Assembly (NCBI GenBank): GCA_022844565.1
Contig: JALHLK010000011.1
Location: forward strand, 1-57,032
Direction: 5' to 3'
DNA: 57,032 nt
Source of the DNA: Saprospiraceae bacterium
Lineage (GTDB): Bacteria > Bacteroidota > Bacteroidia > Chitinophagales > Saprospiraceae
Below, one piece after another: positions 1 to 57,032 of this stretch. Both the position numbers and the translations under genes were made by a program. Numbering within the stretch: position 1 is the first letter of the stretch; every line of letters begins with the position of its first letter. A model generated the notes under the pieces. That model did not search any database, was not told the DNA's origin, and was given only the letters and a program-made list of their open reading frames with translations.

Positions 1-115
1 TTACCATTGGGTGCTAAAACATTAAGGAGATTTGTATGTCAAGAGCCGTGTGAGGGGAGACTTTCAAGCACGGTTCTGTGAGAGGCTTAGTCTGAAATGG
101 CTTTGCCTACTCGAC
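1..115 (+). mobile_element. 3' end of a group II intron (domains V and VI)
   Basis: Bases 43-76 fold as a canonical 34-nt domain V. GAGCCGTG (43-50) pairs with CACGGTTC (69-76). TGAGGG (51-56) pairs with CTTTCA (61-66) around a GAGA tetraloop, and a 2-nt AG bulge sits at 67-68. The AGC triad lies at 44-46. Bases 80-112 form a domain VI-like hairpin: GAG/CTC and AGGC/GCCT leave A109 unpaired, the expected branch-point adenosine. The intron most likely ends at C115, six bases after that A. The rest of the intron, including any reverse transcriptase/maturase gene, lies upstream of the window. The exact 3' junction is inferred from domain VI geometry. Confidence 0.85.
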
Positions 116-173
116 TTTGACCCCAAAACCAACCAAAAACTGCTGATTTAAGTTTTTAACTTAAATCAAATAT

Positions 174-229
174 TAGCCTATCTGCTTAGCCAATTTGTAC
201 TAAAAAAGCTAATCAGATAGGCTATTTTT
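174..229. terminator. Long hairpin with T-run, intrinsic terminator
   Basis: TAGCCTATCTG (174-184) pairs perfectly with CAGATAGGCTA (214-224). The stem continues with TTAGC (186-190) against GCTAA (208-212), and TTTTT follows at 225-229. A second, shorter hairpin lies just before it (GATTTAAGT 145-153 with ACTTAAATC 159-167). It probably terminates whatever transcript enters with the intron and may also insulate the toxin-antitoxin pair that reads towards it. Bases 230-415 hold nothing else recognisable. Confidence 0.65.
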
Positions 230-415
230 AAAACTATCAAACACATAATAAGACACTAATAAAAGATGGCACTAAATCGCTAAGAAAAAACAGAGGCCTC
301 AGTAATGATTAAATAAATTGGCAGTAAAACCAATGCATGATTGAAGTTGCTTTACTGACATAAACTGCAAACAGTAGGCTTGGAGCTTTTATAACTCCTC
401 TATGGCCGAAATCTT

Positions 416-679
416 TTATTGATAATGTCCGTAAAGTGAAATGACAACAATTCGGTTGTCTGTAACTTTGTAAATAAGCCTATGTTCGAGATTAATTCTA
501 CGGGACCAATATCCTGAATAATTAGTTTTAGGTTGTTCAGGTTGTCCAAGTCCTTCAAAAGGCATTTTGCTGGTGTTTTCTAGTAAACTGTAGATTTTCT
601 TAACATTCTTTATATCATTTTTCATCCACCATCCTAAGTCTTGCCATGCTTTTGGTGTAAAATGAAGCTCAAACATCAA
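416..679 (-). CDS. yoeB: YoeB/Txe family mRNA-cleaving toxin
   Basis: This 87-residue protein has the compact RelE-superfamily fold expected of YoeB, a ribosome-dependent endoribonuclease that cleaves mRNA in the A site. Visible family signatures are PFEGLGQPE near residue 41, YWSRRINLEHRLIYKV near 57-72, and the C-terminal LYGHYQ with the conserved His. They match the catalytic Glu, Arg and His of the family. The start overlaps the end of the upstream antitoxin gene by 11 bases, the usual order of antitoxin first and translationally coupled toxin second. Two Met codons open the frame, so the start may be one codon downstream. Length is normal for YoeB and no damage is visible. Confidence 0.9.
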   Translation of the reverse strand: MMFELHFTPKAWQDLGWWMKNDIKNVKKIYSLLENTSKMPFEGLGQPEQPKTNYSGYWSRRINLEHRLIYKVTDNRIVVISLYGHYQ

Positions 680-884
680 TCATTGCTTTTAGTTCAGCAA
701 GATTAAAAGGTGTCGGTTTTGATATGGCTTTCTCATAATCTTCTATACTTTTTAAAATATCGGGATTAGTAATTTCATTACTATCGATAATCCTTACATT
801 TTTAATAAAAGATATTGATTTAAAAAATTCTTCTACAAAGGATTTTTTATTTTTATCAATATCTATTTGTAATATGTATTTCAT
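669..884 (-). CDS. Antitoxin of the YoeB pair (DUF2683-like)
   Basis: This 71-residue protein is encoded directly upstream of the YoeB-type toxin and overlaps it by 11 bases. It is not a classical YefM. Its N-terminus (MKYILQIDIDKNKK) and overall layout resemble small Bacteroidota antitoxins of the DUF2683 kind: an N-terminal strand-helix part likely for dimerisation and DNA binding, and a C-terminal segment (about 45-71, ending ELKAMIDV) that would wrap the toxin. Antitoxin function follows from position and size; the family assignment is from recall of pattern. It probably represses its own promoter in the 885-1149 gap, where no clear operator was identified. Confidence 0.7.
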   Translation of the reverse strand: MKYILQIDIDKNKKSFVEEFFKSISFIKNVRIIDSNEITNPDILKSIEDYEKAISKPTPFNLAELKAMIDV

Positions 885-1149
885 ACTTTGACTAAAATTT
901 TTCTAATATTATTTAACGCGATACGATCCTAATAAGTTCCAAATTAATAAATCCCCAATTACGGGAGGCACCTATTTGTCTGCATTTTGACCGGAAGAGG
1001 CATTGAAGTTTATTTCGGTAACTCAATACAAGTGCATCTTCAAATCTTTTTTCAGCCTACAAAATTAACAAGTTGATTATGCAAATGCCAATCTAAAAGA
1101 TATTTTTTAAATTTAACATACGCTTTCCACCGAGCTCCTTCACTCCTTA

Positions 1150-2706
1150 CTACCCTTTACTCACATACCCCTCCAACTCATCCGCAATCTTCCGATCATT
1201 ACTCAATCTCGGTACTTTATTTTGCCCACCTAATTTGCCTTGATCTTTCATGTAGTTTCTAAAAGCATCTTTTTGCATCACTGTTACTACAAGTGGTCTT
1301 AATATTCCTCCAGAAATAAGATCTTCATAATAGATGTTTTTATTAACCATAGCTAGATCCAAGTCAAATGCAAATTGTTTCATATCTTTTGGGGCTATGG
1401 CAAATTCTACAAACCACTCATGATAAGGTAAGCCGCCTTTGATTGGATTGACTTGTGGTGCCACAGTAAATTCTACTATGCTGGCACCATGTTGACCAAT
1501 TACATTGAGCATAGCTTCTTCTACTTCTTTTCCAATCACATGCTCACCAAATGCAGAAATGAAGTGTTTTATCCTACCTGTCACTAAAATTCTATATGGG
1601 TCTTTAGATACAAAACGCACCAAATCACCGATGTTGTAACCCCACAAACCAGCATTATTGTTGATAATGATGGCATAATCAACTCCAAGTTCTACGTCTT
1701 TAAGCATAATCCGCGTCGGATTTTCATTAAAAACTTCTGAGTTGGGTATGAATTCGTAAAATATTCCTGCCCTTGTATTCAGCAACAAGCCCTTTTCTTT
1801 TTGATCATCTTGAAAGGCAATGAAGCCCTCACTAGCTGGATAGAGCTCTATGCTATTGATTTTTCCACCTACCAACTCTTCTAATTTTGCTCGATAGGGT
1901 TCGAAATTTACACCTCCATAAATAAAAAGCGACAAATTTGGGAATACTTCTAATACATTCTTTTTACCTGTTCTTGCTAATAGTCGCTCATAATACATTT
2001 GTACCCATGGTGGTATCCCAGATATCAATCGCATATCTTCTTTGACCGTCTCGTCAATGACTTTTTCTAATTTATGTTCCCACTCTTCGATACAATTTGT
2101 TTCGTAAGAAGGTAATTGGTTGCCCCTTATCCATGCGGGAACTTCATGATTGACAATGCCTGAAAGCCTACCTGTTGGAATTCCACCCTTTGATTCCAAC
2201 TCGGGAGATCCACTTAAGAAGATCATTTTACCGTCAAAAATTGAGGAATCGTTTGTCTGATTGATATAGTTCATCAAAGCCATCATAGTAGATTGGATAT
2301 GATTTGGCATACTTTCCTTCGTTATGGGAATATATTTTATACCTGAAGTAGTACCACTTGTCTTTGCTAAATATTTAGGTTTTGCTGGCCAAAGGATATT
2401 TGGTTCACCCTTAGTAATTCGATCTATGTAGGGTCGTAAGTCTTCATAATCAGCAATGGGAATATGTTTTTTAAAATCAGAATAGGACTCAATTTTACTA
2501 AAGTTGTGATCTTTGCCAAATAAAGTGTCTTTAGCTTTAAAAGTAAGGCTCAACATCAACTTTTCTTGATCTTTTATAGCCGTCTTCTTTGAGCTTTTAA
2601 CAGATTTTGTAATAAAAGAGGCAAATGGCTTAACAAACGCTGATTTTAATCCCATAGAAATCAATAATTTTGATGCAAAAGTAAGTAAAATATTAGGAAA
2701 CTTCAA
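1150..2706 (-). CDS. GH3 family (auxin-responsive promoter-like) acyl-adenylating protein
   Basis: This 518-residue protein belongs to the GH3 family, the plant auxin/jasmonate amino acid conjugating enzymes and their bacterial relatives, which adenylate a carboxylic acid and pass it to an amine. The ATP-binding P-loop of the ANL superfamily is visible near residue 115 (AKTSGTTSGIKYIP), and later segments SLFIYGGVNFEPY, LYPASEGFIA and GLWGYNIGDLVRF fit GH3 motifs. Length is typical. The bacterial substrate is unknown. It is monocistronic and divergent from lemA across a 307-base gap. That gap, 2707-3013, holds the lemA promoter and no other gene. Confidence 0.88.
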   Translation of the reverse strand: MKFPNILLTFASKLLISMGLKSAFVKPFASFITKSVKSSKKTAIKDQEKLMLSLTFKAKDTLFGKDHNFSKIESYSDFKKHIPIADYEDLRPYIDRITKGEPNILWPAKPKYLAKTSGTTSGIKYIPITKESMPNHIQSTMMALMNYINQTNDSSIFDGKMIFLSGSPELESKGGIPTGRLSGIVNHEVPAWIRGNQLPSYETNCIEEWEHKLEKVIDETVKEDMRLISGIPPWVQMYYERLLARTGKKNVLEVFPNLSLFIYGGVNFEPYRAKLEELVGGKINSIELYPASEGFIAFQDDQKEKGLLLNTRAGIFYEFIPNSEVFNENPTRIMLKDVELGVDYAIIINNNAGLWGYNIGDLVRFVSKDPYRILVTGRIKHFISAFGEHVIGKEVEEAMLNVIGQHGASIVEFTVAPQVNPIKGGLPYHEWFVEFAIAPKDMKQFAFDLDLAMVNKNIYYEDLISGGILRPLVVTVMQKDAFRNYMKDQGKLGGQNKVPRLSNDRKIADELEGYVSKG

Positions 2707-2968
2707 TATCGAAGATATTTGATAATTTTGATTGTGGTTTCTTCCCCTTTTACAGCATTTAAAATATGGGTTATCAATGAGCGATATGCTAATTCTGTGG
2801 TGCTTGAATTACTCCCTAAATTTGAAACCTCGTAATTTCCTTTTTTGTAAACTCTTTATAAAATCTAGCATTTATCGCCGTTTCCCAACCATTCATCTAT
2901 AAATTTAATCATTTATCTTCTTTACGAAACTTTAAAATAAGTAATATGGTTTTATCTTATGTTTTTTG

Positions 2969-2976
2969 TATTTTTG
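2969..2976 (+). promoter_or_regulatory. Putative -7 box for lemA
   Basis: TATTTTTG matches the Bacteroidota -7 consensus TAnnTTTG and lies 37 bases before the lemA start codon. No convincing -33 TTG is seen at the proper distance, so this is a motif-only call. Confidence 0.4.
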
Positions 2977-3013
2977 AATCACAAATTTAATTAAAAGTAA
3001 AATTTAGAAAAAA

Positions 3014-3568
3014 ATGGGAATTGGTGCAATTGTTTTAGGTTTGATAGCTTTATACCTTGTTTTTAGTTATAATAGCTTAGTATCTTTAAGAAACAAAGTA
3101 GAAGAGAGTTGGAGTAGTATCGATGTGCAACTCAAAAGAAGGTATGAATTAATACCAAATTTAGTAAGTACTGTAAAAGGTTATGCTTCACATGAAAGTG
3201 GTACTTTAGAAAGAGTTATCCAAGCACGTAATGCAGCAATGTCTGCAAGTTCGAGCAAGGATGTTGGTGGCCAAGTAGCTGCAGAACAGGGATTGGCAGG
3301 TGCCCTAAAATCTGTTTTTGCGTTGGCAGAAAGTTATCCTGACCTTAAGGCTAACACGAGTTTTATCGAATTGCAAAGATCACTAAGCGATATCGAGGAG
3401 ACTGTTGCGAATGCTAGAAGGTATTACAATGCAATCGTGAGAGACAACAATACGAAAGTAGAGAGTTTTCCTACCAACATTATTGCACAATCTTTTAATT
3501 TCAACAAAGCTGAGTTTTTTGAATTGGACAGTGCTGAAGAGCGAGTAGCTCCAAAGGTTCAGTTTTAA
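3014..3568 (+). CDS. lemA: LemA family protein
   Basis: This 184-residue LemA protein has one N-terminal membrane helix (about residues 3-20) followed by a long helical domain with hallmark segments RNKVEESWSSIDVQLKRR and YELIPNLVSTVKGY. The C-terminal NARRYYNAIVRDNN and FPTNIIAQSFNF are also characteristic. LemA proteins are membrane-anchored four-helix proteins of poorly defined function. They are often paired with a TPM or DUF2207 membrane protein, and here the next gene is DUF2207 in the same direction. A strong hairpin between the two genes could reduce read-through. The start is the only Met before the membrane helix. Confidence 0.93.
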   Translation: MGIGAIVLGLIALYLVFSYNSLVSLRNKVEESWSSIDVQLKRRYELIPNLVSTVKGYASHESGTLERVIQARNAAMSASSSKDVGGQVAAEQGLAGALKSVFALAESYPDLKANTSFIELQRSLSDIEETVANARRYYNAIVRDNNTKVESFPTNIIAQSFNFNKAEFFELDSAEERVAPKVQF

Positions 3569-3586
3569 GTATAAACTATCTTAAAT

Positions 3587-3630
3587 AAACAAGTAAGGTT
3601 AGTCAATCGATTTGACTGCCTTACTTGTTT
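3587..3630 (+). terminator. Hairpin between lemA and the DUF2207 gene
   Basis: AAACAAGTAAGG (3587-3598) pairs perfectly with CCTTACTTGTTT (3619-3630). The loop contains a further stem, AGTCAA (3601-3606) with TTGACT (3612-3617). T-rich sequence with interruptions follows. It is either a full terminator for lemA or an attenuator that lowers expression of the gene behind it. Confidence 0.6.
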
Positions 3631-3671
3631 CATAATATTTTCTTTAAAAATCTTACTAATAAGTTAACATC

Positions 3672-5330
3672 ATGTTTTTAAGAAGTATACATATTGTTGT
3701 TTTTTCACTTCTGTGTTTGTCCGCATTTAGTCAGGGATATTATATTAAAGATTTTTTTATTGATGTCAAAATCAATAGTAATGGATATGTAGATGTGGAA
3801 GAAACAATAAAAGTTGAGTTTGAAGAAGAAAGAAGGGGAATAATAAGAAGAATTCCTTATAAATTTATGGTTGATGGTAAAAAGAAAGTGACCAAAATTT
3901 CAAACGTCAAGGTAGAGGACCACAAAAATTTAGTGTCTAATGAAGGGAATGATATTTCGATAAGAATTGGTGACAAGGATATTTATTTGACTGGAGGTCA
4001 GATTTATAAGATAAGTTATCAAGTCAAAAACCCCTTCCTATTTCACAAAGATTATACAGAATTTTATTGGAACCTTACTGGAAATGAGTGGGATACTAGA
4101 ATTGATAATGTAAGCTTTAGTGTTGCTTTTGATCAGAAATTATCTCTATCAACTGATGATTTAAAAGGGTATAGTGGCGGTTATGAATCGAGAGATTCTA
4201 TTAATTATCTTCAATTGGAAGGAGAAGTCATAAGGGGTAATCATCAAAAGTTAGGACCAAATGAAGGGGTGACATTAGCCGTCAAATTACCATTGGCATT
4301 TGTCAAAGAATCGCTTGTTGATAAGTATGGAGGGATGGTATTGGCATTTATTTATTCTGTATTTTTTGGAGGTTTATTTTTTAGTTTATGGAAAAAATAT
4401 GGAAAAGACTATCATACAGTAGTGGCAGCTAGATTTATGCCTCCAGATGGACTTAACCCAGCAGAGGTAGGATCAATCGTGGATGAAAAAGTTGACAACA
4501 TTGACGTAATAAGTTTAATACCATTTTGGGCTCATAAAGGTCATCTAAGGATCAAGCATATACCCGTGAAATGGGGCAAAGATGACTATGAATTAGAGCG
4601 ATTGAGTCCTTTGACTGATGCCCATATGTATGAACATAATTTATTCAATAACTTATTTGCCATGGGTGACAAGGTACTTCTAAGTTCGTTAAAAGAGAGC
4701 TTTTACGTCCACATGAACGCAGCTAAGGAAGGTTTAAAAGGTAGAATTAAAGAATTGGGCGTTTATTACCAAGTATCAGATAATGTGCAGATTTTAACAG
4801 GAATAGTTACTGTCTTACAATTAGTATTAGGCCTTTTCATCGGACTAACGACGGAAAATATTTTACTCATAGTTGGTGTAATAATTACATCAGTAATTGG
4901 TTTGATTGCTACGATATACATGCGTAAAAAGACTAAGGCAGGTGTGGATTTTTACCAAGAAGTAATCGGATTTAAGGAGTTTGTCAAAACAGCTGATAAA
5001 CCTAGGATTGAAAGATTGCTTCATGACGATCCAATGTATTTTGAGAAAACGTTACCTTTTGCGATGGTGTTTGGGTATGCAAAAAAATGGGGAGACAAAT
5101 TTGATGGATTAATGACAGAACCACCGACATGGTATGTGGGATCTGGTCCATATATGCACGGACATATGTTTAATTCTGGCGGTTTTGCTAGAGACCTTGA
5201 AGGAGGTATGAGAGAAGTACAGAGTGCTTTTACAAGTATGCCAGAATCTTCAGGCGGAGGTAGCTTCGGTGGAGGTGGAGGTGGATTTTCAGGAGGTGGC
5301 TTCGGTGGAGGAGGTGGATCAAGTTGGTAA
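3672..5330 (+). CDS. DUF2207 membrane protein with Gly-rich tail
   Basis: This 552-residue protein has a signal peptide (about residues 1-20, ending AFSQ), an extracytoplasmic beta-rich DUF2207 domain (about 22-205), a membrane helix near 218-240, a cytoplasmic segment, a pair of membrane helices near 375-415, and a final domain. The last 30 residues are almost only Gly, Ser and Phe, the low-complexity ending typical of DUF2207 proteins. Function is unknown; these proteins recur beside LemA. The gene runs convergently into the DUF1015 gene, with 52 bases between stop codons. Confidence 0.88.
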   Translation: MFLRSIHIVVFSLLCLSAFSQGYYIKDFFIDVKINSNGYVDVEETIKVEFEEERRGIIRRIPYKFMVDGKKKVTKISNVKVEDHKNLVSNEGNDISIRIGDKDIYLTGGQIYKISYQVKNPFLFHKDYTEFYWNLTGNEWDTRIDNVSFSVAFDQKLSLSTDDLKGYSGGYESRDSINYLQLEGEVIRGNHQKLGPNEGVTLAVKLPLAFVKESLVDKYGGMVLAFIYSVFFGGLFFSLWKKYGKDYHTVVAARFMPPDGLNPAEVGSIVDEKVDNIDVISLIPFWAHKGHLRIKHIPVKWGKDDYELERLSPLTDAHMYEHNLFNNLFAMGDKVLLSSLKESFYVHMNAAKEGLKGRIKELGVYYQVSDNVQILTGIVTVLQLVLGLFIGLTTENILLIVGVIITSVIGLIATIYMRKKTKAGVDFYQEVIGFKEFVKTADKPRIERLLHDDPMYFEKTLPFAMVFGYAKKWGDKFDGLMTEPPTWYVGSGPYMHGHMFNSGGFARDLEGGMREVQSAFTSMPESSGGGSFGGGGGGFSGGGFGGGGGSSW

Positions 5331-5382
5331 GGTATGTAAAAAAAATAAAATGTATATGTTATTTGATTACAGCTCCTAAACT

Positions 5383-6417
5383 TTATTCAAATATCTTGCC
5401 TACAATAAGGCCACTCCTTATTTTTGGCTCAAACCATGTTGATTTTGCAGGTAACATTCTACCAGATAGCGTCTCTTGTATTACCATGTCCGTCGAAATA
5501 GGATACAATAAGAAAATCATTTCAAATGGTGAATCTGTAATGTCAAGATTTTCAATTTTTTTTGTAAAAAATGGTTCGAATGGAATCAAGTTTTGTGTTA
5601 AAAGATTATCAAATATCTCTGTGGTTAAGACATTTTTATCTGAATCTGATTCCATTTTAAAAGCAAAACATCCTTCATTGGTTAAGGTTACGATCTCATC
5701 AAACGAGTTTGGTAATCTAAATTCAGAAAGTTTTACTACACCACTTTTTCCTTGCAATACCTTAATGACTTCTGTGGGGTTTATTCCAACGTTTTTCTTA
5801 ATTGCTCTATGATAACCATGTACTAATAGGTCATTTTTAGAAAAAATAGCTAGTAGAAGTTTGGTGTTTGGGTTTATTTCTTTCTGAATTTTTAGTAAGG
5901 TATGTAATCTGTGATGGCCATCAGCTACAAAACAATGAGATATATTTGAGAAGAATTTTATTAGGTTATTTTGTTTTAATTCATCACTAACATTATATAC
6001 TTCATGAATTCCATCACTTTCTAAATTCATTCGGATGATGGGCTCGATGTTAACTGTTATTTCGTAAAGCATGTTATGAAGGTTAGTCTCATCGGTAAAA
6101 ACCATAATAGGTTTTGTTAATACCTTTTCATTTAAAATGGTATCAAAAAGAAAATCCCTTTTATTTCCTAGGGTTGCTTCATGGGGTATGATAAATTTTG
6201 CATTAATTTGGTCTGCGGGAGTTGTAGTAACTAAGCCATATGATTCTAGTCCATTAACTTTTATTTTGTACACATAATAGTTTGGAATTTGGTTTTCTTG
6301 GTACATTTTTTCTTCCAAGAATTTAATGAAAAAGTCCTTAACGTTATTAATAAATGCACTAACATTTTCAATCTTATTGGTTATTGGGAAATATGATTTA
6401 AATGGTAGAATTTCCAT
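5383..6417 (-). CDS. DUF1015 family protein
   Basis: This 344-residue protein carries the diagnostic DUF1015 segment FVADGHHRLHTLL near residues 162-174. The Asp and paired His in that segment are invariant in the family and suggest a metal or phosphate site. DUF1015 proteins are often encoded beside serine or one-carbon metabolism genes in Bacteroidota, but their reaction is not established. This copy is somewhat shorter than many members. It follows the WecA/MraY-like gene by three bases, so the two probably share one transcript, an association with no obvious biochemical logic. No signal peptide is present. Confidence 0.82.
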   Translation of the reverse strand: MEILPFKSYFPITNKIENVSAFINNVKDFFIKFLEEKMYQENQIPNYYVYKIKVNGLESYGLVTTTPADQINAKFIIPHEATLGNKRDFLFDTILNEKVLTKPIMVFTDETNLHNMLYEITVNIEPIIRMNLESDGIHEVYNVSDELKQNNLIKFFSNISHCFVADGHHRLHTLLKIQKEINPNTKLLLAIFSKNDLLVHGYHRAIKKNVGINPTEVIKVLQGKSGVVKLSEFRLPNSFDEIVTLTNEGCFAFKMESDSDKNVLTTEIFDNLLTQNLIPFEPFFTKKIENLDITDSPFEMIFLLYPISTDMVIQETLSGRMLPAKSTWFEPKIRSGLIVGKIFE

Positions 6418-6420
6418 ATC

Positions 6421-7476
6421 CTAGATTTGTGGTACGGACTTTTTCCTTTTAACTAGATATGCCAAGAGTTGACTTAGTACTAAAGCAAGTACCATGACCA
6501 CAATGATTAGGTTTAAATTACCAAAACCTTGAAGCTGTACAGCTATAAAAATGAAAATTATATTTACTAAAACGAGAATTCCTGTAGCTTTCATATGTGA
6601 GAAACCCAAATCAATTAGCAAATGATGTATGTGACGCCTATCGGGGTGAAAAGGGGATTTTCCATCTATGATTCTCACGGTAAAAACTCTTAAAGTGTCA
6701 AAAAGTGGCAAAATTAAGATTGCAACTACGAATGAAGGAGCTGATGGAAAATAATAGTCATTGGGTGGGATATTCTTGTGCAATTCAATAAATAAAATTG
6801 CGAGTATAGATGAAACAAGTCCAATTAGTAACGCCCCTGTGTCTCCCATGAATATCTGAGCTGGAGTGATATTAAATCTTAAAAATGCCAATGTGGCTCC
6901 TACCAATGCCGCAGCAATTGTAGCTATCTCTAATCGATCAACTTGAAAAAACCAAAAACCAAGTACCAAAGAAATAAGAATACCAATACTTGCAGACAAA
7001 CCATTTATGCCATCGATCAAGTTGAATGCATTAATAATTACGATGATGGTAAATATCGAAAGAACGATACTCACATACTCTGGTATATCGTATATGCCAA
7101 GAATTCCATATAATGATGTAAGCCGGATATTGGCTTTAAATACTAAAATTGAAGCTGCTAATAATTCACCTAAAAATTTCTTTCCTGGACTTAATGGATC
7201 GATATCATCTTTTGCTCCAATTAAAAAAATAATAATAAAGGCACATAAGATATATTGTAGGTCACCAAAGTATTCAAAAGGAGTCCACATAAGTATTGAG
7301 AATATCATACCAGCAAAAATGCCGATGCCACCTAGGGACGGTGTAATTTCCTCATGACTTCTTCTGTCGTCAGGTACATCTACCAAGTTTTTCTTTTTTG
7401 CAATATGGATGATAGAGGGTATAGCAATAAAAGTTAGGCAAAAGGCAGTAATAAACGCTAAAATGATTTCATACAT
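6421..7476 (-). CDS. WecA/MraY-like polyprenyl-phosphate glycosyl-1-phosphate transferase
   Basis: This 351-residue multi-spanning membrane protein is of the MraY/WecA superfamily, which moves a sugar-1-phosphate from a UDP-sugar to undecaprenyl phosphate to start surface-polysaccharide or teichoic-type glycan synthesis. Motifs in order: VDVPDDRRSHEEITPSLGG near 37-55, AFNLIDGINGLS near 152-163 (catalytic Asp region), FMGDTGALLIG near 211-221, and HPDRRHIHHLLIDLG near 278-292. The last of these His-rich motifs is typical of the WecA branch rather than MraY. About ten hydrophobic helices are evident. It is probably the first gene of a two-gene transcript with the DUF1015 gene. The acceptor sugar cannot be read from the sequence. 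Confidence 0.88.
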   Translation of the reverse strand: MYEIILAFITAFCLTFIAIPSIIHIAKKKNLVDVPDDRRSHEEITPSLGGIGIFAGMIFSILMWTPFEYFGDLQYILCAFIIIFLIGAKDDIDPLSPGKKFLGELLAASILVFKANIRLTSLYGILGIYDIPEYVSIVLSIFTIIVIINAFNLIDGINGLSASIGILISLVLGFWFFQVDRLEIATIAAALVGATLAFLRFNITPAQIFMGDTGALLIGLVSSILAILFIELHKNIPPNDYYFPSAPSFVVAILILPLFDTLRVFTVRIIDGKSPFHPDRRHIHHLLIDLGFSHMKATGILVLVNIIFIFIAVQLQGFGNLNLIIVVMVLALVLSQLLAYLVKRKKSVPQI

Positions 7477-7510
7477 GCTTTTCTGAATGTTTTCTTTCGT
7501 ATGCTAAGGT

Positions 7511-7583
7511 AATAAATATTTATTGATAGAAAATTTTTTAAAAACTTGTTTTGATATATATTTTATAATTATTTATATATCAA
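7511..7583. repeat. AT-rich inverted repeats between prfA and the WecA-like gene
   Basis: AATAAATATTTATT (7511-7524) is a perfect palindrome. TTGATATATA (7551-7560) pairs with TATATATCAA (7574-7583). They lie downstream of prfA and upstream of the glycosyltransferase start, so they may combine termination with promoter sequence. There is no clear T-run. Confidence 0.35.
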
Positions 7584-7643
7584 TTAGAATATTAGTATGT
7601 TATAAATAAAGTAAAAACAAAGTTGAAAATTTAATTGGGTCAA

Positions 7644-8711
7644 TTATAAGTCTTCCCCTTTCATTTTTTCTGCATTTTCAGCCATTTGAAGAGACTGAAT
7701 AATCTCATGTATTTCTCCACTCATCACCCTATCTAAGCTATAAAGTGTTAGATTTATTCTATGATCGGTCATCCTATTTTGAGGAAAATTATAGGTACGG
7801 ATCTTGTCTGATCTGTCACCTGTACCTACAAGTGATCGTCTTTGCGATTTTTGTTCTTGGTAAATTTTTTCTTTTTGAATGTCTGTAATCCTTTGATACA
7901 ATTTTGCTAAAGCAATTTCTCTGTTCTTATGTTGAGATCTCGCTTCAGTACTTTCTGCTACAACACCTGTAGGTAAGTGTGTAAACCTTACCCCTGTTTC
8001 TACTTTGTTTACATTTTGACCTCCTGCACCACTTGATCTAAAGGTATCTACTTTCAAATCCTCTTTTCTGATATCAATTTCTTCTTCTTCGAATTTAGGA
8101 AGGACAGCTACTGTTGCGGCTGAGGTATGGACACGACCTTTTGCTTCAGTCTCGGGTACCCTTTGTACTCTATGCGCACCGGATTCAAACTTAAGAGATC
8201 CATATACATCTTCTCCATATACTTCCAAGACTATTTTATTATACCCACCGATGGATCCTTCATTGATGTCCACGATTTCTGTTTTCCAGCCACGAGTTTC
8301 AAAGTATCTGGTGTACATTTTATATAAGTCACCTGCAAAAATACTTGCCTCATCACCACCTGTACCTGACCTAATTTCAAATACTACATCTTTACTATCT
8401 TCGGGATCCTTTGGTATTAAAAGCACTTTTACATGCTCGTTTAAATCTTCTAAGGCTTTATTTAAACTACCTATTTCTAACTCAGCCATTTCCTTCATTT
8501 CAGGATCAGGGTCCTTAGACATTAGTTTAGCATTCTCTAAATTTTCTGTAAAAGTTTTGTAATCTAGGTAAGCGTTTGCTATGGGTTGTAAATCTTTGTA
8601 CTCCTTATTTACTTTTTTAAAGGCATTCATATCAGAAGACAATTGAGGATCTGATAATTTTTCTTCAAGGTCTTTATACCTTTGGTAAATAACTTCTAGT
8701 TTACTAATCAT
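7644..8711 (-). CDS. prfA: Peptide chain release factor 1
   Basis: This 355-residue class I release factor frees nascent chains at UAA and UAG. The PCRF domain spans about residues 10-200, and the peptidyl-hydrolysis GGQ motif lies at 230-232 in SSGAGGQNVNKVETG. The stop-codon recognition tripeptide sits at 186-188 as PET within RVQRVPETEAKGRVHTSA, fitting the P-x-T pattern of RF1 and not the SPF of RF2. Length is standard, the start matches other RF1 proteins, and no frameshift site is expected or seen. Upstream is a coiled-coil gene on the same strand, separated by a perfect 15-bp inverted repeat. Confidence 0.97.
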   Translation of the reverse strand: MISKLEVIYQRYKDLEEKLSDPQLSSDMNAFKKVNKEYKDLQPIANAYLDYKTFTENLENAKLMSKDPDPEMKEMAELEIGSLNKALEDLNEHVKVLLIPKDPEDSKDVVFEIRSGTGGDEASIFAGDLYKMYTRYFETRGWKTEIVDINEGSIGGYNKIVLEVYGEDVYGSLKFESGAHRVQRVPETEAKGRVHTSAATVAVLPKFEEEEIDIRKEDLKVDTFRSSGAGGQNVNKVETGVRFTHLPTGVVAESTEARSQHKNREIALAKLYQRITDIQKEKIYQEQKSQRRSLVGTGDRSDKIRTYNFPQNRMTDHRINLTLYSLDRVMSGEIHEIIQSLQMAENAEKMKGEDL

Positions 8712-8750
8712 TGGATAGTTGTGTTGTAAAGAATTTTAAAAATAACTAAA

Positions 8751-8831
8751 ATGTTACTATTTAGGAGTTTTGTTTTACAAAGAAAATATGAAAATTTTCT
8801 GTCAAAGTCGTAATTGCCTAAATAGTAACAT
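8751..8831. repeat. Perfect 15-bp inverted repeat upstream of prfA
   Basis: ATGTTACTATTTAGG (8751-8765) is the exact reverse complement of CCTAAATAGTAACAT (8817-8831). Nested inside, AGAAAAT (8781-8787) pairs with ATTTTCT (8794-8800). It sits between the stop codon of the coiled-coil gene and the prfA start. It could end the first transcript, control prfA, or be a small element remnant. Confidence 0.6.
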
Positions 8832-8850
8832 TAATACAAAATCAAAATGA

Positions 8851-10473
8851 TTATGCTTTTTCTTCCTTTATTTCACCTTCTTCATCTTCTTTTGGAAGAT
8901 CGTCTTGTACTAAATCACTGTCGACAGGAGCATCACTTTTGTCAAAACTTCCCTTAATGTCTTCGATCACTTCTTTGGCTTTTTCGACAAACGATTCCAC
9001 AAAATCTTCAATCTTGTCTTCCACCTTTTCGAATGTATTTTCAAGATTTTCAGAAACACTTTCTGCTTTATTTTCAAGATCTTCTTTTATTATTTCTGCT
9101 CGATCTTCCAATTTTTCTTTGATGATTTCAGCTTTATCTTCCACCTCATCAGCTTTATTTTCGAGCACTTCGGCATATTCCTCTATCTTTTGTTCTGCCA
9201 CTTCCATCACTGCCTTTGCTGATTGCACCATATCTTCAGCGATATCTTTTACGTCCGATACGATGTCGCCAATCGCAGTTTTTATCTTTTTACCCTTAGA
9301 CTTTGATATTTCTGCTGCTGCGTGCTCTAATTTTTCACTTTGATCGTCAAATTTCTCTTTTTGCGCCTCTATATCAACAGCTATTTTTTCTTTTACTTTT
9401 TGTTCAGCTTCTTTCTTAAGCTTTTTGCTCTCAAAAGTTTTTAGTTTTTCTTCAAGACTTGCCTTCGTTTTAAGCATATCATCCAGTTTTTCTTTTTTCG
9501 AAAAAAGACTGGTTTCTACCATCTTCATTTTAGCTTCTCTCAATTGAAGTTCGAGCTTACCTTCAGACAAGTGAATTCTTTTGCTTTGGAATTCTATTTC
9601 TTTTTGATCATAATCAACAGATTTCTGCATCCTTTTGATAGCATCAGTCAATCCGGTGATCCTAGAAAGGATATGATTTTCTTCTGAATTTCTATGTTCT
9701 TTTTCAGGTCTGTTTCCAGATTTATTTTCTTTTAGCTCTTTAAAAGCGACATTGATTTCATCCCATACAGAATTTTTATCTTTTTTATTCATTGGAGCAT
9801 CATAGTACTTTTTCTGAATTTCCTTTAATTCATCGAAAAGGGGACCTTTACTAAGGCCCTCAGAAATTTTGCTACTTACTTTTTTGATAGCGTCCATAAG
9901 GTCATCTGCGATTTCCTTACTTTTTTGATCAGCTTGTTTATAGTAGCTTTTTTTGTGCTCTTTAAGCTTGTCAAACAAAATATTTGTTCGCTCTTTTAAT
10001 GTAGCACCGTGGTCTTTGAATAAGGTGTGTTCTTTCAAATGCCCTGATACTTTATTCCAAAACTCAACAATTTCTTGCCATTGAGCTTCACTATATTCTT
10101 CGAGTTTATCAACTTTTGCTTTTAGTTCATCAACTTCTTCTTTATACAGTTCGTAAAGTTTTGTGGATAAAACTACAAAATGCCATTCTGCTTGCGCCCT
10201 GTTGATCACATCTGTTCTTTCTACTTTTATATCATCAGGTAGAAGATTGTCAGAAATACTCAAGGGCCTTTCGATGGTTTCCTTTTCTTCTGGCCAATTT
10301 ATATCTTGGCTTTCTCGCCATTTGTTGACCATGTTTTGGTACAATTCTTCTGTTGCTACTCGTTGTGGTATCGTATGAATCAGTATTTTATTATCTTTTT
10401 CAAGTAATTCTATACCGATCAGAATTTTTTCATTAGCACCGTTTTCTCCCCAAAGGACTACCTTTGTCTTCAT
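8851..10473 (-). CDS. DUF349-like coiled-coil protein with acidic helical tail
   Basis: This 540-residue cytoplasmic protein has no signal peptide. The first 90 residues look globular. Two segments resemble DUF349 repeats, helical units with conserved W and K/R: about 128-180 (WQEIVEFWNKVSGHLKEH) and 215-255 (LKEIQKKYYDAPMNKKDK). Residues 270-380 form a continuous coiled coil. The last 130 residues are amphipathic, highly charged near-repeats rich in E, K, D and A (units such as AEIIKEKLEDR and AEIIKEDLENK), like LEA or apolipoprotein sequence. Function is unknown. Another protein of this tail type is encoded at 14590-15597. The start codon is well placed after an AT-rich leader. Confidence 0.75.
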   Translation of the reverse strand: MKTKVVLWGENGANEKILIGIELLEKDNKILIHTIPQRVATEELYQNMVNKWRESQDINWPEEKETIERPLSISDNLLPDDIKVERTDVINRAQAEWHFVVLSTKLYELYKEEVDELKAKVDKLEEYSEAQWQEIVEFWNKVSGHLKEHTLFKDHGATLKERTNILFDKLKEHKKSYYKQADQKSKEIADDLMDAIKKVSSKISEGLSKGPLFDELKEIQKKYYDAPMNKKDKNSVWDEINVAFKELKENKSGNRPEKEHRNSEENHILSRITGLTDAIKRMQKSVDYDQKEIEFQSKRIHLSEGKLELQLREAKMKMVETSLFSKKEKLDDMLKTKASLEEKLKTFESKKLKKEAEQKVKEKIAVDIEAQKEKFDDQSEKLEHAAAEISKSKGKKIKTAIGDIVSDVKDIAEDMVQSAKAVMEVAEQKIEEYAEVLENKADEVEDKAEIIKEKLEDRAEIIKEDLENKAESVSENLENTFEKVEDKIEDFVESFVEKAKEVIEDIKGSFDKSDAPVDSDLVQDDLPKEDEEGEIKEEKA

Positions 10474-10853
10474 TTCTTTGTTTAATTATATTAATAATTC
10501 GCTATTTTCTTCTATATAAAACCATATTTTTGACTTTATATTTCATGTAAATCATAAGTAATACAATAGTAACGAATGATTCTCATTTAGAAAATGTGCG
10601 CAAATGTAATACTTATATCATATGTTATTACTTCTAACATGTTTTTTTAAATAAAAATAGTGTTTTTTCTTTTACTCATATATCCAATTATGATTTCAAT
10701 CTTATATCTATAACGATTGATTAATCAATAGTAATTTATGTTGGAAGAAGAAATTTAATGATGCTTTAAAGTTTTACTTTGCTTTGTGTTGAGTCTTTAT
10801 TAGTGTATTGCATCTTTTGATAATTGTTTTTATAAATATCAATAGAAACTTTA

Positions 10854-11092
10854 AACCCAGAATACGCATTGGACTTTATTCGAAAGGAAATTAGGCAAAA
10901 TAGTAGTGAAGCACATGAGCAACGTTAAAAATTGATATCCGAAATATCAATTTAGTTGCGAACTGGAACCAACTGGATTTCAGCTATTTCTATTCTTATC
11001 GTTCATAATTCATAGAGGACGGAAAATTGAGTACTGAAACTAATATGAAGCATAATTTCCTTGCAGTTAATTTCTAATGCGTAATCTGGGTT
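10854..11092. mobile_element. MITE-like element with 20-bp terminal inverted repeats
   Basis: AACCCAGAATACGCATTGGA (10854-10873) and TCTAATGCGTAATCTGGGTT (11073-11092) are inverted repeats differing at two positions and bracket 239 bases without coding potential. The left 77 bases recur, diverged, at 49876-49952 in another intergenic gap. This fits a non-autonomous element and its remnant. The remainder of the 10474-11751 gap holds two other repeats (below) and no gene. Confidence 0.55.
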
Positions 11093-11443
11093 AAATCATT
11101 ACTTCATGAATAAATATGCAAAAAATACTTTATCAATAAATAATCGCAACTAGTTTCATTAACTTTCATTAAAGCTGACAGATTTATATATCCTATTTGT
11201 AAGGTAATGTCTTTTGAAGGTGTGATTCTAATTACTACCAATATAATTAAAGTCTTTATTTTTACTGAGCACTAGGTAATTGTCTTGGATTCAACATTAT
11301 GCGTTATGAATTTTCTCAAATAAAATGCTACTCTTCAGTAATAATCTAAAATAAAAATACAAAATCAAATTTTTCTTTTGACCTTGTATTTGTTATTCAA
11401 AGAAATAGACTCAGGCTTTTAATTAAGTTTTCTGTAGTTATGT

Positions 11444-11496
11444 ACCAATTGTATCGATTATTATTTTGTGAAATGAGAATTATCAATACAATTGGT
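11444..11496. repeat. Long hairpin-forming inverted repeat
   Basis: ACCAATTGTATCGAT (11444-11458) pairs with ATCAATACAATTGGT (11482-11496) with one mismatch, around a 23-base loop. It is far from any start codon and has no T-run beside it, so a terminator role is uncertain. Confidence 0.5.
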
Positions 11497-11537
11497 TTGA
11501 ATTTGGAATAGATCAATCAACTTATGCCGACGATGAG

Positions 11538-11651
11538 TTCAATATAGTCTAATCTTCGCTCGCTCAAATTGCACTATTTTCAATCTATACCGATTATGCT
11601 TTGAATATCGTCCAATTATCGCTCACTCAAATTGTACTATTTTGAATCTAT
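11538..11651. repeat. Imperfect tandem duplication, period about 62 bases
   Basis: Bases 11538-11588 and 11600-11651 share the pattern TCGCTCnCTCAAATTG followed by nACTATTTTnAATCTAT. Several substitutions separate the copies, so the duplication is old. It lies about 100 bases beyond the stop of the secreted protein gene. Confidence 0.55.
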
Positions 11652-11751
11652 CTCTCTGTATACATGGTTTGATCTCGGTATGATATCATTTCTGTATTAA
11701 CCAAACTAAAATTATTAAATAGTTTGGACCATTTTATAATAAGTTTTCGTA

Positions 11752-12933
11752 TTATTTCTTTGTCAAATAGGCATATTTTCGACCTTGTTCTAATATTGTT
11801 GTCGGATCTGTATTTGTTTTTCTATCTGCTTGTTTTGAAGGCAATATTTCACCACCACTCACAATAAAGGTATAGTTTTTGGTTTCAAAGGTACTTTTCT
11901 CAAGGTCCTTTACAGTGAGCTCTACTTCATATGATCCATCTACTAAATTTGATTTGTTAAAGTTCTTTTTATTTCCATCTAATGGCATTTTGAATAGAGG
12001 AAAATCTTCAAGGTTCCATTTGCCATTAAAACTAGTGAAAGGTCTGGCTTCGATTTTTTTGCCAGGTATGTCAACCGCAGATACAGCCACTACTGCACCA
12101 CCTTTTTTAACTTTGACTGTAGATTCCATTAGTTTTTTTGTTTCATATTGAGCTGCGTTCACTATACTAGTTGTATTGTGCGTATTATAAAATCCAAACA
12201 TCAAATTTCCATCAGTACCATACTCGATACGTGCTGCATCTCGCCACGGTCCATCCATGAACACTAAATTTTTAACAGGAGCATATGGGTCTGGATTAGA
12301 TAATTTGCTGATCGATATAGGAAAAGTGTAAAAATGTTTTCCCCCTAACATAAATTTACACTCATAATTTCCTTCCTCAATTATAGTGATAGACATTGGG
12401 AAGCCTGACCGATTGTGGAGTTCTAATGTAGAAAATGGAGCCGAAGCTGCATTAGCATGGTAGTAAAGTGTTCCTATGGTTTTACCACTAGTTTTATTTA
12501 CAAGATCCATCCATATTGGAGGATGAGTATTGTTATATGATTCATATTTCATAGCATCACCATTTGCCTTTTTAGTAGGTAAAAATGCAACATCCATTCT
12601 ATCAAAATAAAACTGACCATTAGTAGGATTGAAGTACACATTACTTTTGTTTAGAAGATCGTAATATGTAATCGCTGGTAGAAATGGTTGACTGCTGTAA
12701 TCTAAATCAACCGTTAAACCTTTGACTTCGATACCACCTCGAGATCTACCTCTAGAATCACTACTTCCTGTTCCTTGGGATGTTGCGTTTGAAGAAGGAA
12801 CTTGTTGTTGTACCTCCGTTTTTTTCTCTTCTACCTTATCTTTTAGTTTGTTTTTAAGACCACCCAATTGTGCCTGAGAAATTTGGACAATACTTAAACA
12901 ACATACTAGTAAAATCGCCTTCTTATTCATCAT
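11752..12933 (-). CDS. Secreted hypothetical protein
   Basis: This 393-residue protein has a clear signal peptide (about residues 1-21, ending QISQAQ). A charged, low-complexity linker rich in K, E, Q, S and G follows (about 24-68). Then comes a beta-rich region without a recognised domain (about 70-365, with segments such as YYDLLNKSNVYFNPTNGQFY and FTSFNGKWNLEDFPLFKMP). I do not recognise the family. The composition suggests a periplasmic or surface protein. It is monocistronic, flanked by long non-coding stretches on both sides, and shows no defect. Confidence 0.7.
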   Translation of the reverse strand: MMNKKAILLVCCLSIVQISQAQLGGLKNKLKDKVEEKKTEVQQQVPSSNATSQGTGSSDSRGRSRGGIEVKGLTVDLDYSSQPFLPAITYYDLLNKSNVYFNPTNGQFYFDRMDVAFLPTKKANGDAMKYESYNNTHPPIWMDLVNKTSGKTIGTLYYHANAASAPFSTLELHNRSGFPMSITIIEEGNYECKFMLGGKHFYTFPISISKLSNPDPYAPVKNLVFMDGPWRDAARIEYGTDGNLMFGFYNTHNTTSIVNAAQYETKKLMESTVKVKKGGAVVAVSAVDIPGKKIEARPFTSFNGKWNLEDFPLFKMPLDGNKKNFNKSNLVDGSYEVELTVKDLEKSTFETKNYTFIVSGGEILPSKQADRKTNTDPTTILEQGRKYAYLTKK

Positions 12934-13322
12934 AAATTTTTATTTGTTATTAAAGAAAAATCAATAATTTATAGCTCCACAAATACAAATAATAATCCTA
13001 ATTGTATGGAACCATATAAATTTCAAGACAAAAGTATGTTAGCTAGAGCAAAGAGAATTTTGAAATTGATATGTGCAATTATATGTTTGACAAATGATCA
13101 GCTATCAAAGATTAAGGTGCAAATTTTTACGCATTTAGAAATACTTCTTGAGATAAATATCGCTGTATGGCATTCATCTATTCCCGTGGCTAGTCCAGAG
13201 ATGATTAGAAATGAAAAATTAATAATGTTTCATGATAGTATCAATTCTGAAACAAATTTTCAGAATGTCCAAATATGATTATTGTCAACAATTTAGAATT
13301 GAAACTTAATCTATCATCATTA
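12934..13322. other. Non-coding gap upstream of the secreted protein
   Basis: This 389-base stretch lies between the start of the secreted-protein gene and the stop of asd. It is AT-rich. An open frame at 13006-13278 has no recognisable domain and unlikely composition, so it was not accepted as a gene. No strong hairpin or repeat was found. Confidence 0.5.
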
Positions 13323-14321
13323 CTAAATCAGATGATTGTCTTTTAGATATTGTACGATCTGCACTGCATTTGTAGCAGCGCCTTTTCTTAAATTGTCAGC
13401 CACGACCCATAAGTTTAATGCATTTGCTTTTGACTCGTCTCTTCTAATTCTACCGACAAATACCTCATTTTTATTTTTAGCATATAAAGGCATAGGGTAT
13501 TCAAACTCCGCTATGTTGTTTTTTACTACCACACCTTCTGTATTACTCAGTAGAGCTACTACTTCATCCAATTCAAATGGTGATTTGAATTCTATATTTA
13601 TAGACTCTGAATGACCTCCATTGACAGGTACTCTTACTGCGGTAGCTGTAATATTGATCGTTTGGTCATTTAAGATTTTTTTTGTCTCATTAACTAATTT
13701 CATTTCTTCTTTGGTGTACCCGTTGTCAAGGAATACATCACATTGAGGAATACAATTTTCAAAAATTTGGTAATGATATGCCATTTGCTCTTTTTCAAGA
13801 ATGACACCATCGCGTTCGGCTTCATATTGAGCAACTGCTTTAGCACCCGTGCCTGTAAAGCTTTGATAGGTAGAAATAACGAGTCTTTCAATCCCATATT
13901 TTTTGTGCAATGGTGCAAGAGCTACTACCATTTGAATAGTAGAACAATTTGGATTGGCAATAATTTTAGTTTCATTGGTAAGTGAAGAAGCATTTATTTC
14001 TGGCACGCATAAGATTTTATCGGGGTCCATTCTCCACGCTGATGAATTATCTACAACAAAAGTTCCTTTAGCTGCAAATTTTGGAGCCCATTCTAGTGAT
14101 ACATTACCACCTGCAGAAAAAATTGCAACATCAGGTGCCAATTCTACCGCTTCATTTAATCCTATAATCGTGTATTCGGCACCCTTAAAATCAATCTTTT
14201 TACCAACAGATTTTTCACTTGCTACGGGTATATATTCACTTATGTGTATGTTCATTTCGGTTAAAACCTCATTCATCACGGTACCAACCAATCCTGTTAC
14301 TCCTACTACGGCTAATCTCAT
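13323..14321 (-). CDS. asd: Aspartate-semialdehyde dehydrogenase
   Basis: This 332-residue enzyme reduces beta-aspartyl phosphate to aspartate semialdehyde with NADPH, the branch point to lysine/diaminopimelate, threonine and methionine. The N-terminal Rossmann motif VGVTGLVGTVM (6-16) binds NADPH. The catalytic Cys is C126 in IANPNCSTIQ. The active-site His lies in VPVNGGHSESI near residue 232, and RRDESKANALNLWVVADNLR is a typical C-terminal segment. Length matches bacterial Asd proteins. The gene stands alone, and a -7 box lies only 17 bases upstream of the start, implying a very short leader. Confidence 0.97.
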   Translation of the reverse strand: MRLAVVGVTGLVGTVMNEVLTEMNIHISEYIPVASEKSVGKKIDFKGAEYTIIGLNEAVELAPDVAIFSAGGNVSLEWAPKFAAKGTFVVDNSSAWRMDPDKILCVPEINASSLTNETKIIANPNCSTIQMVVALAPLHKKYGIERLVISTYQSFTGTGAKAVAQYEAERDGVILEKEQMAYHYQIFENCIPQCDVFLDNGYTKEEMKLVNETKKILNDQTINITATAVRVPVNGGHSESINIEFKSPFELDEVVALLSNTEGVVVKNNIAEFEYPMPLYAKNKNEVFVGRIRRDESKANALNLWVVADNLRKGAATNAVQIVQYLKDNHLI

Positions 14322-14337
14322 TTTTATAAATTTTGTG

Positions 14338-14345
14338 CAAATATA
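14338..14345 (-). promoter_or_regulatory. Putative -7 box for asd
   Basis: Read on the minus strand this is TATATTTG, a full match to TAnnTTTG, just upstream of the asd start codon. No -33 TTG was found at normal spacing. Confidence 0.45.
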
Positions 14346-14589
14346 AAAACTATAATTGGTTCTTTAGTCGAATCTGAGGTGGTTTGCGTTATAAAAATGG
14401 GATTTTTACTAATTTGACAAATTTTGTTATATGGTCTATTTTAATTAGGGGTTCTGAAGAGATGCATTAAAACAGTTATTCTTTGATTTTCATATAAATA
14501 ACAAAGATTTTATGTATGAAAATGAGTTCATTAGAAATATTCTCATAACTTTACCCTATCATTTAAAATTAAAATAAATTTTTACAATC

Positions 14590-15597
14590 ATGGGTATATT
14601 CAGTTCTATAAAAAAATTATTTTTTGCGACCGAGTCAGTTGCTAAATCTTCAATCGAAAAATCTACAGAATATGTGAAGGAACAAACTTCAGATTTTGTA
14701 GAAAGAGCTAAAGAAGTAGTTCAAGAAAAATCAGAAGACCTCGCAGATTCCACTTCAGGATTACGAGAAGCTATCAGTAAAAAGGCAGAAGAAGGATTTT
14801 CTTCAGTTAAAGACATGGCTGCAGATTTGGGTGCAAAGGTAAAAGATGTGGCTTCGACGATCGATGAAAAATTTGATGCAACGGTGGAAAGTCTGTCTCA
14901 AAATGAAATGGTTCAAAAAGCAGCGGACTTTACTGAAAAAGTTGGTGCTAAAGTTATGGATGAAGGTGCGAAGATGGTTGATAAAGTGCAAGACTTTACA
15001 GAGAATGTTGGAGGTAAAGTCATGGAAAAAGTGGATCAGGTCTCTGAGTCTTCTGGTGAACTAGGCGAAAAATTATCTGCTGGATTTACTAAAGCTAAAG
15101 AAGAGTTGGTAGAAAAAGCTAAAATTGCCGCAGACGTCGTAACTAATAAATATGAAGAATTGACAGAAAAAGCGATGAAGGCAGCTGAAGAAGAAGCAAA
15201 GATTCCAAAAAAAGATTTTGCTGATGAAACCTTGAACACTGGCAAAGGGTTAATGGAAGATAAAGATGACTTTTTCTCCAAAGCTGCAGACTATGCTAAA
15301 GGTAAATACGACGCATTCTCTGAAAAAGCTGCTGATATCGTTGAGCCATTAAAATCAAAAGTTGAAGACTTTATGGCACCTATAGATTTGCCTTCAGAAG
15401 GAGATATTGAAGAAGCAGTATCTGAAGCAACAGTTACTGAAACAATCGCTGATGTAGTGCCGGAAGCAGTTCCTTCACCTGTGGAAGAAACCACTGTTGA
15501 AACTGTCGTGGATGCTGTGGTTGAATCTACCACAACCGAAGATGTTGCACCAATAGATACTGAAGTATTACCGGAAGACACTACTCCTAAAGAATAA
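14590..15597 (+). CDS. LEA/apolipoprotein-like amphipathic helical protein
   Basis: This 335-residue protein has no signal peptide and no predicted globular domain. Residues 10-260 are a run of amphipathic helical near-repeats rich in A, K, E, D and V (for example ADFTEKVGAKVMDEGAKMVD followed by VQDFTENVGGKVMEKVDQV), the pattern of LEA-type desiccation proteins or apolipoproteins. The last 75 residues are acidic and rich in E, T, V, P. A role in stress protection or envelope association is possible but not shown. A perfect terminator hairpin follows, so the gene is its own transcription unit. The tail of the protein at 8851-10473 is of the same type, suggesting shared physiology or local duplication. 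Confidence 0.7.
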   Translation: MGIFSSIKKLFFATESVAKSSIEKSTEYVKEQTSDFVERAKEVVQEKSEDLADSTSGLREAISKKAEEGFSSVKDMAADLGAKVKDVASTIDEKFDATVESLSQNEMVQKAADFTEKVGAKVMDEGAKMVDKVQDFTENVGGKVMEKVDQVSESSGELGEKLSAGFTKAKEELVEKAKIAADVVTNKYEELTEKAMKAAEEEAKIPKKDFADETLNTGKGLMEDKDDFFSKAADYAKGKYDAFSEKAADIVEPLKSKVEDFMAPIDLPSEGDIEEAVSEATVTETIADVVPEAVPSPVEETTVETVVDAVVESTTTEDVAPIDTEVLPEDTTPKE

Positions 15598-15608
15598 TTA
15601 AATAGGCG

Positions 15609-15645
15609 ATACTGCTCATTTTTAGTGAATAAAAATGAGCAGTAT
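15609..15645 (+). terminator. Perfect 16-bp hairpin after the LEA-like gene
   Basis: ATACTGCTCATTTTTA (15609-15624) is exactly complementary to TAAAAATGAGCAGTAT (15630-15645) around a 5-base loop, followed by a T-rich run. It starts 12 bases after the stop codon: a textbook intrinsic terminator. Confidence 0.88.
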
Positions 15646-15755
15646 TTATATTTTCCTTTTGACAAGGTTGGGTCTTTGCCTCACATGTTTCGACTCCCGC
15701 TTTGGTAGGACTTAGCTTCACTCGTTTCCACTTTTAACTTTCAAACTCTGATAAC

Positions 15756-16388
15756 TTGGATTTTTTCGATGTAAATGCGATTGCAACCACTGTCTTTGAA
15801 TACAAATTAAGCTATTTAGAACTCATTGGTACTATATCAGGCCTAGTCTGCGTGTGGTTAGCAACAAAACAGAGTATATTGACTTGGCCCATTGGATTGA
15901 TCAACGTGATATGCCTTTTTATCATATTCTATCAAATCAATTTATATGCAGATATGTTTTTGCAAATCTACTTTTTTTTAGTAGCTATATATGGCTGGTT
16001 TACATGGACATATCATAAGAGGGAATCTACGGAGGTGCGAAAGTCAAGTAATAAATCGATACTAATCATTGTTGTCCTCATTCTTCTATTTTCAACTTTG
16101 ATGGGCTATTTTATGAAAAACATACATTTGACACTTCCTGATTACTTTTTACAAGCTGCTTCTTTCCCCTTTCTAGATTCATTTATTGCCGTCGCGAGTA
16201 TCTTTGCTAACATAATGATGGCCAGAAGAATCATCGAAAATTGGGTACTTTGGATTATCATTGATGTCGTGGCTGTATATGTTTACATGCAAAAAGGTAT
16301 TCTATTTATTAGCATTTTGTATGGTGTGTATTGCTTTATCGCTTGGAATGGATATTTGTCTTGGAAGAAGATAAGGTATGTGAAATAA
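15756..16388 (+). CDS. pnuC: PnuC-type nicotinamide riboside transporter
   Basis: This 210-residue membrane protein of the PnuC family has about seven hydrophobic helices. Family signatures are the segment LELIGTISGLVCVWLATKQ (19-37) with the following TWPIGLINV, and YGWFTW near 88-93. PnuC imports nicotinamide riboside, or in some lineages another vitamin, by facilitated diffusion driven by intracellular phosphorylation. The chosen start is TTG at 15756: the frame is closed by TAA at 15735-15737, and the first in-frame ATG would lie inside the third helix. No kinase partner or riboswitch is seen next to it. Confidence 0.88.
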   Translation: MDFFDVNAIATTVFEYKLSYLELIGTISGLVCVWLATKQSILTWPIGLINVICLFIIFYQINLYADMFLQIYFFLVAIYGWFTWTYHKRESTEVRKSSNKSILIIVVLILLFSTLMGYFMKNIHLTLPDYFLQAASFPFLDSFIAVASIFANIMMARRIIENWVLWIIIDVVAVYVYMQKGILFISILYGVYCFIAWNGYLSWKKIRYVK

Positions 16389-16408
16389 AGAATGATTTAA
16401 AAGTACGG

Positions 16409-16434
16409 GACGACGAACGTTTAGATGTTAGCGG
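16409..16434. repeat. Shared intergenic motif, copy 1
   Basis: GACGACGAAC, two variable bases, TTAG, one base, TGTTA: this pattern occurs here, between pnuC and the PhyH gene, and again at 17952-17977, just beyond the stop of the deiminase-like gene. Similar boundary sequences are seen between accessory genes in mobile gene arrays, but no full integron attC site can be recognised. Confidence 0.45.
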
Positions 16435-16442
16435 TAGACCAT

Positions 16443-17222
16443 TCACGTTCTTAATCCTAACCATATTGCTTTTTCAACGGGACAAAGTTCAGCTTCTATT
16501 TTACTAATATTAAAATCTTTTTTTGTCAGCAATGGAGGCTGAGCCATAAATTTTGGTGTTGTGCCATAATGGTTTTGTGCAGCGTGAACAATGAAAGGAT
16601 GACATAAATAAACCGTTCCTGCATTACCAGTTGCAACTATTTCCTCTTTTGTAGAAATAGTATTTAAACGTTGAGCCAATTCCATAAACGAAAGACCGTT
16701 TTCTCCTTCATGTTCTAAAATTTTTGCAACTTCAAAATGTGAACCTAATTTGATAATGGTTGGTGCGTCCTGCTCTGTCACATCTGAAAATAAGAATAGC
16801 ATTAATAATCCACGAGCTTTTGAGTGAATATTTATCCTCCATTCAAAATAATTAGTCGCATCATCTCCAGCAAAACTTGCATCTACGTGCCAACCTGTGT
16901 CATTTGCAGGTTCTTTGCTTGGAAAACGTACCGGAAATGAACCAAGTGTAAGTCTCGGGATCCAGTTATCCTTTCCAACTAATTGGTCAAAAGCATTTTG
17001 AAGAATTGTGGTGTTTGCTGCCTTTTTAAATGGTTCATGTCCTAACTCTCCAATTCTGATAACAGGTTGAGTCCAACTATCAGGATTGTTTGGGTCGCAT
17101 TGAGTGGCTTTCCACAAAATAGCACGGCACTGGTCTGCAATTTCAGTAGGGAACGCATTCTCAATTTTTATGAAACCATCCTTGATAAATCCGTTTATTT
17201 GCTCTGTCTTTAATTGTTCCAT
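16443..17222 (-). CDS. Phytanoyl-CoA dioxygenase (PhyH) family protein
   Basis: This 259-residue Fe(II)/2-oxoglutarate dioxygenase is of the PhyH family. The facial triad is visible as H112 and D114 (TGWHVDASF) with a distal His in LCHPFIVHAAQNH (H213, less likely H208). The family hydroxylates diverse small molecules, and the substrate here is unknown. There are no neighbours of a biosynthetic pathway. It is the first gene of a minus-strand accessory stretch (PhyH, HicB-like, deiminase-like and a broken gene), each with its own spacer, which suggests independent acquisition. Length is normal and no defect is seen. Confidence 0.85.
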   Translation of the reverse strand: MEQLKTEQINGFIKDGFIKIENAFPTEIADQCRAILWKATQCDPNNPDSWTQPVIRIGELGHEPFKKAANTTILQNAFDQLVGKDNWIPRLTLGSFPVRFPSKEPANDTGWHVDASFAGDDATNYFEWRINIHSKARGLLMLFLFSDVTEQDAPTIIKLGSHFEVAKILEHEGENGLSFMELAQRLNTISTKEEIVATGNAGTVYLCHPFIVHAAQNHYGTTPKFMAQPPLLTKKDFNISKIEAELCPVEKAIWLGLRT

Positions 17223-17245
17223 TGTTTTTAAAGTGTTGCTTTTGA

Positions 17246-17312
17246 TTTGCTACTAAGGATGTGACTACCCGTCGGCTCGTCCCTATAGGGCGAGATGTCT
17301 GTGGTAGGCAAA
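17246..17312. repeat. Imperfect palindrome between PhyH and HicB genes
   Basis: The ends TTTGCTAC and GTAGGCAAA are near-inverse, and the centre CTCGTCCC/GGGCGAG pairs around TATA with one bulge. This imperfect palindrome of about 67 bases sits in the gene-free gap 17223-17334. It may be a terminator for the HicB-like gene or a recombination-site relic. Confidence 0.4.
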
Positions 17313-17334
17313 TCGTTATAGCTTTAAGATTCAT

Positions 17335-17550
17335 TTATGCATATATTAATTTACCTTTTGGCTTAGGAATATCTCTTCCAAGTCTCATTGAAGTTTCAAT
17401 CCAATCGATAATAGCAAGCCGTACATTTGCTATCGCTTGTTCATAAGATTCACCGTCTGCCTTGCAACCTGCTAGTTCAGGAACTTCAACTATAAAAGAT
17501 TCATCTTGTGCACTCCAATAAATAATTAGCTCGTATTTTGTATCATTCAT
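17335..17550 (-). CDS. HicB-like antitoxin, no HicA partner
   Basis: This 71-residue protein has the HicB N-terminal fold, a degenerate RNase H-like module. The pattern is YELIIYWSAQDESFIVEVPE (6-25), then LAGCKADGESYEQAIANV (26-43), then a helix ending DWIETSMRLGRDIPKPKG. It lacks a C-terminal helix-turn-helix, so it is a short-form HicB. No HicA-like dsRNA-binding toxin is encoded in the 112 bases downstream or in the 433 bases upstream. It is therefore an orphan, possibly a solitary regulator or the remnant of a toxin-antitoxin pair. Confidence 0.8.
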   Translation of the reverse strand: MNDTKYELIIYWSAQDESFIVEVPELAGCKADGESYEQAIANVRLAIIDWIETSMRLGRDIPKPKGKLIYA

Positions 17551-17983
17551 CTGTTGTCATGTTTAATCCAAAAAAGCAATGTTCTTGTCAGATAAACCGC
17601 TAAGGTTTTTTTGCAATATTTTGTCTGACTTACTCAAATGTTTTATAGTTTCAGCAAAGATAATCAAAATTCGATTTTAATAGACCTCCTTAATGACTTG
17701 AGCTTTTTGGTCAATTTAAAGTGTACCTTGCCAACGATTAAATACAATTTCATTTTAATTCGTATTGTATAGCTTCTTCGTGGAATATAAAATATCCACA
17801 ATGTTCTGTCAGAATTCCTATTTAATTTAATTCATGCCCAAATTTTCTTTTGACGCTATCTCCTTATATTATTAATTTCGTTTTCATGCTTGGTCCCGCT
17901 ACCGAAGGTTCCGTTCAACAGCGCGTTTATCTCATCCCGTCATAAGGACGTGACGACGAACTCTTAGTTGTTATGTGCAGGTT
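17551..17983. other. Non-coding gap between HicB and deiminase-like genes
   Basis: This 433-base stretch has no open frame of interest. It includes an imperfect inverted repeat (GTCAGATAAA near 17588 with TTTTGTCTGAC near 17621). At its right end lies copy 2 of the shared motif, at 17952-17977. Higher local GC near 17890-17960 differs from the flanking AT-rich DNA. Confidence 0.45.
17952..17977. repeat. Shared intergenic motif, copy 2
   Basis: Same pattern as 16409-16434 (GACGACGAAC, two bases, TTAG, one base, TGTTA), here immediately after the end of the deiminase-like gene. The two copies enclose the PhyH and HicB-like genes in direct orientation. Confidence 0.45.
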
Positions 17984-19471
17984 TCATTCTATTGTGAATT
18001 TATATGATCCCAAAGGTGCTGTTCTCGGTTGTGTTTCTTTTTTACCTGATTTTGACTCGGCAGAAATGTAATACTCAACAGTCGAACCTCTTTTATGATA
18101 AGGGATTTCATAAAAAAAATGATTTGGATTTTCAGTTGAGTTAAGTTTCGCAACTCGCCAATTTGTTTCACCCAAAATTCTCCAAAATAAGAGGTTCTTT
18201 TCTTCTACTAACCCTTGTTTACTGTAATCAATAATCGTTGTGTAAACTATGTTTTGATTTTTAGAATCTACAATTTTATTAATTCTTTTAGTTGTGATAA
18301 AAAGCATTTCGTTGTCCCAAATAGCCCTTGTTCTGCAATGTAAAGCGTCATATCCTTTCCAACCATAACCAGAAGGATATTGTTCTTTCATTCCATCTGC
18401 TAACAATTGCTCATCTTTAAGGGCAAACTCAAATCCCTTTACGGTATAGCCGGGCATTGCTTTTTGCCATGTTTGCAAGGCAATACTATCACCTTTGATT
18501 TGAAATAAGGGAACGTAAATGGTTTTGTTGACAATTAATGAATTAATATACGATGTTAATTTCTCACCATCGTATCTGTCAATTTTTAACCTTAGTATTT
18601 CATAAGGTCGACCATAAACTGTTTTCAGCTTTGATAATTCGTTTTGAACAATGTTTTCATAAATTCCATAAAGTTCATGGTCAGCAGGCGGTTCGGCTAC
18701 AAGCATACGTTCTTCATCTAATAAGGTCATAAAACAATCAATATGTTGTATGCCTTCTTTTTCAAAATTGGAAATTATGTGGAAGTTATTAATGCCTTGC
18801 AAGTCCTTACTGAGTTTAAAAAATTGTGATTCAAGTATGCCTTGAAGTTTATTTTCTTTGGGTAGAATGCAGGTTGAAAAAGCAGTTCCTAAGCCATCTG
18901 TTAAAAAGTTGCCTCCAGTACAAATAAAAGGTAAGTCCAATACTGCTGTATGTAAACCCTTGCCTAATGGAATAATAGCCTTATCATCTATTTCTGATGT
19001 TCCTGTCACTGTATAGTACACAGAATCAGGACAGCCAAATGCGCTGTGAGGTGGTGCATATAGACTATTATCGTTGCCCAGTTTCATCTTACCATCGGAT
19101 GTAAAAATTGCAGTCGGCCCCCAATCTCTTGTCCACCATGCAGCAACCCCAAGTGGCACATATATAAATGTATTGTGTGTTTTGTCAATTCCCCATTTTG
19201 TGTACCATTTGATTGCTTCATTTCTTGCAGAATCGTCAGCTACTAATGTGTAGAGATGATTGTCCTTCGCCAGTTCCACTATCAATTTGTAAGGTAAACC
19301 CAATGGCCAAGCTATCATTGTCCCTTTTGCAGGTTCCCATTCTGCAACTGTCCTGTTTGAATTGCCTTGCGTATAATAGTTGTAGCCATTGGTGTCTTTT
19401 TTAGTCTGTGATATTCCTAAAAATTTAAACAATATCAAGCCAATAATTAATAGTATATTTTTCTTTGTCAT
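17984..19471 (-). CDS. Secreted peptidyl-arginine/agmatine deiminase-like protein
   Basis: This 495-residue protein is of the Porphyromonas-type peptidyl-arginine deiminase/agmatine deiminase family, which hydrolyses guanidino groups to ureido groups (citrulline formation). A signal peptide (about 1-21, ending GISQ) predicts export. Expected catalytic residues are all present: D116 in TRDWGPT, H243 and D245 in GIQHIDCF, N315 in SLIVNKTIYVP, and nucleophile C379 in ALHCRTR. The spacing resembles PPAD more than cytoplasmic agmatine deiminase. After about residue 400 a beta-rich Ig-like domain follows, also as in PPAD. There is no sorting domain of the type 9 secretion kind at the end. Whether it acts on proteins, peptides or agmatine is open. 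Confidence 0.85.
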   Translation of the reverse strand: MTKKNILLIIGLILFKFLGISQTKKDTNGYNYYTQGNSNRTVAEWEPAKGTMIAWPLGLPYKLIVELAKDNHLYTLVADDSARNEAIKWYTKWGIDKTHNTFIYVPLGVAAWWTRDWGPTAIFTSDGKMKLGNDNSLYAPPHSAFGCPDSVYYTVTGTSEIDDKAIIPLGKGLHTAVLDLPFICTGGNFLTDGLGTAFSTCILPKENKLQGILESQFFKLSKDLQGINNFHIISNFEKEGIQHIDCFMTLLDEERMLVAEPPADHELYGIYENIVQNELSKLKTVYGRPYEILRLKIDRYDGEKLTSYINSLIVNKTIYVPLFQIKGDSIALQTWQKAMPGYTVKGFEFALKDEQLLADGMKEQYPSGYGWKGYDALHCRTRAIWDNEMLFITTKRINKIVDSKNQNIVYTTIIDYSKQGLVEEKNLLFWRILGETNWRVAKLNSTENPNHFFYEIPYHKRGSTVEYYISAESKSGKKETQPRTAPLGSYKFTIE

Positions 19472-19605
19472 TCGACTGTTTATTTTAGTTTCAACTTTCT
19501 AAGGATTGCGGATTCAAACTTGCAAATAACGGTCTCGTATGTGCGGCGTGACCAGCTTTTGCTGGGCATGATCGTAATATACATTGTTGCATGTAGTTTT
19601 TATTT

Positions 19606-20013
19606 TTATTCTCCGTTTTCATAATGATAATGTTCCATTGATGCAGTTGTGAATCCTCCGACAAATATTGGGTCATTTTTCTTTTGTTCAAGTTTTTCAG
19701 GTTTCACGTTGATTAAATCATTTTCTTTTGCCCAATCAAAAACACTTTGGTTTAATGGATATTTAGTCAGCATTCCAGTTAACTTATTTTCTTTAATCCA
19801 TTTTTCAGCATCATCTAAATTATTAAATACACCTCCTGAAAATTTACTATTTGCCCCGTTAAATATCCATACTGAATTTTCGATTTCTGTCTTAGTGAAA
19901 ACTGAGTTAAATTCATTTGTTCCAATTAATTCTTCGACTACGGTTTCAATTGTTTTCCTATCAAGTCTTTCGATTACAAGCATATCACTTGCCCAAAAAT
20001 ATTTTCCATTCAA
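19606..20013 (-). pseudogene. 3' part of a frameshifted gene (DUF7710-like domain)
   Basis: This 135-residue frame contains a small domain resembling DUF7710 (core WIFNGANSKFSGGVF near 49-63, then LDDAEKWIKENKLTGMLTKY). The region before its Met, read in the same frame, continues without a stop as KKNQTTGECLNGKYFWASD and joins the upstream frame at 20018-20200 through a run of ten A on the coding strand (20031-20043 region). Deleting one A fuses the two into one protein of roughly 200 residues. I therefore read the pair as one broken gene. This part alone may still be translated from its internal ATG. Function is unknown; similar domains are common cargo in accessory regions. Confidence 0.65.
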
Positions 20014-20017
20014 ACAT

Positions 20018-20200
20018 TCACCTGTGGTCTGATTTTTTTTTTCTTAACCATTCAATGTTTTGATAAGTGAAAAATGTTGCAACATATTTTTCTCCGTTTT
20101 CCAATTCGACAAAAATATCAGAGTTATCATTTATAAACTCTTTCCCACCAATTATTGCCCCTTTGGATTCAGATTCTATTGTGATTTGTTTGATTTTCAT
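20018..20200 (-). pseudogene. 5' part of the same frameshifted gene
   Basis: This is a 60-residue frame from ATG 20200, chosen over an upstream ATG at 20236 because the conserved-looking sequence begins MKIKQITIESESKGAIIGG. It ends YVATFFTYQNIEWLRKKKSDHR, where KKK is encoded by a 10-A run. With nine A the frame would read on into the 19606-20013 frame. The sequence before the run resembles the N-terminal part of proteins that carry this whole arrangement in one chain. The defect may be a true mutation, a phase-variable switch in the homopolymer, or a sequencing error. Confidence 0.6.
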
Positions 20201-20442
20201 TTTTTTAATTACATGCAACATCTTGCAATTAGCCATGATGGCGTATATTTTAGAAGTAAAACTAAGACTCTTTCATCAAATATCCAAATCATCTAAAGGG
20301 ACTTTTTGTATCTTTTTCCCTATGGTCTATGATATGCGTCTAGATTTGGGTAGCTTCTAACGACGAGTGACCAAGATGCTCCTTACGATTAAAGCCGTAA
20401 TCCATCAAAAATTATCAAGCTAATGTTTTCATGAAATAAAAA

Positions 20443-20472
20443 AAGGTAAGCAATTTTACAATCGCTTACCTT
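20443..20472 (-). terminator. Intrinsic terminator of the glutamine synthetase gene
   Basis: On the minus strand AAGGTAAGCGATT pairs with AATTGCTTACCTT (one G-U pair) around GTAA, followed by a run of T. It lies 28 bases past the stop codon. The gap from 20201 to 20442 holds no other recognisable element. Confidence 0.85.
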
Positions 20473-20499
20473 CTATTGTTTGGTTAGATCTTTAAATTA

Positions 20500-21510
20500 T
20501 TACTTTACGGGTTTTACCGTTTTGATAATTCTAGCTGCAACTTTGTATGGATCTGCGGCAGAATTTGGTCTTCTATCCTCTAGATATCCACTCCATCCTT
20601 TTTGTACCGCATAAAGAGGTATTCTAATACTTGCTCCTCTGTCTGACACACCATATGAGAAATCATGGATGGAAGCAGTCTCGTGCTTACCTGTCAATCT
20701 TTGGTCATTGTCTGCACCATATACTGCTATGTGTTCAGCTACTACAGGTCTGAATGCTTCACATACTCTGTGGAAAGTTTCTTTACTGTTAGCTGTTCTT
20801 AATAGGGAATTAGAAAAGTTAGCGTGCATACCACTACCGTTCCAATCTAATTGACCTAAAGGCTTGCAATGCCAGTTTATAGCAACTCCATGAGACTCAC
20901 CGATTCTTTCTAATAGGTATCGAGCTACCCAAATTTGGTCACCTGCTTCTTTTGCACCTTTTGCAAAAATTTGAAATTCCCACTGACCTGCAGCTACTTC
21001 TGCATTGATACCTTCAACATTTAGACCTGCTTCTAAACACACGTCTAAATGCTCTTCAACGATCTCTCTACCAAATGCATTTGAAGCACCTACACTACAA
21101 TAGTATGGACCTTGGGGTGCAGGGTATCCGTTAGCAGGGAATCCTAAAGGCTTATTAGTTTCTGGATCCCAGAGAAAATATTCTTGCTCAAATCCAAACC
21201 AGAAGTCATTGTCGTCATCTTCGATAGTAGCTCTACCATTCGTTGGATGGGGAGTACCATCTGCAGTTAATACTTCGCACATCACCAACCAAGCATTATT
21301 TCTTTGTGGATCTGGTATTACAAACACAGGTTTTAAGATACAATCTGAAGATCCTCCTTCTGCTTGATTAGTAGAAGAGCCGTCAAACGACCAATTATCT
21401 AAATCTGAAACTTCTCCTGAAAAGCTATCGACAATCTTTGTCTTACTTCTCAAACTCTGAGTAGGCTCTGTACCATCCAGCCATATGTACTCTAATTTTT
21501 GCTTTGCCAT
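20500..21510 (-). CDS. glnII: Glutamine synthetase, type II (eukaryotic-like)
   Basis: This 336-residue glutamine synthetase joins ammonia to glutamate with ATP. Its short length and motifs place it in the GSII class rather than the long GSI or GSIII classes: YIWLDGTEP near the start, DNWSFDGSSTNQAEGG (37-52), FGFEQEYFLWDP for the metal-binding Glu residues, and INWHCKPLGQLDWNGSGMH for substrate binding. GSII is decameric and lacks the adenylylation site of GSI, so control is probably transcriptional. A -7 box lies 46 bases upstream and a strong terminator downstream: a monocistronic unit. No GlnB or transporter is adjacent. Confidence 0.95.
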   Translation of the reverse strand: MAKQKLEYIWLDGTEPTQSLRSKTKIVDSFSGEVSDLDNWSFDGSSTNQAEGGSSDCILKPVFVIPDPQRNNAWLVMCEVLTADGTPHPTNGRATIEDDDNDFWFGFEQEYFLWDPETNKPLGFPANGYPAPQGPYYCSVGASNAFGREIVEEHLDVCLEAGLNVEGINAEVAAGQWEFQIFAKGAKEAGDQIWVARYLLERIGESHGVAINWHCKPLGQLDWNGSGMHANFSNSLLRTANSKETFHRVCEAFRPVVAEHIAVYGADNDQRLTGKHETASIHDFSYGVSDRGASIRIPLYAVQKGWSGYLEDRRPNSAADPYKVAARIIKTVKPVK

Positions 21511-21556
21511 ACGATTAAAAGTATTTTATAATATTTAAATAATTTATATTTCGACG

Positions 21557-21564
21557 CAAAACTA
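21557..21564 (-). promoter_or_regulatory. Putative -7 box for glutamine synthetase
   Basis: The minus strand reads TAGTTTTG, a match to TAnnTTTG, 46 bases upstream of the start codon. No -33 TTG was recognised. Confidence 0.4.
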
Positions 21565-21701
21565 TTAAAAAATGGTGGTTTTTACGCTTTGTTTTATGTT
21601 ATTTGTTGTTATCTCAAAAATGTATAATCTTATTGTAACTAAATGTAAATGAGATGTTTGATTAAATAAAATTGTCATTTCTAAGTTAAAATAATTTAGA
21701 T

Positions 21702-22205
21702 TTATGCATTGGATTTGTCTAAAAAATATCCCGTTTCTCTGTTTTTATACACTTTATCCCAGTCAAAAATTCTCCCATTCATAGCTATGTAAACACCGGA
21801 TGGTTTACATTGTAGGTAAGCAAACGCAGCCCCTAAGTTAAAAAATCCATCCGAAGATGAACCAAATGCATATGGAATCATAGCGCCTGTGATCACAATG
21901 ACCTTATCCATTTTTGAGTTTGCTAGGTATTTTGCTGTGATTTCCATGGTATCTGTCCCGTGTGTGATGAGTATCATATTGGACGGCGTTTTTATACAAT
22001 TTTCAAGAATATTTGCTCTATCACTATCCGTCATTTGTAAGCTATCAACCATCATCAGTGTTTTGACATCAACTTCTAATGTACATCGGCCCCGCTCAAA
22101 CATCGAAGGTAAATGTGTGTTTTTAAAGTATAAAGATCCAGTTATATAGTCATACTCCTTATCAAATGTGCCACCTGTTACGAATACTTGAATGGGTTCG
22201 ATCAT
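21702..22205 (-). CDS. Asparaginase N-terminal domain protein (single domain)
   Basis: This 167-residue protein matches only the N-terminal domain of type I/II L-asparaginase. Both catalytic threonine motifs are present: FVTGGTFDKEYDY near 8-20 and LITHGTDTMEITAKYL near 78-93, and VIVITGAMIPYAFGSSSDG follows the family pattern. The C-terminal domain, which completes the active site of the partner subunit in canonical enzymes of about 330 residues, is absent. The sequence ends cleanly, with no homology in the DNA beyond the stop. Stand-alone domains of this kind exist in Bacteroidota, so this is probably a genuine short protein of uncertain activity. A -7 box (TATTTTTG on the minus strand, 22240-22247) lies upstream. 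Confidence 0.82.
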   Translation of the reverse strand: MIEPIQVFVTGGTFDKEYDYITGSLYFKNTHLPSMFERGRCTLEVDVKTLMMVDSLQMTDSDRANILENCIKTPSNMILITHGTDTMEITAKYLANSKMDKVIVITGAMIPYAFGSSSDGFFNLGAAFAYLQCKPSGVYIAMNGRIFDWDKVYKNRETGYFLDKSNA

Positions 22206-22239
22206 TGTATTGTGAATTTAAACGCTTATAAATTTTCGA

Positions 22240-22247
22240 CAAAAATA
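22240..22247 (-). promoter_or_regulatory. Putative -7 box for the asparaginase-like gene
   Basis: The minus strand reads TATTTTTG, matching TAnnTTTG, 35 bases before the start codon. The -33 element is not evident. Confidence 0.4.
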
Positions 22248-22436
22248 GCGTTCATATTTTGATTTTATTTTGTGTGCCCCATGTTTTTTTTGAAAAATGC
22301 GAGGTTTATTAAAATGTTTTCAATAAAGTTTACACAACTTCTATTAAAAGCAAAAAATTACAACTTGATTAAAATTTTCTCCTAATTAATTTTTCTTACA
22401 AATTGGAGATTTTAAAACTGTCTAAGGGAAAAAGTC

Positions 22437-22444
22437 TATCTTTG
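22437..22444 (+). promoter_or_regulatory. Putative -7 box for gatC
   Basis: TATCTTTG matches TAnnTTTG and lies 36 bases before the gatC start. The nearest upstream TTG (22403) is farther than usual. Confidence 0.4.
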
Positions 22445-22480
22445 TCGAACGTTTTAATTGACTAGTCTAATAGAATCGCG

Positions 22481-22768
22481 ATGAATGTAGATGATAATTT
22501 AATTTTGAAGCTTGAAAAATTGGCAAAACTCAAATTGAATGATGAAGAGAAAGGTGTGTTAAAAGGAGATTTAGAGAAAATTATTGATATGTTTTCTTTA
22601 ATATCCGAGGTTGACACAAAAGGTGTAGAACCCTTAAGGCATATCAACGAGCATTTCAATATTTTGAGAGAAGACGTTGTTAAGCCAACCCTGCAACTAG
22701 ATGATGTAAAAGACAATGCACCTAAAATAATAAATAATCAATTTGCTGTGCCTAAAGTTATTGAATAA
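22481..22768 (+). CDS. gatC: Asp-tRNA(Asn)/Glu-tRNA(Gln) amidotransferase subunit C
   Basis: This 95-residue GatC is the small stabilising subunit of the GatCAB amidotransferase, which converts Glu-tRNA(Gln) or Asp-tRNA(Asn) to the amide form. Typical features are KLEKLAKLKLNDEEKGVLK near the start, the central IIDMFSLISEVDTKGVEPL (30-48), and the C-terminal REDVVKPTLQLDDVKDNAP. Length is standard. GatA and GatB are not encoded nearby, so the complex is split across the genome. The ABC ATPase gene follows by nine bases and is likely co-transcribed. Confidence 0.93.
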   Translation: MNVDDNLILKLEKLAKLKLNDEEKGVLKGDLEKIIDMFSLISEVDTKGVEPLRHINEHFNILREDVVKPTLQLDDVKDNAPKIINNQFAVPKVIE

Positions 22769-22777
22769 AACAAAGAA

Positions 22778-23518
22778 ATGAGTGAACTAGTAATTAAAAC
22801 GATCGACCTAACTAAGACATACATTATGGGTGCCGAGCGAGTCGAAGCCCTCAAAGGTATCAATCTTGATATTTATAAAAATGAATATGTAGCACTTATG
22901 GGGCCATCTGGATCTGGTAAGTCAACACTCATGAATCTGATAGGATGCTTGGATTCACCATCTTCAGGTGATTATTATCTTTCGGGAGAATTGGTAAGTG
23001 GTATGTCAGATTCTGAACTCGCGGCAGCACGTAATAAATTAATTGGCTTCGTATTTCAGACGTTTAATCTTCTGCCGAGAATGACCGCATTGGAGAATGT
23101 TGCCTTACCTTTAGTTTATGCGGGCATTAGCAAAACTAAAAGAGAAGAGCAAGCGTACCATGTATTAGAATCTGTAGGACTCGGAGATCGGGCGACGCAC
23201 AAACCCAACGAACTTTCTGGTGGGCAAAGACAAAGGGTGGCAATTGCAAGAGCACTTGTAAACAACCCATCCATCATTTTGGCTGATGAACCGACGGGGA
23301 ACTTAGACACCAAAACTTCTATCGAGATTATGTCTATTTTTGAAGAAATACATGAAAGAGGCAATACGGTCATTCTCGTTACACACGAACCTGACATTGC
23401 AGATCATGCTCATAGGGTCATTAAATTGAGAGATGGAGTAGTGGAGACAGATTTGAAGAATCCTAATATTATCAAGGCATCTGATCCTACGCACAATTAC
23501 AATATAAGAACTGTGTAA
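22778..23518 (+). CDS. ABC transporter ATP-binding protein (LolD/MacB type)
   Basis: This 246-residue ATPase has Walker [10 protein letters not shown] near residues 42-50, Q-loop [18 protein letters not shown], signature [15 protein letters not shown], Walker [13 protein letters not shown], and the H-loop [14 protein letters not shown]. The sequence type (TGNLDTKTS after Walker B) is that of the LolD/MacB/FtsE group, which drives lipoprotein release, efflux by mechanotransmission or septal hydrolase control. No permease gene adjoins it, so the partner is unknown. The position right behind gatC suggests shared transcription without an obvious functional link. Confidence 0.93.
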
Positions 23519-23762
23519 GCTACAACTCTGCACAGGTAAAGCTCCAAATTTAAGTTTGTACTTTTTTGTCAAATTACTGCTTCAGAAATCTTGGCCTTGG
23601 CTTAAGACATTTTAATGGCTATTGAGTGGAGAGAAATCGTTTGTTTCAATTTCTTTACATTCTTGATCACTGCAAAAATTACGGACATCAGTTGAGTCCG
23701 CCTAAAAGTCGGCAAATGCATTTATTTTTGTTGACACGCCCCCTAATTCTATGTTTTTTGAA

Positions 23763-23770
23763 TAGCTTTG
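23763..23770 (+). promoter_or_regulatory. Putative -7 box for the RNA ligase gene
   Basis: TAGCTTTG matches TAnnTTTG, 20 bases before the start codon. The gap 23519-23762 also contains a small stem, CGGAC/GTCCG around 23683-23701, and no gene. Confidence 0.4.
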
Positions 23771-23790
23771 TTTAACAAATACCTTAGATA

Positions 23791-24786
23791 ATGAGAAAAT
23801 TAGCAAGTATTCGAAAAATTTCAAAAGTATTACTCCATTCCAATGCAGAAAAACTGGGAATTTACATCATCGAAGGGTGGCAAGTAATAGACCAAAAAGA
23901 TCGATATAAAGAAGGTGATACCATCATTTATTGTGAAATAGATAGTTTTTTGCCTGTTAAGCCTGAATTTGAGTTTTTAAGAAAAACTTCCTATAGGAAA
24001 ATGGGAGTACTCGAAGGGTTCAGGCTTAGGACGATCAGACTAAGAGGAGAGCTCTCGCAAGGTCTTATTATACCTATTGAGGTCTTAAATAACCATGATC
24101 ATTATGCGGTAGGTGAAGATGTTTCTGAACATTTGGACATCATTAAATACGAACCTCCGATTCCCGAACATCTCTCCGGAGAAGTGTTGGGACCCTTTCC
24201 AGGTTATATTCCCAAAACAGATGAAGAACGCGTACAAAATTTGGACTATGAAGATTTAAAAGCGCATACTTATTATGTCACCGAAAAGTTAGATGGCTCT
24301 AGCTGCACCATATTTTTGACTGATGGTCATTTTGGGGTGTGCTCTCGAAATCTAGAATTGAAAGAGACGGATGGCAACAGCTATTGGGGTGTGGCCAGAA
24401 GGATGAATTTGGAAGAAATCCTTAAAAAAACAGGTAGAAATCTTGCCTTACAAGGCGAATTGATCGGTTTTAGAATACAAGCTAATATTTATCAGGTGAA
24501 TCATACAGAATTTCGAATGTTTAAGGTATATGATATTGATCAGAAAAAGTATTTTACCATTCCAGAGATGTATCAATTTGGAGCAATGTACAATATACCT
24601 GTGGTACCCCTAATCGATTCAGAATATGTTTTGCCCACTGACATTGAAGCCGTTCTTAAATATGCAGAAGGTCCGTCATTATTAAATGAAAAAGCGGGGC
24701 GGGAAGGTATCGTATTATTTGCGGCTACGAATCCGACAGCCCATTTTAAGGTGATTTCAAATTCGTTTTTAGAAGGGGAGGATTGA
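23791..24786 (+). CDS. ATP-dependent RNA ligase, Deinococcus Rnl type
   Basis: This 331-residue covalent nucleotidyltransferase has an N-terminal OB-like domain (1-100) followed by the adenylyltransferase domain, the reverse of the usual ligase order and typical of the Deinococcus radiodurans Rnl group. Motif I is EKLDGSS with nucleophile K166; E223 of the motif III region is in LALQGELIGF, motif IV is REGIVLF (304-310), and motif V is AHFKVIS with K320. Such enzymes seal nicked duplexes that carry a 3'-OH RNA strand. No RNA-repair partner (Pnkp, RtcB, Hen1) adjoins. It has its own upstream -7 box, and a 122-base gap separates it from the next gene. Confidence 0.88.
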   Translation: MRKLASIRKISKVLLHSNAEKLGIYIIEGWQVIDQKDRYKEGDTIIYCEIDSFLPVKPEFEFLRKTSYRKMGVLEGFRLRTIRLRGELSQGLIIPIEVLNNHDHYAVGEDVSEHLDIIKYEPPIPEHLSGEVLGPFPGYIPKTDEERVQNLDYEDLKAHTYYVTEKLDGSSCTIFLTDGHFGVCSRNLELKETDGNSYWGVARRMNLEEILKKTGRNLALQGELIGFRIQANIYQVNHTEFRMFKVYDIDQKKYFTIPEMYQFGAMYNIPVVPLIDSEYVLPTDIEAVLKYAEGPSLLNEKAGREGIVLFAATNPTAHFKVISNSFLEGED

Positions 24787-24908
24787 TTAGACTAACATTA
24801 TAGGTTTTGAGTAAGAAAGAGAGAATTCAAATTTTTTTAATAATTTTCATATAAATTGTTTAATTTTTAATTTCTATAATTAATTTCGGGTTTTAAAAAT
24901 TAATAATA

Positions 24909-27900
24909 ATGAAATTAAGATATTTTCTTTCTGTACTCATAGCAGTATTATTTCTAGATTTAAATGCTCAGGTCGAAGCACTTAAACCCTACGGTATGCT
25001 CAATTATCGTAACATTGGACCATTCCGAGGAGGTAGGTCTTGTGCAGTGGTAGGGGTAGATGGTAAGCCAAAAACATTTTACTTTGGAGCAACAGGAGGA
25101 GGTGTATGGAAAACAGAAGATGGTGGTGCTTCTTGGAAAAACATCAGTGATGGATTTTTTGGTGGCTCTATTGGTGCGATCACCATTGCACCTTCTGATC
25201 CTAATGTACTATATGTAGGAGGAGGTGAAAAGACGGTAAGAGGCAATGTGTCTTACGGATATGGAGTATGGAAAAGTGAAGATGCTGGTAAAACTTGGGT
25301 AGATTGTGGTCTGAAGAACAGTAGGCACGTAGGCAGAATAAAAGTGCATCCTACTAACCCAGATATCGTTTATGCAGCGGTGATGGGCGACTTGTACAAA
25401 CCAACACAGGAAAGAGGTGTTTTTAAATCAATAGACGGTGGTAAGACGTGGAAAAAAGTCTTGTTTGCCAATGATCAAGCAGGTGCTGTAGACCTTGTAA
25501 TTGATCCTAGTAATCACAGGATCTTGTATGCATCGACATGGAGAATCAAAAGATCACCATTTGATCTATCGAGTGGGGGAGAAGGTTCGGCACTTTGGAA
25601 AAGTACAGACAGTGGAGAATCTTGGACCAATATATCAAGCAACGAAGGGCTACCTAAAGGTGATTGGGGTATTGTAGGTGTAGCAGTTGCACCAAATAAT
25701 AGCAATCGTATTTGGGCCATCATCGAAAATGAAAATGGTGGAGTATACCGATCTGATGACGGTGGTAAAAAATGGGCAAAGCTTAACGAAGATAGATCGC
25801 TCAGACAGAGAGCATGGTATTATACTAGAATCTATGCAGATACTAAAGATGATGATGTGGTTTATGTATTGAATGTAAGTTACCACAAATCTAAGGATGG
25901 CGGTAAAACATTTGAGGCAAGTAATGCACCACATGGAGATCACCACGACCTTTGGATTAGCCCAAGTGACCCATCTCGCATGATCATGGCAGACGATGGA
26001 GGGGCACAAGTATCGTACGATGGTGGCGATTCTTGGTCTACCTATCACAATCAGCCTACAGCACAGTATTATAGATTGGTCACTGACAATCATTTTCCAT
26101 TTAGGATATATGTTGCCCAGCAAGATAATTCAACACTCCGTATCAGCCATCGCTCTGTAGAAAATAGTATCACAGAAGATGATTGGGAAGAAACTGCAGG
26201 TGGCGAATCGGGCCACATCGCTGTTGATCCAAAAGATAATGATATCGTATATGGCGGAAGTTATGATGGTTTTCTTACCAGAGTTAATCATAAAAATAAG
26301 TCGTTTAGAGCAGTAAATGTTTGGCCTGACAATCCTATGGGTCACGGAGCAGAAGGAATGAAGTATAGATTTCAATGGAATTTTCCAATTTTCTTTTCAA
26401 AACACAATCCGAAAAAATTATATACTTGTTCACAGCATCTACATGTAAGTACGGACGAGGGAGAGACATGGGAAATCATAAGCCCTGACTTAAGTAGAAA
26501 TGAAAAAGAAAAATTAGGACCTTCTGGAGGACCAATTACCAAAGACAATACGAGTGTAGAATATTATGCTACCATATTTGCAGCGGATGAATCACCAGTA
26601 AAAGAAGGTGTGATCTGGGCAGGTACTGATGACGGAAGAATACACGTCACTCAAGATGGTGGTAAAAATTGGTCTGACGTCACAGATGCTAAATCGATGC
26701 CCAAATATATCATGTGGAATACGATAGAACCATCGGTTTTTGATGCAGGCACTTGTTATGCTACGGGTACGTGCTACAAAAGTGGTGATTATGCTCCGTA
26801 TATCTACAAAACAACTGACTATGGCAAAACATGGAAGAAAATAGTTACGAGTATTGATAATGAGCATTTCACTCGAGTGATGCGTGAAGATCCAAAGAAA
26901 AAAGGTCTTCTGTATGCCGGTACTGAAACAGGTATGTATATCTCCTTTGATGATGGAGCTAGCTGGAAATCTTTTCAACTCAACTTACCTATTGTACCAA
27001 TAACTGACATGAGGGTAAAAGATGGACATCTCATCGTTGCTACGCAAGGGAGAAGCATCTGGATGATTGATGATTTGACCGTATTGCATCAGCTGACCAA
27101 TCCGACTCAGACCGATAAAGTGATTTTATACAAGCCTAAAGACGCTTTTAGAATGAGTGGAGGACAATCACAAAATACCACTTTTGCTGGTAAGAACCAC
27201 CCAAATGGCGTCGTAGTCAACTATTTCCTTCCATCTTTTGATGAAAAGAAAGATACAGTGACACTTATTTTTATGCACCCAAATGGTGACACAATTCGTC
27301 ATTTTTCTAATAAATCTACAGATAAGACATTGACCTTAAAAGCTGAAAAAGGTGGCAATTCTTTTGTGTGGGATACTCGATCTGCTCCAGCCAAAAGTTT
27401 TGATGGTATGATCCTTTGGTGGTCATCTTTGAGTGGACCTTTAGCCGTGCCTGGCGATTACAAAGTACAACTAAAGTTGAATAATCAAAAATACGAAAGT
27501 CCATTTACGATTGTTAAAAATCCAGTATCCGAAGCATCTTTGACAGATATTAAAGCCCAACATGACTTTGTAAATACGGTCAATAAAAAAGTCACAGAAG
27601 CACACCAGACGATAATTGATATCAGGGAAGTCAAAAAATCATTTGGAACCTACAAGGCAGACTTAAAAGAAGGGGAGTTTAAATCATTGGTAGCGGAGAT
27701 CGATAGTGTTGCTTCAAAAGTAGAGCAAGCTTTGTATCAAACTAAAAATAGATCAGGTCAAGATCCCCTGAATTTTCCAGTAAGATTAAACAATAAACTT
27801 GCCCACCTTAATTCTCTAGTCACCATAGGTAATCAAGATTTCAAACCAACCAAATCTATGTATATCGTACGCGATGAATTGATTGCAGATATTGACAAAG

Positions 27901-27995
27901 AAATAGCGAAGTGGAATAAAATCAAGGTAGATTTAGTGCCTAAGGTAAATAAGTTGATGAGGGAGAAAGGATTGGATTATATTAAGATGCCGTGA
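24909..27995 (+). CDS. Large secreted Asp-box (sortilin/VPS10-like) beta-propeller protein
   Basis: This 1028-residue exported protein has a signal peptide at about 1-20 (ending LDLNAQ). Residues 25-735 form one or two propellers built from about ten Asp-box motifs (S/T-x-D-x-G-x-T/S-W), for example WKTEDGGASWKNIS, FKSIDGGKTWKKV, STDEGETWEIIS and SFDDGASWKSF. The last 290 residues hold a beta-sandwich part and a helical tail. Proteins of this kind are annotated as glycosyl hydrolases by Asp-box similarity to sialidases, but the catalytic residues of sialidases are not recognisable, so enzyme activity is unproven. A relative of 949 residues is encoded at 40605-43454. It is probably monocistronic. 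Confidence 0.85.
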   Translation: MKLRYFLSVLIAVLFLDLNAQVEALKPYGMLNYRNIGPFRGGRSCAVVGVDGKPKTFYFGATGGGVWKTEDGGASWKNISDGFFGGSIGAITIAPSDPNVLYVGGGEKTVRGNVSYGYGVWKSEDAGKTWVDCGLKNSRHVGRIKVHPTNPDIVYAAVMGDLYKPTQERGVFKSIDGGKTWKKVLFANDQAGAVDLVIDPSNHRILYASTWRIKRSPFDLSSGGEGSALWKSTDSGESWTNISSNEGLPKGDWGIVGVAVAPNNSNRIWAIIENENGGVYRSDDGGKKWAKLNEDRSLRQRAWYYTRIYADTKDDDVVYVLNVSYHKSKDGGKTFEASNAPHGDHHDLWISPSDPSRMIMADDGGAQVSYDGGDSWSTYHNQPTAQYYRLVTDNHFPFRIYVAQQDNSTLRISHRSVENSITEDDWEETAGGESGHIAVDPKDNDIVYGGSYDGFLTRVNHKNKSFRAVNVWPDNPMGHGAEGMKYRFQWNFPIFFSKHNPKKLYTCSQHLHVSTDEGETWEIISPDLSRNEKEKLGPSGGPITKDNTSVEYYATIFAADESPVKEGVIWAGTDDGRIHVTQDGGKNWSDVTDAKSMPKYIMWNTIEPSVFDAGTCYATGTCYKSGDYAPYIYKTTDYGKTWKKIVTSIDNEHFTRVMREDPKKKGLLYAGTETGMYISFDDGASWKSFQLNLPIVPITDMRVKDGHLIVATQGRSIWMIDDLTVLHQLTNPTQTDKVILYKPKDAFRMSGGQSQNTTFAGKNHPNGVVVNYFLPSFDEKKDTVTLIFMHPNGDTIRHFSNKSTDKTLTLKAEKGGNSFVWDTRSAPAKSFDGMILWWSSLSGPLAVPGDYKVQLKLNNQKYESPFTIVKNPVSEASLTDIKAQHDFVNTVNKKVTEAHQTIIDIREVKKSFGTYKADLKEGEFKSLVAEIDSVASKVEQALYQTKNRSGQDPLNFPVRLNNKLAHLNSLVTIGNQDFKPTKSMYIVRDELIADIDKEIAKWNKIKVDLVPKVNKLMREKGLDYIKMP

Positions 27996-28055
27996 TGGAG
28001 GGATATTAAGTGATATGAAAGAACTCTTCTAAAATTAGTGGCTTAGAACCGCAGA

Positions 28056-28170
28056 TACAGCGGGGGTGCAAAACAAAGTGGTATGTCGGATGGGTGATCA
28101 ATCGTGGGGTATCAAAAATATAGAGGTTGTAGGAAATATTGATGAATTAAACCCAGATTTGAATTTATGA
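28056..28170 (+). pseudogene. Possible 3' remnant of a lost gene
   Basis: One frame reads protein-like to a stop at 28168-28170 (segments RTADTAGVQNKVVCRMGDQ and WGIKNIEVVGNIDELNPDL) but is closed upstream by stops and has no start codon. It resembles the C-terminal end of a gene whose body is gone. The family was not identified. Confidence 0.25.
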
Positions 28171-28195
28171 GCTTGCCCATAAATCCAAATCTGGG
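28152..28195. terminator. 18-bp hairpin, terminator-like
   Basis: CCCAGATTTGAATTTATG (28152-28169) pairs with CATAAATCCAAATCTGGG (28178-28195) with a single mismatch. It overlaps the end of the putative gene remnant and lies upstream of mazE. There is no T-run, so termination is uncertain. Confidence 0.5.
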
Positions 28196-28295
28196 ATAAA
28201 AGCAGATTCAAATTTCACTGGATGAGGATTTTGGAAAACCCCATTGTTTTTGATTTATTGCATATGCCATAGTGTTCTCATCGTTAAAATAAATT

Positions 28296-28325
28296 TTGCA
28301 ATGTGCTTACAATGTAATAACTTTG
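28296..28325 (+). promoter_or_regulatory. mazEF promoter
   Basis: A -33 TTG (28296-28298) and the -7 box TAACTTTG (28318-28325) are separated by 19 bases, a full match to the Bacteroidota promoter pattern. The transcript would start only a few bases before ATG 28340, which supports that start over an upstream one at 28244. Confidence 0.7.
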
Positions 28326-28339
28326 TAAAAAAAAATTAC

Positions 28340-28579
28340 ATGCAAACTAAAATAATTCAAATAGGAAATTCAAAGGGACTACGGTTAAGTAAAACTATTT
28401 TAGAAAAGTATGATTTTGGAGATACTGTAAATATGAGAATGGAAGAAAACTTCATAATTATTGAACCAATTTCAAAACCTCGAACCGATTGGGCTAAATC
28501 TTTCAAAGAAATGAGAAAAAATGGACATGACGAATTGCTAATTGATGACATTTTCGAAGAAGAAACAAATTGGGAATGA
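28340..28579 (+). CDS. mazE: MazE-like AbrB-fold antitoxin
   Basis: This 79-residue protein begins MQTKIIQIGNSKGLRLSK, the SpoVT/AbrB swapped-hairpin DNA-binding domain characteristic of MazE. A C-terminal acidic, flexible tail follows (about 50-79, with LLIDDIFEEETNWE) that would bind the toxin. The reading frame is open further upstream, but the promoter at 28296-28325 and the conserved domain start support ATG 28340. Its stop overlaps the mazF start in an ATGA junction, giving translational coupling. Confidence 0.87.
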   Translation: MQTKIIQIGNSKGLRLSKTILEKYDFGDTVNMRMEENFIIIEPISKPRTDWAKSFKEMRKNGHDELLIDDIFEEETNWE

Positions 28580-28899
28580 AAATTAATCAATACGAAATAG
28601 TTCTTGTCAACCTAGAACCAACATTGGGAAGTGAAATCAATAAGACTAGGCCATGTGTTGTAATATCACCAAATGAAATGAACCATTATTTAAAGACAAT
28701 TGTGATTATTCCAATTACTTCAACTCTTAAAAAATACCCAACAAGAATAAGTATTGCAACTCAAAATGTAAAAGGAATGGCAGCCGTCGATCAAATACGA
28801 ACTATTGATAAACGAAGAATTATTAAAATCGTTGGAAGCCTTGAAATCGACACAATAGTACAATTAAAGAAAACGATTGATGAAACGTATGTTAAGTAA
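28576..28899 (+). CDS. mazF: MazF/PemK family endoribonuclease toxin
   Basis: This 107-residue toxin is of the MazF/PemK family, which cuts single-stranded mRNA at short specific sequences. Hallmarks are YEIVLVNLEPTLGSEINKTR near residues 6-25 (family pattern P-x-x-G-x-E-x-x-K-x-RP), CVVISPNEMN, and IIPITSTLKKYPTRI in the central beta strand. The ATG at 28576 overlaps the mazE stop; a TTG six bases earlier is possible but less likely. The gene appears intact, so this is probably an active pair. Confidence 0.9.
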   Translation: MKINQYEIVLVNLEPTLGSEINKTRPCVVISPNEMNHYLKTIVIIPITSTLKKYPTRISIATQNVKGMAAVDQIRTIDKRRIIKIVGSLEIDTIVQLKKTIDETYVK

Positions 28900-29068
28900 A
28901 AATAGTAAGATGCAAGATTTTCAACAATATTAAGGGTATTCTATGCTCTAAAAGCGAAAGTAAACTCTACAGTTGAATTAGAAAATCAAAAGCTTATGGT
29001 AAGTTAATAAGGATTGCCAGGTCATAACAACGGCTATAATAATATATCAACAAGAGAATTAATAAATT

Positions 29069-29223
29069 ATGAAAACATTAATTAAAAAACCAACGAAAAA
29101 ATTTGACGCTATAAAAACAATGCGTGAAATTAGAGACAAACTAAGTCAAGAAATAATGAATATGAAGAAGAACGAGCTTTTATTGATAAATTAATTAACG
29201 AAAGTAAGATAGTGAAAAAATAA
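29069..29223 (+). pseudogene. Frameshifted small antitoxin-like gene
   Basis: From ATG 29069 the frame reads MKTLIKKPTKKFDAIKTMR and ends early. One base further the second frame continues as YEEERAFIDKLINESKIVKK to the stop at 29221-29223. Inserting one base between ATGAA and TATGAA (about 29158-29164) restores a single protein of about 51 residues, similar to small antitoxins that accompany PIN-type toxins. No toxin gene follows. Another short fragment (29243-29310) may be relic sequence. Confidence 0.5.
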
Positions 29224-29412
29224 AGCACTATCCACCAAGGAACTTTCAGGTTTAAAAACGAAGAACGTAAAATTATTTTAAAGTTTACAAAATTTGAAAT
29301 AGTAGAATAAAGACAAAGTATTACAAGTATGTGCTTTCCTTAATTATGTACGTGTTTACTGTGGCACATTTAGACGACCAGCGTTTTACATTAGGAATAC
29401 AAGAATTAAAAA

Positions 29413-29787
29413 ATGACAACAGAATTATTAAGCATTATACCAGTACTACCTTCAGCAAACCTTGAAAGGGATATTGCATGGTACAAGGATAAAATCGGGT
29501 TTGAAATTTTTTTTTCTGATAAAATGTACGCTGTACTTTACAGGGAAAATATTTGTATACACCTCCAGTGGCACTCTGACACACCTGACGACCCATTACT
29601 GGGGGGCTCGGTTTTTAGAATATATGTAAAAAACATAACTGCACTTTTTAACGAACTTATAGAAAGAGGAACTGTTACACAAGACAGTTTAAAAATCGAT
29701 ACGGCTTGGAAAACTAATGAATTTGGATTTTACGACTTAAACAATAATTCAATTTTTATTATGGAGGATGCTCTAAACAATAAATAA
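29413..29787 (+). CDS. VOC (glyoxalase/bleomycin-resistance) family protein
   Basis: This 124-residue single-module protein of the vicinal oxygen chelate superfamily has N-terminal LSIIPVLPSANLERDIAWYK, then the strand IHLQWHS, and the C-terminal FGFYDLNNNSIFIME with the usual metal-ligand Glu. The arrangement resembles bleomycin-resistance proteins that bind a ligand at a dimer interface, but the substrate is unknown. The gene is isolated, with about 190 bases of non-coding DNA before it and 139 after it. Length is typical and there is no defect. Confidence 0.85.
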   Translation: MTTELLSIIPVLPSANLERDIAWYKDKIGFEIFFSDKMYAVLYRENICIHLQWHSDTPDDPLLGGSVFRIYVKNITALFNELIERGTVTQDSLKIDTAWKTNEFGFYDLNNNSIFIMEDALNNK

Positions 29788-29926
29788 CGATCTTTGCTAT
29801 CTAAAATAAATATGTAGATAGATATATTTATTGAACTCATTAGCCGTGGAAGGACTGACTTTATCCTTGAGTTATTCAAATAACCCAATTGGATCCAATC
29901 TATTGACAACTATAAACAAATCTACA

Positions 29927-30982
29927 ATGAAATTAACAAAATTATTATTTTTTAGCATCCTGTCAATATTGACATCATGCAATGGACAGACCGCTAATCC
30001 GAAAAAAAGCACAGACCAGATTAAAGAACTAGTGGTAAATGGCGACACCGTAAAAGAACTTGGAAGCAATATCATGGTGGTTTATCAAGACAAAAAGAAT
30101 GTGTATTGGTTTGGAAGTTGGGAGACAGGGGTGTATAGATATGACGGTAAGACATTGATAAATTATACATCCAAACACGGTTTGCTTAACAACAGAATTG
30201 ATGAAATAAAAGAAGATAAATTTGGTAATATTTATTTTGGAAGTGCAAACGCAACGTCATCAATATCAAAATTTAACGGAAATAATTTCACGACTTTAAC
30301 AGCAGTTCCAAGTGAAAATTGGAAACTTGAATCCACAGATATGTGGTTTGAATATTCTTATGGAAATACTGGAAAAGTATATCGCTATGATGGGATTACA
30401 TTATATGAATTGCAGTTCCCAAACCCACCAAATTTGTCCAATCCATTTGATATCTATAGCATTTATAAAGACAGAAAAGGAAACATTTGGTTTGGCACAA
30501 ACCCAGTTGGAGTTTGCCGTTATGATGGGAAATCGTTTGAATGGATTACAGAAGAAGATGTGACAGAATTTCGTGACGAAGGTGCAAACGGAGTGCGTTC
30601 TATTACGGAAGACAAAAATGGCGACTTTTGGTTTAATACGGAATATCGCTATAGTGTTTACGACCGCAAAACATTAAAAGGCAATACATTTTACACAAGA
30701 CACGAAAGCCTTGGTGGTTTAGATGGAAAAAAGAACAGCAATTTGGACGAGTATCTTTCAACAGTAAGAGACAACAATAATAACTTATGGTTTGTAACTT
30801 ATCGGAGTGGTGTTTGGAAATACGACGGAATAAAAGTCACTCATTATCCAGTTCAGATAGATTCAAAAGATATTACTTTATTCAGCATTTACAAAGATAA
30901 CAATGGTGACCTGTGGCTTGGCACCCACGAAAACGGAGCATATAAATTTAATGGCAATACGTTTGAAAAATTTAAACCATGA
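29927..30982 (+). CDS. Lipoprotein with two-component-regulator propeller repeats
   Basis: This 351-residue lipoprotein has signal peptide and lipobox LTSC near residue 18. It is followed by a seven-bladed-type propeller made of repeats of the kind found in the sensor part of hybrid two-component systems (W-F-G-T/S-x-x-x-G-V-x-x-Y-D-G-K), for example YWFGSWETGVYRYDGK, IWFGTNPVGVCRYDGK and LWLGTHENGAYKFNGN. There is no kinase or membrane domain behind it, so the propeller stands alone, perhaps as a binding or surface protein. The ATG at 29927 is chosen over 29831 because only it yields a clean lipoprotein signal. Confidence 0.85.
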   Translation: MKLTKLLFFSILSILTSCNGQTANPKKSTDQIKELVVNGDTVKELGSNIMVVYQDKKNVYWFGSWETGVYRYDGKTLINYTSKHGLLNNRIDEIKEDKFGNIYFGSANATSSISKFNGNNFTTLTAVPSENWKLESTDMWFEYSYGNTGKVYRYDGITLYELQFPNPPNLSNPFDIYSIYKDRKGNIWFGTNPVGVCRYDGKSFEWITEEDVTEFRDEGANGVRSITEDKNGDFWFNTEYRYSVYDRKTLKGNTFYTRHESLGGLDGKKNSNLDEYLSTVRDNNNNLWFVTYRSGVWKYDGIKVTHYPVQIDSKDITLFSIYKDNNGDLWLGTHENGAYKFNGNTFEKFKP

Positions 30983-31431
30983 AGATTTAATTTTACTTTG
31001 TTTAATTCGGGCTTGCTGAGAAAGTCATCAAGCCCAGTACATGCATATACTAATGTTCTTTTGTCTTGATACAAAAGAACCAAAAAATCAAGGCTGTTAG
31101 AAATTTAGCTAAAATCTTTCCTTCAATCCTAAATTCTAAAAACTCGCTTTAACCAAAGTGCTTCTATCTTCACTTTAGGTTATATTTGCTTCAACGCAAC
31201 TTTATTAAGCAGAAAGTGCTCAAACAGTTTAGAATTTTTAACGGCTTGACTACAAGATTTCTTAACGCTAAATTCCTAAAGGCCCACCAAGAAAAAGAAA
31301 TTCCAGTAACCATCTGCAAGGAAAACTAAAAAGCGATACTAAATACCTTGCATATAAATTTTTAAATTTAAATATATTCTATTCATATTCAATTGATTAA
31401 TTTTTTTAAGCAGCCCCTAATTCAATATTAT
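30983..31431. other. Gene-free stretch with a common Bacteroidota hairpin
   Basis: No coding frame of merit was found. GTTCTTTTGT (31055-31064) pairs perfectly with ACAAAAGAAC (31071-31080) around CTTGAT. This motif, with the following CAAAAAATCAAG, recalls a phrase common in Bacteroidota intergenic DNA. The rest is AT-rich. Confidence 0.5.
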
Positions 31432-31518
31432 TTTAGTTACCGCGACCTTCAGGTCGTGGAAAACAAAAAATCACAATTCTTTTGGCGACATTTTTGCATC
31501 AAAAATGGTGACAAAAAC
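31432..31518 (+). repeat. 87-bp dispersed repeat, copy A
   Basis: This copy matches the reverse complement of 49970-50056 with four differences in 87 bases. It contains two hairpins: CCGCGACCT/AGGTCGTGG around TC (31440-31459) and CATTTTTG/CAAAAATG around CAT. No coding capacity. From 31519 to 31918 no gene is seen; AAGCAA/TTGCTT forms a small stem just before the glycosyltransferase. Confidence 0.8.
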
Positions 31519-31918
31519 AAATAAGTACAATACCATTTTTAACTTTAATTGAATTTAGAAGCATTCTGATTTAAACTTAACATAGGAGAATTAAATACTC
31601 TAGATAACGAAGTCGTGGAAATCATAAGGCAGTTGAACTGCAAATACTCACCCCGCCATATTACGAACTATTTCATGTCATTTCGAAATTCAAAAAGAGC
31701 GAATAAGTGACTTTTGAATTTCGAAATCTTTTCATGTGGAATCAGGAGTACCAAAAGTAATTTCCCACAAAAAACAACATAGATCCAAAATATTTTTGTC
31801 TTTTGCAAATTCAATAGATATAGTTTATGTACTTTTACACAGTATCTGACAAGCAATTTTTTGCTTTTCAGTTTTTGATATTTAGAAATAATAAAAAGAA
31901 GTTATTTACCATCCTGTT

Positions 31919-33421
31919 ATGAATACAATTAATAAACTATTTGATAGCAAATCTTTTACGCTTTCAATATTGTTTGTTTTTTTTGCAATCTTTCTTCATA
32001 GCCATAAAAATAATATTCATAAAGAGCTCATTGGGGTACATATGTGGAGACAGACCCAAACCCAACTCAACATTCAACAGTTTTACAGGAATGATTTCAA
32101 TATACTCAATCCTAGAGTCAATACATTGAATGGAGAAGGTAATATCAAAAGATTTGAATTTCCAATAATGCAATGGCTAATCGCTGGAGTGATGAAAATG
32201 TATGGCAAAGAAAGTTTGATCATTACAAGATTATGCATTGCATTTATCACATTTTGGAGTTTTTTAGGATTTTATCAATTGTCGAGGCTAATTAGTAAAA
32301 ACAATATAGCAAGTTTAATGTCGGCAGGATTATTCTTATGTTCGCCAATGATCTTCTATTATGGTATCAATCCGATACCTGACAATATGGCTTTGATGTG
32401 CACCATATGGTATTGTTATTACTTTTTTAAATATGTGCAATCAGATTTTAGCAACTTAAAACTAGGCATTGTATCGGCAATTTTTATATCCATCGCCATG
32501 TTAGCAAAATTACCTTATGCGATATATGGGTCTTTGGCACTTTTTGCCTTATTCATTGAAAGAAAGAATCATCTCAAATGGACTGCCCCAAACACAAAAA
32601 GATACGTAATTGTATTTGCTTTAGCACTCTTGCCTTCTGTAATGTGGTATGGTAAAGTAATACATAGCTGGGGAACAGAGTCAATCGTTGGCGGAATATT
32701 GAATGGTATGTCTTCTGACCGGATCAAAATTGTCTTATTACATCATTGGAATCATACGACCAAAGATTATTTTTTTAACCAATATTCTGTTTATGCTTTT
32801 TTTATCACCCTTCCTATAACCTGCTATGGACTTATTTACAGTAGAAATAAATTAAAATTTTATTTGGCAACAATGACCCTTTCGGTTTTGGTCTATTTTT
32901 TATATGAATTAAATATGATAGATACTATCCATGATTACTACATGATGCCATTTTTAATCCCACTGTATATAATGTTATTGTATACTTTGGACCTTGTGTA
33001 CAAAGTAAATAGATATATTTTTACCATCTTATTCCTATCATCATTTTTTATGCCGACAGTCACTTACAAGCAATGCAAAGCCTACTACACTGTTGAAAAA
33101 GCAGGTATGGATCCAATCCTAGCTGAGCATTATAAAGAAATGAGAAATTTAGTAGCAGACGACGAAAAATGTATTATGTTGAATGATGATTCGGCTAGTA
33201 TTTTACCATATTTACTAAACAAAGAAGGTTATATATTCGATAAAGATGGTATGCAAGTGATTTGGATGGATGATATGATAAGAAATAAAGACGCCAGATA
33301 TATGTACTCCAACAGTAGAAAAATTGAAAGTGATAGTCTGTTTCCACAATTTATTGATAAAATGATTTGGTCAAAAGGAAATTATAATATTTACAAATTG
33401 AAAGATCCGAAAGAGCTTTAA
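31919..33421 (+). CDS. Multi-spanning glycosyltransferase, ArnT/PMT-like (GT83 type)
   Basis: This 500-residue membrane protein has about eleven hydrophobic helices. Early residues HMWRQTQTQLNIQQFYRND (41-59) sit in the first periplasmic loop. They resemble, in position and composition, the catalytic-loop region of lipid-dependent glycosyltransferases of the ArnT/PMT superfamily, which move a sugar from a polyprenyl-phosphate donor to lipid or protein at the outer face of the inner membrane. The acceptor is unknown. A short soluble C-terminal domain (about 390-500) follows the last helix. Gene neighbours do not form a polysaccharide cluster. It converges on the DUF819 gene. Confidence 0.75.
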   Translation: MNTINKLFDSKSFTLSILFVFFAIFLHSHKNNIHKELIGVHMWRQTQTQLNIQQFYRNDFNILNPRVNTLNGEGNIKRFEFPIMQWLIAGVMKMYGKESLIITRLCIAFITFWSFLGFYQLSRLISKNNIASLMSAGLFLCSPMIFYYGINPIPDNMALMCTIWYCYYFFKYVQSDFSNLKLGIVSAIFISIAMLAKLPYAIYGSLALFALFIERKNHLKWTAPNTKRYVIVFALALLPSVMWYGKVIHSWGTESIVGGILNGMSSDRIKIVLLHHWNHTTKDYFFNQYSVYAFFITLPITCYGLIYSRNKLKFYLATMTLSVLVYFLYELNMIDTIHDYYMMPFLIPLYIMLLYTLDLVYKVNRYIFTILFLSSFFMPTVTYKQCKAYYTVEKAGMDPILAEHYKEMRNLVADDEKCIMLNDDSASILPYLLNKEGYIFDKDGMQVIWMDDMIRNKDARYMYSNSRKIESDSLFPQFIDKMIWSKGNYNIYKLKDPKEL

Positions 33422-33547
33422 AGGTATGTATTGATAAATCACACAATTTTTAAGACGCGATGTTCCAAATGGCTTATATTTTAAATAATATTTGAATATT
33501 TTTTTATAGTGTCCTTAAGAGGGAATTTGGTAAGAAGAAATGAATTA

Positions 33548-34675
33548 TTAATTTATAATCACTGTTTTAAACAACCATATCGTCAACATACCCCAAGCAG
33601 TGCCCGTCACCATACTCAAAATTGCCAATATAACAGCATGAGGCATTAACTCCTTCTTGTAAGTGGCGGTTACCGCAGGCGTAGTGGCGATGCCACCGAC
33701 ATTTGCCATACTTGCAATAGGCACCCACACGGCATTTACTTTTAAGATTTTGGCAATGAATACCATAAATATAAAATGACTTATTAGCCAAATGACAAGT
33801 AATAAAATAAAATCAGAATTGAAAGAGAAGTAGGAGAAATTTAGTTTTAACCCCAGTATCGCCATAATAATGATGATAATGATATGGCTATATTTTAATA
33901 TTAACTTTTGATCCCAAATAGAAAAAAAGGAACTCAAGATTAGACCTGTCAGGGTTAAAAAAATGATTTTTTGAACAAAACTGATTGGTAAAAAGTAACT
34001 GAGTATAGATATAATAATTAATACTGCAACGCCATAATTTGGATTAGCAACTTTAATTTGCGTAGTTCCTTTAAATTCTAAATCGGGTATTACATCGGTA
34101 ATGCCTAACCAAGCATTAATTTTTGAAGTTTTTTTAATGACTTGAAACATGCCAATGGTCCAAATATTGACTAAAATATTGTCCAATATGAGCACCGTCA
34201 AAAATAGGTTTTCAGGTGTTTCTGCCACCTCTTTAAGTACCACTTGACTTGTACTACCACCTACCCAACTTCCAACTATGGGTGGGATACCCTTCCATAA
34301 CTCAATCATCGCTGATCCCGTTCCTTTGAAAAATATAAGAAAATATAGAACAGGAAATAAAGCTATCCAAAAAGACCCAGACAAAAAGACCACAATTGGG
34401 CGCCAACCCACAAGCTGCAATTGCTTAAATGTCAAGGTAGTCATCACCATAAGAATGGCTAATGGCACAAAGAAATTTTTGCTCCATTCTGATAAAACGA
34501 TGTTCTCAACATCTAAATTAAAACACTTGACAAGTAAGGCAGGAATGATATAAGCAAATAAGATTGGAGGAATCCAATCCAAAAGAACTTCAAAATATTT
34601 GTTTTTTGTCTTACTTATGTTGATTACAGAGATTACGGTAAAAGCAACGATTAAAATAGCATAAAAATCTGTCAT
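33548..34675 (-). CDS. DUF819 family membrane transporter-like protein
   Basis: This 375-residue integral membrane protein has about eleven helices and the DUF819 pattern: LDWIPPILFAYIIPALLVKC (31-50), later GIPPIVGSWVGGSTSQV with its Gly-rich repeat, and VPIASMANVGGIATTPAVT in the second half. These two inverted Gly/Ser segments resemble those of carboxylate or amino-acid carriers. The function is not established. Its start overlaps the stop of the upstream AstE/AspA-type gene by four bases (ATGA), so the pair is translationally coupled. This is consistent with a hydrolase outside the cytoplasm and a carrier for its product. Confidence 0.82.
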   Translation of the reverse strand: MTDFYAILIVAFTVISVINISKTKNKYFEVLLDWIPPILFAYIIPALLVKCFNLDVENIVLSEWSKNFFVPLAILMVMTTLTFKQLQLVGWRPIVVFLSGSFWIALFPVLYFLIFFKGTGSAMIELWKGIPPIVGSWVGGSTSQVVLKEVAETPENLFLTVLILDNILVNIWTIGMFQVIKKTSKINAWLGITDVIPDLEFKGTTQIKVANPNYGVAVLIIISILSYFLPISFVQKIIFLTLTGLILSSFFSIWDQKLILKYSHIIIIIIMAILGLKLNFSYFSFNSDFILLLVIWLISHFIFMVFIAKILKVNAVWVPIASMANVGGIATTPAVTATYKKELMPHAVILAILSMVTGTAWGMLTIWLFKTVIIN

Positions 34676-35709
34676 CTTTCAATCCCTAATTGAATGATTC
34701 TCGCTCCTGCTGCTGAGACCGGATTGGTACTTTTGCCAATGACTACCCCATCTTCAGGACTTAAGTATTTTTTCACTTCATTACCAAAGATATCGCTTAA
34801 TACTGCAATGATTTCACCTTTTTTTACCCGCTGATTTACAGATAGGGGAACGTCTAGAAATCCACCTTTATCGGTATAAATCCAATAAGACTTTGCACAA
34901 TATTTGGCCTTGTCAGTAATCTTTTTATTAGTCGATTTTAGCATATTGACATAGGCAAGGATATTTAAAATACCATTTGTACCTCTTTTTACCATATCAT
35001 TTTGCACAACTTGAGGATCTGCTGCTTCAAGTGTGACACAATAAATTCCCTTTTCTTCTGCTTCTTGCCTTAAAGTTTTTGACGCAGTGGTGATGATACC
35101 CGCACTCGCTTCTCTGCTGTCCAAAATGATGTCAGGTTGTATTAGTTTGGCCATTTGTGCTAAGGTGTCATTTTTTAGATTGGCTCTTGCATACATACTA
35201 TTAGCCCTACCAAAACTTGCCGTATGAATATCAACTAAATAATCAAAATTTGGTATTATTTTCTCTTTGATTGCCCATACAAATTGCTCGGATTCTGTAC
35301 CATTTTTTTTACCAGGAAAAATTCTATTCAAGTCTTCGTCTGTCATGTCATCCCGCTGACTGAGTTGGTAGCCTTGTGGATTTAAAACGGGGAAGGCCAA
35401 GATCACACCACTGAGTTGCGACACGTCAATATGATCTACTAATTGGTGAACGATCGCTGTGCCGTTGACCTCATTTCCATGGATTGCGGCTGTAATACCG
35501 AATACCGGACCATCAGATTTACCTTTTAAAACAATGACGGGTATATCTATGGTTTGACCTAGTGCATTTTCAGATAAAGTCAACCAAACAAAGTTTTTTG
35601 ATTCTTTTCCAAATATTGTTATGTCTATATTGGCTAATTTTTCATATTTATTTTGGGCAATAATAAAGCTAGAAAAAAGTAATATTAAGAATGTAGAAAT
35701 TTTGTTCAT
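34672..35709 (-). CDS. Exported succinylglutamate desuccinylase/aspartoacylase-like zinc hydrolase
   Basis: This 345-residue M14-like zinc hydrolase is of the AstE/AspA superfamily, which cleaves N-acylated amino acids or related amides. Zinc ligands are apparent in IHGNEVNGTAIVHQ near 79-92 (His and Glu) and in DIHTASFGR near 162-170 (His). A signal peptide (about 1-18, ending IIAQ) places it in the periplasm. The C-terminal part (about 270-345) is a small beta domain. It is first in the two-gene unit with DUF819. The combination suggests release and uptake of an amino-acid derivative, an inference from gene order only. Confidence 0.83.
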   Translation of the reverse strand: MNKISTFLILLFSSFIIAQNKYEKLANIDITIFGKESKNFVWLTLSENALGQTIDIPVIVLKGKSDGPVFGITAAIHGNEVNGTAIVHQLVDHIDVSQLSGVILAFPVLNPQGYQLSQRDDMTDEDLNRIFPGKKNGTESEQFVWAIKEKIIPNFDYLVDIHTASFGRANSMYARANLKNDTLAQMAKLIQPDIILDSREASAGIITTASKTLRQEAEEKGIYCVTLEAADPQVVQNDMVKRGTNGILNILAYVNMLKSTNKKITDKAKYCAKSYWIYTDKGGFLDVPLSVNQRVKKGEIIAVLSDIFGNEVKKYLSPEDGVVIGKSTNPVSAAGARIIQLGIER

Positions 35710-35818
35710 TTTTATAATTTGTTAAGGAAGAAAATTGTACTATTGCGGTTTGAAATTTACTGTAAATTAATGTAAAATTAATCAATAATGTTATTCTTCA
35801 CTACAAAATTAATTTCTT

Positions 35819-38800
35819 ATGCGTAAAATGTTACTTATTTTAATGAGTATTTGTACCCTCAATTTAGTAGGCCAATCGATACTAAAAGGCAAAATTAAGG
35901 ATGCAAATAATGACCCGCTTATAGGTGCAAGTGTGGTTGTGAAAGGTGCAAATATAGGCACCACAACTGACTTGGATGGAATGTTTGAATTGTCTATACC
36001 AAGTGGTCAAATTACAATAGCAGTTAGTTTTATTGGGTATAAATCTCAAGATATTACCTTAGACGGCCAAACTACATTGGATTTAACACTTGAAGAGGAT
36101 AGAACTACACTGGATGAAGTAGTGATATCAGCTTTAGGTTTTACTGGAAAAAAAGACAGATCAGGATCAACAGCATCTGGAGTTAGCAATACAGCCATTA
36201 AATCTTCTGGAGAAGCTAATTTGTTAAATAGTTTAGCTGGTAAAGCATCAGGAGTGAAAATCACGAGGGCAAATGGAGATCCTGGGGCAGGTACGAATAT
36301 TCAAATTCGTGGTGCTAATACGATTGGTGGTAGTTCGCAACCGTTAGTCATTGTTGATGGAATTCCTTTGTCGAATGACAATCTCTACGGTTCTGGCTCT
36401 TCTCGATCTGGTGGCGTATCTCAACAATCACGAATCAATGACATCAATCCTGAAGATGTAGAGTCTATTCAGATCTTAAAGGGTGCATCTGCAGCTGCAT
36501 TATGGGGATCGAGAGCAGCAAATGGGGTATTGATGATTACTACCAAACAAGGTAAGCTCAATCAAAAAATGAAAGTAAGTTTTTCTACTTCTTACTCCAT
36601 GGATGAAATCAATAAAAAACATCCGATGCAATCTATTTATGGACAAGGAGCAGCCGGTGTGTCTAATGTTGGTAATGCAAACTCATGGGGAGATAAGATT
36701 TCTTTAAGATCAGGAGCAGCTGACGATGTGACTACGACTGGTCAGCGATTTGTAGGCGAAGATGGCACAATTATCTATCCAATTACGAAGAAAAACTCCA
36801 CAGCTACCTTTGTTGATCAGAACTTTAATCAAGTATTCCAGACAGGTTTTATTTCAGACAATAATTTAACTTTTTCTGGTGGAGGAGCAAAAACAAATAA
36901 TTACTTCTCGCTTGGATTGTTAAATCAAGAAGGGATTGTAAAAAAGAGTGACTACACAAGAGCAACAGTAAGATTTAACAATCAGACGTTTATGACGGAT
37001 AAGTTTGTACTTACTACAAAAGCCAATTACGTGTATTCAAATTCTAATCGTATTCAACAAAATTCTAATGTAGCAGGTCTTTATTTAGGTTTATTGAGAA
37101 CACCACCTGATTTTGACAATTCCATTTACAAGGGTACGCATATCAGTGCTACAGGTGTACAAACAGCCGGAAGACAAAGAAGTTACAGACGATATTTAGG
37201 AGAAAATATCAATCCTACGTGGAATAATCCAGCTTGGACGGTTTTCGAACAAAGTGCTCCTACTACCGTTCAAAGATTTGCTTTCTCTTCAAACCTAAAT
37301 TATTCGCCAGCTAAATGGCTTCAATTTGACTTAAGGGGTGGTCTCGATAATTATACTGACGATAGATCATACTTCTCGCCAGTTGGATCAGCAGCATTTA
37401 ATAATGGTCGATTAGAAACTGAATTAATTAGAAACACAGAGGCTAACGTTGACTTAATTGGACGAACAGAGTTTGGTAAGTTAATGGATGGGCAGTTAGG
37501 CATAAATGGAACCCTTGGTTTTAATATCAATGATAGGTTAAGAAACGTAAGTTTTGCAGGTTCTCAAACGTTTTTGGTGAACGCTCCATTGCAAAACTTT
37601 AACAACTCAGTAGCACCTTTTGAAGTAAGCAACAGTAAAAATCAGGTTAGGTCCAATAGGCTTTATGGTATATTATCATTAGACTATCAAGATCAAGTAT
37701 TCTTAAATCTCTCTGGTACACAAGAGGCGGCATCAACTATTGCCGGAACGTACTTTTATCCTTCGGCAGATATTGCATGGCAATTTACAAAATCATTAGT
37801 TCCAACAAATAATGTCTTATCTTTTGGAAAGTTGAGAATGTCGTATGGTCAAGTAGGTGTACAGCCTGCTGCATATAGATCATTAACAACCTATGAAGGA
37901 TTTAGATATACAACATATGATGATGGACTTGATATCAATGAATTTGGAGGAGGCTTTAGACTCAATGATGACCAAGGTAATCCAAACTTAAAGCCTGAAA
38001 TAAAGACTGAATTTGAGATAGGAACAGATTTGAGGTTGTTTAAAGATAAAGTTACGTTAGGAGTAACCTACTATGAGAACACAATTGATGATATTTTATT
38101 GGCCATCAATCTACCCGCAAGTTCAGGATTTTTATCTAAATATGGTAATGCAGCTAAGATGCAAAACAGAGGTTTAGAAATTGATCTAGGAGTGAATATA
38201 CTATCTTCACGAAAGTATGGCTTGGAATTGTATGGTAATTTTAATAATAACAAAAATAAGGTTTTAGACTTAGGTGGTGTGCAAAGATTGGCTTTGACAG
38301 ATCAATCTATAACTTCTAACGCTATAGTGGGACAGCCATTGGGTGTCATGTTTGCATCAAAGGCAAATAGAAATGCTGACGGTACTTTAGCCCTGAACGA
38401 AAGAGGATTCCCTACACTAGCTGCAGAACAAGGCGTGGTAGGAGACCCAAATCCAGATTGGAGAGGTGGTGCTGGTTTGAGAGGTAATATTGGAAAACTT
38501 AACTTTAATGTTTTGTTTGAAACTTATCAAGGAGCTGAATTTGCAGAGCGAACAAGGTTTGTATTGTATGCATTTGGAACACACCAAGATGTTAGTAATG
38601 AGGTTACCTTAACAAAAGACTTAGTTAATAGTACGGGTAATGTTTTTAAAGCAGGGACTACCGTAAGAGGAAATATTAAAGATTTTGGTAAAGGTGACGT
38701 ATTACTAGACGAATCATGGTATACTTCCTTAGGTGGAGGTTTGGGTGGTTCAGCTATCAATGAATTCGCTGTTTTAGATGGTAGTTGGACACGATTGCGT

Positions 38801-39025
38801 GAAGTATCTTTAGAATATAAAATTGCCAACAAGACATTAACCAAAATTACAAAACTATCATCGATTGATTTATCCATATCTGGTAGGAATCTTGTAATTT
38901 GGACAGATGTATTGGGTATTGATCCTGAGGTAAACCAGTCAGGAGTTGATAATGGTTTTGGAATTGAATATTTTACAAACCCGAGTACTAAGTCATGGGT
39001 AGCAACCCTTAAACTTAATTTTTAA
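35819..39025 (+). CDS. SusC/RagA-type TonB-dependent outer-membrane transporter
   Basis: This 1068-residue outer-membrane protein has a signal peptide at about 1-18 and an N-terminal carboxypeptidase-D-like domain (about 22-97) containing IKDANNDPLIGASVVVKG. A TonB-box-like region follows (DEVVISALGFTG), then the plug domain with LLNSLAGKASGVKI and the characteristic LVIVDGIPL, and a large beta-barrel ending in an aromatic residue (F). SusC proteins form the barrel under a SusD lid and import oligosaccharides or peptides. The 19-base gap to SusD indicates one transcript. No Bacteroidota -7 box of full match was found in the 109 bases upstream. Confidence 0.96.
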   Translation: MRKMLLILMSICTLNLVGQSILKGKIKDANNDPLIGASVVVKGANIGTTTDLDGMFELSIPSGQITIAVSFIGYKSQDITLDGQTTLDLTLEEDRTTLDEVVISALGFTGKKDRSGSTASGVSNTAIKSSGEANLLNSLAGKASGVKITRANGDPGAGTNIQIRGANTIGGSSQPLVIVDGIPLSNDNLYGSGSSRSGGVSQQSRINDINPEDVESIQILKGASAAALWGSRAANGVLMITTKQGKLNQKMKVSFSTSYSMDEINKKHPMQSIYGQGAAGVSNVGNANSWGDKISLRSGAADDVTTTGQRFVGEDGTIIYPITKKNSTATFVDQNFNQVFQTGFISDNNLTFSGGGAKTNNYFSLGLLNQEGIVKKSDYTRATVRFNNQTFMTDKFVLTTKANYVYSNSNRIQQNSNVAGLYLGLLRTPPDFDNSIYKGTHISATGVQTAGRQRSYRRYLGENINPTWNNPAWTVFEQSAPTTVQRFAFSSNLNYSPAKWLQFDLRGGLDNYTDDRSYFSPVGSAAFNNGRLETELIRNTEANVDLIGRTEFGKLMDGQLGINGTLGFNINDRLRNVSFAGSQTFLVNAPLQNFNNSVAPFEVSNSKNQVRSNRLYGILSLDYQDQVFLNLSGTQEAASTIAGTYFYPSADIAWQFTKSLVPTNNVLSFGKLRMSYGQVGVQPAAYRSLTTYEGFRYTTYDDGLDINEFGGGFRLNDDQGNPNLKPEIKTEFEIGTDLRLFKDKVTLGVTYYENTIDDILLAINLPASSGFLSKYGNAAKMQNRGLEIDLGVNILSSRKYGLELYGNFNNNKNKVLDLGGVQRLALTDQSITSNAIVGQPLGVMFASKANRNADGTLALNERGFPTLAAEQGVVGDPNPDWRGGAGLRGNIGKLNFNVLFETYQGAEFAERTRFVLYAFGTHQDVSNEVTLTKDLVNSTGNVFKAGTTVRGNIKDFGKGDVLLDESWYTSLGGGLGGSAINEFAVLDGSWTRLREVSLEYKIANKTLTKITKLSSIDLSISGRNLVIWTDVLGIDPEVNQSGVDNGFGIEYFTNPSTKSWVATLKLNF

Positions 39026-39044
39026 ACATTTTAAAAGTAAAAAA

Positions 39045-40454
39045 ATGAAATATATCAATAAAATATTAATTTTTACCTTCATGCTTTCGCTCATTAGTTG
39101 TGAAGGACTGGTAGATGGTATCAATGATAATCCTAATGCCATCACATCTGATAAATTAGAAGCAGGTGTCTTATTACTTAAAGGAATACAACTTGCCAAC
39201 ATAAGTGTACAAGTTGGTCATCAGGCAAGGATCGGTAGTATGTGGAGCGGACAATCAAGAGGTCTTTTACTATTATACAAAAGTATTGCGGAGTACAATA
39301 TTTCGGCTGAAGAGACCAATGGAATTTGGCAAAATGCCTATCAAGGTGTGATAAAGCAATCCAAATTGATGAGAGAACAAACAGTCTCAGACCCTCGTGC
39401 AAAGTTGTTTTCAGGTATAACTAAAGTGACAGAAGCGCATACTTTTGGTACCTTAGCAAGTTTATTTGGAGATATTCCATTTACTGAAGCTGCTTTAGAT
39501 AATGTAAATCCAAAGTTTGAATCTCAAAAACAAGTTCTCGCCAATGTTCAAAAATTATTGGACGAAGCGATTGTGGATTTAGAAGCAGCTTCGACAGCAA
39601 CGGTACCTGAAGATTTATATTATGCGGGTAATAAAACGAAATGGATAAGGGCAGCGAATACGATCAAAGCAAGATTTTTTATGTTGACAAGAGAGTATGA
39701 TAAGGCACTTGCAAGTGCAAAAAAGGGGATATTATTACAAGCTGATGCAATGGTATTTACACCACCAGCTATAGGTATTGGAAGTAATAACACTTATTTT
39801 ACAATGATTGACCAAAGAGCGGGTTATTGGGGTTTTACGGGTTCCTTTATGGATAATATGTTGAAGACAGGTACTGCAACTCGTAATCATGCTAAAACAA
39901 ATGAAGCAGCTAGACTTAGATATGTCGCTTTTAATGGTAACACAGCCAATAGTAATTTAGGGATTGCTGCCAAGAATCGACCTCAAATACTTGTGGGTTA
40001 TGAAGAAAACCTATTATACATTGCTGAGGCAGAAGCTAGAATAGGTACACAAGAGGAGGCTTTAAGAAACTTGAATACATTAAGAGCACATCTTCAATCT
40101 GGTAATGCATTTCAAAAACTCGTTGCCACGGACTCTTTAAGATACACTGCTTTTACAATACAAGACTTCGAAGCTGGTGGAATAGAGAATAGAGACAATA
40201 AAACGACCAACATCGCTTTATTAAGAGAAATCATTCAAGAAAGATATGTTGCGACATTTTTGACTCACGTTCCTTTTGAGGATTTAAGACGTCTAAGCGC
40301 TAAAGAAAGAGACATAGCGGTATTGCCAACTTTTAATATAAGTACTGCAACAAAATATCCACAGAGATTTATTGTGGCCCAATCAGAGTTAAGTGCTAAT
40401 ACAAATGCACCAAAAGATCCTGGGATTTTTGCAGAAACGGAGATAAATCGATAG
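39045..40454 (+). CDS. SusD/RagB-type nutrient-binding lipoprotein
   Basis: This 469-residue surface lipoprotein has a short signal peptide with lipobox LISC (Cys 19). It shows the SusD/RagB helical TPR scaffold, including LFGDIPFTEAALDNVNP near 141-157 and the C-terminal IQERYVATFLTHVPFEDLRR near 411-430, the classic end of the family. It acts as a lid and substrate binder on the SusC barrel. Substrate class cannot be told from the sequence alone. A strong terminator follows, so SusC-SusD form the end of one transcription unit. Confidence 0.95.
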   Translation: MKYINKILIFTFMLSLISCEGLVDGINDNPNAITSDKLEAGVLLLKGIQLANISVQVGHQARIGSMWSGQSRGLLLLYKSIAEYNISAEETNGIWQNAYQGVIKQSKLMREQTVSDPRAKLFSGITKVTEAHTFGTLASLFGDIPFTEAALDNVNPKFESQKQVLANVQKLLDEAIVDLEAASTATVPEDLYYAGNKTKWIRAANTIKARFFMLTREYDKALASAKKGILLQADAMVFTPPAIGIGSNNTYFTMIDQRAGYWGFTGSFMDNMLKTGTATRNHAKTNEAARLRYVAFNGNTANSNLGIAAKNRPQILVGYEENLLYIAEAEARIGTQEEALRNLNTLRAHLQSGNAFQKLVATDSLRYTAFTIQDFEAGGIENRDNKTTNIALLREIIQERYVATFLTHVPFEDLRRLSAKERDIAVLPTFNISTATKYPQRFIVAQSELSANTNAPKDPGIFAETEINR

Positions 40455-40516
40455 TGATTTAATTTCTGATACTGTTAAGCTAGAATTTAATTTTATAAAT
40501 AAAATGTTATGCAAGA

Positions 40517-40582
40517 GTGCTCCGTCAATATGAAGAACAATATTTAATATCATTCTTCATATTACTGGAGCACCTTTTTTTT
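40517..40582 (+). terminator. Strong intrinsic terminator after susD
   Basis: GTGCTCC (40517-40523) and AATATGAAGAA (40527-40537) pair with TTCTTCATATT (40553-40563) and GGAGCAC (40567-40573), separated by a 3-base internal loop. Eight T follow at 40575-40582. It marks the end of the SusC-SusD transcript. Confidence 0.92.
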
Positions 40583-40604
40583 GAGACATTACAATCTGAT
40601 AATT

Positions 40605-43454
40605 ATGTGTAAATTATGGAATAGTCTTTTGTTTTTCACATTTTCATTTAGTGTTCAAGCACAAAGTGATCTATTAGGAGACTTGTATTTTCGAAATATT
40701 GGACCTGCCAATCAAGGGGGAAGAATTGTCGATATTGAAGCATCAAATTCGAATCCAGAAATTGTGTATGTCGCTACTGGATCAGGTGGCGTTTTTAAAT
40801 CTGTCAATGCTGGGACAACTTGGTTGCCTATCTTTGATAAATATGAGACTGCTTCCATCGGTGATATCGCTTTAGATCCTAATAATTTTAACAACGTTTG
40901 GGTTGGGACAGGGGAAGCCAATAACAGAAATAGCGTCTCTTGGGGTAATGGTATCTACAGAAGCAATGACGGTGGTAAAACTTTTGTTAATAAAGGTTTA
41001 GAAAATACACATCAGATAGCCAGAGTTTTGGTCCATCCTAAAAACAATAAAGAGATATGTGTATGTGCCATTGGTCACTTGTGGGGTTATTCAGGTGATC
41101 GAGGACTTTTTATATCCAAAGATGATGGTGGCTCATGGCAAAAAATGACAAAAGGGTTGCCAAATGATGGAAAAACAGGATGTACAGATCTAGTACGCGA
41201 TCCAAAAAATCCAAATATTTTGTATGCTGCTTTCTACCATAGAATACGACAACCGTGGGACTTTGTAAGTGGTGGTGAGCAAGGTGGTCTCTACAAAAGT
41301 GAAGATGGTGGCTTATCTTGGAATAAACTGTCGAATGGATTACCAAGCCCGACAGGTCGAATAGGAATTGCTGTATCACCATCTAAACCCAATGTATTGA
41401 TGGCAATGGTGGAAGCAAAAGCATCCAAAAGCCTAGACACCATCGGCAGCGGTATCTATAGAAGTATTGATTATGGCAAAACTTGGAAATATGTTAATAC
41501 CTACAATAACAGACCTTTTTATTATAGCCAAATTCGATTAGATCCAAAAAATGACTCGATAGTCTATATACATACCACCACTTTTATGGTGTCAAAAGAT
41601 GCTGGAAAAACATTTACCAATGGTAGTCCAGATTTCGAAATACATGGGGATTATCACGCTCAATGGATCAATCCTAACAATGCTAATCATTACTATATCG
41701 GGTCTGATAAAGGTTTGGCTGTAACTTATGACAAGGGAGAAAAGTTTCAAATGTTAGACAATCTGAGTATAGCACAGTTTTATAGAATTCAGTATGACAT
41801 GGATGTACCATACCGAATTTATGGTGGCCTTCAAGACAATGGTTCCTTTGCAGTGGCCAGTTTTGCAAGAGATGGTCGTGGGATTCTCAATGATCACAAT
41901 TGGAAAATGCACTGGGGTGATGGCATGGATGCACTCGTCAACCCTTACAATAGGCAAGAGGCATACTCATCAATGGAAAATGGGGCAATTATGCGTTACA
42001 ACCCTTTTACAAGAGCACTAGAAAGTATCACTCCCACTGCTTTTAACATAATTAATTTAAAATCAGTAGTGAAAGATGGTGGAAAACTAAACTTACGCTT
42101 CAATTGGTCTGCCCCTATGGCAATGTCGCCTCATAATCCTCAACATATTTTTGTAGGAGGCAACCATCTATTTAAATCTTCTGATAAAGGTAATACTTGG
42201 GAAATTATCAGTGGAGACCTAAGTACAAACGATCCCATAAAATCGGTCGTAGGTAAAAGTGGTGGGTTAACACTGGATAATTCAGGTGCAGAATACCACT
42301 GCTCGATATACAAAATCAGTATTTCAAAACTTAATGAAAATATAATTTGGGTTTGTACCGATGATGGCCAGGTACATGTCACTTTTGACGGTGGTAATTT
42401 ATGGAGTAATGTTACACCCTCAATGGATGGTAAGAAAAATTCCTTATGGTGCAGCAGTATTGAGGCTTCTGGATTTGATAAAAATAGAGCATTTCTGACC
42501 ATAGACGGTCATCGTTCTGATATCAATAAGCCTTATGTAATGATTACAGAAGATGGAGGCAAAACTTGGGATTTGTCAGTCAGTGGTGTGAAAAGTGACG
42601 AAGTAGCCAGGGTAATAAGAGAAGACGTAAAATCACCAAATCTCTTGTACTTAGGTACAGAAACGGGTGTATATTATTCTATAGACAGAGCAAAGAATTG
42701 GCTTAAAATATCGGATAAAGGTCTACCTACCGTCTCTGTTTATGACATTAAAATTCATGAAAGAGATAACGATTTGATAATAGGTACCCACGGAAGAGGT
42801 ATATATATTATGGACGATATTTCTCCGTTACAAAATCTTGCAAATGGACTTTCTACTTCTAAAATCGATATTCCTGCTCAAAAGCCTACGATAGATTGGT
42901 ATAATGTGAGTAGGGGAGGGCAGCGTGGGCATTTTCTTTTTGCAGGGGAAAATCCTAAGAATATTCGCAATACATCTAATGTGCCTCGGGCAGAATTTGA
43001 AGTGGATGTTCCTATTTCTTTTATTGTGAATGAAAAAGGTGTAGATGAAGTAAGTATCACGATTAGTTCTTTAGATGGACAACATCAAGTTTCGAAGAAA
43101 ATGAAACCTAAATTTGGAGTTAATCGATGGTATTGGAATAGAATCTTTGATAGTAAAGAATATTCTGCCTCTGAATTGACCATGATTCAAAGTTTATTTG
43201 AAAAAGCTGCAGCGGTATCTGTTAAGTCGAGGGTAGAAACTGGAAAAAATCAATTTAATCTTGGAAAAACCAGTTTTGATAAGCGAAGGATAATGACCAA
43301 TCTCAACGAATCAGTTTTCGGTGGTATTTTGCCAAAATCCCTACTTTTACCTAGAGCGGAAGTCGGAAGTTATCTAGTTAAAATAGATTTGCAAGGACAA
43401 TCTGTTACTCAATCATTTTCTATACAGCGTGATAAAATAACAGGATTAGAATAG
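40605..43454 (+). CDS. Second large secreted Asp-box (sortilin-like) protein
   Basis: This 949-residue exported protein has a signal peptide at about 1-19 (ending VQAQ). Roughly ten Asp-box motifs are seen across residues 30-715: FKSVNAGTTWLPIF, YRSNDGGKTFVNKG, FISKDDGGSWQKM, YKSEDGGLSWNKL, FKSSDKGNTWEII and others. A C-terminal beta domain follows with no clear catalytic motif. It is a paralogue of the protein at 24909-27995. ATG 40605 is preferred over a TTG at 40581 because that codon falls in the terminator's T-run, and only 40605 gives a clean signal peptide. It heads a unit with the sulfatase (9-base gap) and SGNH hydrolase (16-base gap). Confidence 0.87.
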   Translation: MCKLWNSLLFFTFSFSVQAQSDLLGDLYFRNIGPANQGGRIVDIEASNSNPEIVYVATGSGGVFKSVNAGTTWLPIFDKYETASIGDIALDPNNFNNVWVGTGEANNRNSVSWGNGIYRSNDGGKTFVNKGLENTHQIARVLVHPKNNKEICVCAIGHLWGYSGDRGLFISKDDGGSWQKMTKGLPNDGKTGCTDLVRDPKNPNILYAAFYHRIRQPWDFVSGGEQGGLYKSEDGGLSWNKLSNGLPSPTGRIGIAVSPSKPNVLMAMVEAKASKSLDTIGSGIYRSIDYGKTWKYVNTYNNRPFYYSQIRLDPKNDSIVYIHTTTFMVSKDAGKTFTNGSPDFEIHGDYHAQWINPNNANHYYIGSDKGLAVTYDKGEKFQMLDNLSIAQFYRIQYDMDVPYRIYGGLQDNGSFAVASFARDGRGILNDHNWKMHWGDGMDALVNPYNRQEAYSSMENGAIMRYNPFTRALESITPTAFNIINLKSVVKDGGKLNLRFNWSAPMAMSPHNPQHIFVGGNHLFKSSDKGNTWEIISGDLSTNDPIKSVVGKSGGLTLDNSGAEYHCSIYKISISKLNENIIWVCTDDGQVHVTFDGGNLWSNVTPSMDGKKNSLWCSSIEASGFDKNRAFLTIDGHRSDINKPYVMITEDGGKTWDLSVSGVKSDEVARVIREDVKSPNLLYLGTETGVYYSIDRAKNWLKISDKGLPTVSVYDIKIHERDNDLIIGTHGRGIYIMDDISPLQNLANGLSTSKIDIPAQKPTIDWYNVSRGGQRGHFLFAGENPKNIRNTSNVPRAEFEVDVPISFIVNEKGVDEVSITISSLDGQHQVSKKMKPKFGVNRWYWNRIFDSKEYSASELTMIQSLFEKAAAVSVKSRVETGKNQFNLGKTSFDKRRIMTNLNESVFGGILPKSLLLPRAEVGSYLVKIDLQGQSVTQSFSIQRDKITGLE

Positions 43455-43463
43455 ATATTTAAA

Positions 43464-45449
43464 ATGTTAAAGCCCATAAAATTCTTTAAAGTCATTCTGC
43501 ATTTGCAATTACTCATTTTAATGTGTAGTTGTGTGTTATTATTTGGTCAAAACAAACCCAATATCGTTTTAATCTATGGGGACAATATCGGAATAGGTGA
43601 AATATATTCTTATGGTGGTGTAAGGGGTGTGCCTACACCAAATATAGATCGATTAGGCAAAGAAGGCATACGATTGACAAATTTTAATGTGGAATATACC
43701 TGTATACCATCGAGGATATCCATGCTCACGGGTAGGTATGCGATGCGAACAGGAGAAGATTATTTTTCTGGCATTACGCTTTGGGAGAATACGATTGCTG
43801 ATGTATTAAAACCAGCAGGGTACGCTACTGCATTATATGGCAAATGGGATCTGAGTGGTGAAAATTGGCAGGGACGAAGAGAACCTACCCAGCAAGGATT
43901 CGACGAATGGTATGGTATTCCTGGTACAAGTACAGTATCTCAATTTACTTCTATGGCAGGTTTTCCTAAAGATGAAGAAAGACCAGGTATATTCTCTGGC
44001 GTAGTCGGTTCTAAATCTAAGAAGGTTAAAGTTTTTGATATTGAAGCACGAAGGGTTATTGATAGAGAATGCGCTAATAAAGGCATCAATTTTATAAATA
44101 GAAATGTCAAGGAAAAGAAACCTTTTTTCCTTTGTTTCCCAATGACTCAACTGCACTTTCCAGCTTTACCACATCCTGATAAGATGGGGTCAACAGGGGC
44201 CGGAGATATGGGAGATGCTGTGGCAGATATGGATTATAATGTGGGTTTAATCCTTGACGAAATTGATCGGTTGGGGATTGCGAAGAATACTATTGTGATC
44301 TGGTGTGGCGATAATGGTGCTGAGATGAGAAGACCGTGGCGAGGTACACCGGGTCCGTGGCGAGGATTTTACAATTCTGCTGCGGAAGGAGGAGTTAGGT
44401 CTCCGTGCTTAATTCGATGGCCTGGAATATTTCCGGAAGGTAGGGTTTCAGATGAGATATTTCATCAGGTGGATCTTTTCACCACAATTGCTAATATATC
44501 TGGAGTGAAAGATATAGGCCAAAAAGATAGAATCATCGATGGAGTTAACCAATTACCTTTTTTAAAAGGACAACAAACCCATTCTGAAAGAGAAAGTTGT
44601 ATTTTTCTCAATCGAAAGGGCGAAGTTATGGCTGTGAAGTGGCGTAATTGGAAGTTTTGGTACAATTATCGTACGGAATTGCCAGACGCTACACCTGATA
44701 ATTTGGTTAGATTATTTGACTTGAAGGTAGACCCACAGGAAGAAATCGATGTTAAAAATTTTTATCCTTGGGTGATTGGTGTTATGGATTCCATTGTAAG
44801 AACGTACGAATTGTCTTTAATTGATTTTCCATTAGTGCCCGCAAGTGCCAACCTTGAAGAACCTTATGTCCCTAAATCAGCTGGTGTTGGCAAATTGAAA
44901 CCATCTTATAAAAGACAAGATAGAGATCAAGTTATAAAAAGATCAGAAGCCTTAGAAAAGCCAAATTTCTCAGGGAGCTGGTCGACCAACGAATTAAGTA
45001 TTGTATCTGTAATTAATCAATTCGACAATCAAAAAGTACCAAGTCTAGGCAGTGGATTAGGTGATAGAATTACACTACATCATACTCAAGATTTACTTGC
45101 GATAGAAAACGTTTACTTTATCCCAAGAGAAATGCAAGAAATAATGAGACAGGAGTTTTCATTATCAGGCAAACCTTCAGAGAATACAATGAATATTGGT
45201 AGAGAACAAAATCCTAGTCTTTCTACTACCACTTGGGATGGAAATAGACTGATTATCCAATCAAAATTGCCTTACTATGATTCAAAAGAAAAGAAACAAA
45301 ATTATAGTACAGTTTACTACACAATATGGTTAGAAAAACCAAAAAGCACTCCATGGGAGCCAAGATTGATTGTAGAAACTAAAAGAGAAGGTATAAAAGA
45401 GGGACTGACCGTGACAAACCAAACAGCATATACTAAAGGGTACCGTTAA
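43464..45449 (+). CDS. Type I sulfatase with C-terminal extension
   Basis: This 661-residue exported sulfatase hydrolyses a sulfate ester with a formylglycine made from Cys. Motif CIPSRISMLTGRY begins at C80, matching C-x-P-S-R, so an anaerobic or FGE-type maturase is needed. The first metal motif is YGDNIGIG (D40, N41), with Asn where many sulfatases have a second Asp. Signal peptide is about 1-28. The canonical sulfatase core ends near residue 460. An added 190-residue beta-rich domain (starting about NFSGSWSTNE) follows, not part of the standard fold. The substrate may be a sulfated polysaccharide or sulfated small molecule, given the SusC/SusD context. Confidence 0.92.
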   Translation: MLKPIKFFKVILHLQLLILMCSCVLLFGQNKPNIVLIYGDNIGIGEIYSYGGVRGVPTPNIDRLGKEGIRLTNFNVEYTCIPSRISMLTGRYAMRTGEDYFSGITLWENTIADVLKPAGYATALYGKWDLSGENWQGRREPTQQGFDEWYGIPGTSTVSQFTSMAGFPKDEERPGIFSGVVGSKSKKVKVFDIEARRVIDRECANKGINFINRNVKEKKPFFLCFPMTQLHFPALPHPDKMGSTGAGDMGDAVADMDYNVGLILDEIDRLGIAKNTIVIWCGDNGAEMRRPWRGTPGPWRGFYNSAAEGGVRSPCLIRWPGIFPEGRVSDEIFHQVDLFTTIANISGVKDIGQKDRIIDGVNQLPFLKGQQTHSERESCIFLNRKGEVMAVKWRNWKFWYNYRTELPDATPDNLVRLFDLKVDPQEEIDVKNFYPWVIGVMDSIVRTYELSLIDFPLVPASANLEEPYVPKSAGVGKLKPSYKRQDRDQVIKRSEALEKPNFSGSWSTNELSIVSVINQFDNQKVPSLGSGLGDRITLHHTQDLLAIENVYFIPREMQEIMRQEFSLSGKPSENTMNIGREQNPSLSTTTWDGNRLIIQSKLPYYDSKEKKQNYSTVYYTIWLEKPKSTPWEPRLIVETKREGIKEGLTVTNQTAYTKGYR

Positions 45450-45465
45450 TTAAAACAAATCAAAT

Positions 45466-46203
45466 ATGAAATTTAAATTTTTAATCAGCCTAGTTATTTT
45501 CTTTACAAGTTATGTATCACTTTCTGCCCAATCCGAGCAATTAAAGAAAATTCTCTTTATTGGTAATAGCTATACGTATTTCTGGAATCTACCCCAGACC
45601 CTAAATATCATGTCATTAAATGATTCTATACGCTTAGACACTAGACAATCTACTTCAGGTGGTGTTAGTCTTAGACAACATTGGAATCAAGAAAATAACT
45701 TAAAAACCATGGATATCATCAATCAAAACCAATTTGATATCATCATCCTCCAAGACCATAGTCTACAAGCCATCAATAAGCCTGATAGTTTATTGCACTA
45801 TGGTAAGCTATTTGGAGATCTTATCAAAAAGAGGGGAGCGAAAATATATCTATATTTGACTTGGGCAAGAGAAAATGACCTATCAAAGCAACAAAAAATC
45901 AATGTTGAATACGAAAGACTGGCCAAAGAAATTAATGCGACTATTATTCCCGTAGGTCCAATATGGGAAAAAGTAATCAAGGATAGACCTGATTTAAAAT
46001 TGTTTGACGACGACGGTAGCCATCCATCATTAAAAGGTACCTACTTGGCAGCCTGTATGTTCTATAAAACAATATCTGGCAAAAGCCCCGTTGGATTACC
46101 TCACCGTATCATGTCAACCGACACAAAAGGTGAGAAATTATATCTAAATATTCTTTCGGAAGAAACTGCAAAGTATTTTCAGCGTGTGGTTGATGAATAT
46201 TAA
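45466..46203 (+). CDS. SGNH-type hydrolase (DUF4886-like)
   Basis: This 245-residue exported protein of the SGNH/GDSL-like DUF4886 family has a signal peptide at about 1-21 (ending LSAQ). Block I is ILFIGNSYTYFW with catalytic Ser, there is a Gly-rich RQSTSGGVSLRQHW block, block III Asn is in LQDHSL-type context, and the final DDDGSHPSLKGTYLAA carries the Asp-x-x-His pair. Such enzymes remove acyl groups from carbohydrates, or act as esterases. As the last gene after the sulfatase, it may strip an ester decoration from the same substrate. It runs convergently into the gluconate dehydrogenase-like gene. Confidence 0.85.
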   Translation: MKFKFLISLVIFFTSYVSLSAQSEQLKKILFIGNSYTYFWNLPQTLNIMSLNDSIRLDTRQSTSGGVSLRQHWNQENNLKTMDIINQNQFDIIILQDHSLQAINKPDSLLHYGKLFGDLIKKRGAKIYLYLTWARENDLSKQQKINVEYERLAKEINATIIPVGPIWEKVIKDRPDLKLFDDDGSHPSLKGTYLAACMFYKTISGKSPVGLPHRIMSTDTKGEKLYLNILSEETAKYFQRVVDEY

Positions 46204-46266
46204 AAGGATAATATAAAAAATTATTTAGGAAGTATTAAATACTAATTTTAATATCAGTTTTACCCG

Positions 46267-46860
46267 CTATAAACTCCATATAGTTTTAATTTCAGAAACA
46301 GGATAACACCCGTTATACGTTTGTGGTACAGGATCGTAAGCCAATACATTTTTTCCAATTTCTTCAGAAGTACAATATCCCCAGATAGCCATAGATTTGA
46401 TGGTTCGGTAGAAACCTACGGGTTTTTGGTCACCGACAGTAGTGCCCCATACCCCGCTGTTAAATTTTGGTGATGATTTTTCTTCAAGTCTCAAAAACTC
46501 TTTTTTCTGATCATCAGACAAGAGCTCAAACACTTTTCCGTAGGAAGTTTTGCATTTATTATTAAAATTGTCCATCTCGGTCAGGATAGCAGATTGACCT
46601 TCTTTGTTATACAATTTGTGTAAAACTTTGTCAATAAAAATATCAACTTTAACATCCAAACCACCAGGGGTTGCTGTTTTTGGAAGTAAAGTGTCGACCA
46701 AAGAAGCGATAAGTCGTGCATGATCAGGTTTTAGAAACACAGGTGTCCAAGATAGCCTATTTTCTTCTTTACAAGACTGTAGTATACTTAGCAATGAAGT
46801 ACCTAGTACCGTCGCACCTCCCACCATCAGGGAGTTTTTAATAGCTTGTCTTCTTTTCAT
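46267..46860 (-). CDS. Gluconate 2-dehydrogenase subunit 3-like small subunit
   Basis: This 197-residue protein of the gluconate 2-dehydrogenase subunit 3 family is the small partner of a membrane- or periplasm-located GMC oxidoreductase. It starts MKRRQAIKNSLMVGG, a twin-arginine-like (RR) export signal, followed by a hydrophobic stretch and LLSILQSC that could be a lipobox. ATG 46860 is chosen because it sits at this signal; an upstream in-frame ATG at 46899 overlaps the GMC coding region. It lies 4 bases behind the GMC gene and is co-transcribed. Confidence 0.87.
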   Translation of the reverse strand: MKRRQAIKNSLMVGGATVLGTSLLSILQSCKEENRLSWTPVFLKPDHARLIASLVDTLLPKTATPGGLDVKVDIFIDKVLHKLYNKEGQSAILTEMDNFNNKCKTSYGKVFELLSDDQKKEFLRLEEKSSPKFNSGVWGTTVGDQKPVGFYRTIKSMAIWGYCTSEEIGKNVLAYDPVPQTYNGCYPVSEIKTIWSL

Positions 46861-46864
46861 TACT

Positions 46865-48574
46865 TTATAAATTTTGTTTTTTAAGTTCAGAAATTGCATG
46901 ATTAGCAGCCCGGGCGGTAATTGCCATATAAGTCAAAGAAGGATTGACGCATGAATTAGATGTCATACAAGCTCCATCTGTCACAAATACGTTTTTTACA
47001 TCATGTATTTGATTATACGCATTGAGTACTGAAGTTTTAGGATCACGACCCATTCTAGCAGTTCCCATTTCGTGGATTCCATTTCCAGGTTCATGTTTTT
47101 TGTCAAATCCTACGATATCTTTAAGGCCAACGGTTTCTAACATCTCCACTGCATCTTCTCTAATCTGTTTGTTGAGAGCCAATTCGTTTTCTTTCCATTC
47201 ACAATCGATGGCCAAGGTTGGCATTCCCCATTTATCGAGGTTTTGTTTATCTAATTGTACTTTATTATCATGATAAGGCAGACATTCTGCAAAACCAGTA
47301 ATGAAAAATTCCCAATTACCCGGATCTTTGAGCATATTGTCTTTGAAATCGGCACCAAAATCTTCTGTATTTGCAGCTCCGCCCCAACCTTTTCTATAAG
47401 CTCCACCTTGATATCCAAAGCCTCTCAAAAACTTATCTGATTTCGTTTCTTCATTGATGTTCCAATATCTCGGTATATAAATTCCATTAGGCCTTCTACC
47501 TTTGTAATACATATCTTCCATACCTTCAAATCTACCTAAAGCTCCGACTCTATAGGTATGATCCATCAGATTGTGACCTAATTCGCCACTATCGTTGCCA
47601 AGTCCATTAGGAAATCTATCAGATGTTGAATTTAATAATATTTGGGTAGTACTCAGTGTTGATGCATTACAAAATATGATTTTAGCGTAATATTCATGCA
47701 TTTCACCAGTTTCTGCATCAATGATTTTCACTCCTGAAGCTTTTTTCGATTTATCGTCATAAATAATAGAGTGTACGATAGAAAAGGGTCTGATCGTCAA
47801 GTTACCCGTGCTACTAGCAGCAGGCAAGGTAACAGCATTACTACTAAAATAGGCCCCATATGGACAACCTCTATCACATCTTCCTCTATATTGACATGTA
47901 CCTCTACCATTTAAAGGTACAGTAAGGTGTGCTGCTCTACCTATGATTAAATGTCTACCTTTAAAGGAGGTTTCTAGTCTTTTTTTAACTTCTTTTTCTA
48001 CACAATTGAGATCCATGGGCGGTAAAAAGTGACTATCCGGTAATTGTGGCAATCCCAATGCTTCACCGCTAATGCCAGCAAATTTTTCGACGTGGGTATA
48101 CCATTTTTCAAGATCATTATATCTTATGGGCCAATCTACCCCGTGTCCATCTTTTGCGTTAGCTTCAAAATCTATTTCACTCCATCGGTATGTTTGTTTT
48201 CCCCAAATCAATGATCTACCTCCCATTTGATGAGCCCTAATCCAGAGAAATGGTTTAACCTCGGTATATGGATTTTCTTGGTCATTAGCATAAAAATGTT
48301 TGTTGTTTTGACCGACAAAACCTGATCGACTAGACTTATAATATTTTGACTTTTCTTCTTCTTCTAATGCTCCTCTCAGATCATATTCCCAAGAATCGTT
48401 ATTTGCTGTGGGATAATCTTTGACATGTTCTACCATTCTTCCTCTTTCCAATACTAGGGTTTTAAGACCTCCTTCGCATAATTCTTTGGCTGCCCAACCT
48501 CCACTTATGCCAGATCCTACGACAATAGCATCATAGGTCATGTTTTTTTTAGCATCAATATTAAAATTTGCCAT
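46865..48574 (-). CDS. GMC family FAD-dependent oxidoreductase
   Basis: This 569-residue FAD enzyme of the glucose-methanol-choline family has the dinucleotide-binding motif IVVGSGISGGWAAKEL near 16-31 and a cysteine-rich FeS-like stretch, CQYRGRCDRGCPYGAYF, in the middle. At the C-terminus GNGIHEMGTARMG is followed by VTDGACMTSNSCVNPSLT, typical of the gluconate dehydrogenase large subunit and its relatives. The substrate is an alcohol or sugar. No own signal is visible, so export would have to be by the partner's RR signal. It is the first gene of the pair with the small subunit. Confidence 0.9.
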   Translation of the reverse strand: MANFNIDAKKNMTYDAIVVGSGISGGWAAKELCEGGLKTLVLERGRMVEHVKDYPTANNDSWEYDLRGALEEEEKSKYYKSSRSGFVGQNNKHFYANDQENPYTEVKPFLWIRAHQMGGRSLIWGKQTYRWSEIDFEANAKDGHGVDWPIRYNDLEKWYTHVEKFAGISGEALGLPQLPDSHFLPPMDLNCVEKEVKKRLETSFKGRHLIIGRAAHLTVPLNGRGTCQYRGRCDRGCPYGAYFSSNAVTLPAASSTGNLTIRPFSIVHSIIYDDKSKKASGVKIIDAETGEMHEYYAKIIFCNASTLSTTQILLNSTSDRFPNGLGNDSGELGHNLMDHTYRVGALGRFEGMEDMYYKGRRPNGIYIPRYWNINEETKSDKFLRGFGYQGGAYRKGWGGAANTEDFGADFKDNMLKDPGNWEFFITGFAECLPYHDNKVQLDKQNLDKWGMPTLAIDCEWKENELALNKQIREDAVEMLETVGLKDIVGFDKKHEPGNGIHEMGTARMGRDPKTSVLNAYNQIHDVKNVFVTDGACMTSNSCVNPSLTYMAITARAANHAISELKKQNL

Positions 48575-48753
48575 AATGACTTGGATTTGAATTCAAGTGC
48601 AATATAAATTTTAAGTTTTGAAAAGCCTATATAAATTTTAAATTATATTTCAGCTTATAGATCGTTAACTTAGCAGGTCAAAGACTCGCCATAGTACAGC
48701 TTAAGAATTTATCTATTTAGAAAGCAAAATTAAAAATTGCTTTTAAATTGACC

Positions 48754-49830
48754 TTAATGGTACACCTTATTCCTCAGTAAATGATCTAAAATTGTGATAG
48801 CCGCCATACTTTCCACAATCGGTACAGCGCGAGGTACAACACAAGGATCATGCCTGCCTTTTCCTTCCACTGATGTAGCATTTCCTTCCATATCGACAGA
48901 TTCTTGTGCAGTTACGATGGTTGCTACAGGTTTAAAAGCCACATTAAAGAAAATGGGCATTCCATTGGAAATACCGCCTTGGATTCCTCCGCTATGGTTC
49001 GTTTTAGTTACAATTTTATCATTTTCATTTACAAAAGCATCATTGTGATCAGAACCGCGCATGGTAGCAGCTTTAAAACCTTCGCCATATTCAAAACCTT
49101 TTACAGCGTTAATACTCAACATGGCTTTGCCCAAATCAGCATGTAGTCGATCAAATACAGGTTCGCCCAATCCTGGAGGACATCCTTCGATGATACAACT
49201 TATCACACCACCAATCGTATCACCATCTTTACGTACCTCTCGTATTAAATCTTCCATCTTTTGAGCAGTTGGACCATGAGGACATCGTACAATGTTGCTT
49301 TCTATTAAGTTTGTCTGTATAGGATAAGCATCATTTGGTAAAGTTATATTTCCCACCTGTGAGACAAAGGCATTTACGGTAACACCATATTGTAGAAGAA
49401 TCTTTTTAGCCACAGCTCCTGCTGCCACTCTTGCTGCAGTTTCTCTAGCCGACGACCTACCCCCTCCGCGGTAATCCCTCACACCATACTTCACTTGATA
49501 CGTATAATCTGCGTGAGAAGGTCGATATTTATCAGCTATGTGGCTGTAATCTTTTGACCTTTGATCTTCATTTGGGATAAATATATTGATTGGCATACCT
49601 GTTGTGACACCCTCAAATACACCCGTCATAATGAATGGGGTATCACTTTCTTTTCTTTGGGTCACAATGGCAGATTGACCCGGCCTTCTTCGATCTAACT
49701 CTAAAGCTATCTCTTCCTCTGTGATTGGGATATTGGCAGGACATCCATCTATTACAACACCGATACCTTTGCCATGTGATTCACCATAAGTAGTGATTTT
49801 GAATATTTTTCCGTATGTATTTCCAGCCAT
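48754..49830 (-). CDS. aroC: Chorismate synthase
   Basis: This 358-residue enzyme forms chorismate from EPSP with reduced FMN, the last step of the shikimate pathway. Signatures are [17 protein letters not shown] (16-32), the FMN-binding block around [20 protein letters not shown], and the C-terminal [17 protein letters not shown]. Length is typical, and the gene is monocistronic with a -7 box at 49849-49856. Other aro genes are not in the window. The gap downstream to 48575 is non-coding. Confidence 0.97.
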
Positions 49831-49848
49831 TTATCTTGAATATGACTG

Positions 49849-49856
49849 CAAAGTTA
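49849..49856 (-). promoter_or_regulatory. Putative -7 box for aroC
   Basis: The minus strand reads TAACTTTG, matching TAnnTTTG, 19 bases upstream of the start codon. The leader would be very short. Confidence 0.45.
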
Positions 49857-49875
49857 AGATTAATTTTCTGCTTTT

Positions 49876-49952
49876 AACCCATATTAAGCAATAGACTTTA
49901 TTTGAAAGAAAATTAGGCAAAATAGTTGAAGCACATTAGCTAACGTTAAAAA
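49876..49952. repeat. Left-end copy of the MITE-like element
   Basis: This copy is a diverged match to 10854-10932, starting with AACCCA and sharing GACTTTATT, AAATTAGGCAAAATAGT and AACGTTAAAAAT. The right half and right terminal repeat are missing; the 87-bp repeat begins 18 bases further on. Confidence 0.6.
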
Positions 49953-49969
49953 TGGCAATGTTCTTCTTA

Positions 49970-50056
49970 GTTTTTGTCACCATTTTTGTTACAAAAATGT
50001 CGCCAAAAGAATAGTGGTTTTTTGTTTTCCACGACCTGAAGGTCGCGGTAACTAAA
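49970..50056 (-). repeat. 87-bp dispersed repeat, copy B (inverted)
   Basis: This is the reverse complement of 31432-31518 with four mismatches, including both hairpins. It is inserted between aroC and the disrupted Uma2 gene. No coding function is apparent. Confidence 0.8.
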
Positions 50057-50413
50057 AAATTATTGAATTTTACAAAGTAAAATTAACAAGTATTAATTCA
50101 TACGCTAATTAAACGGCCCTGTAAAAATTTCTGAAAGATCAATCTCGAGTCCAACTAGTGTGTGGCATGGTACCTTGTCATCTTGGGCGTATGCTTTAAT
50201 TCTTTTGTATCTTCCATTTTCCAAAACAAAAACCTCTACCGATTCATTCATAGGCTCAACAATCCAGTATTCATTAACTCCTGCTTCCTCATATAAATCG
50301 AATTTTATCTGCAGGTCCTTTTTTGCAGTAAACGGAGCTAAAATTTCGATGATCCAATCAGGGGCACCAAAACAACCTTTTTCTTGAATTTTACTTGGGT
50401 CACAAATTACAAC

Positions 50414-50577
50414 TAGTGCTATGTTAATCCTATTGTGTCAGTTAAGTAGCAGCTATTTTTTCTTAGATCGAAAAAGAAATTCTGCGCATAGCTTTAGCTA
50501 CGTAAAGGATTTATTTTGAAGATATAAGGAAAAAGAGCAAGACTTGGGCTGGCTAAAATAGGGTTAACACAGCACTA
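50414..50577. mobile_element. Miniature transposable element, copy 1
   Basis: The element is bounded by TAGTGCT (50414-50420) and AGCACTA (50571-50577). The inverted ends extend to about 22 bases (TAGTGCTnTGnTAAnCCTATT) with few mismatches. The outermost TA is duplicated at both sides and fits a TA target-site duplication as made by IS630/Tc1-type transposases. There is no coding sequence. It is about 90% or more similar to copy 2, in the same orientation. Confidence 0.88.
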
Positions 50578-50730
50578 AATCAGGTTGAACTACTTTATCT
50601 GAGGAATTAAAATCTTTTCCAATTGATGGTAATATCACGTCAAAAGGGGCAGTAAAACAATTACACCTTTTGTTTACCAAATGCTGTTTTATTTGAAAGA
50701 ATAGATTACCGGAAACGTGTTGATGTTTAC

Positions 50731-50892
50731 TAGTGCTGTGGTAATCCTATTGTGTCGGTTAAGTCGCAGCTATTTTTTCTTAGATCGAGAAAGAAATTCT
50801 GCGCATAGCCTAGCTACGTAAAGGATTTATTTTGAAGATATAAGGAAAAAGAGCAAGACTTGGGCTGGCTAAAATAGGTTAACACAGCACTA
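50731..50892. mobile_element. Miniature transposable element, copy 2
   Basis: Same element as 50414-50577: left end TAGTGCT (50731-50737), right end AGCACTA (50886-50892), 2 bp shorter. It is the second insertion in the Uma2 frame. The two copies are direct repeats 153 bases apart. Confidence 0.88.
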
Positions 50893-51138
50893 ATAGGTGC
50901 GGGTGCCATTCTAAAAATCTTCCCTCTAATGATTTCTACCATATCGTCCATTTTAAATCGCAGGTAGTCGGCATAGGTATAATGTTGACCATATGTGATG
51001 TCTATGGGGTCATTTACGGCACTTTCTTCCATGGTAATTATACATTAATCAAATACAAAAATAGAGTAATTTCCTGATAATTATAGGTCAAATATTATCT
51101 ATTCTTATGGCTTATGATTAAAGAGAACTAAAATTCTC

Positions 51139-51825
51139 CTAATCTTTTCCAGTAAACTTATACCCAACTCCCCTTATCGAGTGAAAATATTCAGGATTTC
51201 GAGGATCTTTTTCAAAATACTTCCTGAAGTTGAGGATAAAATTATCGATGGTACGGGTAGTAGGGTAGATATCATATCCCCAAACATATTGAAGTATCTG
51301 ATGCCGACTTACCACCTCATTTTTACGTTCGATCAGCATTTTGAGTAGTAATGCTTCCTTGTTGGTTAATTCTACGGGACCAGAAGGCGTAAAAGCCTCA
51401 TAGGTTTCAAAATTGACGGTGTTGCCCCCAAAAGAATAGGTATTGGCCTCTGTTTTCTTTTCTTCCGTACTTCTTTTTAGTAAATTTTGTATGCGCAGTA
51501 AAAGTTCTTCTAATACAAAGGGTTTAGTAATATAATCATCAGCACCGAGTTTAAGCCCTTTTATCTTGTCTTGTACGGTATCTTTTGCAGATAGAATGAT
51601 GATCGCTACTTTATCATTACGCAATCTTACCTGCTCACATATGTCAAAGCCATTTATTTCTGGTAGCATGATATCGAGCAGTATCAAATCGAAAAATTGA
51701 GCTTGGATGGCATGAATCGCTTGTAATCCATCTACTGCTTCTATGACTTCATATCCCTCAAGTGTGAGATTGATTTTTAATAACTTGCGAATTTGATCTT
51801 CGTCTTCTACCAGTAATATCCTCAT
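51139..51825 (-). CDS. OmpR/PhoB-type response regulator
   Basis: This 228-residue DNA-binding response regulator has a receiver domain (about 1-118) with acidic pocket EDED near 7-10, phospho-acceptor D51 in LLDIMLPEING, and the conserved Lys of GADDYITKPF. A winged-helix effector domain follows (about 130-226, with SRHQILQYVWGYD and DNFILNFRKYFEKDP). The start overlaps the stop of the histidine kinase gene by four bases. It is the last gene of the hemL-kinase-regulator unit. Confidence 0.95.
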   Translation of the reverse strand: MRILLVEDEDQIRKLLKINLTLEGYEVIEAVDGLQAIHAIQAQFFDLILLDIMLPEINGFDICEQVRLRNDKVAIIILSAKDTVQDKIKGLKLGADDYITKPFVLEELLLRIQNLLKRSTEEKKTEANTYSFGGNTVNFETYEAFTPSGPVELTNKEALLLKMLIERKNEVVSRHQILQYVWGYDIYPTTRTIDNFILNFRKYFEKDPRNPEYFHSIRGVGYKFTGKD

Positions 51826-52784
51826 GACGCTATAGGTAAAGTGATTGTGAATATGGAGCCTTTGGGCAGGTTGTCTTCTACTTCTAAAGTACCCCCATGA
51901 TCAGTGATTACTTTTTTACAAATGTACAATCCCAGCCCTGTTCCTTTTGTTTTTCGAGTTTCCTCAGATCCAATTCTGTAAAACTTAGTAAAAATGTGTC
52001 GCTTTTCGTGATGAGGTATGCCGATACCTTCATCGATCACTTTTAAACTAAGTGAATTTTCTTTTTTACTTAGTTCAATTTTAATTGGTTTTTCATGGGC
52101 ATATTTTATAGCATTTTCAAGTAAGTTACTAAAAGCAGTCTCTATGGAAGGTCCATCAATTTTTGCAATAATGTTTTGCTCGATGTTTTCTATAATTTGT
52201 ACATCAGGTCTATGAGACTTTATTTTACCTATATACTCTGATAATAATTGTGATATATTGGTAAACTTTAAGTCGTAGAGCTTCGTATTGGTATCCACTT
52301 TAGCCGTGTACAATAGCTGATCTATCAATTTCTGAAGTCTATCTGCTTCTTCTAGCGATGCACCTGCAATATCTTGAACCATTTCGGTACTCAGATTACG
52401 TTTTTGAAAGGTTTCAAGACCTAATTTGATGGATGTCAATGGAGACTTTAACTCATGTGTCACAGCCAGTAAAAAATTATTTTGACGTTTGGTAGCAGCG
52501 AGTTCTTTTTGAAAAGCTCTATTGATTAGGTATAAGCCAATAATTAGTGAAAACCCGAAAACCAAGGCTTCTCCTAGGATCATATTGGTCTGTTTTTTGT
52601 ACTCTTTTTGTATTACTTCATACTCAGGTAAGGTATAGATTGAATTGATTGGTGCTCCAGTTTTAGCTTGAAGTAGGTAAATTTTATTGTCAAATAATTG
52701 TTGATTTTTTCTATACAATAAAATAGACCACCACATCAATGCAAGTAGCATATAGCCAATTACTGTATAAGATAACCATCTCAT
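51822..52784 (-). CDS. Sensor histidine kinase
   Basis: This 320-residue membrane kinase has two membrane helices (about 7-24 and 71-88) enclosing a small extracytoplasmic loop of about 45 residues, so the sensor part is minimal. The H-box has H110 in VTHELKSPLTSIK. The N-box is FSNLLENAIKYAHE, and Gly-rich boxes are DEGIGIPHHE and GTGLGLYICKK. It overlaps hemL (upstream) and the regulator (downstream) by four bases each. The stimulus is unknown; coupling with hemL raises a heme or porphyrin-related signal as a possibility. Confidence 0.94.
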   Translation of the reverse strand: MRWLSYTVIGYMLLALMWWSILLYRKNQQLFDNKIYLLQAKTGAPINSIYTLPEYEVIQKEYKKQTNMILGEALVFGFSLIIGLYLINRAFQKELAATKRQNNFLLAVTHELKSPLTSIKLGLETFQKRNLSTEMVQDIAGASLEEADRLQKLIDQLLYTAKVDTNTKLYDLKFTNISQLLSEYIGKIKSHRPDVQIIENIEQNIIAKIDGPSIETAFSNLLENAIKYAHEKPIKIELSKKENSLSLKVIDEGIGIPHHEKRHIFTKFYRIGSEETRKTKGTGLGLYICKKVITDHGGTLEVEDNLPKGSIFTITLPIAS

Positions 52785-54094
52785 TTTTTATAAGCGGCTT
52801 CTATTGCCATTTTTAGTTGAGCTACAAAAAATGAAATATCTTTGTCAGTATGCGCATCTGATACAAACCCAACTTCAAAACTTGAAGGTCCAATATAGAT
52901 ACCTCTTTGGAGTAAATAGTGATGTATGATTTTAAATTTCTCTGGACTATCTTCGGCGATTTCACTACTGGCAAAGATTCTTTTATTTGAAAAATTCATC
53001 CAAAATATAGAAGCGATCGACTCAATTCTGAATTCATAACCATTTTCTTTTGTAAAAGTGTTGATCTCAGATTTGATCCTTTCTGTTTTCCTTTGCATAT
53101 TTTCGTACATGCTTGGTCTTTGCAATTCTTTTAATGCAGCAACACCAGCAGCCAGAGATATTGGATTACCACTTAAAGTACCTGCTTGATAGACTGGACC
53201 ATCAGGAGCAAGATAATCCATAATTTCTGCTCGACCACCAAAAGCCCCAATTGGCATACCTCCTCCTATTATTTTACCAAAAGTAATGAGGTCTGGCTCT
53301 ATACTGTAATATCCCGCAGCGCCTTCAAATCCAACCCTAAACCCACTGATGACTTCATCAAAAATCAGTAAAACGTCATGTTTGTCACACAATTGTCTTA
53401 ACCAAGATAGATAATTGTGATCTTGGATCAATAAGCCATTATTTGCTGGTATAGGTTCGATGATTACAGCAGCTATTGTACCATTATGTTCTTCCATTAC
53501 ATTTATAAAAGCCTGCAAATCATTCAAGGGAACCACAATCGTCTCTTTGGCTAATTCTTCAGGAATACCGGCAGACGAAGAAACTCCAAAGGTAGCTAAA
53601 CCACTACCAGCCTTCACCATTAAAGAATCTACATGTCCATGATAACAACCCTCAAATTTTATGATCTTAGATTTACCTGAAAAACCTCTTGCCAATCTTA
53701 TAGCACTCATCACAGCCTCTGTACCACTACTTACAAATCTGATTTTTTCAATATATCGGTGATTGTCTATAATGAGTTTTCCTATTTCTATATCTCGAGT
53801 TGTTGGAGCACCAAAAGTAGTACCGGATTGGACAGCTTGTAAAATGGCTTCTTTGACCATTGGATTATTGTGGCCTAAGATCAAAGGACCCCAAGAACCA
53901 CAAAAATCTAGATATTTATTATGATCTTCATCCCAAATGTATGCTCCTTCCCCTTTTTTTATAAATAAAGGGGAACCATGTACCGCTTTAAATGCCCTTA
54001 CAGGTGAATTCACACCTCCTGGGTATAATTTTTTCGCCTTTTCAAATAATTGGTCTGAATTATCACGGAAAATTTGAGATTCGAAAGAATACAT
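52781..54094 (-). CDS. hemL: Glutamate-1-semialdehyde 2,1-aminomutase
   Basis: This 437-residue PLP enzyme converts glutamate-1-semialdehyde to 5-aminolevulinate, the start of heme synthesis by the C5 route. The PLP lysine is K274 in ITFGKIIGGGMPIGAF, PLP-binding SSGTEAVMSAIRLAR lies at 122-136, and IFDEVISGFR at 244-253. Length is typical. It is the first gene of a three-gene overlapping unit with the two-component system, an uncommon partner for hemL. Confidence 0.96.
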   Translation of the reverse strand: MYSFESQIFRDNSDQLFEKAKKLYPGGVNSPVRAFKAVHGSPLFIKKGEGAYIWDEDHNKYLDFCGSWGPLILGHNNPMVKEAILQAVQSGTTFGAPTTRDIEIGKLIIDNHRYIEKIRFVSSGTEAVMSAIRLARGFSGKSKIIKFEGCYHGHVDSLMVKAGSGLATFGVSSSAGIPEELAKETIVVPLNDLQAFINVMEEHNGTIAAVIIEPIPANNGLLIQDHNYLSWLRQLCDKHDVLLIFDEVISGFRVGFEGAAGYYSIEPDLITFGKIIGGGMPIGAFGGRAEIMDYLAPDGPVYQAGTLSGNPISLAAGVAALKELQRPSMYENMQRKTERIKSEINTFTKENGYEFRIESIASIFWMNFSNKRIFASSEIAEDSPEKFKIIHHYLLQRGIYIGPSSFEVGFVSDAHTDKDISFFVAQLKMAIEAAYKK

Positions 54095-54553
54095 TTTTTA
54101 TTTTTTATTAAGTTGCGAAGGTAACAAAAGCAGAGGTCTTTTTATAATAAGAAAAGTAGAATGATTGTTTAAATTTTTATTATTTTTATGATTTTAATGG
54201 AATTAATAAAGCTATTAGCCTTGAGCAGTGAGCTTTTAGCTTTTAAAAAAAAGTACTATTACGATTTTCATGGATAAAGATATAAGGTATCATTAATTAT
54301 TATATTCTTCCACATTTTGTGTACCCTAGAAGGGGGTCAATCCGCATAACCCTCATTGAAAAATGGGGAAGATACAAAAACCAAACTCTCCAACCCTGAA
54401 TGGAGTTGAATTTTAGCTACCATCCCTTTATCAGATCATTCCAAAGGATCAAGTAAAGTATTATGAATTAACACCTAATTTCTGATCTTTCCATTAAATT
54501 TGCAGTAGAAGCATTTTTTAGAAACCCCCTCATTTAAAGAAAAATTAAATGGA
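54095..54553. other. Gene-free gap upstream of hemL
   Basis: These 459 bases hold no coding frame of merit. A segment at about 54325-54425 (with GGGGTCAATCCGCATAACCC and CCCTGAATGGAGTTG) resembles short repeat phrases common in Bacteroidota intergenic DNA, but no second copy was found in this window. Confidence 0.4.
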
Positions 54554-55324
54554 CTATATTTCCAAAACTAACCCATCATAAGCAGGAAAAATTCCCTCGG
54601 GCAACTGTGTTCCAAAGATTTCATGTTTTGGTACTTTATGAGACATGTGTGTAAAATATGTTTTTTTCGCATCTAAAGCTTGAGCGATATCAATTGCTTC
54701 ATTCACATTGATATGACTGTAATGCTCTTCATATCGTAATGCATTCAAGACTAAGTGTTGGACTCCACCTAATTTTTCCATGGATTGTTGCGGTAGTGTT
54801 TTTACATCTGTCAAATATGCAAAATCTCCAAACCGGAATCCTAGTATGGGCAAACTACCATGGATCACTCTGATTGGAACTATTTCTACATTCTTTATAT
54901 AAAATGGATCGTCTTCATTTATTTCATAAAGGTTGATTCTTGGAGCTCCTGGATATGGGTCATGATCAAAAATATAGGAAAATCTTCTTTCGATATCAGA
55001 GATGATTCTTGCCTCTCCAAATGCTGGAATATGGCTTTTTTGCATAAAATTGTAAGGTCTCACATCATCCAATCCAGCTGTATGATCATTGTGTTCATGG
55101 GTGAAAATTATAGCATCAATTCTTGGTATTTTATTGACGAGCATCTGCATTCTTAAATCTGGAGATGTGTCAATCAGTATGTATACATCATCTATGATAA
55201 CCAAACATGACGTTCTAAATCTTTTATCTCGTAGGTCTTCTGAAGTACAGGTAGCACATTTACAACCTATGACTGGTATTCCTTGAGAAGTGCCCGTACC
55301 AAGAAAAATAACCTTCACTTGCAA
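54554..55324 (-). CDS. Metallo-beta-lactamase fold hydrolase (PhnP-like)
   Basis: This 256-residue MBL-fold hydrolase has the zinc motif THEHNDHTAGLDD near residues 75-87 and start segment VIFLGTGTSQGIPVIGCKCA, with a cysteine pair (C23, C25) and a later Cys that resemble the extra zinc site of PhnP. Later His residues are in THMSHKVPKHE and RVIHGSLP. PhnP-type enzymes are phosphodiesterases acting on cyclic ribose phosphates, and relatives act on other phosphodiesters. The substrate here is not known; no phn genes are near. It is six bases from the next gene on the same strand. Confidence 0.87.
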   Translation of the reverse strand: MQVKVIFLGTGTSQGIPVIGCKCATCTSEDLRDKRFRTSCLVIIDDVYILIDTSPDLRMQMLVNKIPRIDAIIFTHEHNDHTAGLDDVRPYNFMQKSHIPAFGEARIISDIERRFSYIFDHDPYPGAPRINLYEINEDDPFYIKNVEIVPIRVIHGSLPILGFRFGDFAYLTDVKTLPQQSMEKLGGVQHLVLNALRYEEHYSHINVNEAIDIAQALDAKKTYFTHMSHKVPKHEIFGTQLPEGIFPAYDGLVLEI

Positions 55325-55330
55325 TCTATT

Positions 55331-55612
55331 TTAGTTTATTTCAGTCTCTTGTGACTTTAGAATATTCTTGAAAAATTGTAAACCTGTCTTAGATAATCGT
55401 TCTTCCATCACCATGACGGTTGATAAAATGTCTAACAACACATTAATTCTACCTTCCGTATCAAAAAACTTATTGATGATAATTATTTTCTTATCCTCCA
55501 CAAGGCAATATCCCGAATTGAAGGTGCCTTTTTCATATCGAATCGTATACTCCAATTCCTTAAAAAGTAATTCTAATTTATCAAGATTGGACTTCGTATA
55601 CTTCAATTGCAT
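55331..55612 (-). CDS. Small hypothetical protein
   Basis: This 93-residue protein begins MQLKYTKSNLDKLELLFKEL and has a strand pattern in the middle (YEKGTFNSGYCLVEDKKIIII). There is no signal peptide or recognised domain. It sits between rbfA (7-base gap) and the PhnP-like gene (6-base gap) in a tight same-strand row, so it is almost certainly a real, co-transcribed gene. I recognise a conserved Bacteroidota type but no function. Confidence 0.75.
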   Translation of the reverse strand: MQLKYTKSNLDKLELLFKELEYTIRYEKGTFNSGYCLVEDKKIIIINKFFDTEGRINVLLDILSTVMVMEERLSKTGLQFFKNILKSQETEIN

Positions 55613-55619
55613 TTTTTGA

Positions 55620-55967
55620 CTATTTCTTGATGGTAGAAAGGAGCTCTTCTATTTTGTACATCTCATCCAATGTTTCATCAATATAAAAATCGATGTCAGG
55701 GATTCTTCTTACATGTTTTCTGATTCTTTTGACTAACTCTGCCTTAAGAAAACTATGATTTTCATACAATATTTTAATGATAGACTCCTTATCCTCTATT
55801 CCATAAATACTGAGGTATATTTTAGCCAATGCAAGGTCAGGTGATGTCCTTACCTGAGTTACCGAAACCAATATATTTTTATAAAAATTAGACCCTTGCT
55901 CTTGCAATACAGTGCTGAAATGTCTTTTGAGTAGTTCTCCAACCTGTAATTGTCTCTTTGATTCCAT
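55620..55967 (-). CDS. rbfA: 30S ribosome-binding factor A
   Basis: This 115-residue RbfA is a KH-like protein that binds the 30S subunit during 16S rRNA maturation and cold adaptation. The pattern MESKRQLQVGELLKRHFSTV at the start, VSVTQVRTSPDLALAKIYLS in the middle, and IRKHVRRIPDIDFYIDETLD at the end is typical. ATG 55967 is selected because the family begins with this Met; an upstream ATG at 56000 would add 11 residues and overlap the -7 box at 55998-56005. It is the first gene of the three-gene row. Confidence 0.92.
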   Translation of the reverse strand: MESKRQLQVGELLKRHFSTVLQEQGSNFYKNILVSVTQVRTSPDLALAKIYLSIYGIEDKESIIKILYENHSFLKAELVKRIRKHVRRIPDIDFYIDETLDEMYKIEELLSTIKK

Positions 55968-55997
55968 TTTACACAGTTTAAAATTCTTGCTTTTTTG

Positions 55998-56005
55998 CAA
56001 AGATA
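55998..56005 (-). promoter_or_regulatory. Putative -7 box for rbfA
   Basis: The minus strand reads TATCTTTG, matching TAnnTTTG, 31 bases upstream of ATG 55967. This supports the shorter start and one transcript for rbfA, the small gene and the PhnP-like gene. Confidence 0.5.
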
Positions 56006-56063
56006 GAAAAAATAATAGTTGGACCTAAAAAAGATTTTCAGGTTTCAATCAATTTGTAACATA

Positions 56064-56218
56064 TTAGCCATCTACTTTAATGACGGTGCATTCTAGTTTA
56101 TTACAGATACCACCGAGATAAGCATGTAATTCTGCTTCTACTGGTGGGTATATCAGCGGTTGACGATGCTTGGTGCTGAATACAAGATGGATATAATTTT
56201 GACAAATAATTGACCCAT
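56064..56218 (-). pseudogene. Truncated, frameshifted copy of IS200-like tnpA
   Basis: On the minus strand this starts ATGGGTCAAT as in the intact gene at 56536-56988 but lacks one A after codon 6, so the frame is lost. Downstream the correct frame reads IYPPVEAELHAYLGGICNK and ends KVDG before a stop. It is part of a 198-base direct repeat (56065-56262) of 56834-57032 and covers only the N-terminal third of the transposase. Confidence 0.85.
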
Positions 56219-56231
56219 GGTTTTTGTATTA

Positions 56232-56509
56232 CGCCCTTTCAGGGCTTGTGACCGATTTGTGTTTTTATATGATGGGCTTCCACCCATCATTTGCGTATGT
56301 CACCCCTTTGGGGCTAGTTAAATCACCTTGTAAGATGAATTATCCAACGGTGTGAAATTCAGTATGCCCTACACCAAAAACAAAGCACAAAACTATCCGC
56401 CCCTATGAAGTTATGCTCTAACCCTACCAGCCCTGAATGGGCTACATACATTAAACATAGGGCATCGCCCTATGGACTAATGCTCTAACCCTACCAGCCC
56501 TGAAAGGGC
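56232..56509. repeat. Cluster of six short GC-rich palindromes
   Basis: Six hairpins lie in 280 bases: GCCCTTTCAGGGC (56233-56245), ATGATGGG/CCCATCAT (56269-56290), CCCC/GGGG around TTT (56303-56313), AGCCC/GGGCT (56429-56443), CATAGGGC/GCCCTATG (56456-56474), and GCCCT/AGGGC (56497-56509). The phrase TGCTCTAACCCTACCAGCCC occurs twice (56414 and 56481). Such arrays are typical REP-like sequences; their position beside a tnpA suggests mobilisation by it. Confidence 0.75.
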
Positions 56510-56535
56510 GTAATACATCACAATCGGATAACTAA

Positions 56536-56988
56536 CTAATCCCAAACATACTTCTCATCATATTCAACTTTATACTTTTTTAAAAAAGCACGATACTCAT
56601 CCTGAAAGGTTTTCTTAACGTGGTGTTCGTGCTGATTAGAAATATAAGCTATTACAATATCGACTTCCGCAGGATTTACTGAAAAGGCCCCATAACCATC
56701 TTGCCAGTAAAAATTTTCATAGCCTTTTCCTTTTGTTTTAATCCACTTAGAGGAATATGATTTTAATTCCTCCATCAACTTCATTAAAGCTATCTTTTTG
56801 GAAAGCATACAAAGTATATGAATATGGTCGGTATAGCCACCTACTTTAATGACGATGCATTCTAGTTTATTACAGATACCACCGAGATAAGCATGCAATT
56901 CTGCTTCTACTGGTGGGTATATCAGCGGTTGACGATGCTTGGTGCTGAATACAAGATGGATATAATTTTTGACAAGTGATTGACCCAT
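56536..56988 (-). CDS. tnpA: IS200/IS605-like Y1 transposase (TnpA)
   Basis: This 150-residue HUH transposase has the HUH motif HIH at 55-57 in GYTDHIHILCML, and the catalytic Tyr is probably Y115 in IAYISNQHEHH. Further signatures are YIHLVFSTKHRQPLI near 9-23 and FYWQDGYGAFSVN. These enzymes move single-stranded DNA, recognising hairpins at the ends. The gene is intact. Upstream of its start, bases 57003-57032 repeat the hairpin region seen at 56232-56262, and downstream lies the palindrome cluster. No tnpB gene is present. Confidence 0.93.
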   Translation of the reverse strand: MGQSLVKNYIHLVFSTKHRQPLIYPPVEAELHAYLGGICNKLECIVIKVGGYTDHIHILCMLSKKIALMKLMEELKSYSSKWIKTKGKGYENFYWQDGYGAFSVNPAEVDIVIAYISNQHEHHVKKTFQDEYRAFLKKYKVEYDEKYVWD

Positions 56989-57032
56989 GGTTTTTGTATT
57001 ATGCCCTTTTAGGGCTTGTGACCGATTTGTGT
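56834..57032. repeat. Direct repeat of 56065-56262, running off the window
   Basis: This is 199 bases of near-identity with 56065-56262, covering the 5' part of tnpA, its start, and the upstream hairpin (GCCCTTTTAGGGC). The copy runs past the window edge, so the true length of the duplication is not known. Confidence 0.85.

Follow-up and report, generated by a model that had tools for sequence, protein, structure and literature searches.

Short stem-loop elements bounded by TA dinucleotides have been described in several bacterial groups. The RUP element of Streptococcus pneumoniae is a non-coding hairpin of 107 bases with TA termini, present in about 110 copies (PMC2229807, PMC3049150), and its ends resemble those of a resident IS630 element, IS630-Spn1 (PMC2229807). 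The ERIC/IRU elements of enterobacteria (about 127 bases) also have TA termini, a stable stem-loop and a target duplication, and the Correia/NEMIS elements of Neisseria (107-155 bases) combine terminal inverted repeats (TIRs), TA termini and a stem-loop (PMC2229807); the sections of this source used here name no partner IS for ERIC. ISY100/IS630 inserts into TA and duplicates it (PMC2170065). MITE-like elements of Porphyromonas gingivalis have ends that match resident IS5-family ISs and target duplications of variable length (PMC4596501), and a MITE of Cardinium, derived from an IS982-family element and described from one strain, adds to pseudogenes (PMC9769881). These descriptions follow excerpts of the cited articles. 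Our survey of the open-licence literature found no report of a Bacteroidota family of IS630-dependent hairpin MITEs.

Here, we analysed a Uma2 gene that is interrupted by two similar inserts within a stretch of 57,032 nucleotides from a Saprospiraceae bacterium (hereafter, the window). According to our best explanation, which we consider very probable, this gene was broken at two TA dinucleotides by non-autonomous hairpin MITEs that were moved in trans by an IS630-family transposase. The interrupted gene occupies positions 50105-51032 of the minus strand, with its ATG at 51032 and its stop codon ending at 50105, as delimited by reading frames, an alignment with 14 relatives and Pfam. Its three coding pieces (50893-51032 and 50578-50730, both recovered by tblastn with the relatives, and 50105-50413) are free of stop codons. 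Joining their flanks in silico, with one TA kept per site, produced 606 bases, which encode 201 residues followed by a stop codon, as anticipated by an earlier note on this DNA. The encoded protein aligned without gaps at both junctions to all 14 intact relatives. When the same 14 relatives were searched with tblastn against the unjoined window, piece 1 was found in one frame and pieces 2 and 3 in another, with some of the matches spanning an insert by a gap or extending slightly into it. The third piece alone matched the Pfam Uma2 family (PF05685, E 4e-20, 72.4 bits against a cut-off of 27), while neither of the upstream pieces, 46 and 51 aa long, had a Pfam match when searched alone. The same genome encodes a paralogue that is the nearest relative (68% identity over 98 residues).

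The gene is thus inactivated, which for the gene itself is an ordinary case, and the absence of stop codons from its pieces suggests that the insertions are recent on the time scale of gene decay. That one TIR-bounded miniature transposon hit Uma2 twice, at a TA that now flanks both sides, agrees with the earlier note, whose coordinates, common orientation, inverted ends and TA flanks were all borne out. Its view that the locus gives clean proof of TA duplication is reasonable for both sites, as far as the frame and the homologues show. A search for an empty allele of the locus, in which four neighbour proteins of the window were compared with 13 Uma2 loci (flanks of up to 1.5 kb), gave no match.

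The first copy of the hairpin element (W1) spans positions 50414-50577 and the second (W2) positions 50731-50892, that is, 164 and 162 bases counting both TAs. Both are on the plus strand (by the orientation of the core model in W2), with conserved cores at 50444-50546 in W1 and 50761-50862 in W2 that match our model of the inner core (R1, described below) with 102.6 and 106.2 bits, respectively. The core therefore runs antisense to Uma2. In W1, the left terminal inverted repeat, including its TA (50414-50434), has its partner at 50557-50577; the end pattern is found with two mismatches in each, and the 21-base ends of W1 match at 19 of 21 positions. The left repeat of W2 lies at 50731-50751, and its right repeat, ending at 50892, is one base shorter. 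Allowing up to three mismatches, the 21-base end pattern occurred three times in the window and never in 100 shuffles. The plus strand of W1 folds as a hairpin over its whole length (-64.1 kcal/mol, z -8.9), and inspection of the frames revealed no minus-strand frame open through W1 or W2. Both copies are therefore short, bounded by terminal inverted repeats and devoid of a transposase gene, as MITEs are. Rfam did not match the element in the window, nor, at E≤1, its relatives in 10 + 7 loci, where the matches listed were elsewhere or far under the gathering score. Close to the start of the window, at 41-115, Rfam matched a group II intron (RF00029, 67 bits).

W1 and W2 are 96.3% identical, differing at eight positions (six substitutions and two one-base gaps), and are the closest pair among the eight elements that we compared, with one copy in genome G296 standing at 93-94% to both. 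Since they are not identical, a very recent burst is unlikely, and the two had probably already diverged before landing. The earlier note had offered strong target preference or recent bursts to account for the double hit; the burst was not supported, given these differences, the lack of a third copy of this subtype in the assembly by BLAST, and the diversity of the hairpin family, which extends over three bacterial families and two classes. The preference fared better: in the commonest type of element in this genome, 29 of the 35 copies with both ends found are in the context C-TA..TA-G, while CTAG accounts for 91 of the 4858 TA sites in the window. These figures support a strong preference for CTAG-like targets, provided that the outer C and G are not themselves part of the element. 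IS630 is said to prefer TA in 5'-CTAG-3', to judge from the title of a 1991 paper by Tenzen and Ohtsubo. Both insertions in Uma2 have the context C-TA..TA-A in element orientation; with its sites empty, the gene has 46 TA sites, among them six CTAA and one CTAG when read on the plus strand. The simplest reason for the double hit would be that the first insertion broke Uma2, leaving the second free of selection.

A BLAST search of the window's genome, one of the checks proposed by the earlier note, recovered W1 and W2 only. We also searched with a covariance model that represents the inner core and leaves out the ends. This model matched at least 74 places at E≤1e-3, a lower bound because 150 of 5913 candidates were scored, with rough E-values; one further row was the opposite strand of a place already counted. 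A plain sequence search thus misses the family, finding two places where the model finds at least 74. We read 72 of these places at E≤1e-3, all but C20:67327 and C92:5289; among those read, C36:10 is cut by the start of its contig, and C4:151711 and C8:134560 are among the copies without a proper right end. The ends fell into several types: 38 copies have GTGCTCCGTC, 22 have AGGAACTGTA, seven have ATACCAAATG, four have GTGYTRTGTTAA (W1, W2 and two copies at C3), and one has another. In this one genome, the core thus occurs together with four or more types of end. In the commonest type, 33 of the 35 copies with both ends found are 161-164 bases long, and TA was present at both ends in 46 of the 72 copies by automatic end-finding. 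The dispersal expected of MITEs is seen in the family as a whole, with its at least 74 places, and the Uma2 subtype has two copies by BLAST.

Many copies in this genome are intergenic. Among 71 copies with automatically assigned ends, 12 were spanned by a frame of at least 100 codons once the flanks were joined, a threshold at which broken short genes escape detection. W1 and W2 are two of these; of the other ten, one truly interrupts a gene, in seven the element sits at the edge of a gene, and two (C1:359087 and C8:63168) were left unclassified. The true interruption is at C36:52615-52717, where the element splits a Y1_Tnp gene whose downstream piece (195 aa) scores 25 bits (cut-off 23). At C40 and C2, adjacent copies begin 160 or 161 bases from one another, and at C29 the distance is 320 bases, so that W1 and W2, spaced by 317 bases, are not an isolated case.

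Several individual copies showed further peculiarities. At C70:11716-11818, one hairpin element lies inside the apex of another. The copies at C17:75878-76038 and C3:118584-118744 are 221 bases long each, with about 58 additional bases at the apex resembling a pair of small hairpins, and a similar stretch is found at the end of contig C43. A 29-aa peptide-like stretch at that contig end was considered as the start of a transposase and rejected: its DNA contains small hairpins, it had no Pfam or NCBIfam match, and tblastn on plasmids returned one chance match. By eye, copies of the AGGAACTG type seem to carry an extra A/T at the left or the right end, though not at both, as though insertion or excision had been shifted by one base.

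The family extends well beyond this genome. A DNA search of 60 relatives found at least 14 matches in G017, a genome of the same family, aligning in the core and not in the ends. Among 398 genomes of the family, with two candidates scored per genome, at least 33 had a match (the window's own genome included), representing 17 of 112 genera. In a sample of the phylum searched with the core model, under stricter filters and with up to 13 candidates per genome, at least 10 of 296 genomes had a match and 286 had none; the matching genomes comprised the window's own, three more Saprospiraceae, five genomes from a single other family of the same class, and one (G593) from another class. The core is thus also present in two further families, of which one belongs to a different class of Bacteroidota, and there it shows compensatory base changes and different ends. 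The cores of G593 have a GC content of 70-72%, yet they fit the model. Viral contigs searched with one core pattern, and plasmids searched with a G593 element and a W element, gave no match.

We next consider the pairing within the element. In an alignment of 37 Saprospiraceae elements, 35 of which are 161-167 bases long, RNAalifold predicted 44 pairs, 37 of them with double changes. Overall, 88.1% of cells were paired, compared with 67.5% in shuffled and 45-55% in slid alignments; the covariation score was 0.56 against 0.20 when shuffled, and 346 cells showed double changes against 121. Because the ends were picked by mutual complementarity, the outer helix of this alignment is partly a product of that choice, and the inner helices are unaffected. 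Among 26 elements from nine genomes outside the training of the model, 27 of 29 pairs were double-changed and 90.8% of cells were paired against 63.4% when shuffled, figures that carry a bias towards the model's structure, by which the rows were aligned, and that count related rows repeatedly. Thirteen core columns are invariant across the 37 elements, whose ends differ.

The outer ends are more variable among other genomes, where the left outer dinucleotide of several members is CA, GA, TT, TG or AG and not TA, indicating that the duplication is not clean in all members. Four copies at different sites (L110, L098, L111 and L076) have CA as the left outer dinucleotide, with TA on the right in three and TC in L098. 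One metagenome-assembled genome (SLDF, loci L033-L069) has a second form of the element, in which the right half is joined to a quite different left block of about 150 bases; in most copies of this form, the right side continues into GCGACC, a variable stem and GGTGATGCCC.

What might move such elements is suggested most directly by G593. On one contig of this genome, pairs of the end pattern recur 165 bases apart, in seven hairpin elements, and 1217 bases apart, in six longer elements; a control pattern also gave 40 hits, and the paired spacing is not a product of chance. The hairpins and the 1217-base element have their terminal 15 bases in common, with two mismatches at one end in five of the six long copies. 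The long element (L260-L265) encodes the domains HTH_32 (E 1e-18) and DDE_3 (E 6e-17) in two ORFs and is bounded by TA at both ends in all six copies, as expected of an IS630 element. In the copy read (L260), a run of seven A lies at the junction of the two transposase ORFs; such a run occurs in IS630-family elements with frameshifting. In this GC-rich genome, a C precedes and a G follows each of the 13 elements, and one hairpin has TC in place of the left TA. Beyond the terminal 15 bases, the hairpins and the IS do not match, and the core model found no core in the six IS copies; the hairpins are therefore not simple internal deletions of that IS.

Nine contigs of the window's genome break off 104-124 bases into one IS end, which matches the commonest hairpin type. 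Nine further places match this IS end over 29-32 bases at 88-90%, and at least four of them are ends of hairpins that we read. The ORF tail in the IS end has 42% identity to the G593 transposase over 33 aa (E 3e-8, in a single comparison); the 33-aa tail had no Pfam or NCBIfam match. A search of the assembly for DDE_3 at E≤1e-3 found none, which we ascribe to loss of the repeat from the draft, given the nine contig ends that stop within the IS. Elsewhere, 396 genomes of the family gave four weak matches to the IS end besides the genome itself, and in three of these (all but L259) no transposase-like ORF was seen by eye; no transposase was seen beside the SLDF copies in four loci. A match between hairpin ends and a resident IS630-type element was seen for the commonest type of this genome and for the G593 hairpins. 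For the Uma2 subtype there was no such match: neither an IS with W ends nor a transposase with its terminal repeats, for which the earlier note had suggested looking, was found. Judging by these shared ends, an IS630-family (Tc1/mariner-like DDE) transposase is the likely mover of the hairpins, and we infer that the Uma2 subtype uses the same kind of enzyme.

Other explanations place the origin or the movement of the inserts elsewhere. The hairpins could be old internal deletions of many different IS630 elements, with the likeness of their cores due to convergence or to a shared subterminal binding site for the transposase. The variation of the end sequences by type is as expected if different ISs were the source; however, the IS of G593 that shares its ends with the hairpins has no core, and 13 core columns stay invariant in 37 elements with differing ends, so that we regard this origin as unlikely. 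A different route would be movement as a single strand, of the IS200/IS605 or REP/Y1-transposase type, with the element recognised as a folded strand. The full-length hairpin, whose pairing is kept despite sequence change, would suit such a route, as would the presence of a Y1_Tnp gene in the window at 56536-56988. Yet the TA on both sides, one of which is retained in the frame, fits a two-base duplication, the ends match IS630 elements in two genomes, the palindromes near the Y1 gene differ in sequence from the hairpins, and another copy of the family breaks a Y1_Tnp gene, all of which makes the single-strand route very unlikely. The gene itself, on the minus strand, is IS200-like (Y1_Tnp, E 2e-26) and has palindromes of the GCCCTGAAAGGGC type nearby; a partial second copy of its start is seen by eye at about 56060-56240, and the arrangement has the look of a REP-associated transposase.

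Two further readings concern RNA. The core might be a strand-specific structured RNA whose spread was selected for its function as RNA, mobility being secondary. Covariation is strong, and by raw energies the plus strand gave the better fold in 36 of 37 elements of one set and 61 of 71 of another. This bias mostly disappeared against composition-matched shuffles of every third copy of the genome, where the plus strand was better in 14 of 24 (mean z -7.5 versus -6.9), and on these grounds we rejected a strand-specific role. The wobble count, too, depends on the strand used for prediction, with 154 G-U versus 35 A-C for the plus strand and 59 versus 28 for the reverse strand's own prediction; moreover, the core is antisense to Uma2 and the element has no Rfam match. 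We therefore consider selection for a function as RNA improbable. Alternatively, the inserts might be spliced out or bypassed at the level of RNA or translation, with Uma2 still working. In favour of this, both inserts have exact boundaries with respect to the frame, and apart from them the coding pieces are intact. Against it, the lengths to be removed (162 and 160 bases) obey the TA rule and not any splice signal, Rfam gave no intron at the inserts, the strand that folds better is antisense to Uma2, and many copies are intergenic. Taken together, these observations render splicing or bypass extremely improbable.

We thus return to transposition by an IS630-family enzyme. According to this model, such a transposase would act in trans on the hairpin MITEs, and two elements would have inserted at TA dinucleotides of Uma2, each within CTAA in element orientation, duplicating the TA and breaking the gene. 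The later of the two insertions, whichever it was, would have met no selection, as the first had already broken Uma2. Each element would be one imperfect palindrome. Its outer 12-30 bases, which vary by subfamily, would serve as the inverted repeats that are recognised, while the inner core of about 100 bases would be common to subfamilies across Bacteroidota. More tentatively, these elements may be modular hitch-hikers: a core selected for its pairing would have been kept across at least two classes while the outer 12-30 bases were exchanged, making several IS630 transposases usable. We see this as a possibility worth pursuing and would not yet favour it; the ends may have been exchanged, or they may have drifted along with their IS. 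If the elements are indeed modular in this way, the core would have its own function, either in transposition or within the host. Should the core indeed be selected while the ends change, some bacterial MITEs would be long-lived parasites that switch transposases, and not the dead-end deletion products of a single IS. G593, where an IS and its hairpins share one contig, offers a direct test case.

Among known systems, hairpin MITEs that insert at TA and depend on IS630 come closest, and RUP is their published representative. As far as the excerpts cited above describe it, RUP resembles the present hairpins in being non-coding, in folding as a hairpin, in its TA termini and in its IS630-like ends; in contrast, it has one type of end and a narrow host range, whereas the present hairpins combine at least four types of ends with one core and occur in two classes. 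ERIC/IRU and Correia/NEMIS, compared by their descriptions in the excerpted source, are similar in build and belong to other phyla. ISY100/IS630 has the insertion into TA and its duplication in common with our elements and, by the account used here, is autonomous, while the hairpins encode nothing. The two Bacteroidota examples, as portrayed in the excerpts, each share part of the picture: the Porphyromonas gingivalis elements are MITEs with the ends of resident ISs, as here, although the ISs there are of the IS5 family, and the Cardinium MITE contributes to pseudogenes, as here, although it is derived from an IS982-family element and was found in a single strain. To our knowledge, one core under several unrelated ends, across two classes, is new.
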